39,267 nucleotides of DNA, taken from the IMG/VR virus record IMGVR_UViG_3300002143_000031, positions 1 to 39,267 of that record; one strand, written 5' to 3'. The stretch is from a virus. A model generated the notes under the pieces. It was not told the origin of the DNA. It made no database searches and saw only the letters and a program-made list of their open reading frames with translations. Positions 1 to 39,267 of this stretch are shown piece after piece. The position numbers were made by a program, and so were the translations under genes. The stretch's first letter is position 1, and the number at the start of each line of letters is the position of its first letter.

Positions 1-90
1 TGTTAGTGTATCAAAATAAGGGTTGTTAACAACCCTTAAACTTAGCATCCATCTATTTTCCAAGAATTTATTTTCTCTTGTAGTTTTAAA
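1..90 (-). pseudogene. 5'-truncated remnant of a 2OG-Fe(II) oxygenase gene (runs off left edge)
   Basis: On the minus strand, 30 codons are open from position 90 down to the window edge. They include the run NRWMLSLRVVNNP, which closely matches FRWMLSLRFVDNP near the C-terminus of the intact oxygenase at 3851-4432. The DNA is also nearly identical over about 20 bases (1-60 versus the 3905-3935 region). An in-frame TGA lies directly upstream (complement of 91-93), and there is no plausible start codon or N-terminal half before it; the upstream DNA is a large palindrome. I read it as the tail of a decayed paralogue. The remaining C-terminus lies outside the window, so a frameshifted but longer gene cannot be excluded. 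Confidence 0.55.
18..37. repeat. 20-bp perfect palindrome centred on GTTAAC
   Basis: Each half-site is AAGGGTTGTT followed immediately by its exact reverse complement, with no loop. It lies inside the oxygenase remnant, where it encodes the VVNNP stretch, so it may be fortuitous. It is not followed by a T-run that would make it a convincing terminator. Confidence 0.4.
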
Positions 91-101
91 TCAGTTAATG
101 T

Positions 102-127
102 TCTAACAGTATATATATACTGTTAGA
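102..127. repeat. 26-bp perfect palindrome with an alternating TA core
   Basis: The half-site TCTAACAGTATAT is followed by its exact reverse complement, which gives an uninterrupted 26-bp palindrome in the gap between the oxygenase remnant and the nitroreductase-like gene. It could be a protein-binding site, a cruciform-forming element or a bidirectional terminator. It sits about 50 bp upstream of the start at 180. Function is unknown. Confidence 0.6.
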
Positions 128-166
128 CTCAGATTATTTAAAAATAAAATTAACAAAATATATAAT

Positions 167-174
167 AATAAATA
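167..174 (+). promoter_or_regulatory. late-promoter-like octamer, one mismatch
   Basis: AATAAATA differs by one base from the T4 late-promoter octamer TATAAATA. It ends exactly 5 nt before the ATG at 180, the same spacing as the exact octamers at 937 and 29532. A late start site here would fall on or next to the start codon. Without the recurring spacing I would not call it. Confidence 0.4.
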
Positions 175-179
175 ACATC

Positions 180-833
180 ATGCTGCTAGATCATTTACAA
201 AATCGTTACACTGCCAAATGGTGGGATCCAATTCCTTTGGAAGATGAAAAAATTAAAGCCATAATTGAGTGTGCGTATCTAGCTCCAAGTAAGCAAGGTA
301 ACTATGATTTTGAAATAGCCGTACTTACAGACAGCCCTGCTGGTAAAGAATTTAAACAATGGTTGTATTGGGACAATACCGCATGTTTAGACAAGATCCG
401 CGGCAAACAAGGTAAAGGACTACGTAGATATAATGGACAGATCCTAGCACCTGTTGTAATGATTTGGCTAGCAAAACAATTTGATCAGACAATTAACGAT
501 TATAATGAAAACCAGTTCTTACGAACCAATAACGATTGTATTATTAGTACCACAATGGCTATGTGTCAAGCAGAAGAACTAGGTGTTAATACAGGATTTT
601 GCGGATGCATCGGTGGGCAAGAAATAGCTGATAGATTAAACAGGCCTAAGTCAACTGCGGTAGTTAGTATGGGGTTTGGGTATGCTACTAGTCATCATAC
701 GAACCAGACGATGAAAGTTTATAATGATAACACTGAACTAGGATTCGACCTTGCTAACCATCATCCCTCAATTAGAAACATCCCTAATAGAATCAACAGA
801 CCCGAGATAAGCACAATGGTAAACTACATATGA
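180..833 (+). CDS. nitroreductase-like flavoprotein
   Basis: This 217-residue protein resembles the FMN-dependent nitroreductase family: an early helix region followed by LAPSKQGNYDFEIAVL (about residues 34-49), typical of the flavin-binding APS segment, and a late GVNTGFCGCIGGQEIADRL...VVSMGFGYA segment (about residues 138-170). Family members use NAD(P)H to reduce nitro, quinone or similar groups; the substrate here is unknown. The gene lies alone on the plus strand at the left edge, with no Shine-Dalgarno sequence and a late-promoter-like octamer 5 nt before the ATG. Its stop overlaps an ATG (ATGA at 830-833) that begins a truncated 15-codon oxygenase N-terminus, so it was probably once coupled to a full oxygenase gene. 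The family assignment is fairly firm and the role in the phage is not. Confidence 0.75.
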   Translation: MLLDHLQNRYTAKWWDPIPLEDEKIKAIIECAYLAPSKQGNYDFEIAVLTDSPAGKEFKQWLYWDNTACLDKIRGKQGKGLRRYNGQILAPVVMIWLAKQFDQTINDYNENQFLRTNNDCIISTTMAMCQAEELGVNTGFCGCIGGQEIADRLNRPKSTAVVSMGFGYATSHHTNQTMKVYNDNTELGFDLANHHPSIRNIPNRINRPEISTMVNYI

Positions 834-877
834 AAGTACCACCAGGAGTCAACGGGAGGGCCACACAATATTTTTAA
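830..877 (+). pseudogene. truncated N-terminus of an oxygenase-like gene (15 codons)
   Basis: An ATG overlapping the stop of the nitroreductase-like gene (ATGA) opens a 15-codon frame, MKVPPGVNGRATQYF, ending at TAA. It matches the N-terminus of the oxygenase at 9852-10562, which reads EKIIVPPGISGRAPRFDA. The rest of such a gene is absent. This looks like a deletion remnant, although a short translated peptide is possible. It partly overlaps a pair of interleaved complementary heptamers described separately. Confidence 0.5.
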
Positions 878-897
878 CTCGACTCCTAGGATTGTGT
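844..897 (+). other. possible H-type RNA pseudoknot in the 834-949 gap
   Basis: AGGAGTC (844-850) is complementary to GACTCCT (881-887), and ACACAAT (863-869) is complementary to ATTGTGT (891-897). The order a-b-a'-b' is that of an H-type pseudoknot with two 7-bp stems. The element lies between the nitroreductase-like gene and the TauD-like gene. It overlaps the truncated oxygenase N-terminus, so the pairing may be accidental. Confidence 0.25.
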
Positions 898-936
898 TAA
901 CTATTAGATTTAAGAAAAGTTTTGAAATGGATTAAT

Positions 937-944
937 TATAAATA
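937..944 (+). promoter_or_regulatory. T4-type late promoter octamer
   Basis: Exact TATAAATA, the T4 gp55-dependent late promoter element. It ends 5 nt before the ATG at 950. In T4 the last base of the octamer is about -6, so the predicted start site coincides with the start codon, giving a leaderless or nearly leaderless message. No Shine-Dalgarno sequence is present. Confidence 0.7.
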
Positions 945-949
945 ATTAT

Positions 950-1813
950 ATGATATTAACTAACATTCATAATAAGTGGGCAACTAAAATAGAATTTGAT
1001 AACCCTCTAGATTTTTTTAAACAACCTCATGGATTTTGGAGAGACTTAATTTATGAGAGAAAACTTTTAATATTCAAAAAAATGAAATTCGCAAAGGAAG
1101 ATTATGCAAAATTTTCTTTGCATTTTGGAAAACCATGGACTAACGAAGAATATAGTTATAGTGAAGAAAGAAAAGAAGATGTAATAACAGATGCTGGTAT
1201 TATTACGTTAAGTCCGTTTAGTAATATTATAAGTAAAAGAATAAATATTCTTCCTATGTCATATCATGCAGACATTCCAAATAGAGAAATTAATCCTTTT
1301 CCGTTTAGAAGTCTATGGATTACAAAAAATCCTAATCCAGAGATATCAGGAATAACCGGATTTTTAAATATTTCTCAAGAGGCATTTCAATATCTAACTA
1401 AAGAACAAACAGAGCTGCTCAACAACGTAAAAATAATTCAGCAAAGTTGGTACAAGCCAGGAACTAATTATCAAGAGTTTGATTTTATAAAAGTACACCC
1501 TATTACATGCGAATCATCATTGAGATTAAATGCGTATTGTAAGTTGGGTTATCAAGATGGTTGGATTAAACATGTAAAAATTAATAATGAACTGCAAGGT
1601 GATTGCCAATTAGTTGAAACTTTTATAAACCATTTATTACAATTTCAGGAATTACAATACTTTCATACGTGGGATACATTCGATATAATGATATATGATA
1701 ACTATCAATTCATACATAATAGGACTAAGTTGATTTTTGAACCGGGCGAAGAGAGACATTTTTATCGAATGAATATCGATCATGTCAATAGTTTAGAATT
1801 TAGAACTATATAA
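950..1813 (+). CDS. TauD/TfdA-like Fe(II)/2-oxoglutarate dioxygenase
   Basis: At 287 residues this is the longest oxygenase here and close to the usual TauD size. The facial triad is visible: H106-A-D108 in SYHADIPNR and the distal H256 in YDNYQFIHNR, followed by R269/R273 in EERHFYRMNI, which would bind the 2-oxoglutarate carboxylate. The order HxD, about 150 residues, then DN..xxH..R, is typical of TauD/TfdA enzymes, which hydroxylate small molecules such as taurine or betaine derivatives. The substrate cannot be read from the sequence. It is transcribed with the next two oxygenase genes, and an exact late promoter octamer lies 5 nt before its start. A metabolic or small-molecule role is an inference from the family. 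Confidence 0.75.
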   Translation: MILTNIHNKWATKIEFDNPLDFFKQPHGFWRDLIYERKLLIFKKMKFAKEDYAKFSLHFGKPWTNEEYSYSEERKEDVITDAGIITLSPFSNIISKRINILPMSYHADIPNREINPFPFRSLWITKNPNPEISGITGFLNISQEAFQYLTKEQTELLNNVKIIQQSWYKPGTNYQEFDFIKVHPITCESSLRLNAYCKLGYQDGWIKHVKINNELQGDCQLVETFINHLLQFQELQYFHTWDTFDIMIYDNYQFIHNRTKLIFEPGEERHFYRMNIDHVNSLEFRTI

Positions 1814-1816
1814 ATA
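1809..1816 (+). promoter_or_regulatory. T4-type late promoter octamer
   Basis: Exact TATAAATA overlapping the stop codon of the TauD-like gene, 36 nt before the next start at 1853. The predicted transcript has a leader of about 30 nt without a clear Shine-Dalgarno sequence. Confidence 0.6.
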
Positions 1817-1852
1817 ATACCACCTGTCATACTATAAATTAATACATTTATT

Positions 1853-2428
1853 ATGAAAACCACTTACTATAAAAATTTAAACATACCTAATTTATTTAAT
1901 CCGTGTTATCAAGATATTATAATAAACAAATCAATTGAGAAAAAATTGCCTAATAGTGATATAAACATTGAGTTTATAGAATGGTTAGAGTCTCTAAACA
2001 TTGGGGTACATAACTGTAGATTTTTTGGCGCATTACCGTATTTCAAAAATCCGTTACACAAAGATATTAGTTATGATTCTGAATTATCAAATCGATTCAC
2101 TGATTGTGTTAAACTAAACTTAATTTATAATTCAGTTAATAGTAATATGATTTGGTACGAACTTAACCCAGATAAAACTTCAGAAATTGTTATTAATAAA
2201 GTTGGAGAAAGGTTACAAATTTACAACGAAAATGACTGCCATGTTTTATTTGAAACAATTGCTGACGGTCCTGCATGTTTATTCAATGGTGCGGTCATCC
2301 ATACCATGAATAATGGAAACAGTACAAGACATTGTTATTCTATGCCCCTTATAAATTTAACCACTAGAATTAGACTGACATGGGACGAAGCAAATAAAAT
2401 GCTAGGATCTTATATGTCAAGTCATTAA
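1853..2428 (+). CDS. putative small Fe(II)/2OG oxygenase (paralogue family)
   Basis: 191 residues. A candidate metal triad is H69-K-D71 (NPLHKDI), then H150 in FNGAVIHTM, with R159 following in the TRHCYSMPLI segment. Between them lies VKLNLIYNSVNSNMIWYEL, matching the hydrophobic strand plus NWY/DWF segment of the genes at 3851 and 5038, so these appear to be paralogues. Family members hydroxylate amino-acid side chains, nucleobases or small molecules; the substrate here is unknown. A late promoter octamer overlaps the end of the upstream gene. The oxygenase assignment rests on the motif pattern and on similarity to neighbours rather than on a strongly recognised subfamily. Confidence 0.6.
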   Translation: MKTTYYKNLNIPNLFNPCYQDIIINKSIEKKLPNSDINIEFIEWLESLNIGVHNCRFFGALPYFKNPLHKDISYDSELSNRFTDCVKLNLIYNSVNSNMIWYELNPDKTSEIVINKVGERLQIYNENDCHVLFETIADGPACLFNGAVIHTMNNGNSTRHCYSMPLINLTTRIRLTWDEANKMLGSYMSSH

Positions 2429-2444
2429 ATCGATCAATTCTTTT

Positions 2445-3206
2445 ATGAGCATATTAGGATTAGGAAAGAATAAATCTCCATTTTTATACCTTGACGAATT
2501 CGTTAACCTTGATATAAATTATTCTTCGTTAAACAATGAGATTTCGAAAGGTATCGCATCATCTTACTGGAACAAGCGGTTTGTGTCAAGCGGAGTTCAT
2601 TCTGATTGGGCATCAAAGGAAATAACTCCTTATATAAGGACAATAAAAGAACATCTAACACCAGAGCAAATAGAAATATTTTCTTCATTTAAAACTACTG
2701 ATGAACGGTTAAAATTTATATCGTGTATAATACCAGTCCCTCACCCTTTTTGGATTATATATTTAAGAAATAATAAACGTATAGACCAAAGTGGAATTAA
2801 TAACAAATCAGTTGATGCAGATTGCCAGTGGACCGATAGTTCAAATAATTTCCCAATGTTAGTAAATTTAATAAAACAATTACCTTTTAAAGGAATTGGT
2901 CGTGTTATTATTTTTATGACGGAAGCTAACAATGAAACTGTCCCCCATTATGATGCGGGGTCTCAGAAACAGCGAGAAGAAAAGGGTAATGATGATTTTA
3001 TATGGTTTACTACATCAAATCCTTCTAAAAAAATATTCGTAATGGATGGTGAAACGAAAGAAAAGAGTTATTCTGATCCAACTAAAAAACTAGTGTGGTG
3101 GAACGAAATGGATTATCATGGAACTGATGCTGTTCCGTTTTTTAGCTTTTCTATAAGAATTGATGGTGAGTTTATTCCATCAATTAAGGAAAGTTTAATA
3201 AGTTGA
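2445..3206 (+). CDS. putative Fe(II)/2OG oxygenase, 253 aa
   Basis: The candidate triad is H168-Y-D170 (ETVPHYDAGS) and H225 (EMDYHGTDAV), with R238 in FSFSIRIDGEF in the 2-oxoglutarate position. The protein has about 150 residues before the catalytic core, more than the 170-190-residue paralogues around it, and does not share their NWY segment, so it is a different subgroup. It follows the previous gene after 16 nt on the same strand and has no obvious Shine-Dalgarno sequence. A second short minus-strand frame (3184-3318) overlaps its last 23 nt. Substrate unknown; the prolyl or asparaginyl hydroxylase-like fold is inferred. Confidence 0.6.
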   Translation: MSILGLGKNKSPFLYLDEFVNLDINYSSLNNEISKGIASSYWNKRFVSSGVHSDWASKEITPYIRTIKEHLTPEQIEIFSSFKTTDERLKFISCIIPVPHPFWIIYLRNNKRIDQSGINNKSVDADCQWTDSSNNFPMLVNLIKQLPFKGIGRVIIFMTEANNETVPHYDAGSQKQREEKGNDDFIWFTTSNPSKKIFVMDGETKEKSYSDPTKKLVWWNEMDYHGTDAVPFFSFSIRIDGEFIPSIKESLIS

Positions 3207-3318
3207 AGGATTTCTCTACTTTCTCAACCAACGGAACGAAATTGAAAAACTCTTTTTTTAACTCGCTTGTCAATATATTGTATTTCTCTTTGTTTGTCAT
3301 ATAGTTCATAAATATCAT
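3184..3318 (-). CDS. possible small protein, 44 aa
   Basis: A minus-strand frame occupies most of the 3207-3320 gap. It begins with several in-frame ATGs (complement of 3316-3318, 3307-3309 and 3298-3300) and ends at the complement of 3184-3186. The Lys/Glu-rich product (TNKEKYNILTSELKKEFF...) looks codon-like rather than random, and the 3' end overlaps the preceding convergent gene by 23 nt. There is no good Shine-Dalgarno sequence and I recognise no family. It could be real, or another remnant like those elsewhere in this region. Confidence 0.3.
   Translation of the reverse strand: MIFMNYMTNKEKYNILTSELKKEFFNFVPLVEKVEKSFNLLNFP
3307..3314 (+). promoter_or_regulatory. late-promoter-like octamer, one mismatch
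   Basis: CATAAATA, one base from TATAAATA, ends 6 nt before the ATG at 3321. There is no Shine-Dalgarno sequence. This matches the near-leaderless arrangement seen at 937 and 29532. Confidence 0.4.
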
Positions 3319-3320
3319 AT

Positions 3321-3854
3321 ATGCAATATTTTAAATTATTAGATCTTGACTATCAATTAGCGGCCAAAGAACTTCGAACTTATATTTTTAATAAATTCAA
3401 AGTGTCTGAACTGCATTCGTGGAAACGTACTAATACTACTGATGTATTAAATCACTGCCCAAATGTATTTAATATGGTTAAACCGTTAAACACTTCGATC
3501 ACATATATTGCATTTGTTGTGTATCATAAGTACAATCAATCTGAAATTCATATTGATGCAGATAAGCATAACAGTCGATTATTGTTACCAATTCTTAACT
3601 GTGATAATTCTGAAACTTGTTTTTATTCTTCATCAGTTCCTCCTGTGCTTACATACCAACCTAATGGTGTACCTTTTTATCAATTGAATCCTGCAACTTG
3701 CAAATTAGAAAGTAAATTTGAATTACAAAACGGAGTTGTATTATTTAACAATACAATACCCCATAATGTAGTTATATCACCTGATTCTATATTTCCGAGA
3801 ATTTCTTGTACAATTGCACTTTCTAAAGATTTAACTTATATGTTAGATAGTTAG
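3321..3854 (+). CDS. putative small Fe(II)/2OG oxygenase (paralogue family)
   Basis: 177 residues. The triad candidates are H77-I-D79 (SEIHIDADKH) and H148 (NTIPHNVV), with R160 in FPRISCTIALSKD as the likely 2-oxoglutarate ligand. After HxD the strand LLLPILNCDNSETCFY parallels FNVPILNCDQGTMDWF in the gene at 3851, which argues for common descent. The two genes converge and their ends overlap by 4 nt. There is no Shine-Dalgarno sequence, and a one-mismatch late octamer sits 6 nt before the start. Substrate unknown. Confidence 0.62.
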   Translation: MQYFKLLDLDYQLAAKELRTYIFNKFKVSELHSWKRTNTTDVLNHCPNVFNMVKPLNTSITYIAFVVYHKYNQSEIHIDADKHNSRLLLPILNCDNSETCFYSSSVPPVLTYQPNGVPFYQLNPATCKLESKFELQNGVVLFNNTIPHNVVISPDSIFPRISCTIALSKDLTYMLDS

Positions 3855-4432
3855 AATGCATTATTAAATTTTTCTTTTACAGTGTTATATGACGGATTAT
3901 CGACAAATCTTAAACTTAACATCCATCTAAATTTATCAGAGTTTCGATTATCAACACGGTGCCATTGATTAGTATTCAGTAGAGTCGGTACATCTACTAA
4001 TGTCGAATACATTGGATTAGTTTCAAAAGATTTTCCTTGTCTAATTTGTTCGTTAGAAACTCTAATAGTAGTATAAGCATTCCCTACAGGATACGAACTG
4101 TATTCATTATTATTAAACCAATCCATAGTTCCTTGATCGCAGTTTAAAATAGGAACATTAAATGCACATAATCGATCAACTCCGTCTTTATGTATTAATC
4201 CTACGGTGTTGGGCTCTATCGCAAATATTTGCAATACAATTATATTTGCAGGAATCTCATCTCTAATCCATTGCGGTATTTCATCCTTGATAAATCTGTG
4301 AATTATCGTATGAGTATCGCCTCTTAGTTTGCTGCTTTCAATACATTTTTGATTATCAACTAGCGCTAAACCGTACTGTTGTATTTTATTAAAAAAATCT
4401 GACCATTGATATCTAGTTAACAAAGTGTTCAT
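3851..4432 (-). CDS. putative small Fe(II)/2OG oxygenase (paralogue family)
   Basis: 193 residues. H81-K-D83 (GLIHKDGVD) and H158 (NTNQWHRVDNR) form the candidate iron site; R169 or R175 in KFRWMLSLRF would bind 2-oxoglutarate. Its strand NVPILNCDQGTMDWFNN matches the other paralogues. Its start overlaps the stop of the upstream gene at 4429 by 4 nt (ATGA), so the pair is probably translationally coupled. A nearly identical C-terminal piece survives as a remnant at 1-90. Hydroxylase chemistry is inferred from motifs; the target is unknown. Confidence 0.65.
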   Translation of the reverse strand: MNTLLTRYQWSDFFNKIQQYGLALVDNQKCIESSKLRGDTHTIIHRFIKDEIPQWIRDEIPANIIVLQIFAIEPNTVGLIHKDGVDRLCAFNVPILNCDQGTMDWFNNNEYSSYPVGNAYTTIRVSNEQIRQGKSFETNPMYSTLVDVPTLLNTNQWHRVDNRNSDKFRWMLSLRFVDNPSYNTVKEKFNNAF

Positions 4433-5013
4433 ATGTTATATTTTTGATTATTTGAGTCAATGTCTACTATAAGATGAATGCGTTCTACATTAGATAGATT
4501 TTTTGCAGAATGTAATCTACGGTTAGCTAATTGCGAAAGATGCTCTGCTGGCATATGAGCACCAACTTCTTTTTCTTCACCATAAAATAAAACTCCTGGT
4601 GCTGTAATAAAAGGTACATGAAATCTGTGGTGCTCTAAAAAGTATTGACCTGGATCGATGTGGGCGCCAATAGTACCACCCGGCATTAATTTAACTAACA
4701 TTATTCTACCGAGTTTAGTACCTTCTACACTATCATAAATCCACTCAACTAATTTATCAACATTAGGATATAATTTTCTTGCAGGTGTATCCATACACTC
4801 AACAATAGCAGATAACGCCTCAATAGTATGAGGCGTATCTTTTGTTACTTTATGCACCCTGATATGATTTGTTATGCTGGTTTTAAAAACTGCAGCTTCG
4901 GACCTTTTATCAGGTATTGGTAAATGATCCCAGTCTATTTTTAAGACTTCGTCTAGCGCTGCTATAAATAAGTTGTCGGGGACTTTAGAGATTATTTTAA
5001 TAACTTTGTTCAT
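4429..5013 (-). CDS. aspartyl/asparaginyl beta-hydroxylase-like oxygenase
   Basis: 194 residues. The segment MPGGTIGAHIDPGQYF with H118-I-D120, then FHVPFITAPGVLFY, then NRRLHSAKNLSNVERIHLIVDID with H168 and R178, is the classic aspartyl/asparaginyl beta-hydroxylase layout: the HxD pair, a core strand, and the LNNRxxHxxxNxxxxxRxHLIxD box. It is the most clearly assignable oxygenase of the cluster. Known members hydroxylate Asp/Asn or related side chains; here the target could be a phage or host protein or a free amino acid. It is first in a two-gene operon with 3851-4432. A TATAAATA octamer lies 7 nt before its start. Confidence 0.8.
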   Translation of the reverse strand: MNKVIKIISKVPDNLFIAALDEVLKIDWDHLPIPDKRSEAAVFKTSITNHIRVHKVTKDTPHTIEALSAIVECMDTPARKLYPNVDKLVEWIYDSVEGTKLGRIMLVKLMPGGTIGAHIDPGQYFLEHHRFHVPFITAPGVLFYGEEKEVGAHMPAEHLSQLANRRLHSAKNLSNVERIHLIVDIDSNNQKYNI

Positions 5014-5020
5014 GATTTAA

Positions 5021-5028
5021 TATTTATA
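5021..5028 (-). promoter_or_regulatory. T4-type late promoter octamer (minus strand)
   Basis: The plus-strand TATTTATA reads TATAAATA on the minus strand, 7 nt before the ATG of the aspartyl-hydroxylase-like gene. The predicted leader is about 2 nt. The same short gap (5014-5037) separates two divergent genes, so the plus-strand Shine-Dalgarno sequence for the gene at 5038 lies immediately beside it. Confidence 0.65.
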
Positions 5029-5037
5029 AGGAAGGGT

Positions 5038-5571
5038 ATGCTTGATTTTGAATTTTTTAAACTAGCACAAATAAAGTGCTTTCCTGAAATTAGTAAGGAT
5101 CTTTATTTGTTACATAAAGACAAAATTAACATTGATAAAACTGGTGTTTTAGAAATTCAATGGAGCGAAGAAAACTGCTTAGAGTTGTATCATGAATTAA
5201 ATGAATTGATGAAACCCCGCCGAGTAACTAAATGCAGATTTTTTATAACAGCGCCTTATTCAAAACTAGGTATGCACGTAGATTTAGATCTTAACAAAAA
5301 TTTCTATTCATTAAATATTCCTATTTCAGTAGATACTAAAGATCATTCTATGAATTGGTATGACTACGACGGCATTATAACATATTCCAGTAATGCTACA
5401 TACAATAAGTCTATAAGTCCCGCTGAACCAGAGAAAGCTTTATTAAAAAAATCATTAATAATGTTAGAACCTACGTTTGTTCAAGTAGGAATATTTCATG
5501 ATGTATTAAATAAATCTCCATTACCTAGAATAATTTTGAGTATTAGATTTTCAGATTCATTTATAAAGTAG
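5038..5571 (+). CDS. putative small Fe(II)/2OG oxygenase (paralogue family)
   Basis: 177 residues. H80-V-D82 (KLGMHVDLDL) and H154 (VGIFHDVLNK), with R164/R170 in PLPRIILSIRFSD. The post-HxD strand SLNIPISVDTKDHSMNWYDYDG and the C-terminal LSIRFSD repeat the pattern of the 3851 gene (NVPILN...MDWF; LSLRFVD). It has a purine-rich AAGGAAGGG directly before the ATG, so unlike several neighbours it looks leadered. It is divergent from the aspartyl-hydroxylase pair, and its 3' end overlaps the convergent gene at 5561 by 11 nt. Substrate unknown. Confidence 0.62.
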   Translation: MLDFEFFKLAQIKCFPEISKDLYLLHKDKINIDKTGVLEIQWSEENCLELYHELNELMKPRRVTKCRFFITAPYSKLGMHVDLDLNKNFYSLNIPISVDTKDHSMNWYDYDGIITYSSNATYNKSISPAEPEKALLKKSLIMLEPTFVQVGIFHDVLNKSPLPRIILSIRFSDSFIK

Positions 5572-6139
5572 ACTTCATAGGAGTGTTTATTATGCATTTG
5601 TCTTTGTTTTTATAACGATCGACAAACATTTTATACGCAGTTTCGGCGCATGATTTAGAAATAGATTGGTAAGGTCTGTAATGTCTTACAATAAATCCAG
5701 CATCCCAAATACCTTGACCTAGCAAACTTTTTTGATTTTTGCTCCATATTTCACCGTTATCTAATTTAGATTCAGAGTCAAAAATACTATTAACTGTTTC
5801 TAAATCTTTCCATATTTCTACATAGTCAATACTCTTGCTTATTGCGTTGTAAGCCTTTACTCTCCATATCAAATCGCCATTCAGTGCAGATTGGTCGAAT
5901 GCTTCATTATGATTTTTCCATTGGTTTTGCAAATGAGTTGTTTGCTTTCTAACATTAATACCAGCATTATTACCACCATTAAAATAATTGTTTACAAAAT
6001 CTTCATTATTTTCTCTATGTTGTATCCATAGATATCTCATGACCCACCATTCTCCCCCGTCTGGGTTAACTAAAGGATGCATCATCTGTGTGGAATTATT
6101 GACGAGACTAATTGCATGGACAATCATTTTAGTACTCAT
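5561..6139 (-). CDS. unknown protein, last gene of the carrier-protein operon
   Basis: I do not recognise this 192-residue protein. It is soluble-looking and rich in Asn and Trp, with a polar middle (YFNGGNNAGINVRKQ, LQNQWKNHNEAFDQS) and a Trp-rich half (LIWRVKAYN, YVEIWKDLE, GEIWSKNQ). There is no signal peptide or transmembrane stretch and no convincing HxD triad. Its start overlaps the stop of the desaturase gene by 4 nt, so it is almost certainly co-translated with that operon and may act on the same product. Its 3' end overlaps the convergent oxygenase at 5038-5571 by 11 nt. Confidence 0.6.
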   Translation of the reverse strand: MSTKMIVHAISLVNNSTQMMHPLVNPDGGEWWVMRYLWIQHRENNEDFVNNYFNGGNNAGINVRKQTTHLQNQWKNHNEAFDQSALNGDLIWRVKAYNAISKSIDYVEIWKDLETVNSIFDSESKLDNGEIWSKNQKSLLGQGIWDAGFIVRHYRPYQSISKSCAETAYKMFVDRYKNKDKCIINTPMKSTL

Positions 6140-6939
6140 TTCAAAAATGGTAAAAATATATTACAGGGATCCCATTCCCACCACTTACCGCTTACTCCTT
6201 TACCAAAGTCAAAGCTCTTGGGATTGTGATGGTGATTATTATGCCATCCCTGCCCCCAACCAAGATACCCTAATATAATATTATTTTGAGAATTGTCCTT
6301 TGTGTTAAAATTCCTATAACCGATAAACGCCTTTATATGACCAAGTACGTTCACTCCATTATCTTGCAATACCCCAATCATTGTCACCAACCAGAATCCG
6401 GTAAGAGCAAGTTTCCAGTCGAATATAGCTACCAATAATGGAGTCCACCATAATATTTTCAAATGATGTTTAGAAAACCAACGATGATTACGTTTTTTCA
6501 ATAAGTCGATAGCATATTTCAATTTGACTGGAGAATTTTTCTCAGTGATTAAAGAATACCAACCGATAAAACTTGTCCAAATTCCTTTGGAAATTGGGCT
6601 ATGTATATCTCTATCGGTATCTGTATATTGATGATGGTATCCACGGTGTAAAGCTGTCCAAAATATACTAGAACCCTGCCCTGAAAAAACAGCAAAGGAC
6701 ATAATCACATTTTCTTTCCATGCTGGTAATACATGCGTTCGGTGACTAAATACTCTATGATACCCAACGGCTATACCTAATCCGCATGATAAGATCCACA
6801 TAACAAAAGTTACTAAAAGATAATATAAAGGTATTACCCCAACGGATAACAAGTATACCGTAACAAACCCTATAATAAATGCTGGGTAAATCATATACCA
6901 AAGCGATAAAGATTTATTTTGGTAGAGTTTATATATCAT
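6136..6939 (-). CDS. membrane fatty-acid/acyl desaturase
   Basis: This 267-residue membrane protein has the three histidine boxes of the stearoyl-CoA/lipid desaturase family: HRVFSHR (H61, H66), HRGYHH (H98, H102, H103) and HNNHH (H233, H236, H237). Hydrophobic segments at about residues 12-52, 75-95, 163-190 and 220-228 fit a multi-pass membrane enzyme with boxes on the cytoplasmic side. Such enzymes use a di-iron centre, O2 and an electron donor to insert a double bond into an acyl chain. It is slightly shorter than most bacterial members but complete in motifs. It is embedded in a minus-strand operon with a carrier protein, 4-nt overlaps on both sides. The likely substrate is a lipid, acyl-CoA or acyl carrier; which one is not visible. 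Confidence 0.88.
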   Translation of the reverse strand: MIYKLYQNKSLSLWYMIYPAFIIGFVTVYLLSVGVIPLYYLLVTFVMWILSCGLGIAVGYHRVFSHRTHVLPAWKENVIMSFAVFSGQGSSIFWTALHRGYHHQYTDTDRDIHSPISKGIWTSFIGWYSLITEKNSPVKLKYAIDLLKKRNHRWFSKHHLKILWWTPLLVAIFDWKLALTGFWLVTMIGVLQDNGVNVLGHIKAFIGYRNFNTKDNSQNNIILGYLGWGQGWHNNHHHNPKSFDFGKGVSGKWWEWDPCNIFLPFLK

Positions 6940-7541
6940 ACAAATTTTCCACCATTAATTAATTCAGTCCGATATTCTCGTTTTAAATATAGGCATTTGA
7001 CGACGGTATCCGTTGGGTTTAATAATCTGCTATAGAGGAAATGCCAGGGAGAAGTGTATTTACACTGTTCTTTAGCTTTAACATAGAATTCATCAACGCT
7101 ATCATATCGTTCTTTAGCCCAAGGGCTCATTAAAAACCTTCTGTATATATTATTATATCTTTCAGGAACCATAATGTAAAATTTCAATCGCCCATTTTCC
7201 TCATTATATTTGATCAAGGTGTCAAGGCACATATGTAATGATTTGAAATCTTCTCCTAGGCTTCTGACCAATGTACCATACCAAGCAGCTTCATCAACAC
7301 TTTCATAAAATGACATCACACACTGTAATTTATTTTTTTCGTCATCCCATACCCCATACGCATGATAAGTTTGACATGCCCCAAGATATGAGTTACAGAA
7401 ATGATCGTAGAATTCCGGAAGCTTTTCTTTGCCAAAAAAATTTTTATTTTCTAAAGAAACCCCCATATACTGTTGGTTTTCGAATAACGGGCAAAGGTCT
7501 TCTATATGCGAATTATTTAATTTTATAACATTCTTAGTCAT
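6936..7541 (-). CDS. putative GNAT-family acetyl/acyltransferase
   Basis: This 201-residue protein has a GNAT-like outline. A beta-rich region (YHAYGVWDDEKNKLQCVMSFYESVDEAAWYGTLVRSL, about residues 61-97) is followed by a helix with LHMCLDTLIKYNEENGRLKFYIMVPERYNNIYRRF, resembling the acceptor-side strand and the late helix. A canonical Q/RxxGxG/A acyl-CoA loop is not obvious, so the assignment is tentative. GNAT enzymes move acyl groups from CoA or carrier protein to amines. It lies between the AsnB-like gene (2-nt gap) and the desaturase (4-nt overlap), so a shared pathway is likely. Confidence 0.5.
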   Translation of the reverse strand: MTKNVIKLNNSHIEDLCPLFENQQYMGVSLENKNFFGKEKLPEFYDHFCNSYLGACQTYHAYGVWDDEKNKLQCVMSFYESVDEAAWYGTLVRSLGEDFKSLHMCLDTLIKYNEENGRLKFYIMVPERYNNIYRRFLMSPWAKERYDSVDEFYVKAKEQCKYTSPWHFLYSRLLNPTDTVVKCLYLKREYRTELINGGKFV

Positions 7542-7543
7542 TA

Positions 7544-8455
7544 TTAAACTCCAAATAGTTTATCAAGAGCGTCTTCATATAAGATACCATCTAAACTCGG
7601 TTCCATTCTATAGATCTGATCATAAGTTAAGGATCGATATGCTTCATTATTAAATGCTATAAGTTTTTCAAACCCATGAGTCTTTTTCCTAAGATCAATC
7701 TTTGGTATATATTTCTTTAAAATAGCATTCTTACTAGAAACTGATGATAATTTAAATTTACTATTCTTAACCATATTCTCTATATCAGGACAAGATAACC
7801 AATACAGTATTAATTCTGGTGTATAACTAAACCATTCGTTGACCAAAGGTATGTTGTATTTCAAAGAAAACCTCATTGCACTACAATCTTCGTTTTCACG
7901 TAAGGTATAATACCACTCTGATTTTGGCGTTGATATAGTTTTCTTCATAAGCAACTCACCTCCCATAACAGAAGGCAGCCCAATTTTTAAAATACTATGA
8001 TATACCATTAAATATGTAACTTGGGTACATTGAATAGACCCACCGAATTCTGCAGCCTCACCGCTGTAGAAAAATTCTTTCACATCGAAATCTAATATAT
8101 GGAGTTTTAAATCGAGTTCTTTAGCAATTTCTATAGCAATTTTAACATCTGGTGCATTATATTCCTCTAGTTTAATACAATAACAAACTGGTTTAACTCC
8201 AATGTCTGTAAAGTTACGGGCCACTATCTCACTATCAGTACCACCACTTAAAAATAATGCAAATTCTTTTCCATAGTCTTTATAGACAAGATCCGCAGTT
8301 CTTAATAATTCCTTATTATATGAACTGTTTCTAAAATGGCTAGTATCAATTTTTCCAAGAGAGACTTCAAATTTTTCATAAGAATTCTCTCTATACCCAA
8401 ATTCACGCCCCCCTATACTATATTTCAAATGGTTATTGTGAGTGAAATTAATCAT
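7544..8455 (-). CDS. AsnB-like N-type ATP pyrophosphatase (no glutaminase domain)
   Basis: 303 residues. ALFLSGGTDSEIVARNF carries the SGGxDS pyrophosphate-binding P-loop (residues 70-75), followed by a Rossmann-like strand VKPVCYCIKL, DAPDVKIAIEIAKELDLKLHILDF and SVMGGELL, as in the synthetase domain of asparagine synthetase, beta-lactam synthetase and GMP/argininosuccinate-type enzymes. The family activates a carboxylate as an acyl-adenylate and forms an amide or similar bond. The protein lacks the N-terminal glutaminase domain of AsnB, so nitrogen would come from ammonia or another amine. Its start overlaps the carrier-protein stop by 4 nt, which suggests it uses or loads the carrier, or condenses its cargo. 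The substrate is unknown. Confidence 0.8.
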   Translation of the reverse strand: MINFTHNNHLKYSIGGREFGYRENSYEKFEVSLGKIDTSHFRNSSYNKELLRTADLVYKDYGKEFALFLSGGTDSEIVARNFTDIGVKPVCYCIKLEEYNAPDVKIAIEIAKELDLKLHILDFDVKEFFYSGEAAEFGGSIQCTQVTYLMVYHSILKIGLPSVMGGELLMKKTISTPKSEWYYTLRENEDCSAMRFSLKYNIPLVNEWFSYTPELILYWLSCPDIENMVKNSKFKLSSVSSKNAILKKYIPKIDLRKKTHGFEKLIAFNNEAYRSLTYDQIYRMEPSLDGILYEDALDKLFGV

Positions 8456-8673
8456 TTTATCAATTTCATCAGATCTAAAACATATTTAATATTCATATTT
8501 TCAAATTCATATCCTAAATAGTCTTCACAAAATATTTGAAGTTCTATCACACTAAGAGAATCTAATCCAATATCATATAGCGAATCTTCTTGGGTAATTT
8601 CACCCACTTCTAAATTTTTATTTAGATTGAATATAGTATTTTTAATAAACTCTAGTTTCTCATTATCATTCAT
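8452..8673 (-). CDS. acyl/peptidyl carrier protein
   Basis: This 73-residue acidic helical protein has the phosphopantetheine attachment motif DIGLDSLSVIEL, with Ser39 in DSL as the attachment site, and the usual four-helix carrier size. Carrier proteins tether acyl or aminoacyl groups as thioesters. Activity needs a phosphopantetheinyl transferase, presumably from the host, since none is seen here. It overlaps the upstream GNAT gene by 8 nt and the downstream AsnB-like gene by 4 nt. It could serve fatty-acid-like or amino-acid chemistry; the neighbouring desaturase and AsnB-like genes make an acylated or amide product plausible. Confidence 0.88.
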   Translation of the reverse strand: MNDNEKLEFIKNTIFNLNKNLEVGEITQEDSLYDIGLDSLSVIELQIFCEDYLGYEFENMNIKYVLDLMKLIK

Positions 8674-9184
8674 TTACATGCTCCATTATGTATTGGTCTA
8701 ATCCATTTATAAATTTGGATCCAATTGGTTTAAATTTAGTATATATTTCAGGCCAAATGTTACCAAATTTATTAGGCCTTGTTAAGTATATAGTAGCACT
8801 TTTATTGTATTCATTTATAGTGATCCATAATTTATTAAAAACTTCTGTTTCTTTAAGAATTTCTGGAAGAATAAATTTTCCAGTAGGATAGGTATGCCTG
8901 AACTTTGGATTAACATACATCCTAACTAGTACTAATGCTATATCTGGGGTAAACTTATACCACCCAGCTGAACACACTAAATCTTTGCCATCATCCAAAA
9001 CCATATAAGACCCAACTTTGAATTTATTATTCTTTAACATATTAAATATGTTTTCCGGAAAACCCTTTGCAGCTGGATTGTAATTTTTATAATATGGCTT
9101 ACCTTCTCCTATTTTAGAGAACTCCACTTTCATCATATCAACAACTCGTGTGTTCGACATGTCTGATATAATATTCAAATTCAT
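8666..9184 (-). CDS. GNAT-family N-acyltransferase-like protein
   Basis: 172 residues. The core has a GNAT-like order: a strand GSYMVLDDGKDLVCSAGWYKF, then IALVLVRMYVNPKFRHTYPTGKFILPEIL, resembling motif A (strand, R..Y.xP..R.....G, helix), then KLWITINEYNKSATIYL, the late strand and helix. In GNATs this fold binds acyl-CoA or acyl-carrier and transfers the acyl group to an amine. It begins the carrier-protein operon after a 19-codon leader whose stop overlaps its ATG (ATGA), and it overlaps the carrier gene by 8 nt. No good Shine-Dalgarno sequence precedes it, consistent with coupling to the leader. Confidence 0.62.
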   Translation of the reverse strand: MNLNIISDMSNTRVVDMMKVEFSKIGEGKPYYKNYNPAAKGFPENIFNMLKNNKFKVGSYMVLDDGKDLVCSAGWYKFTPDIALVLVRMYVNPKFRHTYPTGKFILPEILKETEVFNKLWITINEYNKSATIYLTRPNKFGNIWPEIYTKFKPIGSKFINGLDQYIMEHVNE

Positions 9185-9240
9185 TTGAAACTCATCAAAA
9201 TATATAGAGTACTAGGTAACATAGTTATCGGAAAGGTCAT
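9181..9240 (-). pseudogene. 19-codon leader: shortened C-terminus of a methyltransferase gene
   Basis: A minus-strand frame MTFPITMLPSTLYILMSFK ends in TGA overlapping the ATG of the GNAT gene. Its last residues and DNA match the C-terminus of the methyltransferase at 11852-12439 (MTNIIMSGTL...RYMLMSFK, stop). The final 25 nt differ at one position, and an in-frame segment of about 6 codons is missing. So the operon seems to begin with the tail of a deleted methyltransferase gene, now perhaps a coupling leader. Confidence 0.6.
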
Positions 9241-9316
9241 GTATTTTATGTATAATATATAGTATATAGTCGTGAATGTATTATGCAGATTTCAAAATCA
9301 TAATATATATAATATT

Positions 9317-9379
9317 ATGTTAAAAGAACCAACCGAATTACCCTCAGAAATAGAATGGTTTAAATATCACTATGTTTGA
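9317..9379 (+). CDS. possible 20-aa leader peptide
   Basis: An ATG at 9317 opens MLKEPTELPSEIEWFKYHYV, whose TGA (9377-9379) overlaps the first codons of the oxygenase gene at 9372 by 8 nt. Overlapping stop and start suggest translational coupling. There is no recognisable family, and it may be the N-terminus of a lost gene. The rest of the 9185-9371 gap is very AT-rich, with several TATAAT-like stretches but no octamer I trust. Confidence 0.35.
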   Translation: MLKEPTELPSEIEWFKYHYV

Positions 9380-9851
9380 ATATATACACCAATTCGAATA
9401 TGAATATAATAAAAAAAAGTTATTACTAGAAGCGCAGGATAGTTTAGGATATGAACCATATTTCGATCCATGGAACAATACGTACTTACGCTTTTGGGAA
9501 ATAAAACATATTAAGTCTGGATATGGTAATTACATATCCGAGTATTTTCAAGAGATATTGCAATGTAAAATACGACCTAGATTTTATCATTTACATAGTG
9601 GGTTTAAGTTAGATCTACATGTTGATAGAGGAACCTTATGTAGTATAAATTTTATTTTAAATGATACGGTAGATCCAATTGAATTTGAACATACAACAAT
9701 ATCATACTCTCAAGCAGTTCTTGATGTAACTAAAAAGCATGGAGTTACATCATCTTCAGATAGATATCTTTTTAAAATGAGTATATCTGATAAACGGTTT
9801 GAAGAGGTCAGTGAGATTATTGAAAACTATAAGCAACTAGGTGAATTCTAA
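9372..9851 (+). CDS. putative small Fe(II)/2OG oxygenase
   Basis: 159 residues, the shortest oxygenase candidate. H83-V-D85 (KLDLHVDRGT) is followed by a short strand CSINFILND and then H123 (KKHGVTSSSDR) with R131 (DRYLFKMSI). The distance between HxD and the distal His is only about 38 residues, compactly arranged but in the correct order. The N-terminus (FEYIHQFEYEYNKKK) has no counterpart nearby. It ends back to back with the convergent gene at 9852, with no space for a terminator. Substrate unknown; the motif evidence is moderate. Confidence 0.55.
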   Translation: MFEYIHQFEYEYNKKKLLLEAQDSLGYEPYFDPWNNTYLRFWEIKHIKSGYGNYISEYFQEILQCKIRPRFYHLHSGFKLDLHVDRGTLCSINFILNDTVDPIEFEHTTISYSQAVLDVTKKHGVTSSSDRYLFKMSISDKRFEEVSEIIENYKQLGEF

Positions 9852-10562
9852 TTAATGCCTATGTTGTAATCGTGCTATCGTTTTACTTACGTTTTCAGAA
9901 TTAAATGGAATATTCATAATCAAATGTATACTGTTATCTACCCATGATATTGTTCTATGAGTTTTCCTTGTATTTACATAGTATGCTCTACCGAGTTCAA
10001 TGTTCAACTTTCTATCAGTTCCCATAATCCAGTCATATTCAATTGGCTCACATTTATTCAAAAATACTACGATTCTAAATGTAGGTCGTGGTATACTTGG
10101 ATGGTCTCTATGAGGAACAAAATATCCACCTCTATTACACCTAACTAAAAATGATCTACCCAATGGTTGAAATGTATCTAATAGTTGGTGTAGACTTTTA
10201 CATGCATGATACAATTCTGTCTTTTCATTAAATTCATTTTCAGATACTAATCTACCAGTAGAGACAATAGCTTCACCCAAGCTTGGGTTTTCTTTATGAC
10301 TTTTTCCAGGTAAATTACTTAAAACTAGTCCTTGTCTATTATTAACTCTATCAGGCCTTGGTAGATAATCAACCCAATCATATTCAAATGGTTCTAGTTC
10401 TCTCATGAACCTATTAGTATCAATCTTAAAATCTAATGGTTCAAAGTCACCAAGATTTAATAGTGCTAACTCATTAGCAATCGTTTCTAGAGAAACTACA
10501 CTTGCATCGAATCGTGGTGCTCTACCACTAATACCAGGCGGGACTATTATTTTTTCAGACAT
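9852..10562 (-). CDS. putative Fe(II)/2OG oxygenase, aspartyl-hydroxylase-like
   Basis: 236 residues from the ATG at 10562, chosen because AAGGAAACTGAAATG gives a well-spaced Shine-Dalgarno sequence; the longer frame would need a TTG start. The candidate triad is H151-R-D153 (GGYFVPHRDHP) and H202 (RKTHRTISWVDN). The strand FRIVVFLNKCEPIEYDWIM and the following NIELGRAYYVNTRKTHRT resemble the aspartyl hydroxylase core, in which the cofactor Arg is replaced or displaced. The N-terminus IVPPGISGRAPRFDA recurs as the truncated fragment at 830-877. It is the second gene of an operon with 10599-11099. Confidence 0.62.
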   Translation of the reverse strand: MSEKIIVPPGISGRAPRFDASVVSLETIANELALLNLGDFEPLDFKIDTNRFMRELEPFEYDWVDYLPRPDRVNNRQGLVLSNLPGKSHKENPSLGEAIVSTGRLVSENEFNEKTELYHACKSLHQLLDTFQPLGRSFLVRCNRGGYFVPHRDHPSIPRPTFRIVVFLNKCEPIEYDWIMGTDRKLNIELGRAYYVNTRKTHRTISWVDNSIHLIMNIPFNSENVSKTIARLQHRH

Positions 10563-10598
10563 TTCAGTTTCCTTAATCAATACTTCAAATTAATATAA

Positions 10599-11099
10599 CT
10601 AATCGACACATCCAACAATGTGTATTCTATAAAACATAAGATTACAATTCATTGCACTATGTCGTTTTGTTGTATCTACTAAATATGCATGCCCATCAGC
10701 AGGAACATTAAATAATTTTCTATCTACCATAATAAAACAATTTTCATTTGTCTCAATAGCAAGGTGGATTCTTTTTGATCTATCTGCATGTACTGAATAA
10801 CATTCTCGTGGCGCTAACTTCATAATCCTAGTACGGTAAAGTTCATGATCAATTATAAATCTAGAAATTTCCAATCTTGGATTAATATTCAATTTGGAAA
10901 AGTCATGTTCATTATACTGCGGCGTTTCTTCTATAGCACCAACCCCACTATGAAAATCTCCATCTGGAGATTGTAGACTAATCTGATTTTTCCTGCCCCA
11001 TCCAACTTTGGATACAATCTGATCAATTTCTAATAATATCTTGTCTACATTATATGTATTAGGCAACATATGTATTGGAAGATTTTCATGCTCTCTCAT
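10599..11099 (-). CDS. putative small Fe(II)/2OG oxygenase, aspartyl-hydroxylase-like
   Basis: 166 residues starting at the ATG at 11099, where AGGATAATAGATATG supplies a Shine-Dalgarno sequence; an upstream extension would run into the divergent gene at 11142. H104-A-D106 (CYSVHADRSKR), H147 (TTKRHSAMNC) and R158 (FYRIHIVG) form the expected triad plus cofactor Arg. The segment HAYLVDTTKRHSAMN resembles the aspartyl/asparaginyl hydroxylase second box. It is followed after 36 nt by the oxygenase at 10562, so both are probably cotranscribed. Target unknown. Confidence 0.65.
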   Translation of the reverse strand: MREHENLPIHMLPNTYNVDKILLEIDQIVSKVGWGRKNQISLQSPDGDFHSGVGAIEETPQYNEHDFSKLNINPRLEISRFIIDHELYRTRIMKLAPRECYSVHADRSKRIHLAIETNENCFIMVDRKLFNVPADGHAYLVDTTKRHSAMNCNLMFYRIHIVGCVD

Positions 11100-11131
11100 A
11101 TCTATTATCCTATATAAGTATGTTAAGTATA

Positions 11132-11139
11132 TATAAACA
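11132..11139 (+). promoter_or_regulatory. late-promoter-like octamer, one mismatch
   Basis: TATAAACA differs by one base from TATAAATA and ends 2 nt before the ATG at 11142. The spacing is shorter than at 937 and 29532, so support is weak. If active, the real start codon might be the ATG at 11181. Confidence 0.25.
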
Positions 11140-11141
11140 TC

Positions 11142-11843
11142 ATGAGAACTATAGAACAGATATCTACAATAAAGAAAACAATGGGTGATCCTAAGCAATT
11201 ATGTAATATGCTTAATGCTCATGATATAAATTTATTATTAAATCATTATATAACTAGTAATGCAGTTATAACAAAAAACACAGGCCCAAAAGTTCTGATG
11301 GTTAACGAAGGTGAAGGTATAATCGACAATATACTCATAACCCTACGAGTATTATATGGTAATTTTGCATTACGATCAGCACATTATTTTGATGTTACCA
11401 AACCACATATTATTCATAATGATGATGGTTTCGATTATCCACAATGTTATAAAGCATTTCTTATTCCATTATATGTAGAAGAAGGTGATTGTGATAAAGC
11501 TAAGTTTTTCGTTTTTGATCAAAGTTATTATGGTGGGCCATCGAAATTTCTAAATGATGAAGACATTACATCAACCCCGATATATTATAATAAACTTGTA
11601 ACAAATTATAATGATGTTGAAGATAAAGTTGCATATCCAATAGATGATGATATATATTCACAATATCTAACTCACTTGCGCCCAAAATGGTTAGAAGGCC
11701 TGAGTATCAATTCCTATTTTCCATGGACCATTGGTAGTGTAATTGCATTTGATAGTTTAAAATTACATTGTGCAAGCGACTTCCGTAAAGTAGGCATTAC
11801 TCGAAAAATTGGATTGAGTATTTTCACCAAGATTAAATTATAA
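11142..11843 (+). CDS. putative Fe(II)/2OG oxygenase, 233 aa
   Basis: The candidate triad is H92-N-D94 (PHIIHNDDGFDYP) with distal H209 (FDSLKLHCASDF) and an Arg at about 221 (ITRKIGLSIF). The long insertion between them (DQSYYGGPSKFLNDED...) and the WTIGSVIAFDSLKLHCAS segment resemble the phytanoyl/2OG-Fe(II) hydroxylase end box. It starts 42 nt from a divergent oxygenase operon. A shorter start at 11181 (MGDPKQL) is possible. Its 3' end stops 8 nt before the convergent methyltransferase. Substrate unknown. Confidence 0.58.
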   Translation: MRTIEQISTIKKTMGDPKQLCNMLNAHDINLLLNHYITSNAVITKNTGPKVLMVNEGEGIIDNILITLRVLYGNFALRSAHYFDVTKPHIIHNDDGFDYPQCYKAFLIPLYVEEGDCDKAKFFVFDQSYYGGPSKFLNDEDITSTPIYYNKLVTNYNDVEDKVAYPIDDDIYSQYLTHLRPKWLEGLSINSYFPWTIGSVIAFDSLKLHCASDFRKVGITRKIGLSIFTKIKL

Positions 11844-11851
11844 ATTATATG

Positions 11852-12439
11852 TCATTTGAAACTCATCAACATATATCTTTCTGCGTTGGGAATATCTAGA
11901 GTACCAGACATTATAATATTGGTCATCCCAGAATTTTCTATAAATTCTTCAAGAGAAGATGAGCAGTTAATATGTTCACGTATGTGAAACATATTATTAC
12001 TTTGAACCACCACTAAAGTTCCCACTGGAATATTGTCATACCATTCATCATAAACATCTTGCGTAACGTGCTCACAACTTGTGTTGATTATAACGTCAGG
12101 GGTACTGTGATAGATATATTGCTCCATCGAGCATGTCGTTGAAATGACCCTTTGGCTTTGATTAAATTTTCTAACATAATCTCTACACTCCGGGTCTATA
12201 TCTACACACTCAATAGATTCTAATTCTGGAAATTCATCTAATAGTATTCCTGCTAGAGATCCGTACCATGCACCGTGGATTATTATAGAAGATGGTTTAG
12301 AAACCTTAAACAATTCCTCACATAGCCAATATTTACTTAGCAATTGAGATTCCCAAAAACATTCCAATAGCCTATCTCTATTATTATGCTCATTACGGAT
12401 GATATTCATCCAACTGGAAACTCGCTTTATAGGTATCAT
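11852..12439 (-). CDS. class I SAM-dependent methyltransferase
   Basis: 195 residues. PSSIIIHGAWYGSLAGILLDEFP (about residues 51-73) is a variant of the SAM-binding glycine loop. ESIECVDIDPECRDYVRKF carries the acidic motif II (D in VDIDP), and PDVIINTSCEHV is a typical motif IV. The order and length suit a small standalone methyltransferase; the acceptor (DNA, protein, sugar or small molecule) is not visible. AAGGAGTTTGGCATATG gives a strong Shine-Dalgarno sequence. A shortened copy of its C-terminus lies at 9181-9240. Glycosyltransferase genes follow on the opposite strand, which allows a role in modifying glycans, but this is inference. Confidence 0.75.
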   Translation of the reverse strand: MIPIKRVSSWMNIIRNEHNNRDRLLECFWESQLLSKYWLCEELFKVSKPSSIIIHGAWYGSLAGILLDEFPELESIECVDIDPECRDYVRKFNQSQRVISTTCSMEQYIYHSTPDVIINTSCEHVTQDVYDEWYDNIPVGTLVVVQSNNMFHIREHINCSSSLEEFIENSGMTNIIMSGTLDIPNAERYMLMSFK

Positions 12440-12474
12440 ATGCCAAACTCCTTATATGATTATATATAATTCAT

Positions 12475-13224
12475 ATGAAACCAGAAATATTTACATTTAA
12501 ATGGGGAACGAAGTATGGCCCAGAGTACGTTAACCGATTATACGGTTCACTGCTTAAGCATATTAATGTACCATTTAACTTCACATGTATCACTGATGAT
12601 AAACTTGGGATTAACCCTGATATATCTACACTAGAACACTTTAAATTCGATCATGCATTCAATTCATACCCTAGAGATAGGTTGTTTACTAGAGAGAAGT
12701 TAGAATTATTTAATTATTCGAATTCAGAACATAACATGTTCTTAGATTTAGATATTCTTATTCATGAAAATATCACTGACCTAGTCACTATGTATCATGA
12801 GAAACCTACTTTCATATTTAATGTCAATTCCAGAGGGGAATCAGGAAATATATCACCATACCGTGGATATGGTCAAATGTGTTCATCACTTGTAAATAGT
12901 TCAATGGTAGGATGGAGTCACGATAGCGGAAAATATATCTACGACTACACCCTACAAAATTTAGAAAAAATAATGTTCATTTACTCTAGTTTAGACAGGT
13001 ATCTATTCTATCAACATCATAGGAATGGAAATCTAAATATCTGGCCAGATGATATTTTTTACAACTATAATTATAATAATTCGGATCATCTTAAAGACGA
13101 ATCTAAACGTATAGCTTTATTTAACACTTCACACAAATCAGATGAAACTGATAATAACGTGTACGAGTTACATCAATGTTCTGGTTGGGCCAAATATATT
13201 TGGGAATCCTATGACAGATTATGA
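12475..13224 (+). CDS. glycosyltransferase-like protein (GT-A, DxD)
   Basis: 249 residues. It starts with the strand EIFTFKWGTKYGPEYVNRLYGSL, then VPFNFTCITDD, and has D91-L-D93 in NMFLDLDILIHENI, the metal/nucleotide-sugar DxD of GT-A folds. The later WPDDIFYNY and HQCSGWAKYIWE segments could form the acceptor side. The gene at 13686 shares the KWG.KY...VNR and VPF..C.T pattern, so the two are likely paralogues. It overlaps the next gene by 14 nt. A TATATAAT stretch sits 4 nt before the start. The target could be DNA, host surface or tail glycan; not determinable. Confidence 0.72.
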   Translation: MKPEIFTFKWGTKYGPEYVNRLYGSLLKHINVPFNFTCITDDKLGINPDISTLEHFKFDHAFNSYPRDRLFTREKLELFNYSNSEHNMFLDLDILIHENITDLVTMYHEKPTFIFNVNSRGESGNISPYRGYGQMCSSLVNSSMVGWSHDSGKYIYDYTLQNLEKIMFIYSSLDRYLFYQHHRNGNLNIWPDDIFYNYNYNNSDHLKDESKRIALFNTSHKSDETDNNVYELHQCSGWAKYIWESYDRL

Positions 13225-13693
13225 TTTAATATATGAAAATTATAAACGTCAAGTATATTTGCGGGAGTGTATATTATTCAAACCAATTAAACAAATCATA
13301 CTAGAGTCGGGATATGACAAAGTATCATTTACTGCTACACGGCCGTTAGATATGCAAGATTTAGAATCAATGGGAATATTATGTAGTTACTATGGGATAG
13401 ATCCAGAATATTCTCTTGATAGTAAGTATACTTTATGCGATGTTATATTTGATAACCCAGATTTAGAAGGTTTGATTGTTCACGTTAATGCTCAGAAAAC
13501 TTATCCTATAGGTAAGTTGTATAATGGAGAATTTATTATTATTGGGCATTCGATAGATTCTCCTGGAGACTGTATTTCATTAAATTCATGCGATATAATA
13601 ATAGAACAGAATAATATTATTAACGTAAAAATTAAGTTAGATTTGAATATATATGGTAGAGATTATCACATAGTGTGGGGGTCTAATGATTAA
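13211..13693 (+). CDS. unknown protein between two glycosyltransferases, possibly methyltransferase-derived
   Basis: 160 residues from the ATG at 13211; a longer frame upstream would lie entirely inside the glycosyltransferase gene. I do not recognise a family firmly. The central stretch CDVIFDNPDLEGLIVHVNAQKTYPIGKL followed by FIIIGHSIDSPGDC aligns loosely with the second half of the methyltransferase at 11852 (DVIINTS...NIPVGTLVVVQSNN...INC), so it may be a methyltransferase relative without the glycine loop. It overlaps the upstream gene by 14 nt and the downstream gene by 8 nt, so it belongs to the glycosyltransferase operon. Confidence 0.55.
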   Translation: MTDYDLIYENYKRQVYLRECILFKPIKQIILESGYDKVSFTATRPLDMQDLESMGILCSYYGIDPEYSLDSKYTLCDVIFDNPDLEGLIVHVNAQKTYPIGKLYNGEFIIIGHSIDSPGDCISLNSCDIIIEQNNIINVKIKLDLNIYGRDYHIVWGSND

Positions 13694-14420
13694 TTTTATA
13701 TGTCTTAAATGGGGAGATAAGTATGACTCATCCTTTGTAAATAGGATGCATACTATGATTAATCGTAATTGTAAAGTACCATTTATTCTACATTGTTGTA
13801 CAGAAGATCCTAGAGATATTATTGATATAGTTAATATAATTCCTTTACCAGAACATTATTGTTTAGAAACATTTTGGTGGAAATTATGGATTACTTCAAA
13901 TGAATTCCCGATAAAAGATAAGTGTATATTCTTAGATTTAGATACAGTAATTCAGAATGATTTATCTGATCTTATAGAATATTCTCCAGAAGATAAATTA
14001 GTTATTCTTGAAGCAAGGTGGAGACATATCAACCGTCTCCCCGATATGTCTCACACAAATTCTAGTATAATAGTATGGGATTCCAATAAGAGAGATGATA
14101 TAATCTTTGATACATTTATAAAATCATCGGATCGTATTATGTTAAAATATCCTGGAAATGATGATTATACTGAACAGAACTTTCCAGAATTATGTATCAC
14201 ATTACCCCATGAATGGTTTTATTGTCGAGTATGGGGATATGATGATAGTGATGATAATAGATACAGATATCTAATAGACCCATATCACGATGTATGGGGT
14301 ATCGATTTAGTATTATATAGAATGCCCGAAAGGATGATTTGTATTTTTAATGGTATTAGAGAAAGTGAAGGTATAGATTCTAGAATATATCAAGGGTTCG
14401 AACATTATTGGAAAGATTGA
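13686..14420 (+). CDS. glycosyltransferase-like protein (GT-A, DxD), paralogue
   Basis: 244 residues. NFICLKWGDKYDSSFVNRMHTMI and VPFILHCCTED parallel the gene at 12475, and D84-L-D86 in CIFLDLDTVIQNDL is the DxD nucleotide-sugar motif. The C-terminal LPHEWFYCRVWGYDDSDD and ICIFNGIRESEG segments, ending in HYWKD, resemble phage GT families where a late His/Trp box binds the sugar diphosphate. It overlaps the previous gene by 8 nt. Its 3' end overlaps the convergent gene at 14405 by 16 nt. Donor and acceptor unknown. Confidence 0.72.
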   Translation: MINFICLKWGDKYDSSFVNRMHTMINRNCKVPFILHCCTEDPRDIIDIVNIIPLPEHYCLETFWWKLWITSNEFPIKDKCIFLDLDTVIQNDLSDLIEYSPEDKLVILEARWRHINRLPDMSHTNSSIIVWDSNKRDDIIFDTFIKSSDRIMLKYPGNDDYTEQNFPELCITLPHEWFYCRVWGYDDSDDNRYRYLIDPYHDVWGIDLVLYRMPERMICIFNGIRESEGIDSRIYQGFEHYWKD

Positions 14421-15055
14421 ATATCCTGAACCATTTCTTCCCACATACTCTGATCTCTTATAACATATGATACGGTAAGCCTAGGTTCATATGTTTTTGC
14501 ACAATGCCACATAATTTTATCTGGTTCTTTATCAGAACCATAGTATCCAACCTTTGCAGTCCATCCTGGAAGATCTTCTATACGAATAATTTTATCAGAT
14601 AATAAATCTAAATATTCAAAATATCCATTACCATATTTAGAATAAGTCATCAATAGGTTTTGGCCAGGACAATTACAATTATTATGCCAAGCTATAAACC
14701 CAGTTATTGGATAATACATTTTTAATGCTGAAAACCCAACTCCAATAGAATCCATAACTCCATCATCTAATATTTTTTTAGTTTCTTCCCAACCATCTGG
14801 TGTAACTCTTTTAGGAGATACATTCATATCAAAGCCATATGCATGTAGTGGAAATGCTGTTTCCATTACAGGTTTTGAACGTCTTTCGTTTAGATAATCA
14901 TATGAACAAAATTTTTCACAATCTGTGGAATCATATTTTACTATTGTATCACATGGTAAATTATCAAAAACTTCAATTGGACTATTTAAAATATTATCTG
15001 AAAACGTATTTAAAGTTTTAATTAATTTTTTATTTTTTATAGATATTTTCCGCAT
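14405..15055 (-). CDS. putative 2OG-Fe(II) oxygenase-like protein with HxN in place of HxD
   Basis: 216 residues. The core YPITGFIAWHNNCNCPGQNLLMTYSKYGNGYFEYLD, then DLPGWTAKVGYYGS, then KIMWHCAKTYEPRLTVSYVIRD has the outline of a double-stranded beta-helix oxygenase: H124-N-N126, H184 and R192. The usual iron-binding Asp is Asn here, which may mean altered metal binding (as in some halogenases with Gly/Ala) or loss of catalysis. A related protein seems common near tail genes of T4-like marine phages, from memory. It overlaps the upstream glycosyltransferase-like gene by 26 nt, so the two are co-transcribed. Confidence 0.5.
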   Translation of the reverse strand: MRKISIKNKKLIKTLNTFSDNILNSPIEVFDNLPCDTIVKYDSTDCEKFCSYDYLNERRSKPVMETAFPLHAYGFDMNVSPKRVTPDGWEETKKILDDGVMDSIGVGFSALKMYYPITGFIAWHNNCNCPGQNLLMTYSKYGNGYFEYLDLLSDKIIRIEDLPGWTAKVGYYGSDKEPDKIMWHCAKTYEPRLTVSYVIRDQSMWEEMVQDIQSFQ

Positions 15056-15755
15056 ATATTTTATCTTTATTTAACGTGTAATGAAATATAATAGGATCTT
15101 TAGTAGTTTCTTTTTTATTATAATTATTTACAAAATTCCACCTAGCATCTTCACCAGGGAATACATCTAATTTAAGAGAAGAGTATTTATCACTTGTATA
15201 TAGTCGATAGAATGTATATTGATCCCAAGGGCGCATTTTAGTACTATGTTGGGGCCATAACCATTCTTCACAATCTTTTTGTATAACATATTCTTTCCAC
15301 CAATCTTCCATAAATTCAATTATCAATGGTGAGTTTTTATATAAGAATACACCGCAATGCCATACCATAGTTTCAGTATTTGATATTATGATATTAGCAG
15401 CAGAATATTTTCTGATTTTAGTTAGCATAATATCAGTATCATTACCTAATTGGTCAAATATATTAATAATCTCACCATCTCGAACTTCGCAATCTGCATC
15501 GATGTATGCAGTTATATCATACGTTGTTTTTGAGAGTGCATATAATTTAGCACGAGTGTGGTATGGTGCTGTTAGATCAACAAAATGAAAGTACCTTCGA
15601 TCTGATTCATCAAAAAGTTCTTTACTTGTACATAATGTTATTTTAGCTTCAGGATAGAAATCTAATATAGACCTTGCTAAATTAATAGCGGAGGTATAAT
15701 AAATTTTAGATAACGATGCTACAATTAAAAACCCATTATTATTCTGATGGGGCAT
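15030..15755 (-). CDS. glycosyltransferase-like protein (GT-A, DAD)
   Basis: 241 residues. FLIVASLSKIYYTSAINLARSIL is a typical first Rossmann strand and helix of nucleotide-diphospho-sugar transferases, AKITLCTSKELFDES follows, and D86-A-D88 in YDITAYIDADCEV is the metal motif. The late MVWHCGVFLYKNSPLIIEFMEDWW and WPQHSTKMRPWDQYTFYRLY segments match the acceptor/helix region of such enzymes. It sits directly downstream of fibre-associated genes with a 17-nt overlap, which would suit glycosylation of fibres or of host surface sugars; this is inference. Confidence 0.68.
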   Translation of the reverse strand: MPHQNNNGFLIVASLSKIYYTSAINLARSILDFYPEAKITLCTSKELFDESDRRYFHFVDLTAPYHTRAKLYALSKTTYDITAYIDADCEVRDGEIINIFDQLGNDTDIMLTKIRKYSAANIIISNTETMVWHCGVFLYKNSPLIIEFMEDWWKEYVIQKDCEEWLWPQHSTKMRPWDQYTFYRLYTSDKYSSLKLDVFPGEDARWNFVNNYNKKETTKDPIIFHYTLNKDKIYAENIYKK

Positions 15756-16233
15756 CTTCAGTTACTTCTTGAACTGGGGATGGATCATCGAGTTCTTTCA
15801 TTAATAATATTGTAGTATATGCTTGAACTTCTATTGCAGTTTTAGATTTTCTAATAAGTGCTTTTAATTCTCTTTTTATAGAATTTTTAATAATTGGTAT
15901 TTCAAATGCTTCTAATTTAATTGAAAATAATTCCTCTTGTTTAATTGCATTAATTTCTATATTTTTCCGATCAATTTCGTCTATACGTGCTTTTTCTTTT
16001 TCATCATTCAATTTTAATATGTAATCTGTAGTAGCAGCATCTATTGCTTCAATACCAAATTCATTCATAATGGCGACCCAATCTGAATGGGGTTCTTCTG
16101 AAATTGAAACAGAGGCGTCAAATTTATTAATATTCCCATCATCGAGTTCAATTATAATTTGACACCCGATTGAAGTCTTCGCATTATTAGACCATGTTGG
16201 GTTTTTAATTTTTCTTGAAATTATATTAGCCAT
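15739..16233 (-). CDS. fibre-associated protein of unknown function
   Basis: 164 residues. An N-terminal beta-rich part (NIISRKIKNPTWSNNAKTSI, CQIIIELDDGNINKFDASVSI) is followed by a long charged helical segment (about residues 70-150, LNDEKEKARIDEIDRKNIEINAIKQEELFSIKLEAFEI), probably a coiled coil. It directly follows the YTG-repeat fibre gene (gap 3 nt) and overlaps the next gene by 17 nt. The layout resembles small proteins found beside tail fibres in marine myoviruses, possibly an attachment or assembly factor. No family can be named. Confidence 0.5.
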   Translation of the reverse strand: MANIISRKIKNPTWSNNAKTSIGCQIIIELDDGNINKFDASVSISEEPHSDWVAIMNEFGIEAIDAATTDYILKLNDEKEKARIDEIDRKNIEINAIKQEELFSIKLEAFEIPIIKNSIKRELKALIRKSKTAIEVQAYTTILLMKELDDPSPVQEVTEDAPSE

Positions 16234-16236
16234 TTG

Positions 16237-17322
16237 TTATATTCCTATCTTAAACCATAAACTTACATTTGAAATTGTTTCCGTACTAGCAGTTACAACA
16301 AGTCCTGTATAATATCCTGTATACGTACCAGTATACGTATTGGCCCTCGCTCCAGCATAAGATCCTATATAAGAACTAACATAAGATCCTGTATAATATC
16401 CTGTATAATATCGTGGATACGAACCATTGACAGAACCCGAGAAATAACGAACATAATATAATGTTGTATTTCGTGTATAAGCATGGTCCCTCGCTCCAGC
16501 ATAAGATCCTGTATACGAACTACTATAATATCCTGTATAGTTTCCTGTATACGCACCTGTATAAGAAAGATTTTCAACTGTACGCCTAGTATCTGAGAAA
16601 GTGTCACCCATCTTTATCCAAGTGCCACCTGCTGGTGCTGATTCTCCAACTGAATATGTACCAATTCCAGTGCTATTAACATAATCAGCCCACATTGGAA
16701 ACATTGAAGCTATATCAACGTCTGATAATTCACGCATTCCACCAGAAACTGTTTTTAAAGGAAGTGTTACAGAAGGTACTGTGCTGGGACTAATGCATCT
16801 CCATAATATAGTTGTAAAACTACCACCACTTAAACTATTTGTTATAGTTGCAATATTTGCCCAAGTGCCACCACTTGTCGGTGCCGTTGGTTTAAGAACA
16901 TACGAACCTGTATTATACGCTGCTAAATATGCACTTACTGATTTTGATAAAAACTCTCCCCCAATTTCATCATTATTTAATTCCATCAACCCATTTGCGT
17001 TAGGCCCTTGATAATTAATTTTAAGTGGTCTAATTGGAGTTCCAATTGCTGGATCGGTTCGATTTTGTTTAAATGAATATACAGTTGATATTACATTTGT
17101 TCCAACTGGATGGTCTCCAACTGCATATGGTCGAATGGTATCGGCAAATTCTCCAATACTTGTACCAGTTGCACCATTTACAGTAAGACTTAAATAAGTA
17201 TTATTTATTAATTCTGAAGCAAGTATATAAGAAGTATAATTTATCTCAGCATCAGTCATCTCCTGTACCCCTAGTACAGTATTACTGACATCATATTTTA
17301 TTTTTACTGGTCTACTCGCCAT
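16237..17322 (-). CDS. tail fibre-like protein with Tyr-Thr-Gly repeats
   Basis: 361 residues. The first two thirds contain three divergent copies of a module recognisable by GVQEMTDAEI (about 18-27), GLMELNNDEI (111-120) and GMRELSDVDI (195-204). Residues 253-340 are a low-complexity run of Y-x-G triplets (YTGAYTGNYTG..., YTGYYTGSY...), with SYAGAR appearing twice. The protein ends in a compact SLWFKIGI tail. AAGGAATATTAATG provides a Shine-Dalgarno sequence. Tyr-rich triplet repeats of this kind occur in fibres of marine phages and are likely extended fibre shafts. It lies downstream of the longer fibre, so a distal receptor-binding or adhesion role is plausible. Confidence 0.65.
   Translation of the reverse strand: MASRPVKIKYDVSNTVLGVQEMTDAEINYTSYILASELINNTYLSLTVNGATGTSIGEFADTIRPYAVGDHPVGTNVISTVYSFKQNRTDPAIGTPIRPLKINYQGPNANGLMELNNDEIGGEFLSKSVSAYLAAYNTGSYVLKPTAPTSGGTWANIATITNSLSGGSFTTILWRCISPSTVPSVTLPLKTVSGGMRELSDVDIASMFPMWADYVNSTGIGTYSVGESAPAGGTWIKMGDTFSDTRRTVENLSYTGAYTGNYTGYYSSSYTGSYAGARDHAYTRNTTLYYVRYFSGSVNGSYPRYYTGYYTGSYVSSYIGSYAGARANTYTGTYTGYYTGLVVTASTETISNVSLWFKIGI
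16303..16566 (-). repeat. Tyr-Thr-Gly triplet repeat region in fibre gene
   Basis: Within the fibre gene, residues 253-340 are made of YTG/YAG/YIG triplets in two blocks separated by a less regular stretch. On the DNA this appears as many near-copies of CCTGTATA-type 9-mers (plus strand). Slippage or recombination between copies would alter fibre length. Confidence 0.7.
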
Positions 17323-17361
17323 TAATATTCCTTGTATTCAAATTAATCATATTTGTATTTA

Positions 17362-19242
17362 TTAAGGGAATACTTGAGTACCAGCGACGTTATATATTTT
17401 TATTGCACCGCCACCACTTCCGACAGTAGTTGCTATACTAACACTTCCTAGATTATTTACAGTAGCAGTACCATTTATAGCACCAGTTAACGTTATATTA
17501 AAATCATGAACGTCTACTGTTAAAGTTGGAGGGGTTGTACCTGTATTTAAATATACATCAATACCTTGTTCAGTATTTGGAGTATCAAACATTGCACCTA
17601 TAACAGTCCGTATAGTTGGTGCAATATCAACACTAGATGCAGTAGTTATATGCCCATATGTATCGAGTGTTAAACTCTGTATAACTGATGATGTTCCAGT
17701 ATTAGTTATAGTCGCCTGGGTTGATGTATCGGCATGTTCAATTTTAATAGCATCAGTACTACCATCAGTGCTAGTGTATAAATTTATACCACCACCCTTA
17801 ACAATAGTTAAAGTATCTTGATATACATCTGCGGATTGGGTAGTATTAACATTTTGGGTTCCCCAAGTATATCCACTATCTGTTCCTGCAATTGCAATAT
17901 TACCAAAATCATTAATAGTCATTCCGGTAGTTGTGATAGTTTGCACATGCCCGTATGTATCAAATGTTAATGCTAAATCTTGAATAACAGTTCCACCAGA
18001 ATTGTCTACACTAAAATTAACAATTGGTGAGGTATCTGCATGGTTAACAGTCCATGTTCTTTTATCTGCTGATTGTGATGTTGTAATTGCATTACCAGCA
18101 GTAACTTGTCCAGTAACATATAGACTGGTAACTCCATCATATATAGCCCATGCGTCATCAGTTTCATTCCATAATATAGAAGAATTAGTAGATGTACCCC
18201 TTTCAATTTCAAATCCAGAATTTTGAGTAGGTGCGGCAGTAACATCATTATTCAAAATTATGATATTATCTGAAATAGCGAGTTCAGCAAGTTGGGATGA
18301 ACCACTAACTGTTAGATCAGTAGCAACAATTAATGAATTGTTCATTGTTACATCACCATTAAATGTTGATGTATCTGTTGCATGATCACCAGATGTTATA
18401 CCAGATAAGAATATTGGTTTTTCAGTAAATGTTTTTACACCAGATATATTTTGTGCAGAAGTAATTTTAACTGTATTTACATCGTAACTTGTTGCAATTG
18501 TAACATTACCAAGATTAGTCATCGTGGCAGAACCTGTCACGGCACCAGTTAATGTAATTAGAGGATCATTAACATTAAAATCTATTTTATTAGTAGAAGA
18601 ATTATATGTTACATCAATACCGCTTTCAGTATTACCTGTTATGAAATCTACAATATTAGCAGAGTCCATAATAAATGGGGTTATAGGGTCTCCATTAGAA
18701 TCTATGCGCTGTAAATGCCATTCTTTATTAGACTCATCCCAATAAATTCTTACATCTACCCTAGGATCTAATGATGAATCTAATCCACGAGTAACTATAA
18801 TACCACCATCTCCAGTAATTAATGAAGTAGTATCGCCAAGAGTTAACCAAGTGGTTTGTAAATTAACATTAGCACCAGTACCCCCAAAAATAAGAGTACC
18901 GTTAGTGATATCAAGTGTCCCATTAATAGTAATAGTTTTATCAACGCCTGTTGAAATATTTGATTCAATAGTTTGTATTGTATTATTATTACCATTAACT
19001 GTAGAATGCGTTAAATCTAATTTTAATGTATTTTGATATCTTGATAATTCTAATGTATCGCCAGCAGTAAGCCTAACATCTAGGTCATCTGATAATTCTA
19101 TAACAGCATCTACAATATTATTAGAGTCTAATGGTGTATAGTCAAGTAAGGTTTGATTATCTCCTAATTGGACCCCAAGTTCATTTGTAGATAATCTCCA
19201 CTCATTAAAAGTGTTTATTGCTTGTACGTTAATTAGTGCCAT
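17362..19242 (-). CDS. long tail fibre-like structural protein
   Basis: 626 residues, beta-rich and Thr/Ser/Asn-rich. It has duplicated motifs: ITLTGAVTGSATMTNLGNVTIAT near the middle recurs as ITLTGAINGTATVNNLGSVSIAT at the C-terminus, and a TFDTYGHVQTITTTG block recurs as TLDTYGHITTASS. The segment TFTEKPIFLSGIT...LAISDNIIILNNDV...SILWNETDDAWAIYD is typical of T4-like marine phage fibre/virion proteins. GTAGGATCAAATG gives a Shine-Dalgarno sequence. Its start overlaps the 89-residue gene by 14 nt. A role as a trimeric fibre attached to the baseplate is likely; which fibre is uncertain. Confidence 0.7.
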   Translation of the reverse strand: MALINVQAINTFNEWRLSTNELGVQLGDNQTLLDYTPLDSNNIVDAVIELSDDLDVRLTAGDTLELSRYQNTLKLDLTHSTVNGNNNTIQTIESNISTGVDKTITINGTLDITNGTLIFGGTGANVNLQTTWLTLGDTTSLITGDGGIIVTRGLDSSLDPRVDVRIYWDESNKEWHLQRIDSNGDPITPFIMDSANIVDFITGNTESGIDVTYNSSTNKIDFNVNDPLITLTGAVTGSATMTNLGNVTIATSYDVNTVKITSAQNISGVKTFTEKPIFLSGITSGDHATDTSTFNGDVTMNNSLIVATDLTVSGSSQLAELAISDNIIILNNDVTAAPTQNSGFEIERGTSTNSSILWNETDDAWAIYDGVTSLYVTGQVTAGNAITTSQSADKRTWTVNHADTSPIVNFSVDNSGGTVIQDLALTFDTYGHVQTITTTGMTINDFGNIAIAGTDSGYTWGTQNVNTTQSADVYQDTLTIVKGGGINLYTSTDGSTDAIKIEHADTSTQATITNTGTSSVIQSLTLDTYGHITTASSVDIAPTIRTVIGAMFDTPNTEQGIDVYLNTGTTPPTLTVDVHDFNITLTGAINGTATVNNLGSVSIATTVGSGGGAIKIYNVAGTQVFP

Positions 19243-19498
19243 TTGATCCTACTTTTTCCAATATTTGAGTTAACATTGATTTTATATCTGCAACTTCATT
19301 TTTCAATTTATCCATCTCATTCAATTGAATAGTTCTATCTTGCTTTCTTTTTAAAGCTCTAAGATACTCTTTCCTATTGGTATTTATAATTGCTTTACTA
19401 GAAGAATCCCTGAACAAATACTGATTATTCTCTACAGGAATATATCCATTAGTATTTTTTATATTTTCTTCTGAACTATTTGAATCTGTACTACTCAT
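19229..19498 (-). CDS. small coiled-coil protein between DUF4815 and fibre genes
   Basis: 89 residues. The first half is polar and disordered-looking; the second half (LKRKQDRTIQLNEMDKLKNEVADIKSMLTQILEKV) is a regular heptad pattern that predicts a coiled coil. Located between a large virion protein and the fibre, with a 14-nt overlap into the fibre gene, it probably links or trimerises fibre components. AGGAAAGTAAAATATTATG provides a Shine-Dalgarno sequence. No known family recognised. Confidence 0.6.
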   Translation of the reverse strand: MSSTDSNSSEENIKNTNGYIPVENNQYLFRDSSSKAIINTNRKEYLRALKRKQDRTIQLNEMDKLKNEVADIKSMLTQILEKVGSNGTN

Positions 19499-19520
19499 AA
19501 TATTTTACTTTCCTATACTA

Positions 19521-22500
19521 TTAAACATAAATGGCTATAGCCCTGAAGTCTTTACATTTTGGTACGAATGAACTATTTGTTGATTTTAAAACAATCTTGA
19601 ATGCCATACTTGAAAATAATTGACTTGTAGAAATATCATCACCTATTTGATCTATAGTATATTCAATTTCACGATATTTATTTGGATTTTCATCTACAAT
19701 AATAGCTTCATCTGGTTGATGTAATATCCAAGGTAATGTATCAAAATTACTATCAGAAGATGTAGATACTTTATAATATAATTCAATGTATGTAGAAGAT
19801 GGTCTATTAACATTTGCCAAAACTCGTATTTGATTTGCTTGACTATCAAGTGAAATGCGTCTAGTTATATATTTACATATAGCAGAACCACCATTGGGCT
19901 CGAGTTCAGATACAAAGTTTTCAACATAATTTGTATTATCTATATTAGAAGTATCTGAAGGGTTATCTATCAAATTAGCAATAGCAAATATTGACATCCT
20001 ATCCAAATCTATAATTGGAGAAAGGTAACTATTACCAACTAACGTAGCAGTTGCAGTAAATCCTGGCCCAGCGAGTTGATTGTCAGTACTTGGTACGCAT
20101 TGGATTCTGTTGAAATACGTATTTTGGTTAGCAATAACATTAAATGGTGATGACACTACATATGCTTGTTCAGAACCTGGCAAACTTGTTCCAGTGGCTG
20201 TAGAAGCAGTCCAATTTATATTAGTATCTGGAAGAACTAATTGTTGAGACGACAGTTGCATATTATTCATTAAAATATTTCTGTTGAAATATACAGCTGT
20301 ACCACCAACACGTCCATCAGAATTTGCAACAGTTTCTGAATTTACAATAAAGAAATCCTTTTCAACTCTTTCTATAAGCAATTCTTTATTAATTTCTACT
20401 ATTGGTATACCATTAACCACAAGACTAGCATTAGGTGCAACTCCACTAATAGTTACATATGAACCATTAAATAATCCATGATTCTTTGAATATACTCTTA
20501 ATTTTGTTGAACCATTTATAGTTTCAATAGAATCTGGTGCTAATTTCTTAGGTTGTACATCTACGTTATGGAATGCCGCGACACCTTGTGTAACAAAATT
20601 TGCACGATTCAATTTAAATTTGAGATCTTTCTCTTGTTCAGGTGTCCATGTAGATGCATTTTGAGATTTAAAGAATACGCCTAAATATGGTTGTTTAGAT
20701 ATACGATATGCTGGAGTAGATACATCAAATCCCCCCATCTCTGATACCCAAACTTTAGGTTTATCTGACATAGAAATAATCACAATTGCATATTCTACAC
20801 CTTGTTGTAGATGTACAGGTGCTTGAAATGTGAATTTAGTAGCAACTGAAGCATCTTCTGAAATATTGTTAACATTTAATATTTTTGTAACATTAGAAAA
20901 AGGCAAAATTGTCGTTGAAGGTTGGCCAACTAAAGTAGTTACTATATGTAAAGTTACAGGGATATTCTCATCAACTTGTTGAAAATATAAATCTATACTT
21001 GTTGCAAAGATACCTCCTGGCGCATCAACCATAAATGTTTGAGCAAGAGGTTCTCTCCATCCAATAACCCTTTGAGTACTAGACCTAACTATATCTACTA
21101 CAATTTGGTTTGAATTAAGAGCTGTACGATCAAACTTTGGAACTCTAGTGGATAGAATAACATTCTCTTGACTTTCTAAAAGTCCTGCAGCTTCATACAC
21201 AGCTTCAGCTGATGTTGTAGAATCTGATGTAATGTTATCGATAGAATCTGTTAATTGAAATACTCTAGACCCAGTTCTAAACCTTAATTGATCATTATTT
21301 GGAATAATGAAGAATCCAGATATAGTTCCAGATGCATTGGTAATTAATTCAGCAGAAGCTGCAAGCCCTATACTTGCTGGCCAGGATGTTTCATTGTTAA
21401 ATGTATATGCAGAAGTGTATGATGGATTAGCATTTGTAAAATCTGTAAAAGACCAAAACTGAGTAGTCTGAGTAGTGTATGGTGTGATATTTTTACCATC
21501 AAAGAAAGCATATACTTTAGTATTTGGTTTCATCATTTTTGCTTCAAATGATACTATCCTTGAACGCATAAATGGTATAAAATTAATTTCAACAACTCTA
21601 TCGCCAAGATTGTTAGTTATTGTATCTGGAACCACTTCAGTTCTTATTCCATCTCTACTTTGCGAACTAGTAGTTGTAGTTATAACATTAGTAGTTTCTA
21701 TTAGCTCTCTGAAGACCCAACTTGTACCACCCGAAGAACGATCTGTCGTAGAACCAGACCAATTAGTCTGCCATTCATTCCAAACAGTACCAGTAACACC
21801 AGTTGCATCCGCTAAATCTTTAAATGCATCATAGATACCTTCTTGGTCGATAATAACCTCTGGACGATTTTCAGTATCTTTCCAGTTGTCCGACTCTGGA
21901 GATAATTGCATATCTCCTCTCCATGTAAATACATTATAAGGATTTACAAATTCTGGGTATGATGCATATGGTTGTTCTATATAATCTACTTCATCATAAT
22001 CTAATGTTAGTAATGACCCAGTTTTCACTACATTGCTTGAAGAACTTGTAAACAATTTTAATCTAACTTCATTCTCAGTAAATTGCGGCCTCATGATTCC
22101 TAAAGATTTATCCATAGATACTGAATAATCTGGATGACTTGGATATCCAACATTATGCCCATAGAAATTATCTACAATAAACCCATTTTTAAAATGTTGT
22201 AAATCTATTTGGTAATTAGCAGTGTCTTTTTCAAGTAAAGATAAACTTGTATAGTATTCTAAATTTTTAAGACGACCTTCCAATCTACCGATATCACGCA
22301 TAGTATATCGTTTATTGTCAATCATTTTAGGCTGAATACTTTGTGGTCCAAATGTATATGATCCAACTCGTAATTCATATAACGTCATTGAATCTTGTAC
22401 ATCCCTTGGCATTTCAGGGTTTAATGCTGGAACACCTTCTACGATTCCAAATGTACCATATTTATCAACATAAACTTTATCAGTACGATTTAAATAATAA

Positions 22501-24845
22501 GTTAAATCAGTTTCAATAACCGATCCTGGTACAATCATATCTGGTGAAGACGAATATTGCCCAGTAAAGTTACTACCAGTAGAATCTTTAGTTGGCCTAA
22601 AATCAATAGCATCTCTCAATTGTATCAACCCTTTAGAAGAATTGAACGATGGTATTAGTGCATAATCTATAGAAGAATATGAATCTACTGAAAAATAGTC
22701 GCCTGAACTATGTTGAAAATAATTTACTTTTATGTTAATATTTCCAATTGGTGCAGATTTACCTTGTTTAAGAATAATTTTACCAATACCATAGAAATTG
22801 TCTCTTTGACCATTATCAAGTTCATACCTATCAGTTACATCTAAATATTCGCCTCCACCAATTGATACACCGATATCTTTAATTGAAGTTATAGAAAGTA
22901 TATCAGTAAAACCTAAACTAGAAAAATCTCCTGGTGATGTAGGTCCAACAAAATTATATATTTGTGCATTTGTTACTAAAGTTTTATTTTTCCTAGAAAG
23001 ATTTTTCTTGATAGGTGCTATGATATTTATCAATCCACCTGTAGCACTACTGGTATCTGAACTATCATTTGTTATCACAGCAGTAGATGTGCCATTACTA
23101 ACATTAAAAATTAAAGAAACATCAGTAATACCTAAAGGGTCTCCAGCATTAGTACCAGATGCAATTGTAATTATCCAGTCAGCGGGATTATAAGATTGAA
23201 AAACACCATCTGTAATTGTTATAGTAGTAGCATTGCCTGTATATGATTGAGAATAAAAAGTTTTCTTAACTACATATGTCGTATCGTTCTGACCATTTAC
23301 AATTAAACTTTTAACTGTATTAAATGGTAGTGGGAATACTAAACTATTATTATTAGTGTTAAACCTATCAGCGTTTGCCGAGTTTCCATTAATATCAGCT
23401 GTAGTTGCCTCAAATTGTGCAGCACCAGAATACGACTGAGTTATATTAGTAACAGACTCAAATGATTTAGTACTATTAATAATAATATCAAATAAATATA
23501 GTTTATAAAGTGTACCAGAAACCCAAGAAATACTTCTTGCCCTAGCTGTACCTATTTGGGCATTGGATACATCTTTCAATATCATTGTTGAATAGTTATC
23601 AATGTCTGGTAATGACGATGTAACATTAACATAAATGTAATTACCAACATTAGCAATAATATTAGCAAGGTTAAAATTAGCAGTGTCTCTAGCTTTAAGT
23701 AGCTCTATATATTTAATATCATCAATTGCAATTCTGTAACCATTTACATAAGCAACAGATTTCTCTAAACCAACTGCTAAATAAGATTCTCCATACACAA
23801 TCACTTCATTATCTGTATAATCTATTTCAGATAAACTAAATTTATCACGTAATTGAGCAACGGAATGTAACCCATTATTAGAACCGTTATCATACATTTC
23901 TCTAATGTTAATTAAAAATGGTCTGACACTATAATTTCCAGACTCTTCAAAAGTCCTTACCGCTAGAGTATCACCGAGTATAGAGTTTTCAGTACTAGCA
24001 ATTTTCTTAACAACACCATTTTCAATAACCGCTAATTGAATAATTTTACCATCTCTAACTTCTGTAAAAGAAAATGGAGCAGTTCCAATAGTTAATGAGA
24101 TTTGATATCTATGGGCTCCAGGTGCTGCAACATTACTAGTACCTATTGAATTATCTGTTAATGTAATATCTTCAGAATTAGTAACAATATTTTCTTCAAT
24201 GTTGTAAATAACCCTAATCGATGGATTAGTTGTATACTTTGATAGTATTAAATTTTCTGATGGGGAATATACGAAATTTCCATTAATAAAGAAAACTCCA
24301 GAATCTATATTAAACCTATACCCCTTACCAATAGGAGTAGAAGCAATTGGTAGCACTTTACCTTTCCTTGAAACTATAGCGTCTGAGTTGATCTCTTCAT
24401 TAGGCGCAAATGTTTTTGTAATTCCATTATTACCAGAATTAGTATATTTAACAAATAATGTTATAGGATCATCATCATTAGAAGGTTCAGCCCAAACTAC
24501 AGTAGCAGTAACCCCCGTAGTAACTCCAGTAATAGTCGTTCCTACGAACTCTTCATAATAATTATCAGTTATATTTAAAATTCCACCTATTACTGCATTG
24601 AACGTAGATTGGATTTTTACATAATCTAAACTACTATCAGTAGTTATATTCCCACCTATTACCGGAGTACCTTCTTTAAATACATATCTTCCATGGCGGT
24701 CAATCTGTGCTTGTAACGCAGTTTGCATTTGCGTAAGTTCTCGTGCTTGAACAGCAAATCCCGGCCTGAATAGAATTCTAAGATAATTCTTAGTTTCATC
24801 AAAGTCGTCGTAATAAGGCGCCGAATTATAGTATTTTAATGGCAT
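19521..24845 (-). CDS. large DUF4815-containing virion structural protein
   Basis: 1774 residues. The N-terminus (about residues 10-70, YYDDFDETKNYLRILFRPG...AVQARELTQMQTALQAQIDRHG) is the recognisable start of DUF4815 proteins found in baseplates of T4-like marine phages. The rest is beta-rich with a YLNRTDKVYVDKYG segment and a DIGRLEGRLKNLEYYTSLSLLE helix, and has no enzyme motif that I can see. It lies between gp8 and the fibre genes, so it probably forms a peripheral baseplate or fibre-attachment part. Only a weak purine stretch (AAGAGAAATATAACATG) precedes its start. Its length is within what I expect of this family, but its T4 counterpart is unclear. Confidence 0.75.
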   Translation of the reverse strand: MPLKYYNSAPYYDDFDETKNYLRILFRPGFAVQARELTQMQTALQAQIDRHGRYVFKEGTPVIGGNITTDSSLDYVKIQSTFNAVIGGILNITDNYYEEFVGTTITGVTTGVTATVVWAEPSNDDDPITLFVKYTNSGNNGITKTFAPNEEINSDAIVSRKGKVLPIASTPIGKGYRFNIDSGVFFINGNFVYSPSENLILSKYTTNPSIRVIYNIEENIVTNSEDITLTDNSIGTSNVAAPGAHRYQISLTIGTAPFSFTEVRDGKIIQLAVIENGVVKKIASTENSILGDTLAVRTFEESGNYSVRPFLINIREMYDNGSNNGLHSVAQLRDKFSLSEIDYTDNEVIVYGESYLAVGLEKSVAYVNGYRIAIDDIKYIELLKARDTANFNLANIIANVGNYIYVNVTSSLPDIDNYSTMILKDVSNAQIGTARARSISWVSGTLYKLYLFDIIINSTKSFESVTNITQSYSGAAQFEATTADINGNSANADRFNTNNNSLVFPLPFNTVKSLIVNGQNDTTYVVKKTFYSQSYTGNATTITITDGVFQSYNPADWIITIASGTNAGDPLGITDVSLIFNVSNGTSTAVITNDSSDTSSATGGLINIIAPIKKNLSRKNKTLVTNAQIYNFVGPTSPGDFSSLGFTDILSITSIKDIGVSIGGGEYLDVTDRYELDNGQRDNFYGIGKIILKQGKSAPIGNINIKVNYFQHSSGDYFSVDSYSSIDYALIPSFNSSKGLIQLRDAIDFRPTKDSTGSNFTGQYSSSPDMIVPGSVIETDLTYYLNRTDKVYVDKYGTFGIVEGVPALNPEMPRDVQDSMTLYELRVGSYTFGPQSIQPKMIDNKRYTMRDIGRLEGRLKNLEYYTSLSLLEKDTANYQIDLQHFKNGFIVDNFYGHNVGYPSHPDYSVSMDKSLGIMRPQFTENEVRLKLFTSSSSNVVKTGSLLTLDYDEVDYIEQPYASYPEFVNPYNVFTWRGDMQLSPESDNWKDTENRPEVIIDQEGIYDAFKDLADATGVTGTVWNEWQTNWSGSTTDRSSGGTSWVFRELIETTNVITTTTSSQSRDGIRTEVVPDTITNNLGDRVVEINFIPFMRSRIVSFEAKMMKPNTKVYAFFDGKNITPYTTQTTQFWSFTDFTNANPSYTSAYTFNNETSWPASIGLAASAELITNASGTISGFFIIPNNDQLRFRTGSRVFQLTDSIDNITSDSTTSAEAVYEAAGLLESQENVILSTRVPKFDRTALNSNQIVVDIVRSSTQRVIGWREPLAQTFMVDAPGGIFATSIDLYFQQVDENIPVTLHIVTTLVGQPSTTILPFSNVTKILNVNNISEDASVATKFTFQAPVHLQQGVEYAIVIISMSDKPKVWVSEMGGFDVSTPAYRISKQPYLGVFFKSQNASTWTPEQEKDLKFKLNRANFVTQGVAAFHNVDVQPKKLAPDSIETINGSTKLRVYSKNHGLFNGSYVTISGVAPNASLVVNGIPIVEINKELLIERVEKDFFIVNSETVANSDGRVGGTAVYFNRNILMNNMQLSSQQLVLPDTNINWTASTATGTSLPGSEQAYVVSSPFNVIANQNTYFNRIQCVPSTDNQLAGPGFTATATLVGNSYLSPIIDLDRMSIFAIANLIDNPSDTSNIDNTNYVENFVSELEPNGGSAICKYITRRISLDSQANQIRVLANVNRPSSTYIELYYKVSTSSDSNFDTLPWILHQPDEAIIVDENPNKYREIEYTIDQIGDDISTSQLFSSMAFKIVLKSTNSSFVPKCKDFRAIAIYV

Positions 24846-24865
24846 GTTATATTTCTCTTTTTATA

Positions 24866-26224
24866 TTAGAATTCAATAATAATTTTTACGTCTTCAATTT
24901 GTGAATCAACACGATTGATTGGAGTCCTATTCTCTAAAAATATTATTTCACCAGAACCACGAGTATACTCAGCGGGGGTATATACATCTGCTAGAGCAGA
25001 CACACCGCTACCACCAATTATACCATTAATAGTTTCATTAGGCAGAAATGTACCATATCCAGTCTTATCATTTTGGTGTATTTTCAAAAGAATTTTAGAA
25101 ATATCAACATAATCTACATATGCTTTGGCACCAGAAGATGCACCAACAATAACGTCACCAACCACCCAATCTGTTCCATTTTGAAACACTAAAGTATCTA
25201 AACAATTAATAGTAGAAGCTGTTGTAACAGCGTCACCATTTGAATTTAATGGATTTCTAATCAATCCAACTTGACGGAAACTATTATCGACAATGAAATC
25301 ACCACCACCATCTTCATACTCTAATCTAGCGTGAACTGCAATAAAGTATCCACCTAATTCGCTAATTGGGTCTGTACCATGTGCAAGTCCTGGCGAAGTA
25401 ACTGGATAACCAGCAGCACCGCTACCACCTCCACCAGAGAATGTACATGTTGCCATTGTATATCCAGAACCACTATTAGTTATGGTAATTGTATCAATTG
25501 AACCATTACTTACTGTACATGTAGCTGTTGCACCTGTACCATTACCTACTATAGTTATAGTTGGTGCTGGATTATACCCAGTCCCACCCTCAGTAATTTT
25601 AATATCATAAATCTTACCATTCAATCCTGAAATAGATAGGTTTTGATTTGTCCATTGTGCAAAGTCTGACTCGGATAAATCTGAACCATCTCCATTAGCT
25701 GATATAACAGTTTTAATCGGGATATAAAAATTGGTTAAGTATTTTGTAGCATCATTTGCTGCAAGGGTATACATATATTTCCAAGTGTATCCATCCCCCA
25801 GTTCAAAAGGAACAACTTGAGCTAAAGTAGGTTTAATAATAGAATTACTAGGCCCAGCTTTTAAACACTTAAAAACTTTACTCTCATCGGTAAGAACATA
25901 GAATTGTTTAGTAAAGATATCAGGATCTCTATCGTCCCATGCTGAATGAGGATGACCTAAAACCCAATTATATCTTGGTATAACATGTGTCACATCAGCT
26001 GCGGTAATAATTTTTGCCGCCATTATATTTTGATGAACTTCTTTTTCATCTCTAAGAGTATCTAAAGGAATTGGTGGTTCACCATCGGTAAGGACATCGA
26101 TAGAATCAGACCATGCGTCTGATTTTGCGATGAATATATAGACGCTATTATTAACGTCTGAAATATCCCTTTTAAAATTTCCACCATTAGTTGTGCGGAA
26201 TTTGCTTGTTACTATTGCTGTCAT
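24866..26224 (-). CDS. 8: baseplate wedge protein gp8
   Basis: 452 residues. The opening TAIVTSKFRT matches the N-terminus of T4 gp8 (RAIVTSKFRT), and further segments correspond: VTHVIPRYNWVLG with T4 AVIPRRDWGD, and EL GDGYTWKYMYTL with EPGDGYVWEYLFEI. T4 gp8 is a wedge component that joins gp7 and gp10/gp11. This protein is longer than T4 gp8 (about 330 residues), with an extra Gly-rich insertion (TITIVGNGTGATATCTVSNG..., SGGGGSGAAGY). AGGATAAAAAATG gives a Shine-Dalgarno sequence. It lies downstream of gp6 and a conserved structural gene, in the order expected of a marine T4-like baseplate module. Confidence 0.82.
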   Translation of the reverse strand: MTAIVTSKFRTTNGGNFKRDISDVNNSVYIFIAKSDAWSDSIDVLTDGEPPIPLDTLRDEKEVHQNIMAAKIITAADVTHVIPRYNWVLGHPHSAWDDRDPDIFTKQFYVLTDESKVFKCLKAGPSNSIIKPTLAQVVPFELGDGYTWKYMYTLAANDATKYLTNFYIPIKTVISANGDGSDLSESDFAQWTNQNLSISGLNGKIYDIKITEGGTGYNPAPTITIVGNGTGATATCTVSNGSIDTITITNSGSGYTMATCTFSGGGGSGAAGYPVTSPGLAHGTDPISELGGYFIAVHARLEYEDGGGDFIVDNSFRQVGLIRNPLNSNGDAVTTASTINCLDTLVFQNGTDWVVGDVIVGASSGAKAYVDYVDISKILLKIHQNDKTGYGTFLPNETINGIIGGSGVSALADVYTPAEYTRGSGEIIFLENRTPINRVDSQIEDVKIIIEF

Positions 26225-26246
26225 TTTTTTATCCTATTAATTAACT

Positions 26247-27239
26247 TTAAGCTATTTGCCCTAATCGTGAACCATCTTCTGGCCAAAATATATTGTGAAA
26301 ACCATTAATATCCCATTCTTCAGTATGTATTGATACTCCAACATTTGATCTAGGTATTACTCTATTTATACCATCTTGTATAGTATATTTTTCAAAATCT
26401 CTAATTGGGGTATCATCATAAAATTTTAATAAATCTGACCATTGACGACTTTTACGCTGTGCAACAGTTTCATATGACCTTAATAATAATCTTAACATTA
26501 AGTCAAATTCAGCTACACTTAATGGATGAGCCGAAGCTTTTGCGTAAATTAATATTGGGAAATCTTCATCTGATACCCGGCCAGGTTGAAATTTTGGCAT
26601 CTTAGCATACCCATTCAACCCATATAAGAATAAGTATATTTCACCAAAGAATATGAATCCACTTGGATGTACTAGTTTATTAAAAACATCTTTCCATACT
26701 GATACATTATTACCAGTACGTATAACATATGAAAACTTTTGATAAAAATAAGAATCTTGTAATTTATTTTTATCAGATAAAAATCCATCTGTATTCATAA
26801 AAGTATTACTAATAGGATCCCATTTACCATCTGAAGGTATTAATAAATCCTTCTTTGGATAATATATCTCGACTTCATCATTTAATAATATTCTAAAGAA
26901 TACTTGAATAGATTCAGTAGAACCACGAATATTATAATATTTTACGAGGTTCTTATATAACTTAACTCTATCAGTTGTAATTGCACGAGGTATTGTTACT
27001 GCAATTTCTTTTTGTATTTGATTTAAATAATGTTCAGCGGTATCTATATCCCGTTCTTGAGCTATATTATTTAATTCATACGATGGGTTAAACCCAATAT
27101 TCATGTATTTGTAATAATCCTCTAAGAGAGTTATTAATTTTTCAGAATTGGCTCTTAAATCTTCTGGTAATAATGCCTCAACTCGTACAGCCTCTTTAGA
27201 CTTACTTTTTGAACTAGCAGTAGATTCGATTGATGCCAT
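26247..27239 (-). CDS. conserved T4-like virion structural (baseplate) protein
   Basis: 330 residues. VEALLPEDLRANSEKLITLLEDYYKYMN and YYNIRGSTESIQVFFRILLNDEVEIYYPKKDLLIPSDGKWD are recognisable segments of a conserved marine T4-like virion protein. I know no T4 gene number for it. It starts on a 1-nt TAATG overlap with gp6 and precedes gp8, so it is part of the wedge module and may substitute for a part of gp7. No transmembrane or enzymatic motif. Confidence 0.65.
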   Translation of the reverse strand: MASIESTASSKSKSKEAVRVEALLPEDLRANSEKLITLLEDYYKYMNIGFNPSYELNNIAQERDIDTAEHYLNQIQKEIAVTIPRAITTDRVKLYKNLVKYYNIRGSTESIQVFFRILLNDEVEIYYPKKDLLIPSDGKWDPISNTFMNTDGFLSDKNKLQDSYFYQKFSYVIRTGNNVSVWKDVFNKLVHPSGFIFFGEIYLFLYGLNGYAKMPKFQPGRVSDEDFPILIYAKASAHPLSVAEFDLMLRLLLRSYETVAQRKSRQWSDLLKFYDDTPIRDFEKYTIQDGINRVIPRSNVGVSIHTEEWDINGFHNIFWPEDGSRLGQIA

Positions 27240-29083
27240 TATTTAATTCTAGATGTAGTTGTATAGTTTACTGTACCAGATGCCCCAGCAACAGCAATAA
27301 TATCAATCTCACCAGTTACAGATACATCCGCCATAGAGATAGATAATAATTGATTTCTCTTAGGTGCTAAATCATTCGAGTTTGGTAAAGCAGTAAATGT
27401 TATTGGATCTGTTGTGTCAGGTCTAAAATTATTAATAACTAATCTTCCTGTTACAGTATATATTGTTCCAGCAAAAGCAACTACTACAGTTAATGTATTA
27501 TTCACTAATTTATAAATAAATATATTTCTTTCATTTGTTCCTACAATAGGTTCGTCGCCAAACCAATGATAGGCGCCATTCATTAAAAATGGAGTAGAAT
27601 TTATAACATATGTATCAGTTGATGTTGTAAATATTGGAGAACTGTAATACATATCATAACTATTAAAACTTGAGTTTGATGGATATACAGTTTTAAACAT
27701 ATAAACCCTAGTATACGAGTTTAAAATAGCTGGAGTAGATGAATCTATATTACCTAATAAATTTGAATATCTAAATACTCCATCAAAAGATTTTAAATAA
27801 TTATTATTATATGTAGATATGATATTTCTAACAGAAGATTCTAATTCAGCTTTAGTTAAGTCTGTTAAATTAGGATTGTATTTAAAGAATGTCTCTAGTT
27901 TAATATAAGTGTATTCAGGATCAACTATAACTGGAGTGATAGAAACTACATTTTTACCAGATAATATATTTTGAATTATATAAGATTTTTGTGTATCATC
28001 TAGTACATCACCAGTTTTTGGTTTAATAGATACGTATACTTTTCCGTAGTCTGGCGGGTTTGAATCTTCCCCACCCCATACAGATATTGCTTCAATATCG
28101 GCATATTCTCTAAGGATAATTGCTCGGTAATCATCAGCAGTAACCGCACGATTTTGTGTGATATAAGTTAGAGGAGAATTAAATCGAATAGATTCAATAT
28201 TTTCTCTTTCAGCACCACCAGTTGATGTAGAAGCTGTATTTATTGTAATATCAGAATTACCTTCAATATCACCAGAAAATGCAAAAGTTCTAGCACCATT
28301 AGCTATATCTTCAGATGTATAAACATATTCCAATTCAACAATGTTATCTGTTTGTGGTGTGTATCCAATAACACCATCGCCAAAATAAATTTCATATTTA
28401 CCATTACTATTTTCTTGTAAAAAATATACTTTAGAAGCAGATCCAATATTAACTAAAGATCCAAATAGTGTATACATGGTATGAGATGTAGAATTATCAT
28501 TCTCACGAATCCTAACACGTAATGTAGTAGTGTCAATATATTCATCAGGAATAACAAACTTTTGATTTAGGTTATATTTATCAAACCTATAATTCAGACT
28601 TTTAAATGTACCTTGTTTAATAATTACATTTTCAAATGTAAAAGTATTAGTTGAGCTATTATATACTGCTAATCTAGATTCTATTACAATAAATCCAAAT
28701 TCTTTACCATCAATTATAGATGTTAATTTTGTGCCACGATTTAAAGTTAAAGTTATTGGTATTGGAGTTCCAATTGGATTATTTACTACAATATTAATAG
28801 TTGCAGATGCTGCTGAAGTTGAACGAGGGGTGTATCCAAGTAATTTGGCATGAGAAACTACGTTACCACGAATTTGTGCAGAGTCTAGAAATGCTTCATT
28901 TAAAGCAAGGTGGGCTATCATAGCATTATAATGAGTATTATATGCTAGTATGTCTAATAGGACAGACATTCCAGAACCTTCAAAGTCATAGTCGTTGTAT
29001 TTACTTTGTGATGATAGATAAGTCTTTAGACCATTTTTAATTTGATCAAAATCTAATTCTGTTACGTTACTATTAACTGCCAT
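27239..29083 (-). CDS. 6: baseplate wedge protein gp6
   Basis: 614 residues. The N-terminus VTELDFDQIKNGLKTYLSSQSKYNDYDFEGSGMSVLLDILAYNTHYNAMIAHLALNEAFLDSAQ is the diagnostic start of T4-like gp6/baseplate J-type proteins. The middle has the conserved AVTADDYRAIILREYADIEAISVWGGEDSNPPDYGKVYVSIKP. gp6 forms the inner ring that holds wedges together with gp53 and gp25. It joins gp25 upstream and the 330-residue protein downstream by 1-nt TAATG overlaps. Size is close to T4 gp6 (660). Confidence 0.92.
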   Translation of the reverse strand: MAVNSNVTELDFDQIKNGLKTYLSSQSKYNDYDFEGSGMSVLLDILAYNTHYNAMIAHLALNEAFLDSAQIRGNVVSHAKLLGYTPRSTSAASATINIVVNNPIGTPIPITLTLNRGTKLTSIIDGKEFGFIVIESRLAVYNSSTNTFTFENVIIKQGTFKSLNYRFDKYNLNQKFVIPDEYIDTTTLRVRIRENDNSTSHTMYTLFGSLVNIGSASKVYFLQENSNGKYEIYFGDGVIGYTPQTDNIVELEYVYTSEDIANGARTFAFSGDIEGNSDITINTASTSTGGAERENIESIRFNSPLTYITQNRAVTADDYRAIILREYADIEAISVWGGEDSNPPDYGKVYVSIKPKTGDVLDDTQKSYIIQNILSGKNVVSITPVIVDPEYTYIKLETFFKYNPNLTDLTKAELESSVRNIISTYNNNYLKSFDGVFRYSNLLGNIDSSTPAILNSYTRVYMFKTVYPSNSSFNSYDMYYSSPIFTTSTDTYVINSTPFLMNGAYHWFGDEPIVGTNERNIFIYKLVNNTLTVVVAFAGTIYTVTGRLVINNFRPDTTDPITFTALPNSNDLAPKRNQLLSISMADVSVTGEIDIIAVAGASGTVNYTTTSRIK

Positions 29084-29526
29084 TATCGGAGTCTTTCTAA
29101 ATATATTTTTACATTAGCGTTTGTAGATATAGAGATAACATTAAATGTTACAGTAATATAATAAGCATTATTATCTGAATCATCATCAACTTCTATAATT
29201 AATCCATTTACTCTTGGTTCATATTGATTAATCACTTCTTTTATATAATTTTTTATTAGATATGATGTAGTAGTATCTGAGTTTTCAAATAAAAGGGATC
29301 TTATGTTTGAACCCAATTGTGGTTGAAAAGGTCTTTCATATCTTGCAGTCAATATTAAATTTTTAACAGACTGGCGTACCGCATCAATATCAGTAAGGGG
29401 AATTATATCCTTTTTCTGTGGATGCGGTATTAATGACAAGTCTAAATCGCTGTATTGTTGATATCTTGAAACAATAGATACTCTTTGACCAGATACATTA
29501 TAGTCTGATAGGTTTACTTTACTCAT
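29083..29526 (-). CDS. 25: baseplate wedge protein gp25
   Basis: 147 residues, GPW/gp25 family. QSVKNLILTARYERPFQPQLGSNIRSLLFE (from about residue 53) has the conserved ERPF..xxG segment of gp25, followed by helix and sheet segments ending in VTFNVISISTNANVKIYLERL. gp25 nucleates sheath assembly and locks wedge proteins gp6 and gp53. It is preceded by an exact late promoter octamer 5 nt from its ATG, with no Shine-Dalgarno sequence, and coupled to gp6 by TAATG. Size matches T4 gp25 (132). Confidence 0.92.
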   Translation of the reverse strand: MSKVNLSDYNVSGQRVSIVSRYQQYSDLDLSLIPHPQKKDIIPLTDIDAVRQSVKNLILTARYERPFQPQLGSNIRSLLFENSDTTTSYLIKNYIKEVINQYEPRVNGLIIEVDDDSDNNAYYITVTFNVISISTNANVKIYLERLR

Positions 29527-29531
29527 ATTAG

Positions 29532-29539
29532 TATTTATA
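29532..29539 (-). promoter_or_regulatory. T4-type late promoter octamer (minus strand)
   Basis: Plus-strand TATTTATA is TATAAATA on the minus strand, ending 5 nt before the gp25 ATG. The predicted start site falls on the start codon. It lies in the 21-nt gap after the PAAR gene, so it would boost gp25 and downstream wedge genes internally within the tail operon. Confidence 0.7.
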
Positions 29540-29547
29540 TACTTATT

Positions 29548-29847
29548 TCATCCGTTTACAAAAACATTTGGTGAACCAGATATGATTGAACCACCGTCAG
29601 TAGAGTCTCCCAACCTTGCTTGAGGAATCCCATTGGTAAATACATTAGAACTACCTACGTTTATAACGGCGCTGTGGGGTACACAAACGTCCCCAGCAAG
29701 GATTGTATGGGGTGCAGTAGGGTCACCCTTACGTTCATTTCCACGATTGTTAGTAAATACATTTAATGATGGCCCAATTACAGTAGTAATACCGTCACAT
29801 CCATGCCCTGTGGTAGTAGTATCAGAAATTCTAGTTAATGCGGGCAT
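29548..29847 (-). CDS. PAAR-domain tail spike tip protein
   Basis: 99 residues. ITRISDTTTTGHGCDGI, then NVFTNN..., KGDPTAPHTI, VPHSAVINVGSSNVFTNG, RLGDSTDGGSIISGSPNVFVNG give the repeating strand pattern of PAAR proteins, with His/Cys candidates (H14, C16, H47, C53, H57) for the metal at the tip. PAAR proteins form the sharp tip on gp5/VgrG-type spikes. It overlaps gp5 by 1 nt (TAATG), so the spike and its tip are coupled. In T4 the tip is gp5.4; here it is full-length PAAR and follows gp5 directly. Confidence 0.88.
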   Translation of the reverse strand: MPALTRISDTTTTGHGCDGITTVIGPSLNVFTNNRGNERKGDPTAPHTILAGDVCVPHSAVINVGSSNVFTNGIPQARLGDSTDGGSIISGSPNVFVNG

Positions 29848-32120
29848 TATGTTGTTTCTAATACATTACCATTTTCATCAACTAATGGCAATCCAAGCCT
29901 TGCCCTAATAATATTATCATTTCCTGTATATGGGGCTGCATTAGGATCTTGTAAACTAATAATACCATTATTTATCTTAGAACCTAAATTGGATAAATTA
30001 ATTAACCCATTTGATTTCCCAAGGCTTTCAATTCCACCTAAAGGTGTTGATAATAAACTACTAAAGTTAATAGTAGAAATACCACTCAATGCAGAACCAA
30101 ATTCTTTTTTAACATCATCAGGTAAATTTGAAGATGCAATTTCTTTTTGTGCTTCTGCAATCTCACCTGGCAATCTACTTTCTGCTTCAGCAATTGCAGT
30201 TGTTATTTCCGCATCTGCAATTGGACTTGGCGCAATTGTTTTAGTATCATAAACAACTGTAGTTGTATAATTCGATTGATCAGTATTATCTGGAGATGGA
30301 ATTGAAGTTTTACCTGTTATTACTGATGGAGTATTTGGTGTAAACCCTTCTAATTTTTCAATAGAATTTAGGCAATCACGTAGTTCACGTTTAAATCTTT
30401 TCAGTACACTTGCCTTTACTGAGTCGGTACTCTTAGAGAACCACTTACCAACATTTTGACGTTCTGTATAAATTGCTGTAACTAAATCTGATTCTGGTTT
30501 ATCGCCCAATCCAGACAGACAATTGATAACAGATGTACTTGGCCCATGTTGAACTGCTGTAGACCATATTGCATTTTGAATACCAAGACTATATTTACCA
30601 GAGTTAATATCTATTCCAGTTTTTGATTTTACAGTATTTGCTAATATATCATAATGGGTTGCTTGAATAAAAGCATGTTGGGCAGATTTAAAATCTGGAT
30701 CTTCAGCCGCAAGACCATACCAAACTTTAGCAAAATTTGTACTCTGTACGTTAGACCTAATTGTACTTACAGAAATTGTTGGAGGATCTGTTTTCAATTG
30801 ATCTTCATCTAATTTAAGTGAGTATGCTGCCTTTGGGGCCCCTGCTGCGCTTAATTTGTCATACATATTAGTATAACCTCGTAACTTTAAAAATTTCATA
30901 AAGTTATTAAATGTACCAGTCTTAGTTGCAATTTGATACTCACCATAAGATGCACCACCAGTAGTGTCCCATCCAATTGCATCTGGTTTGCCGTTAGACT
31001 CATACTTTGAACTAACTGAACCTAATTCTTTCCTGGCAGAGTACGCTGCTGTTGGTATTTCATCTTTAGATAATTGTGTAGCAAATTCTGTAGCAGTTCC
31101 AACATAAGTTCCGCCAGGAGACGCACCAGCCGTACCACCGCCACCAGGAGATGCGAATATGGGATCACCGTATACAAAAGTAGTTAAATCAACTTCTATA
31201 ATTTCTGGTTCATAATTTAAATCAATACGCCCATCTGGAGATGAGTTTACTTTAACATCATAACCAGTAATATTAACATCACCAATTGCACCAAGATTCA
31301 TATCTTTAGCGGCTGATACAGTTACGTTCTGATCACAACTTATATTGGTATCACCCTTAACAGCACCATATAAATTTCCACCAACAATTACATTGGTATC
31401 ACCTTCGACAAATAAATTCCATTTAACTGATGATTCCCATTTTTCTTTTAATGAACGAACCCTAATATCGCCGTTCCTATGTAACTCGATAAATGAACCA
31501 CTTTTATGTTCAATGTTAATACGTTCCATTCCTAATGTATCATCAAATTCAAGTATATGACCACTCTCAGATTCGTATACATGGTTACGTGGATACTTAG
31601 ATGCATACTGATCAGCTGGTTCTGTTATGATTACAAGTTTATCTTTTCCATCAACGGTAGATGTTCCTCCAGATGCGGATATTGATTTCCTAGGAGTTGT
31701 ATTAATTTCTCTTGCACGTTTATTTACATCTGGTTCACCAGTATATTTTGGATATTGTCCATTGGGGTCATTGAACCCCTTTCCGGCTACTGCGGCACTA
31801 CTAGGTGCTGCTTGAATAGAACCCATTATAATAGGATCTTGTGCAGAAGGACCGTCTCTAAAGAATCCAACTACCCATGAACCTGTTACTAGTCCATGAT
31901 GACTAGATCCTACACCAGATACGCCAGATGCAGTAGTAGGCATTAATACTGATGCCCATGGAAGGTCTGCCGTTGGTATTAATCCACGGTTTTCTGTATG
32001 GAAACCAAAACAACGAACTCGGACCCGCCCCATTTGTTCAGGATCATTCCTATCTTCAACTACACCTGTAAACCAAGTGAAATTACCACCAATGTATTGA
32101 TCTGCTGTAAATGCTGACAT
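29847..32120 (-). CDS. 5: baseplate hub spike gp5 with lysozyme-like domain
   Basis: 757 residues. Residues about 10-105 form the gp5/VgrG OB-fold (GNFTWFTGVVEDRNDPEQMGRVRVRCFGF, PWASVLMPTT, GSWVVGFFRDGPSAQDPIIMG). Residues about 180-295 form a beta-helix (FIELHRNGDIRVRSLKEKWE, VEGDTNVIVGGNLYGAVKGDTN). About 355-560 is a lysozyme-like region with SSKYESNGKPDAIGWDTTGGASYGEYQ, Glu374 as catalytic candidate, then SLGIQNAIWSTAVQHGP. This does not look like the T4 lysozyme domain, and it sits after the OB/helix part. The 190-residue C-terminus is low complexity. It punctures the cell envelope; PAAR follows immediately. The start shares the same operon with gp27-like hub upstream. Confidence 0.85.
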   Translation of the reverse strand: MSAFTADQYIGGNFTWFTGVVEDRNDPEQMGRVRVRCFGFHTENRGLIPTADLPWASVLMPTTASGVSGVGSSHHGLVTGSWVVGFFRDGPSAQDPIIMGSIQAAPSSAAVAGKGFNDPNGQYPKYTGEPDVNKRAREINTTPRKSISASGGTSTVDGKDKLVIITEPADQYASKYPRNHVYESESGHILEFDDTLGMERINIEHKSGSFIELHRNGDIRVRSLKEKWESSVKWNLFVEGDTNVIVGGNLYGAVKGDTNISCDQNVTVSAAKDMNLGAIGDVNITGYDVKVNSSPDGRIDLNYEPEIIEVDLTTFVYGDPIFASPGGGGTAGASPGGTYVGTATEFATQLSKDEIPTAAYSARKELGSVSSKYESNGKPDAIGWDTTGGASYGEYQIATKTGTFNNFMKFLKLRGYTNMYDKLSAAGAPKAAYSLKLDEDQLKTDPPTISVSTIRSNVQSTNFAKVWYGLAAEDPDFKSAQHAFIQATHYDILANTVKSKTGIDINSGKYSLGIQNAIWSTAVQHGPSTSVINCLSGLGDKPESDLVTAIYTERQNVGKWFSKSTDSVKASVLKRFKRELRDCLNSIEKLEGFTPNTPSVITGKTSIPSPDNTDQSNYTTTVVYDTKTIAPSPIADAEITTAIAEAESRLPGEIAEAQKEIASSNLPDDVKKEFGSALSGISTINFSSLLSTPLGGIESLGKSNGLINLSNLGSKINNGIISLQDPNAAPYTGNDNIIRARLGLPLVDENGNVLETT

Positions 32121-32126
32121 AATTTA

Positions 32127-33476
32127 TTATTCCACCGAATCTAATGAGTAATTGCTAAAATCACGTTTTAATCTTAATTGACATGTATATTGATCTGCAA
32201 ATATATGTATCACATTACTTATAAGATAATCCCCAGATATCATTTGGTCATCTTGAACAGATTTCTTAGCGTCTTTATCTTTAATCTTATTAAACACTTG
32301 TGGATCAATTGATTTTGGTGCAATAATAGTTATTTTTTGACCAGGATGTACTTCCAAGTCACCATGTATTGTTATGTCGTGTTTTGTATTATCTAAATTT
32401 TCTAATTGAGATTGGTGGTGACCAAGTGAATGTATGGCTGGTTCATGATAATTTTTATAGTTATTATAAGATTTACTATTTGCGTTTATATAAATTTGTA
32501 AAGAATCTCTTGATCTATTTAAAGTTTCCCCATCTACTTTAAATTTTTGTGATAATAATTTTTTAGATTTTAAACCATTAACTGTAGACGTATTACTAAA
32601 AGTATTATCATAATCAAAAAATACATTATAATAAGATTTGGTAGCATAGTCTAAAACTTTTGTTGTTGATGCATATGCACCTTTACCAGAGTTCAAATAT
32701 TTTGAACTATTTAAATCACTAGCCATATCAATTATTTTATATTTTAACCGTTGATATCCAGTATCTGTGTATGGATTATCTGCTTGAATAAATGTATATC
32801 GGTATGTTCCAATGCTTGATAATTGAAATAAATCGGCATGTGAATTTATTTTAAATCCATCCATTGTCTCATACGCATACACTGGAGAATCTTTTTCGGA
32901 GAATGAATGTCTTAACAACCAAGTAATGGCTGCAAATGGTTTCATATTTGGTACAATCAATTTAACATTATCTTTACTTGATACAGTATTTTCAACAACA
33001 CCATCATACGCCAATGTATTAGTAACTATATTAGATATCATTTTTGATATAGAACCATTGAAAGAACGTGATATAGATTTAATATTATTAATAAATGCAT
33101 GTTTAGAAACTATTTTAAGTACATATGCTTGAACGGCATCTTTAGATTTACCATACAACGGTATTTCTGACACATAAAAGTGTTTCTTAATTTTTATAGT
33201 ATCTTTACTATTACGTTCACGTTTCTGAAATGTTATAGCAACAGTTTCTTGGCCAGATAACCGCATCTCTTCAAATAAATTTATAGTATCTTTTATTTCT
33301 AATTTACCAGTTAACGCAAAAGTATATATGCTTTCTAAAATTGTCAGTTGCGTAACTAATGCTTTAATATCAAATGACTTACCATATGAATTAGTCAAGT
33401 CTATCTCAGTAATACGGTATGCGCCTGGGTGTATACCCTCAACTGTCGTTGTATTTAATTGTGCGGTTTGTAACAT
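32127..33476 (-). CDS. 27: baseplate central hub protein, gp27-like
   Basis: 449 residues. FDIKALVTQLTILESIYTFALTGKLEIKDTINLFEEMRLSGQETVAITFQKRER (about 34-87) is typical of the first barrel domain of T4-like hub proteins, and HFYVSEIPLYGKSKDAVQAYVLKIVSKHAFINNIKSISRSF follows the pattern. ISKMISNIVTNTLAYDGVVE and the late DLEVHPGQKITIIAPKS...ISGDYLISNVIHIFADQYTCQLRLKRD fit gp27/GpD hub proteins, where the last strand lines the tube. It lies directly upstream of gp5 (6-nt gap), as expected for the hub-spike pair. T4 gp27 is 391 residues. Strong family, exact orthology likely. Confidence 0.8.
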   Translation of the reverse strand: MLQTAQLNTTTVEGIHPGAYRITEIDLTNSYGKSFDIKALVTQLTILESIYTFALTGKLEIKDTINLFEEMRLSGQETVAITFQKRERNSKDTIKIKKHFYVSEIPLYGKSKDAVQAYVLKIVSKHAFINNIKSISRSFNGSISKMISNIVTNTLAYDGVVENTVSSKDNVKLIVPNMKPFAAITWLLRHSFSEKDSPVYAYETMDGFKINSHADLFQLSSIGTYRYTFIQADNPYTDTGYQRLKYKIIDMASDLNSSKYLNSGKGAYASTTKVLDYATKSYYNVFFDYDNTFSNTSTVNGLKSKKLLSQKFKVDGETLNRSRDSLQIYINANSKSYNNYKNYHEPAIHSLGHHQSQLENLDNTKHDITIHGDLEVHPGQKITIIAPKSIDPQVFNKIKDKDAKKSVQDDQMISGDYLISNVIHIFADQYTCQLRLKRDFSNYSLDSVE

Positions 33477-34273
33477 TATAAATTAATCATCTCTTGGTAC
33501 GCATCTACAAATTCAAATATTTTATCTTTCTTTACTACTCTAATTTTAGCCCTTTGTTCATTTAAACTTGATTCATATTCATAGTTTGTCACTAAAACTG
33601 TGGCGTATTCATAAGTACCCCCATCAATATATCTAGCATTATGTACTTCTGTATCAATCCCATTAAGTGATAAAGCTTTATCCAGTAAATGGTGTGGTGC
33701 TAGACGCCTATCATATAACCTATCTGTAGTAATATAATCTAATGTTAAATTACCTCTAATAATTTCGTTAACTTGGAAAACTCCAGTAACATTAGTTATC
33801 ACTAATTGTTGCATAGTAGGATCTTTAGATACAATAGTCCCAGTCGCACCACTTAAAAATCCAGTTATAGTTTCACCAATTTTAAACCTACCAGCTACTG
33901 AATCATTTGTTGAAAACAATAAGCCATCGCTATCATAGGAAAATTGTGGTATACATGTAGCTACTATTCCACCATATTCCTCATCCATATACTTTTCAAA
34001 TTGTTGTGATGACATTGGCCATGTACCAATACCATTTCTAAGGTGTTCATTGATAATAAAAAATGTCCAATAATATTCTGGAGTACCATATAAATTATAT
34101 GATACTACATCTGGCCTATCTCCTTCCATAATTTGATAATAACTATATGTAGATAATTCATCCTTAAACCTATCTATTGGTTTTACAAATCTGAATATAT
34201 CGGTAATCTTATTGACCACTCCATTCTGGAGATAATCATACTTTACTTTTGGAAAATTTCTAAAAAATGACAT
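33476..34273 (-). CDS. 53: baseplate wedge protein gp53 with C-terminal extension
   Basis: 265 residues. The N-terminal two thirds (FFRNFPKVKYDYLQNGVVNKITDIFRFVKP, ...YSYYQIMEGDRPDVVSYNLYGTPEYYWTFFIINEHLRNGIGTWPMSSQQFEKYM, about 1-110) is the gp53 signature, a LysM-like wedge clamp. It continues with a segment FKIGETITGFLSGATGTIVSKDPTMQQLVITNVTGVFQVNEIIRG (about 130-175), a Gly-rich beta-insert like those in marine phages. It overlaps the hub gene by 1 nt. gp53 joins adjacent wedges with gp6 and gp25. T4 gp53 is 196 residues. Confidence 0.88.
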   Translation of the reverse strand: MSFFRNFPKVKYDYLQNGVVNKITDIFRFVKPIDRFKDELSTYSYYQIMEGDRPDVVSYNLYGTPEYYWTFFIINEHLRNGIGTWPMSSQQFEKYMDEEYGGIVATCIPQFSYDSDGLLFSTNDSVAGRFKIGETITGFLSGATGTIVSKDPTMQQLVITNVTGVFQVNEIIRGNLTLDYITTDRLYDRRLAPHHLLDKALSLNGIDTEVHNARYIDGGTYEYATVLVTNYEYESSLNEQRAKIRVVKKDKIFEFVDAYQEMINL

Positions 34274-34291
34274 AGTTTACCTTAAATTATT

Positions 34292-35116
34292 TTATTCTCC
34301 GCCGCCAAATGAAGAATCAGAAGTTCCACCTGGCATACCATCTTGATCCATATCCAAAAGATCTTGTCTTGTAAGTGCTTTTGTCTCTTGGAAACTTAAT
34401 GATAAATTTATTTCCAATGGCGCACCATCAGAATAAAATGCGTTTGAAGTTGTATTATATACTGTACTCATATTCATTAAGAAACATTTATACAATGGCG
34501 CATAATAAGGATTACGTACACCTTTATTTGTTAATACTTCTATCTTAAATTCAGATGGATATTTTAATACAAATTGATCACCATCTGGGTATGCATTATA
34601 TCTTAACTTCTGGATCATCTCACTAATCATATTTGTTTCTTGAAAAGATGTTGCGACAAATCTAAATTCCATTGCAAATGATCTAACGTTAGATCCATTA
34701 AATGTAGTAACTTGATTTGGATTTAATACTGCACGTTTAGAATACATTACGGCTTCTGCTAAAGCTTCAGCTCCAGGTATTGGAATTCCCATACCTTTAG
34801 CAGCTATTTGTGCAAGAGCCGCTGCTGAAGTCGTTTTATCACTCATATTTTTAAATTTGTTAACCACTCCATCTATTGTTTTATTTCCAGCTTCAATAAT
34901 ACCCATACCACTATCTATATTCGACAACATGTTTTGTGTTACAGAACCAAGTGCGCCTAAATTAGAACTACCATATTGTAGGGCATCTGCAATAGGTAAT
35001 CCTTGAGGTACATGTAAAAATAGATTCATTGGATAATCACTTTTGGATGCACTAACCATGATCGCAACATGAGTGTAATCGGTTATATTCTCTGGGTATT
35101 TGTACGTTTGTGCCAT
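34292..35116 (-). CDS. 48: tail tube cap/initiator, gp48/gp54-like
   Basis: 274 residues. The C-terminal half (MEFRFVATSFQETNMISEMIQKLRYNAYPD, FVLKYPSEFKIEVLTN, YAPLYKCFLMNMSTVYNTTSNAFYSDGAPLEINLSLSFQETKALTRQDL) is the tube-like fold shared by T4 gp48 and gp54, including the F.E...L conserved end. These proteins sit above gp27 and start tube polymerisation. I favour gp48 by position, but gp54 is possible since the gene at 36218 is related. It is the first gene of the leftward baseplate operon and is divergent from gp4. A late octamer lies 45 nt before its start. Confidence 0.75.
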   Translation of the reverse strand: MAQTYKYPENITDYTHVAIMVSASKSDYPMNLFLHVPQGLPIADALQYGSSNLGALGSVTQNMLSNIDSGMGIIEAGNKTIDGVVNKFKNMSDKTTSAAALAQIAAKGMGIPIPGAEALAEAVMYSKRAVLNPNQVTTFNGSNVRSFAMEFRFVATSFQETNMISEMIQKLRYNAYPDGDQFVLKYPSEFKIEVLTNKGVRNPYYAPLYKCFLMNMSTVYNTTSNAFYSDGAPLEINLSLSFQETKALTRQDLLDMDQDGMPGGTSDSSFGGGE

Positions 35117-35125
35117 GTTATCTCT

Positions 35126-35133
35126 TATAAATA
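35126..35133 (+). promoter_or_regulatory. T4-type late promoter octamer, rightward
   Basis: Exact TATAAATA on the plus strand, 35 nt before the gp4 start at 35169. The predicted start site is near 35139. It faces the leftward late octamer at 35162-35169, so the two transcripts overlap for about 15-20 nt. Confidence 0.75.
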
Positions 35134-35161
35134 GTATTGAATCAACAACAATTGTTAATAG

Positions 35162-35169
35162 TATTTATA
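35162..35169 (-). promoter_or_regulatory. T4-type late promoter octamer, leftward
   Basis: Plus-strand TATTTATA, which is TATAAATA on the minus strand, directs transcription of the gp48/54-gp53-hub-gp5 operon; the predicted start is near 35156. It overlaps the first base of the gp4 start codon, so the octamer bases are shared with coding DNA. Confidence 0.75.
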
Positions 35170-35621
35170 TGTCATATTCAGGCAAATACCCTGTAAGGGA
35201 ACCAAAAAAGTACGAAGGTGACTTTTCAAAAGTATTTTATCGTTCTTTATGGGAAAGACAAGTGTTTAAATGGTGTGAAGAGAACAAGGATGTAATAAAA
35301 TGGAGTTCTGAAGAAGTAGTTATACCTTATAGATGTAAGACTGATGGTAAGATGCATAGATATTTTATGGACTTAAAAGTTAAGTTTGCGACAGGGGATA
35401 CTTATTTGGTTGAAATAAAACCAAAGAAAGAAACCATTGCACCTAATATGCCGACTCGTAAGACAATGAAGTATGTTACAGAAGTTATGAAATATATAAA
35501 GAACCAAAGCAAATGGGATGCAGCTGAAGAATACAGTATACAACGTGGATGGAAATTCGTAATATGGACAGAAGACACCTTAAAAGGTCTTGGTATTAGA
35601 TTGCTAACAGCAGGGAAATAA
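35169..35621 (+). CDS. 4: head completion nuclease gp4
   Basis: 150 residues from the ATG at 35169; an upstream in-frame ATG at 35100 would read through the gp48/54 start and both promoters, so it is rejected. FSKVFYRSLWERQVFKWCEENKDVIKWSSEEVVIPYRCK, then HRYFMDLKVKF, then TYLVEIKPKKE is the TnsA-like PD-(D/E)xK endonuclease core (E29, D68, E82-x-K84), the T4 gp4/gp50 head completion family. gp4 is needed to finish heads before tail joining. The next gene begins 1 nt after its stop codon. Length matches T4 gp4 (150). Confidence 0.92.
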   Translation: MSYSGKYPVREPKKYEGDFSKVFYRSLWERQVFKWCEENKDVIKWSSEEVVIPYRCKTDGKMHRYFMDLKVKFATGDTYLVEIKPKKETIAPNMPTRKTMKYVTEVMKYIKNQSKWDAAEEYSIQRGWKFVIWTEDTLKGLGIRLLTAGK

Positions 35622-35622
35622 A

Positions 35623-36216
35623 GTGGCATCACTATTTTATAAATTAGAACAAGAAGCATTTCGTGCTGGGATTACAGCAAGGAGTGAAGAGGCGCAAGTA
35701 TGGTTCAAATCCAAAGTTAAAGAACTTGGTAAAGTTAACAGACAACAACTATTAAAAGATGAAGCGTTAATTAGAAAATCTAGGACAATGGCTGGTCATA
35801 TGTACATGTACTTCTACGACCCTAAACATCGTGAGACATTACCCTACTATGATATGTTTCCTTTAACCATCATGTGTCAAAAAGCACCTGGCGGATTCTA
35901 TGGTCTTAACTTACATTATTTAAAGCCAACTACTCGTGCAATATTCTTAGACAAACTTGGTGCAACGTTAACCAATGACAATTATGATGAGAATACACGG
36001 TTTCGTATTAGATATAATTTATTAAGTGGCATTCGTAAATATAAAGAGTTTCGTCCATGTTTTAAACATTACCTGACATCACAAATCGATTCTAGAATTG
36101 TATTAATACAACCACCAGAATGGGAAATTGCAATCTTTCTGCAGACAGAACAATTTGCTAAAGTTAATAAGAGAGATGTATGGAAAGAGTCTACAAAAAT
36201 AATAAGAGGAATATAA
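35623..36216 (+). CDS. conserved T4-like phage protein of unknown function
   Basis: 197 residues starting with GTG at 35623, 1 nt after gp4. KSRTMAGHMYMYFYDPKHRETLPYYDMFPLTIM and PGGFYGLNLHYLKPTTRAIFLDKL are segments I recognise from conserved T4-like marine phage proteins with this position, but I cannot assign a T4 number. The pattern YFYDPK...LPYYDxFPL suggests a conserved structural or assembly role. It is mainly helical. GGGAAATAAAGTG supplies a weak Shine-Dalgarno sequence. Position between gp4 and the tube gene supports a virion assembly role. Confidence 0.65.
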   Translation: MASLFYKLEQEAFRAGITARSEEAQVWFKSKVKELGKVNRQQLLKDEALIRKSRTMAGHMYMYFYDPKHRETLPYYDMFPLTIMCQKAPGGFYGLNLHYLKPTTRAIFLDKLGATLTNDNYDENTRFRIRYNLLSGIRKYKEFRPCFKHYLTSQIDSRIVLIQPPEWEIAIFLQTEQFAKVNKRDVWKESTKIIRGI

Positions 36217-36217
36217 G

Positions 36218-36880
36218 ATGTCATTACTAGGAAGTTCAATTGACGATCTAAAAGGTGTATTTAATAAACGCCAAGGTGTTTCACAACCTAATAGGTTTAT
36301 GGTGTACATGCAACCACCAGCATCTAGTTTATTAAACCTAGATATAAATACTGCAATTACTGGGGCATTATCTGGTAATTTAAATCTTGGTTCTTTTATA
36401 AATGATCCAAGAGATGTAACCCTATTATGTGAGTCATGTAGTTTACCAGGAAGACTTATTACAACTATAGATTTTCAAAATTATAAACAAGCAATAAAAA
36501 TACCTTATGGGTTTATTAATGAGGATGTTAGTTTTACATTCTTATTAACTGGCGACTATTACATGAAAAAAATGTTTGACTCATGGATGGCACTTGTATT
36601 TGATACCGAAAAATATGAATTACAATACAAAGATAAATATGTTGCAGATGTAAAAATTGCACAATTGAATAAAGACAATATACCAATATATACAATAGGA
36701 CTTCAGAAAGCATTTCCTATTTCAATTAACGCAATATCACTAGACAACAATTCTGATAATACAATTCAACGTGTCACAGTTACAATGACATATGAAAACT
36801 TTGTAGTTAATGGATTATTTGATTTAGCTAAAGGTATTGGTAAAGGTTTAATGAATTCAGTTACAAATACATTTAATTAA
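36218..36880 (+). CDS. tail tube family protein, gp19/gp54-like
   Basis: 220 residues. PRDVTLLCESCSLPGRLITTIDFQ (about residues 67-90), then IPYGFINEDVSFTFLLTGDYYMKKMFDSWM and YVADVKIAQLNKDNIPIYTIGLQKAFPISINAISLDN...NTIQRVTVTMTYENF is the gp19 tube fold: the CE...LPG strand, D...W helix and a final TVT.TY strand. By position (beside gp26/gp51, away from sheath gp18) it may be the tube initiator gp54 rather than the main tube protein gp19. AGGAATATAAGATG provides a Shine-Dalgarno sequence. The 75-nt gap that follows holds no gene; it ends in the gp26 ribosome-binding site. Confidence 0.78.
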   Translation: MSLLGSSIDDLKGVFNKRQGVSQPNRFMVYMQPPASSLLNLDINTAITGALSGNLNLGSFINDPRDVTLLCESCSLPGRLITTIDFQNYKQAIKIPYGFINEDVSFTFLLTGDYYMKKMFDSWMALVFDTEKYELQYKDKYVADVKIAQLNKDNIPIYTIGLQKAFPISINAISLDNNSDNTIQRVTVTMTYENFVVNGLFDLAKGIGKGLMNSVTNTFN

Positions 36881-36942
36881 GTTAATGGTTAATTGTAGAT
36901 ATATTAGAAATACATAGAGTTAGATTGAAGTGAATTTTTTAT

Positions 36943-36947
36943 AGGAG
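36943..36947 (+). promoter_or_regulatory. strong Shine-Dalgarno sequence for gp26
   Basis: AGGAG ends 8 nt before the gp26 ATG at 36956. It is one of the strongest ribosome-binding sites in the window, in contrast with several late genes that have none. Confidence 0.8.
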
Positions 36948-36955
36948 ATCACATT

Positions 36956-37657
36956 ATGGCATTGCCAATTATTAGCGTACCGAAATATTCGGTTACTATC
37001 CCTTCTACTGGAATATCAGTAGTTTACAGACCGTACTTGGTTAAAGAAGAAAAGATTTTGATGATCGCAATGGAAAGCGAAGATCAAACCCAAATTTTAG
37101 GTGCAGTAAAAGAAATCATTGCAGCATGTACATTTGATAAAGTTAAAACTGAATCTTTAGCACTATTTGATTTAGAGTATATATTTTTAAAGTTGCGTTC
37201 CAAGTCTGTAGGTGAAGTATCTAAAATTGGATTAAAGTGTAAAGAATGTGAAACAAGCAATGAAATTCTTATAGACCTTGATACTATTGAAGTTCAAGGA
37301 TTAGATAATATCAATTATACTATAATGGTTAATGATAATATTGGTATGAAATTAAGGTATCCAACTGTTAAAGATGCATCTATATTATCAAAGTACACAG
37401 GGGTTGAAGCTGCAATGAAAACAATGATTGCATGTATTGAAAATATATTTGATGAGAATAAAGTATATCCTGCTAAAGATAGTACACCAAAAGAATTAGA
37501 ACAATTTATAGATTCATTAAATAGTGAACAATTTAAAAAGTTGCAAGTTTTCTTTGAAGGAATGCCAGTCCTAAGTCATAAAGTTGGTTATACTTGTAGT
37601 AAATGTTCTACCGTTAATGAATTAGTTATTAAAGGCCTAGCAAATTTTTTCGGATAG
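36956..37657 (+). CDS. 26: baseplate hub assembly protein gp26 (probable tail chaperone)
   Basis: 233 residues. It has the T4 baseplate gp26 pattern: an N-terminal KYSVTIPSTGISVVYRPYLVKEEKILMIAMES, two Cys pairs (C95-x2-C98 in CKECET; C214-x2-C217 in CSKCST) that can hold a zinc, and GMKLRYPTVKDASIL. Ends GLANFFG. gp26 is required for hub assembly and not abundant in virions. Its last codons form the slippery run A AAT TTT TTC just before the TAG, and the -1 frame continues into gp51-like sequence. The tape-measure-like gene follows, so the pair occupies the standard tail-chaperone position. Confidence 0.88.
   Translation: MALPIISVPKYSVTIPSTGISVVYRPYLVKEEKILMIAMESEDQTQILGAVKEIIAACTFDKVKTESLALFDLEYIFLKLRSKSVGEVSKIGLKCKECETSNEILIDLDTIEVQGLDNINYTIMVNDNIGMKLRYPTVKDASILSKYTGVEAAMKTMIACIENIFDENKVYPAKDSTPKELEQFIDSLNSEQFKKLQVFFEGMPVLSHKVGYTCSKCSTVNELVIKGLANFFG
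37642..37651 (+). promoter_or_regulatory. programmed -1 frameshift site
   Basis: In the gp26 frame the sequence reads GCA AAT TTT TTC GGA TAG. It contains two overlapping canonical X-XXY-YYZ heptamers (A AAT TTT and T TTT TTC), directly before the stop. AAAGG at 37631-37635, 9 nt upstream, resembles the stimulatory Shine-Dalgarno-like element of dnaX. An imperfect stem (CATGATAG at 37666-37673 with CTATGATG at 37703-37710) follows. Slippage adds 60 residues for a 292-residue gp26-gp51 fusion. Confidence 0.68.
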
Positions 37658-37833
37658 GCCTCTCTCATGATAGTTTAGTTAATCATTATAAGACTAACTT
37701 TGCTATGATGCAACATCATAAATATTCGTTGTCTGAACTTGAAACTATGATTCCTTGGGAGAGGGAGATTTATATTGCACAGTTAATTGCTTACCTTAAA
37801 GAAGAAGAAGAACGTATAAAAACTAATAAATAG
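37651..37833 (+). CDS. 51: gp51-like baseplate hub assembly domain, probably made by -1 frameshifting from gp26
   Basis: The -1 frame relative to gp26 reads RIGLSHDSLVNHYKTNFAMM, then HHKYSLSELETMIPWERE and IYIAQLIAYLKEEEERIKTN before TAG. The MIPWERE...LKEEEER segment is characteristic of small gp51-like hub assembly proteins in marine T4-like phages. The coding character extends upstream of the only ATG (37705), which has no Shine-Dalgarno sequence and would give just 42 residues. So expression as a gp26 fusion is the best explanation. The frame is open from 37633. T4 gp51 is larger and separately encoded. Confidence 0.7.
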   Translation, partial: RIGLSHDSLVNHYKTNFAMMQHHKYSLSELETMIPWEREIYIAQLIAYLKEEEERIKTNK

Positions 37834-37857
37834 TTTCATAGAATAAAAGGAAAATAA

Positions 37858-39267
37858 ATGGCTACAGATAAAGACAATCTTCAAGATATAATCTTAGAGA
37901 TGATGCAAAGCAATGAGCATATGATAAAGTTAGATAAATCTGCAATCTTATCTAATAGTTACCTTAATGATATTAATGCTAATGCATGGTCTAGCTTTGA
38001 ACAATTGAATACTATTGCTGAAATATTATCTAACAAATCTGAAATAGGATCTGAAATAGATAAAGAAAACAATCAATCTGATGATACTGATATTTTTAAA
38101 TCAATACAATTAAATACATTTAATACATTTGAACAATTAAGTAAATTGATTCAAATAATGTCTGGGAAAACTGGTAAAGATCTTGAGGATGCACTAGAAC
38201 AGAAAAATATGCAGGAGAGAATGCTTAAAGCATTATCAAAAGGTGGTGGTGATGACAAAGATGGTAAAAGTACTAAAGCAAAAGGCGGCAAGGGAGGACT
38301 TGGAATATTTGGGATGATTGGTTCTGCTTTAATGACAATGTTTAGTTTTATATTTGAACCAAAAAGTATACTTTCATTTGCTAAAACTATAGCTGGAAAT
38401 TTACTAAAGTTATTTGGAAAATTCAGTTGGATTTTACTAATAGCAGGTTTATTCAATGGTATTACAGATGGTTGGAATGAATGGAAAAAAACTGGTAACC
38501 TTAAAGAAGCTTTAATAAAAGGCCTTACTGGATTTTTAAAAGTACTATCATTCGGACTTATTGATGAGAAAACAGTAAGAGAATCTCTTGATAAAATAAC
38601 CAAATGGTTTGATGAGATATGGATAAGTGTAAAGAATTTCTTTAGCGATCCTAAGGCAGCTATTTCTAAATGGTGGGCTGAGACAACAGGTGAGGGTGGT
38701 TTATTAACTACTATATTTGCATCATTAGAATCTGCATGGGTATGGATTAAAGAAACATTCTCAGATTTTAAAGAATCTCTAACTAAGAAATGGCAAGAAC
38801 TTATTCAAGATCCTGATGGTATAGTTGGTAAAATATTTTCAGTATTTAAAGGTGTAAAAGAATGGATTGAATTAATTTTCAAAAATCCTATTGAAGGTTT
38901 AACTGTACTTTGGAACAATTTATTTCAAAAAGGTGGGTTTTATGATTTATTGTTCGTTCCAATAAATGCTGTAATTGACTGGGTCGGTAAAAAGTTTGGA
39001 TGGATAGATAAAGATGCACCAGAGTTTAATTTAGGTGATATACTTCGAGACTGGTTTGATTCGATGTTAGAATGGTTAGCTAAAAAGACTGATTTTGTTA
39101 TTCCAGGGTCTGGTAATAATCTACGAAAATTGAAATTTAATCCTGGCCCAATGCCGAACGCAGATGAACAAGTTCTAGCTATGAATAAGTCTGCTACTGA
39201 AAGTTATAACGCTTACAACGAGTTTTCTAGTTTTAACGAAACCGGATCATCACCTAATACAACATCA
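37858..39267 (+). CDS. tape-measure-like / gp29-type tail protein (partial, runs off right edge)
   Basis: 470 codons are open to the window edge without a stop. AAAAGGAAAATAAATG provides the start. The N-terminus is helical (ILEMMQSNEHMIKLDK..., NTFNTFEQLSKLIQIMSG), followed by a Lys/Gly linker (GGGDDKDGKSTKAKGGKGG, about 144-162) and hydrophobic segments (LGIFGMIGSALMTMFSFIF; KFSWILLIAGLFNGITD), then amphipathic Trp/Phe-rich repeats (WFDEIWISVKNFFSD, WVWIKETFSDFKE, WIELIFKNPIEGL). This composition, and its position right after gp26/gp51, fit a tail-length/tape-measure protein. The T4 functional counterpart would be gp29, but I cannot prove homology. Confidence 0.65.
   Translation, partial: MATDKDNLQDIILEMMQSNEHMIKLDKSAILSNSYLNDINANAWSSFEQLNTIAEILSNKSEIGSEIDKENNQSDDTDIFKSIQLNTFNTFEQLSKLIQIMSGKTGKDLEDALEQKNMQERMLKALSKGGGDDKDGKSTKAKGGKGGLGIFGMIGSALMTMFSFIFEPKSILSFAKTIAGNLLKLFGKFSWILLIAGLFNGITDGWNEWKKTGNLKEALIKGLTGFLKVLSFGLIDEKTVRESLDKITKWFDEIWISVKNFFSDPKAAISKWWAETTGEGGLLTTIFASLESAWVWIKETFSDFKESLTKKWQELIQDPDGIVGKIFSVFKGVKEWIELIFKNPIEGLTVLWNNLFQKGGFYDLLFVPINAVIDWVGKKFGWIDKDAPEFNLGDILRDWFDSMLEWLAKKTDFVIPGSGNNLRKLKFNPGPMPNADEQVLAMNKSATESYNAYNEFSSFNETGSSPNTTS

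Follow-up and report, generated by a model that had tools for sequence, protein, structure and literature searches.

The window, by which we mean the whole 39,267-nt stretch analyzed here, corresponds to positions 1-39,267 of the IMG/VR record IMGVR_UViG_3300002143_000031 and represents a marine T4-like bacterial virus. A gene for a tail-tube-like protein (36218..36880, plus strand; phrog_45, E 4.1e-37) is found directly upstream of gp26 (36956..37657, plus strand), which codes in the zero frame for a protein of 233 residues, the putative short form of a tail-assembly chaperone. The gp26 product matched PF12322 (T4_baseplate) with an E of 9.7e-63 and 212 bits, against a curated cut-off of 24.5, and phrog_150 with an E of 9.9e-69. 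Its start codon, ATG 36956, is preceded by an AGGAG Shine-Dalgarno sequence with an anti-SD energy of -7.3. Directly downstream of the gp26/gp51 region, a tape-measure-like gene with its own Shine-Dalgarno sequence begins at 37858 and runs off the window (37858..39267, plus strand). The gene order is tail tube, gp26, gp51 and tape measure, the latter assigned from a weak match (phrog_991, E 1.9e-5), and it agrees with the initial annotation, in which the gp26/gp51 pair directly precedes a tape-measure-like gene. Elsewhere in the window, beside the baseplate wedge genes, the minus strand codes for a 1774-residue protein (19521-24845) that matches phrog_358, a family of unknown function, with 1480 bits.

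The terminal codons of gp26 read GCA AAT TTT TTC GGA TAG, the zero-frame stop being the TAG at 37655..37657 (plus strand). They contain the heptamer T TTT TTC (37645..37651, plus strand), on which tandem Phe tRNAs could slip by -1. At -1, positions 37633 to 37830 form an open frame with a stop codon at 37831-37833, and residues 5-65 of this frame matched phrog_634 ("baseplate hub assembly catalyst", gp51; E 6.1e-28). The frame also matched positions 230-274 of phrog_150, that is, right after the end of gp26 in the profile. A slip on the heptamer would thus add a gp51-like C-terminal extension of 60 residues plus stop (37651..37833, plus strand), and the predicted fusion has 232 + 60 = 292 residues. 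The open -1 frame, its gp51-like character and a 292-residue fusion had been proposed in the initial annotation; both the coordinates and the length held on rechecking. We conclude that gp26 and "gp51" are very probably a single tail-assembly chaperone gene from which two products are made by programmed -1 frameshifting.

An alignment of the gp26-gp51 junctions had been suggested as a check on this proposal. Relatives were gathered as IMG/VR loci, with gp26 or gp51 of related phages as the queries, together with named phage genomes. Both parts were placed by tblastn without assuming a frame, and were found together in 454 loci, representing 290 distinct junctions. Without exception, these 454 loci contained T TTT TTN and encoded gp51 at -1 relative to gp26; elsewhere in gp26, an in-frame T TTT TTN occurred 7 times in 17,548 other codons. 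The codon preceding the run was AGT in 142 of the 290 junctions, AAT in 75, TCT in 41, GAT in 25, GCT in 6 and ACT in 1, so that the amino acid varied while the third base was always T. The XXY codon was always TTT, and YYZ was TTC, TTT, TTA or TTG. That the preceding codon varies yet always ends in T, together with the invariance of XXY, indicates that it is the nucleotides that are fixed and not the amino acids. The initial annotation had noted a second, overlapping heptamer, A AAT TTT (37642-37648). Both heptamers are present in the window, but only T TTT TTC is conserved, and A AAT TTT was dropped as a slip site, its codon being AGT in about half of the junctions. The gp26 stop was found one codon past YYZ in 269 of the 290 junctions and eight codons past it in 6, with a range of 0-8 further codons; in a few phages, Pelagibacter phage Mosig among them, the stop lies eight codons further downstream with slip site and switch point both retained. 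The same junction was found in Vibrio phages PG216 and nt-1, Aeromonas phage AS-zj, Sinorhizobium phage phiM12, Rhizobium phages P10VF and N34, Agrobacterium phages Atu_ph04 and OLIVR5, Stenotrophomonas phage Marzo and Pseudomonas phage Milchi. The slippery run and the -1 frame were thus shared by every marine relative sampled, and the run also by the relatives from Vibrio, Aeromonas and Rhizobium.

As a separate observation, a 13-sequence search with the gp51 profile detected -1-frame extensions of gp26 in Salmonella phage SP1 (Ackermannviridae; locus L178, 2290-2465; E 2e-7) and in Vibrio phage D510 (locus L181, 2055-2255; E 1e-4). Both are devoid of the T TTT TTN heptamer, and D510 has a TAATG overlap.

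An AAAGG sequence is located at 37631..37635 (plus strand), 9 nt before the heptamer, where it had been noticed initially. In the window its pairing with the anti-SD is only moderate (-3.3). The class of element is strongly enriched among relatives: an 8-mer starting at -15 and able to pair strongly with the anti-SD was found in 68% of 159 representatives, against a background of 2.9%. Moreover, the Glu codon at this site was GAG in a ratio of 48:24, compared to 826:2148 elsewhere, and AGA was also favored synonymously.

Folding z-scores were most extreme right after the heptamer, at -2.7 in 120-nt windows and -1.6 in 50-nt windows, as compared to about -0.6 and -0.3, respectively, upstream of it. 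The imperfect stem 15-60 nt downstream that had been described initially did not survive, since its z-score in the window (-0.97) was no better than that of shuffled sequences. A different, long-range stem is formed by CCTCTCTCA (37659..37667, plus strand), which follows the heptamer after a 7-nt spacer, inside the 5-9 nt expected of a structure that promotes -1 frameshifting, and TGGGAGAGG (37756..37764, plus strand), which comprises the codons for WER. Its loop is of 88 nt and its z-score in the window is -2.18. One of its pairs joins the third base of a Leu codon (CTC/CTT) to the third base of a Glu codon (GAG/GAA), both synonymous sites. This pair, L3-E36, ranked first among 304 pairs of synonymous columns (p 3e-10), with direct counts of 16 for C-G and 12 for U-A. 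Its odds ratio climbed to 70 when the Arg codon was AGG, because AGG lets the helix close; in sequences with CGN Arg codons the full stem is impossible. Independent contrasts on the gp26 tree gave 12 concordant and 0 discordant changes (p 0.0005). The long-range stem in the window phage is thus well supported, and we infer that it acts as a stimulator of frameshifting. In other lineages, local hairpins take the place of the long-range stem; one of these is GGACTATC-TCAC-GATAGTCT, in the group with T TTT TTA. RNAalifold predicted no consensus structure for a mixed set of 40 sequences, probably because the stimulator differs by lineage and the long loop is costly, and a search of Rfam gave no match above chance.

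Inspection by eye also revealed strong local hairpins of unrelated sequence immediately after the slip site of phages S-PM2, P-SSM2 and MA01 (loci L004, L184 and L173); that of S-PM2, at about 3013-3050, is GTTCTATAATAAT-CTCGAAA-ATTATTATAGAAC. Within the long loop of the window stem, the conserved MMQHH codons (37704-37719), ATGATGCAACATCAT, are self-complementary and could form a hairpin, ATGATG-CAA-CATCAT. The third bases of the His codons vary in relatives, and selection for this inner hairpin is therefore not claimed.

An alternative source of the long form would be slippage during transcription of the T run. Polymerase slippage on T runs is known in principle, and the junctions have 6-8 consecutive T. 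The run in the window, however, has six T only, and across junctions the register of the heptamer is fixed and the run is not lengthened. Furthermore, a Shine-Dalgarno-like element and a structure at a spacing of 6-8 nt are features of ribosomal frameshifting that have no obvious role in polymerase slippage. We therefore regard transcriptional slippage as a very improbable source of the long form.

That gp51 is instead a separate gene, translated from ATG 37705 or by re-initiation, with the T run a coincidence of Phe-Phe coding, would agree with the separate gp51 genes listed by databases in many cyanophages and with the TGATG or TAATG overlaps seen in some relatives. ATG 37705 is the first in the -1 frame of the window and, as stated in the initial annotation, it is not preceded by a Shine-Dalgarno sequence, its best anti-SD energy being -0.4, compared to -7.3 at the gp26 start. 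In 222 of the 290 junctions, the first -1-frame ATG is found 18 or 19 residues past the slip site, within the conserved protein, and 9 junctions have no ATG at all in this frame. Shine-Dalgarno-like pairing was detected at 60% of gp26 starts, 43% of the starts of the next gene and 8% of random positions, but at 1% of the first -1-frame ATGs, so that relatives with a separate gp51 start and its own Shine-Dalgarno sequence, which would have spoken against a fusion, did not emerge as a class. Upstream of the first ATG, 49% of the differences between sequences fell at third positions of the -1 frame, which indicates that this stretch is translated in that frame. This signature, together with the phrog_634 match from residue 5, bears out the view that gp51-like coding begins at the slip site, ahead of ATG 37705. 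A separate gp51 start was dropped as a candidate, the first ATG having no Shine-Dalgarno sequence. With T TTT TTN fixed at the nucleotide level, and with the homologous long form being a single polypeptide in T4, phiAS4 and POP12, we regard a separate gp51 gene as very improbable.

Beside the conserved slip site, an ATG in the -1 frame overlaps the gp26 stop (TGATG or TAATG) at loci L166-L169, L176, L177 and L179, which are from Vibrio, Sinorhizobium (including phiM12), Rhizobium, Agrobacterium and Stenotrophomonas phages. Because of this overlap, free gp51 may be produced in these phages by re-initiation, in addition to the fusion.

An AlphaFold2 model of gp26 (pLDDT 89.7) was compared to the PDB with VIA-align 2, and the three best entries were 3FGX (Z 7.8), 2OB9 (Z 7.2) and 3KLU (Z 6.8), all covering gp26 residues 1-95; the next entry, at Z 2.7, was unrelated. 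2OB9 is the HK97 tail-assembly chaperone and 3KLU is YqbN; 3FGX and YqbN we take to be prophage relatives of the chaperone. The PDB list of Foldseek for the same model held no significant match (2OB9, E 0.7), and a sequence-profile search of the PDB found no relative. The model thus gives moderate support, with Z below 8, to a tail-assembly-chaperone fold for the N-terminal domain of gp26. The gene order and the arrangement of frames agree with the chaperone assignment. The gene order and the HK97-like chaperone fold together fit the lambda G/GT class, in line with the initial suggestion that gp26 and gp51 of T4-like phages are chaperones of this type.

Most ribosomes would stop at TAG 37655, giving the 233-residue short form. 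A minority would slip by -1 on T TTT TTC and read on to 37833, giving the 292-residue long form, with the downstream stem holding the slipping ribosomes and the upstream Shine-Dalgarno-like element assisting. From the sequence we infer both that slippage occurs in the window phage and that its rate would be such a minor one. If the two forms work like lambda gpG and gpGT, the domain common to both may coat the tape measure protein, which the extension of the long form may link to the tail tube subunits.

In T4, genes 26 and 51 are separate and divergently oriented. T4 gp26 matched the short-form profile to its end, and gene 26 terminates in GAG TTC TTT GAG, without a slip site. The gp51 proteins of T4, phiAS4 and POP12 carry the C-terminal extension in frame, whereas the match of their N-terminal parts to the short form is weak. 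T4 gp26 and gp51, which are baseplate hub assembly chaperones, are thus homologous to the products of the window locus, gp26 corresponding to the short form and gp51 to a short-form-like domain with the same extension. T4 itself does not appear to use a frameshift: its gene 26 is short and its gene 51 is long and read in a single frame, so that it makes by two genes what the window phage would make from one gene by frameshifting. The contrast is a naturally occurring case in which one protein pair would be obtained by recoding in one phage and from two genes in the other.

Vladimirov, Gautam and Davidson (Virology 2022, 566:9-15) reportedly established which proteins of T4-like phages are the tail-assembly chaperones. 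In a passage of PMC10885494, Vladimirov et al. are cited for T4-like phages in which one short copy and one longer, fused copy replace frameshifting, and in a passage of PMC12846349 poly-T slip signals of T4-like phages are attributed to the same authors. As cited in these passages, that work indicates that the equivalence of gp26/gp51 to G/GT was already known, and probably also the frameshift in the marine T4-like branch. The present analysis adds that the junction is conserved without exception, that an alternative start is missing, and that the RNA structure covaries and switches between lineages; of these, the covarying stimulators may be new. Taken together, we think it reasonably likely that marine T4-like phages share a conserved three-part signal that drives the chaperone frameshift, whose stimulator has become, by lineage, either a long-range stem with the codons of the conserved PWER motif as its second arm or local hairpins of unrelated sequence, and that the T4 branch, with genes 26 and 51 for the two forms, has no need of recoding. 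Abundant marine T4-like phages now fall firmly within the class with frameshifted tail chaperones, and the gp51 "genes" annotated in hundreds of cyanophage records are indicated to be the 3' part of gp26. In the GenBank records of S-WAM1 (L002), ACG-2014h (L005) and ACG-2014e (L006), the gp51 frame is unannotated and appears as an intergenic gap, and these gaps are likewise indicated to be the 3' part of gp26. The covarying stem is a specific element open to mutation.

A chaperone-gene frameshift with a GTTTTT motif is described for the Vandenendeviridae and Andersonviridae in a section of PMC12846349. As portrayed there, these phages share with the window lineage a conserved, open -1 frame that follows a T run where the chaperone gene ends, before the tape measure gene; they belong to other phage families, and a covarying RNA stimulator is not described in the section on the chaperone frameshift. 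The window locus also resembles lambda gpG/gpGT, P2 E/E+E' and HK97 gp13/14, each with a short form and a long form made by -1 frameshifting, and with the tail tube gene on one side and the tape measure gene on the other. Unlike these systems, it belongs to a T4-like myovirus and to the PF12322 family, has a larger N-terminal form of 233 residues, and has an RNA stem with an 88-nt loop. The P2 frameshift presumably also takes place on a T-rich heptamer. The -1 signal of Escherichia coli dnaX consists of an internal Shine-Dalgarno sequence, a slippery heptamer and a downstream stem, and the window lineage has the same three-part layout. However, dnaX uses A AAA AAG and a compact stem-loop, whereas the window lineage has a T run and a long-range stem.
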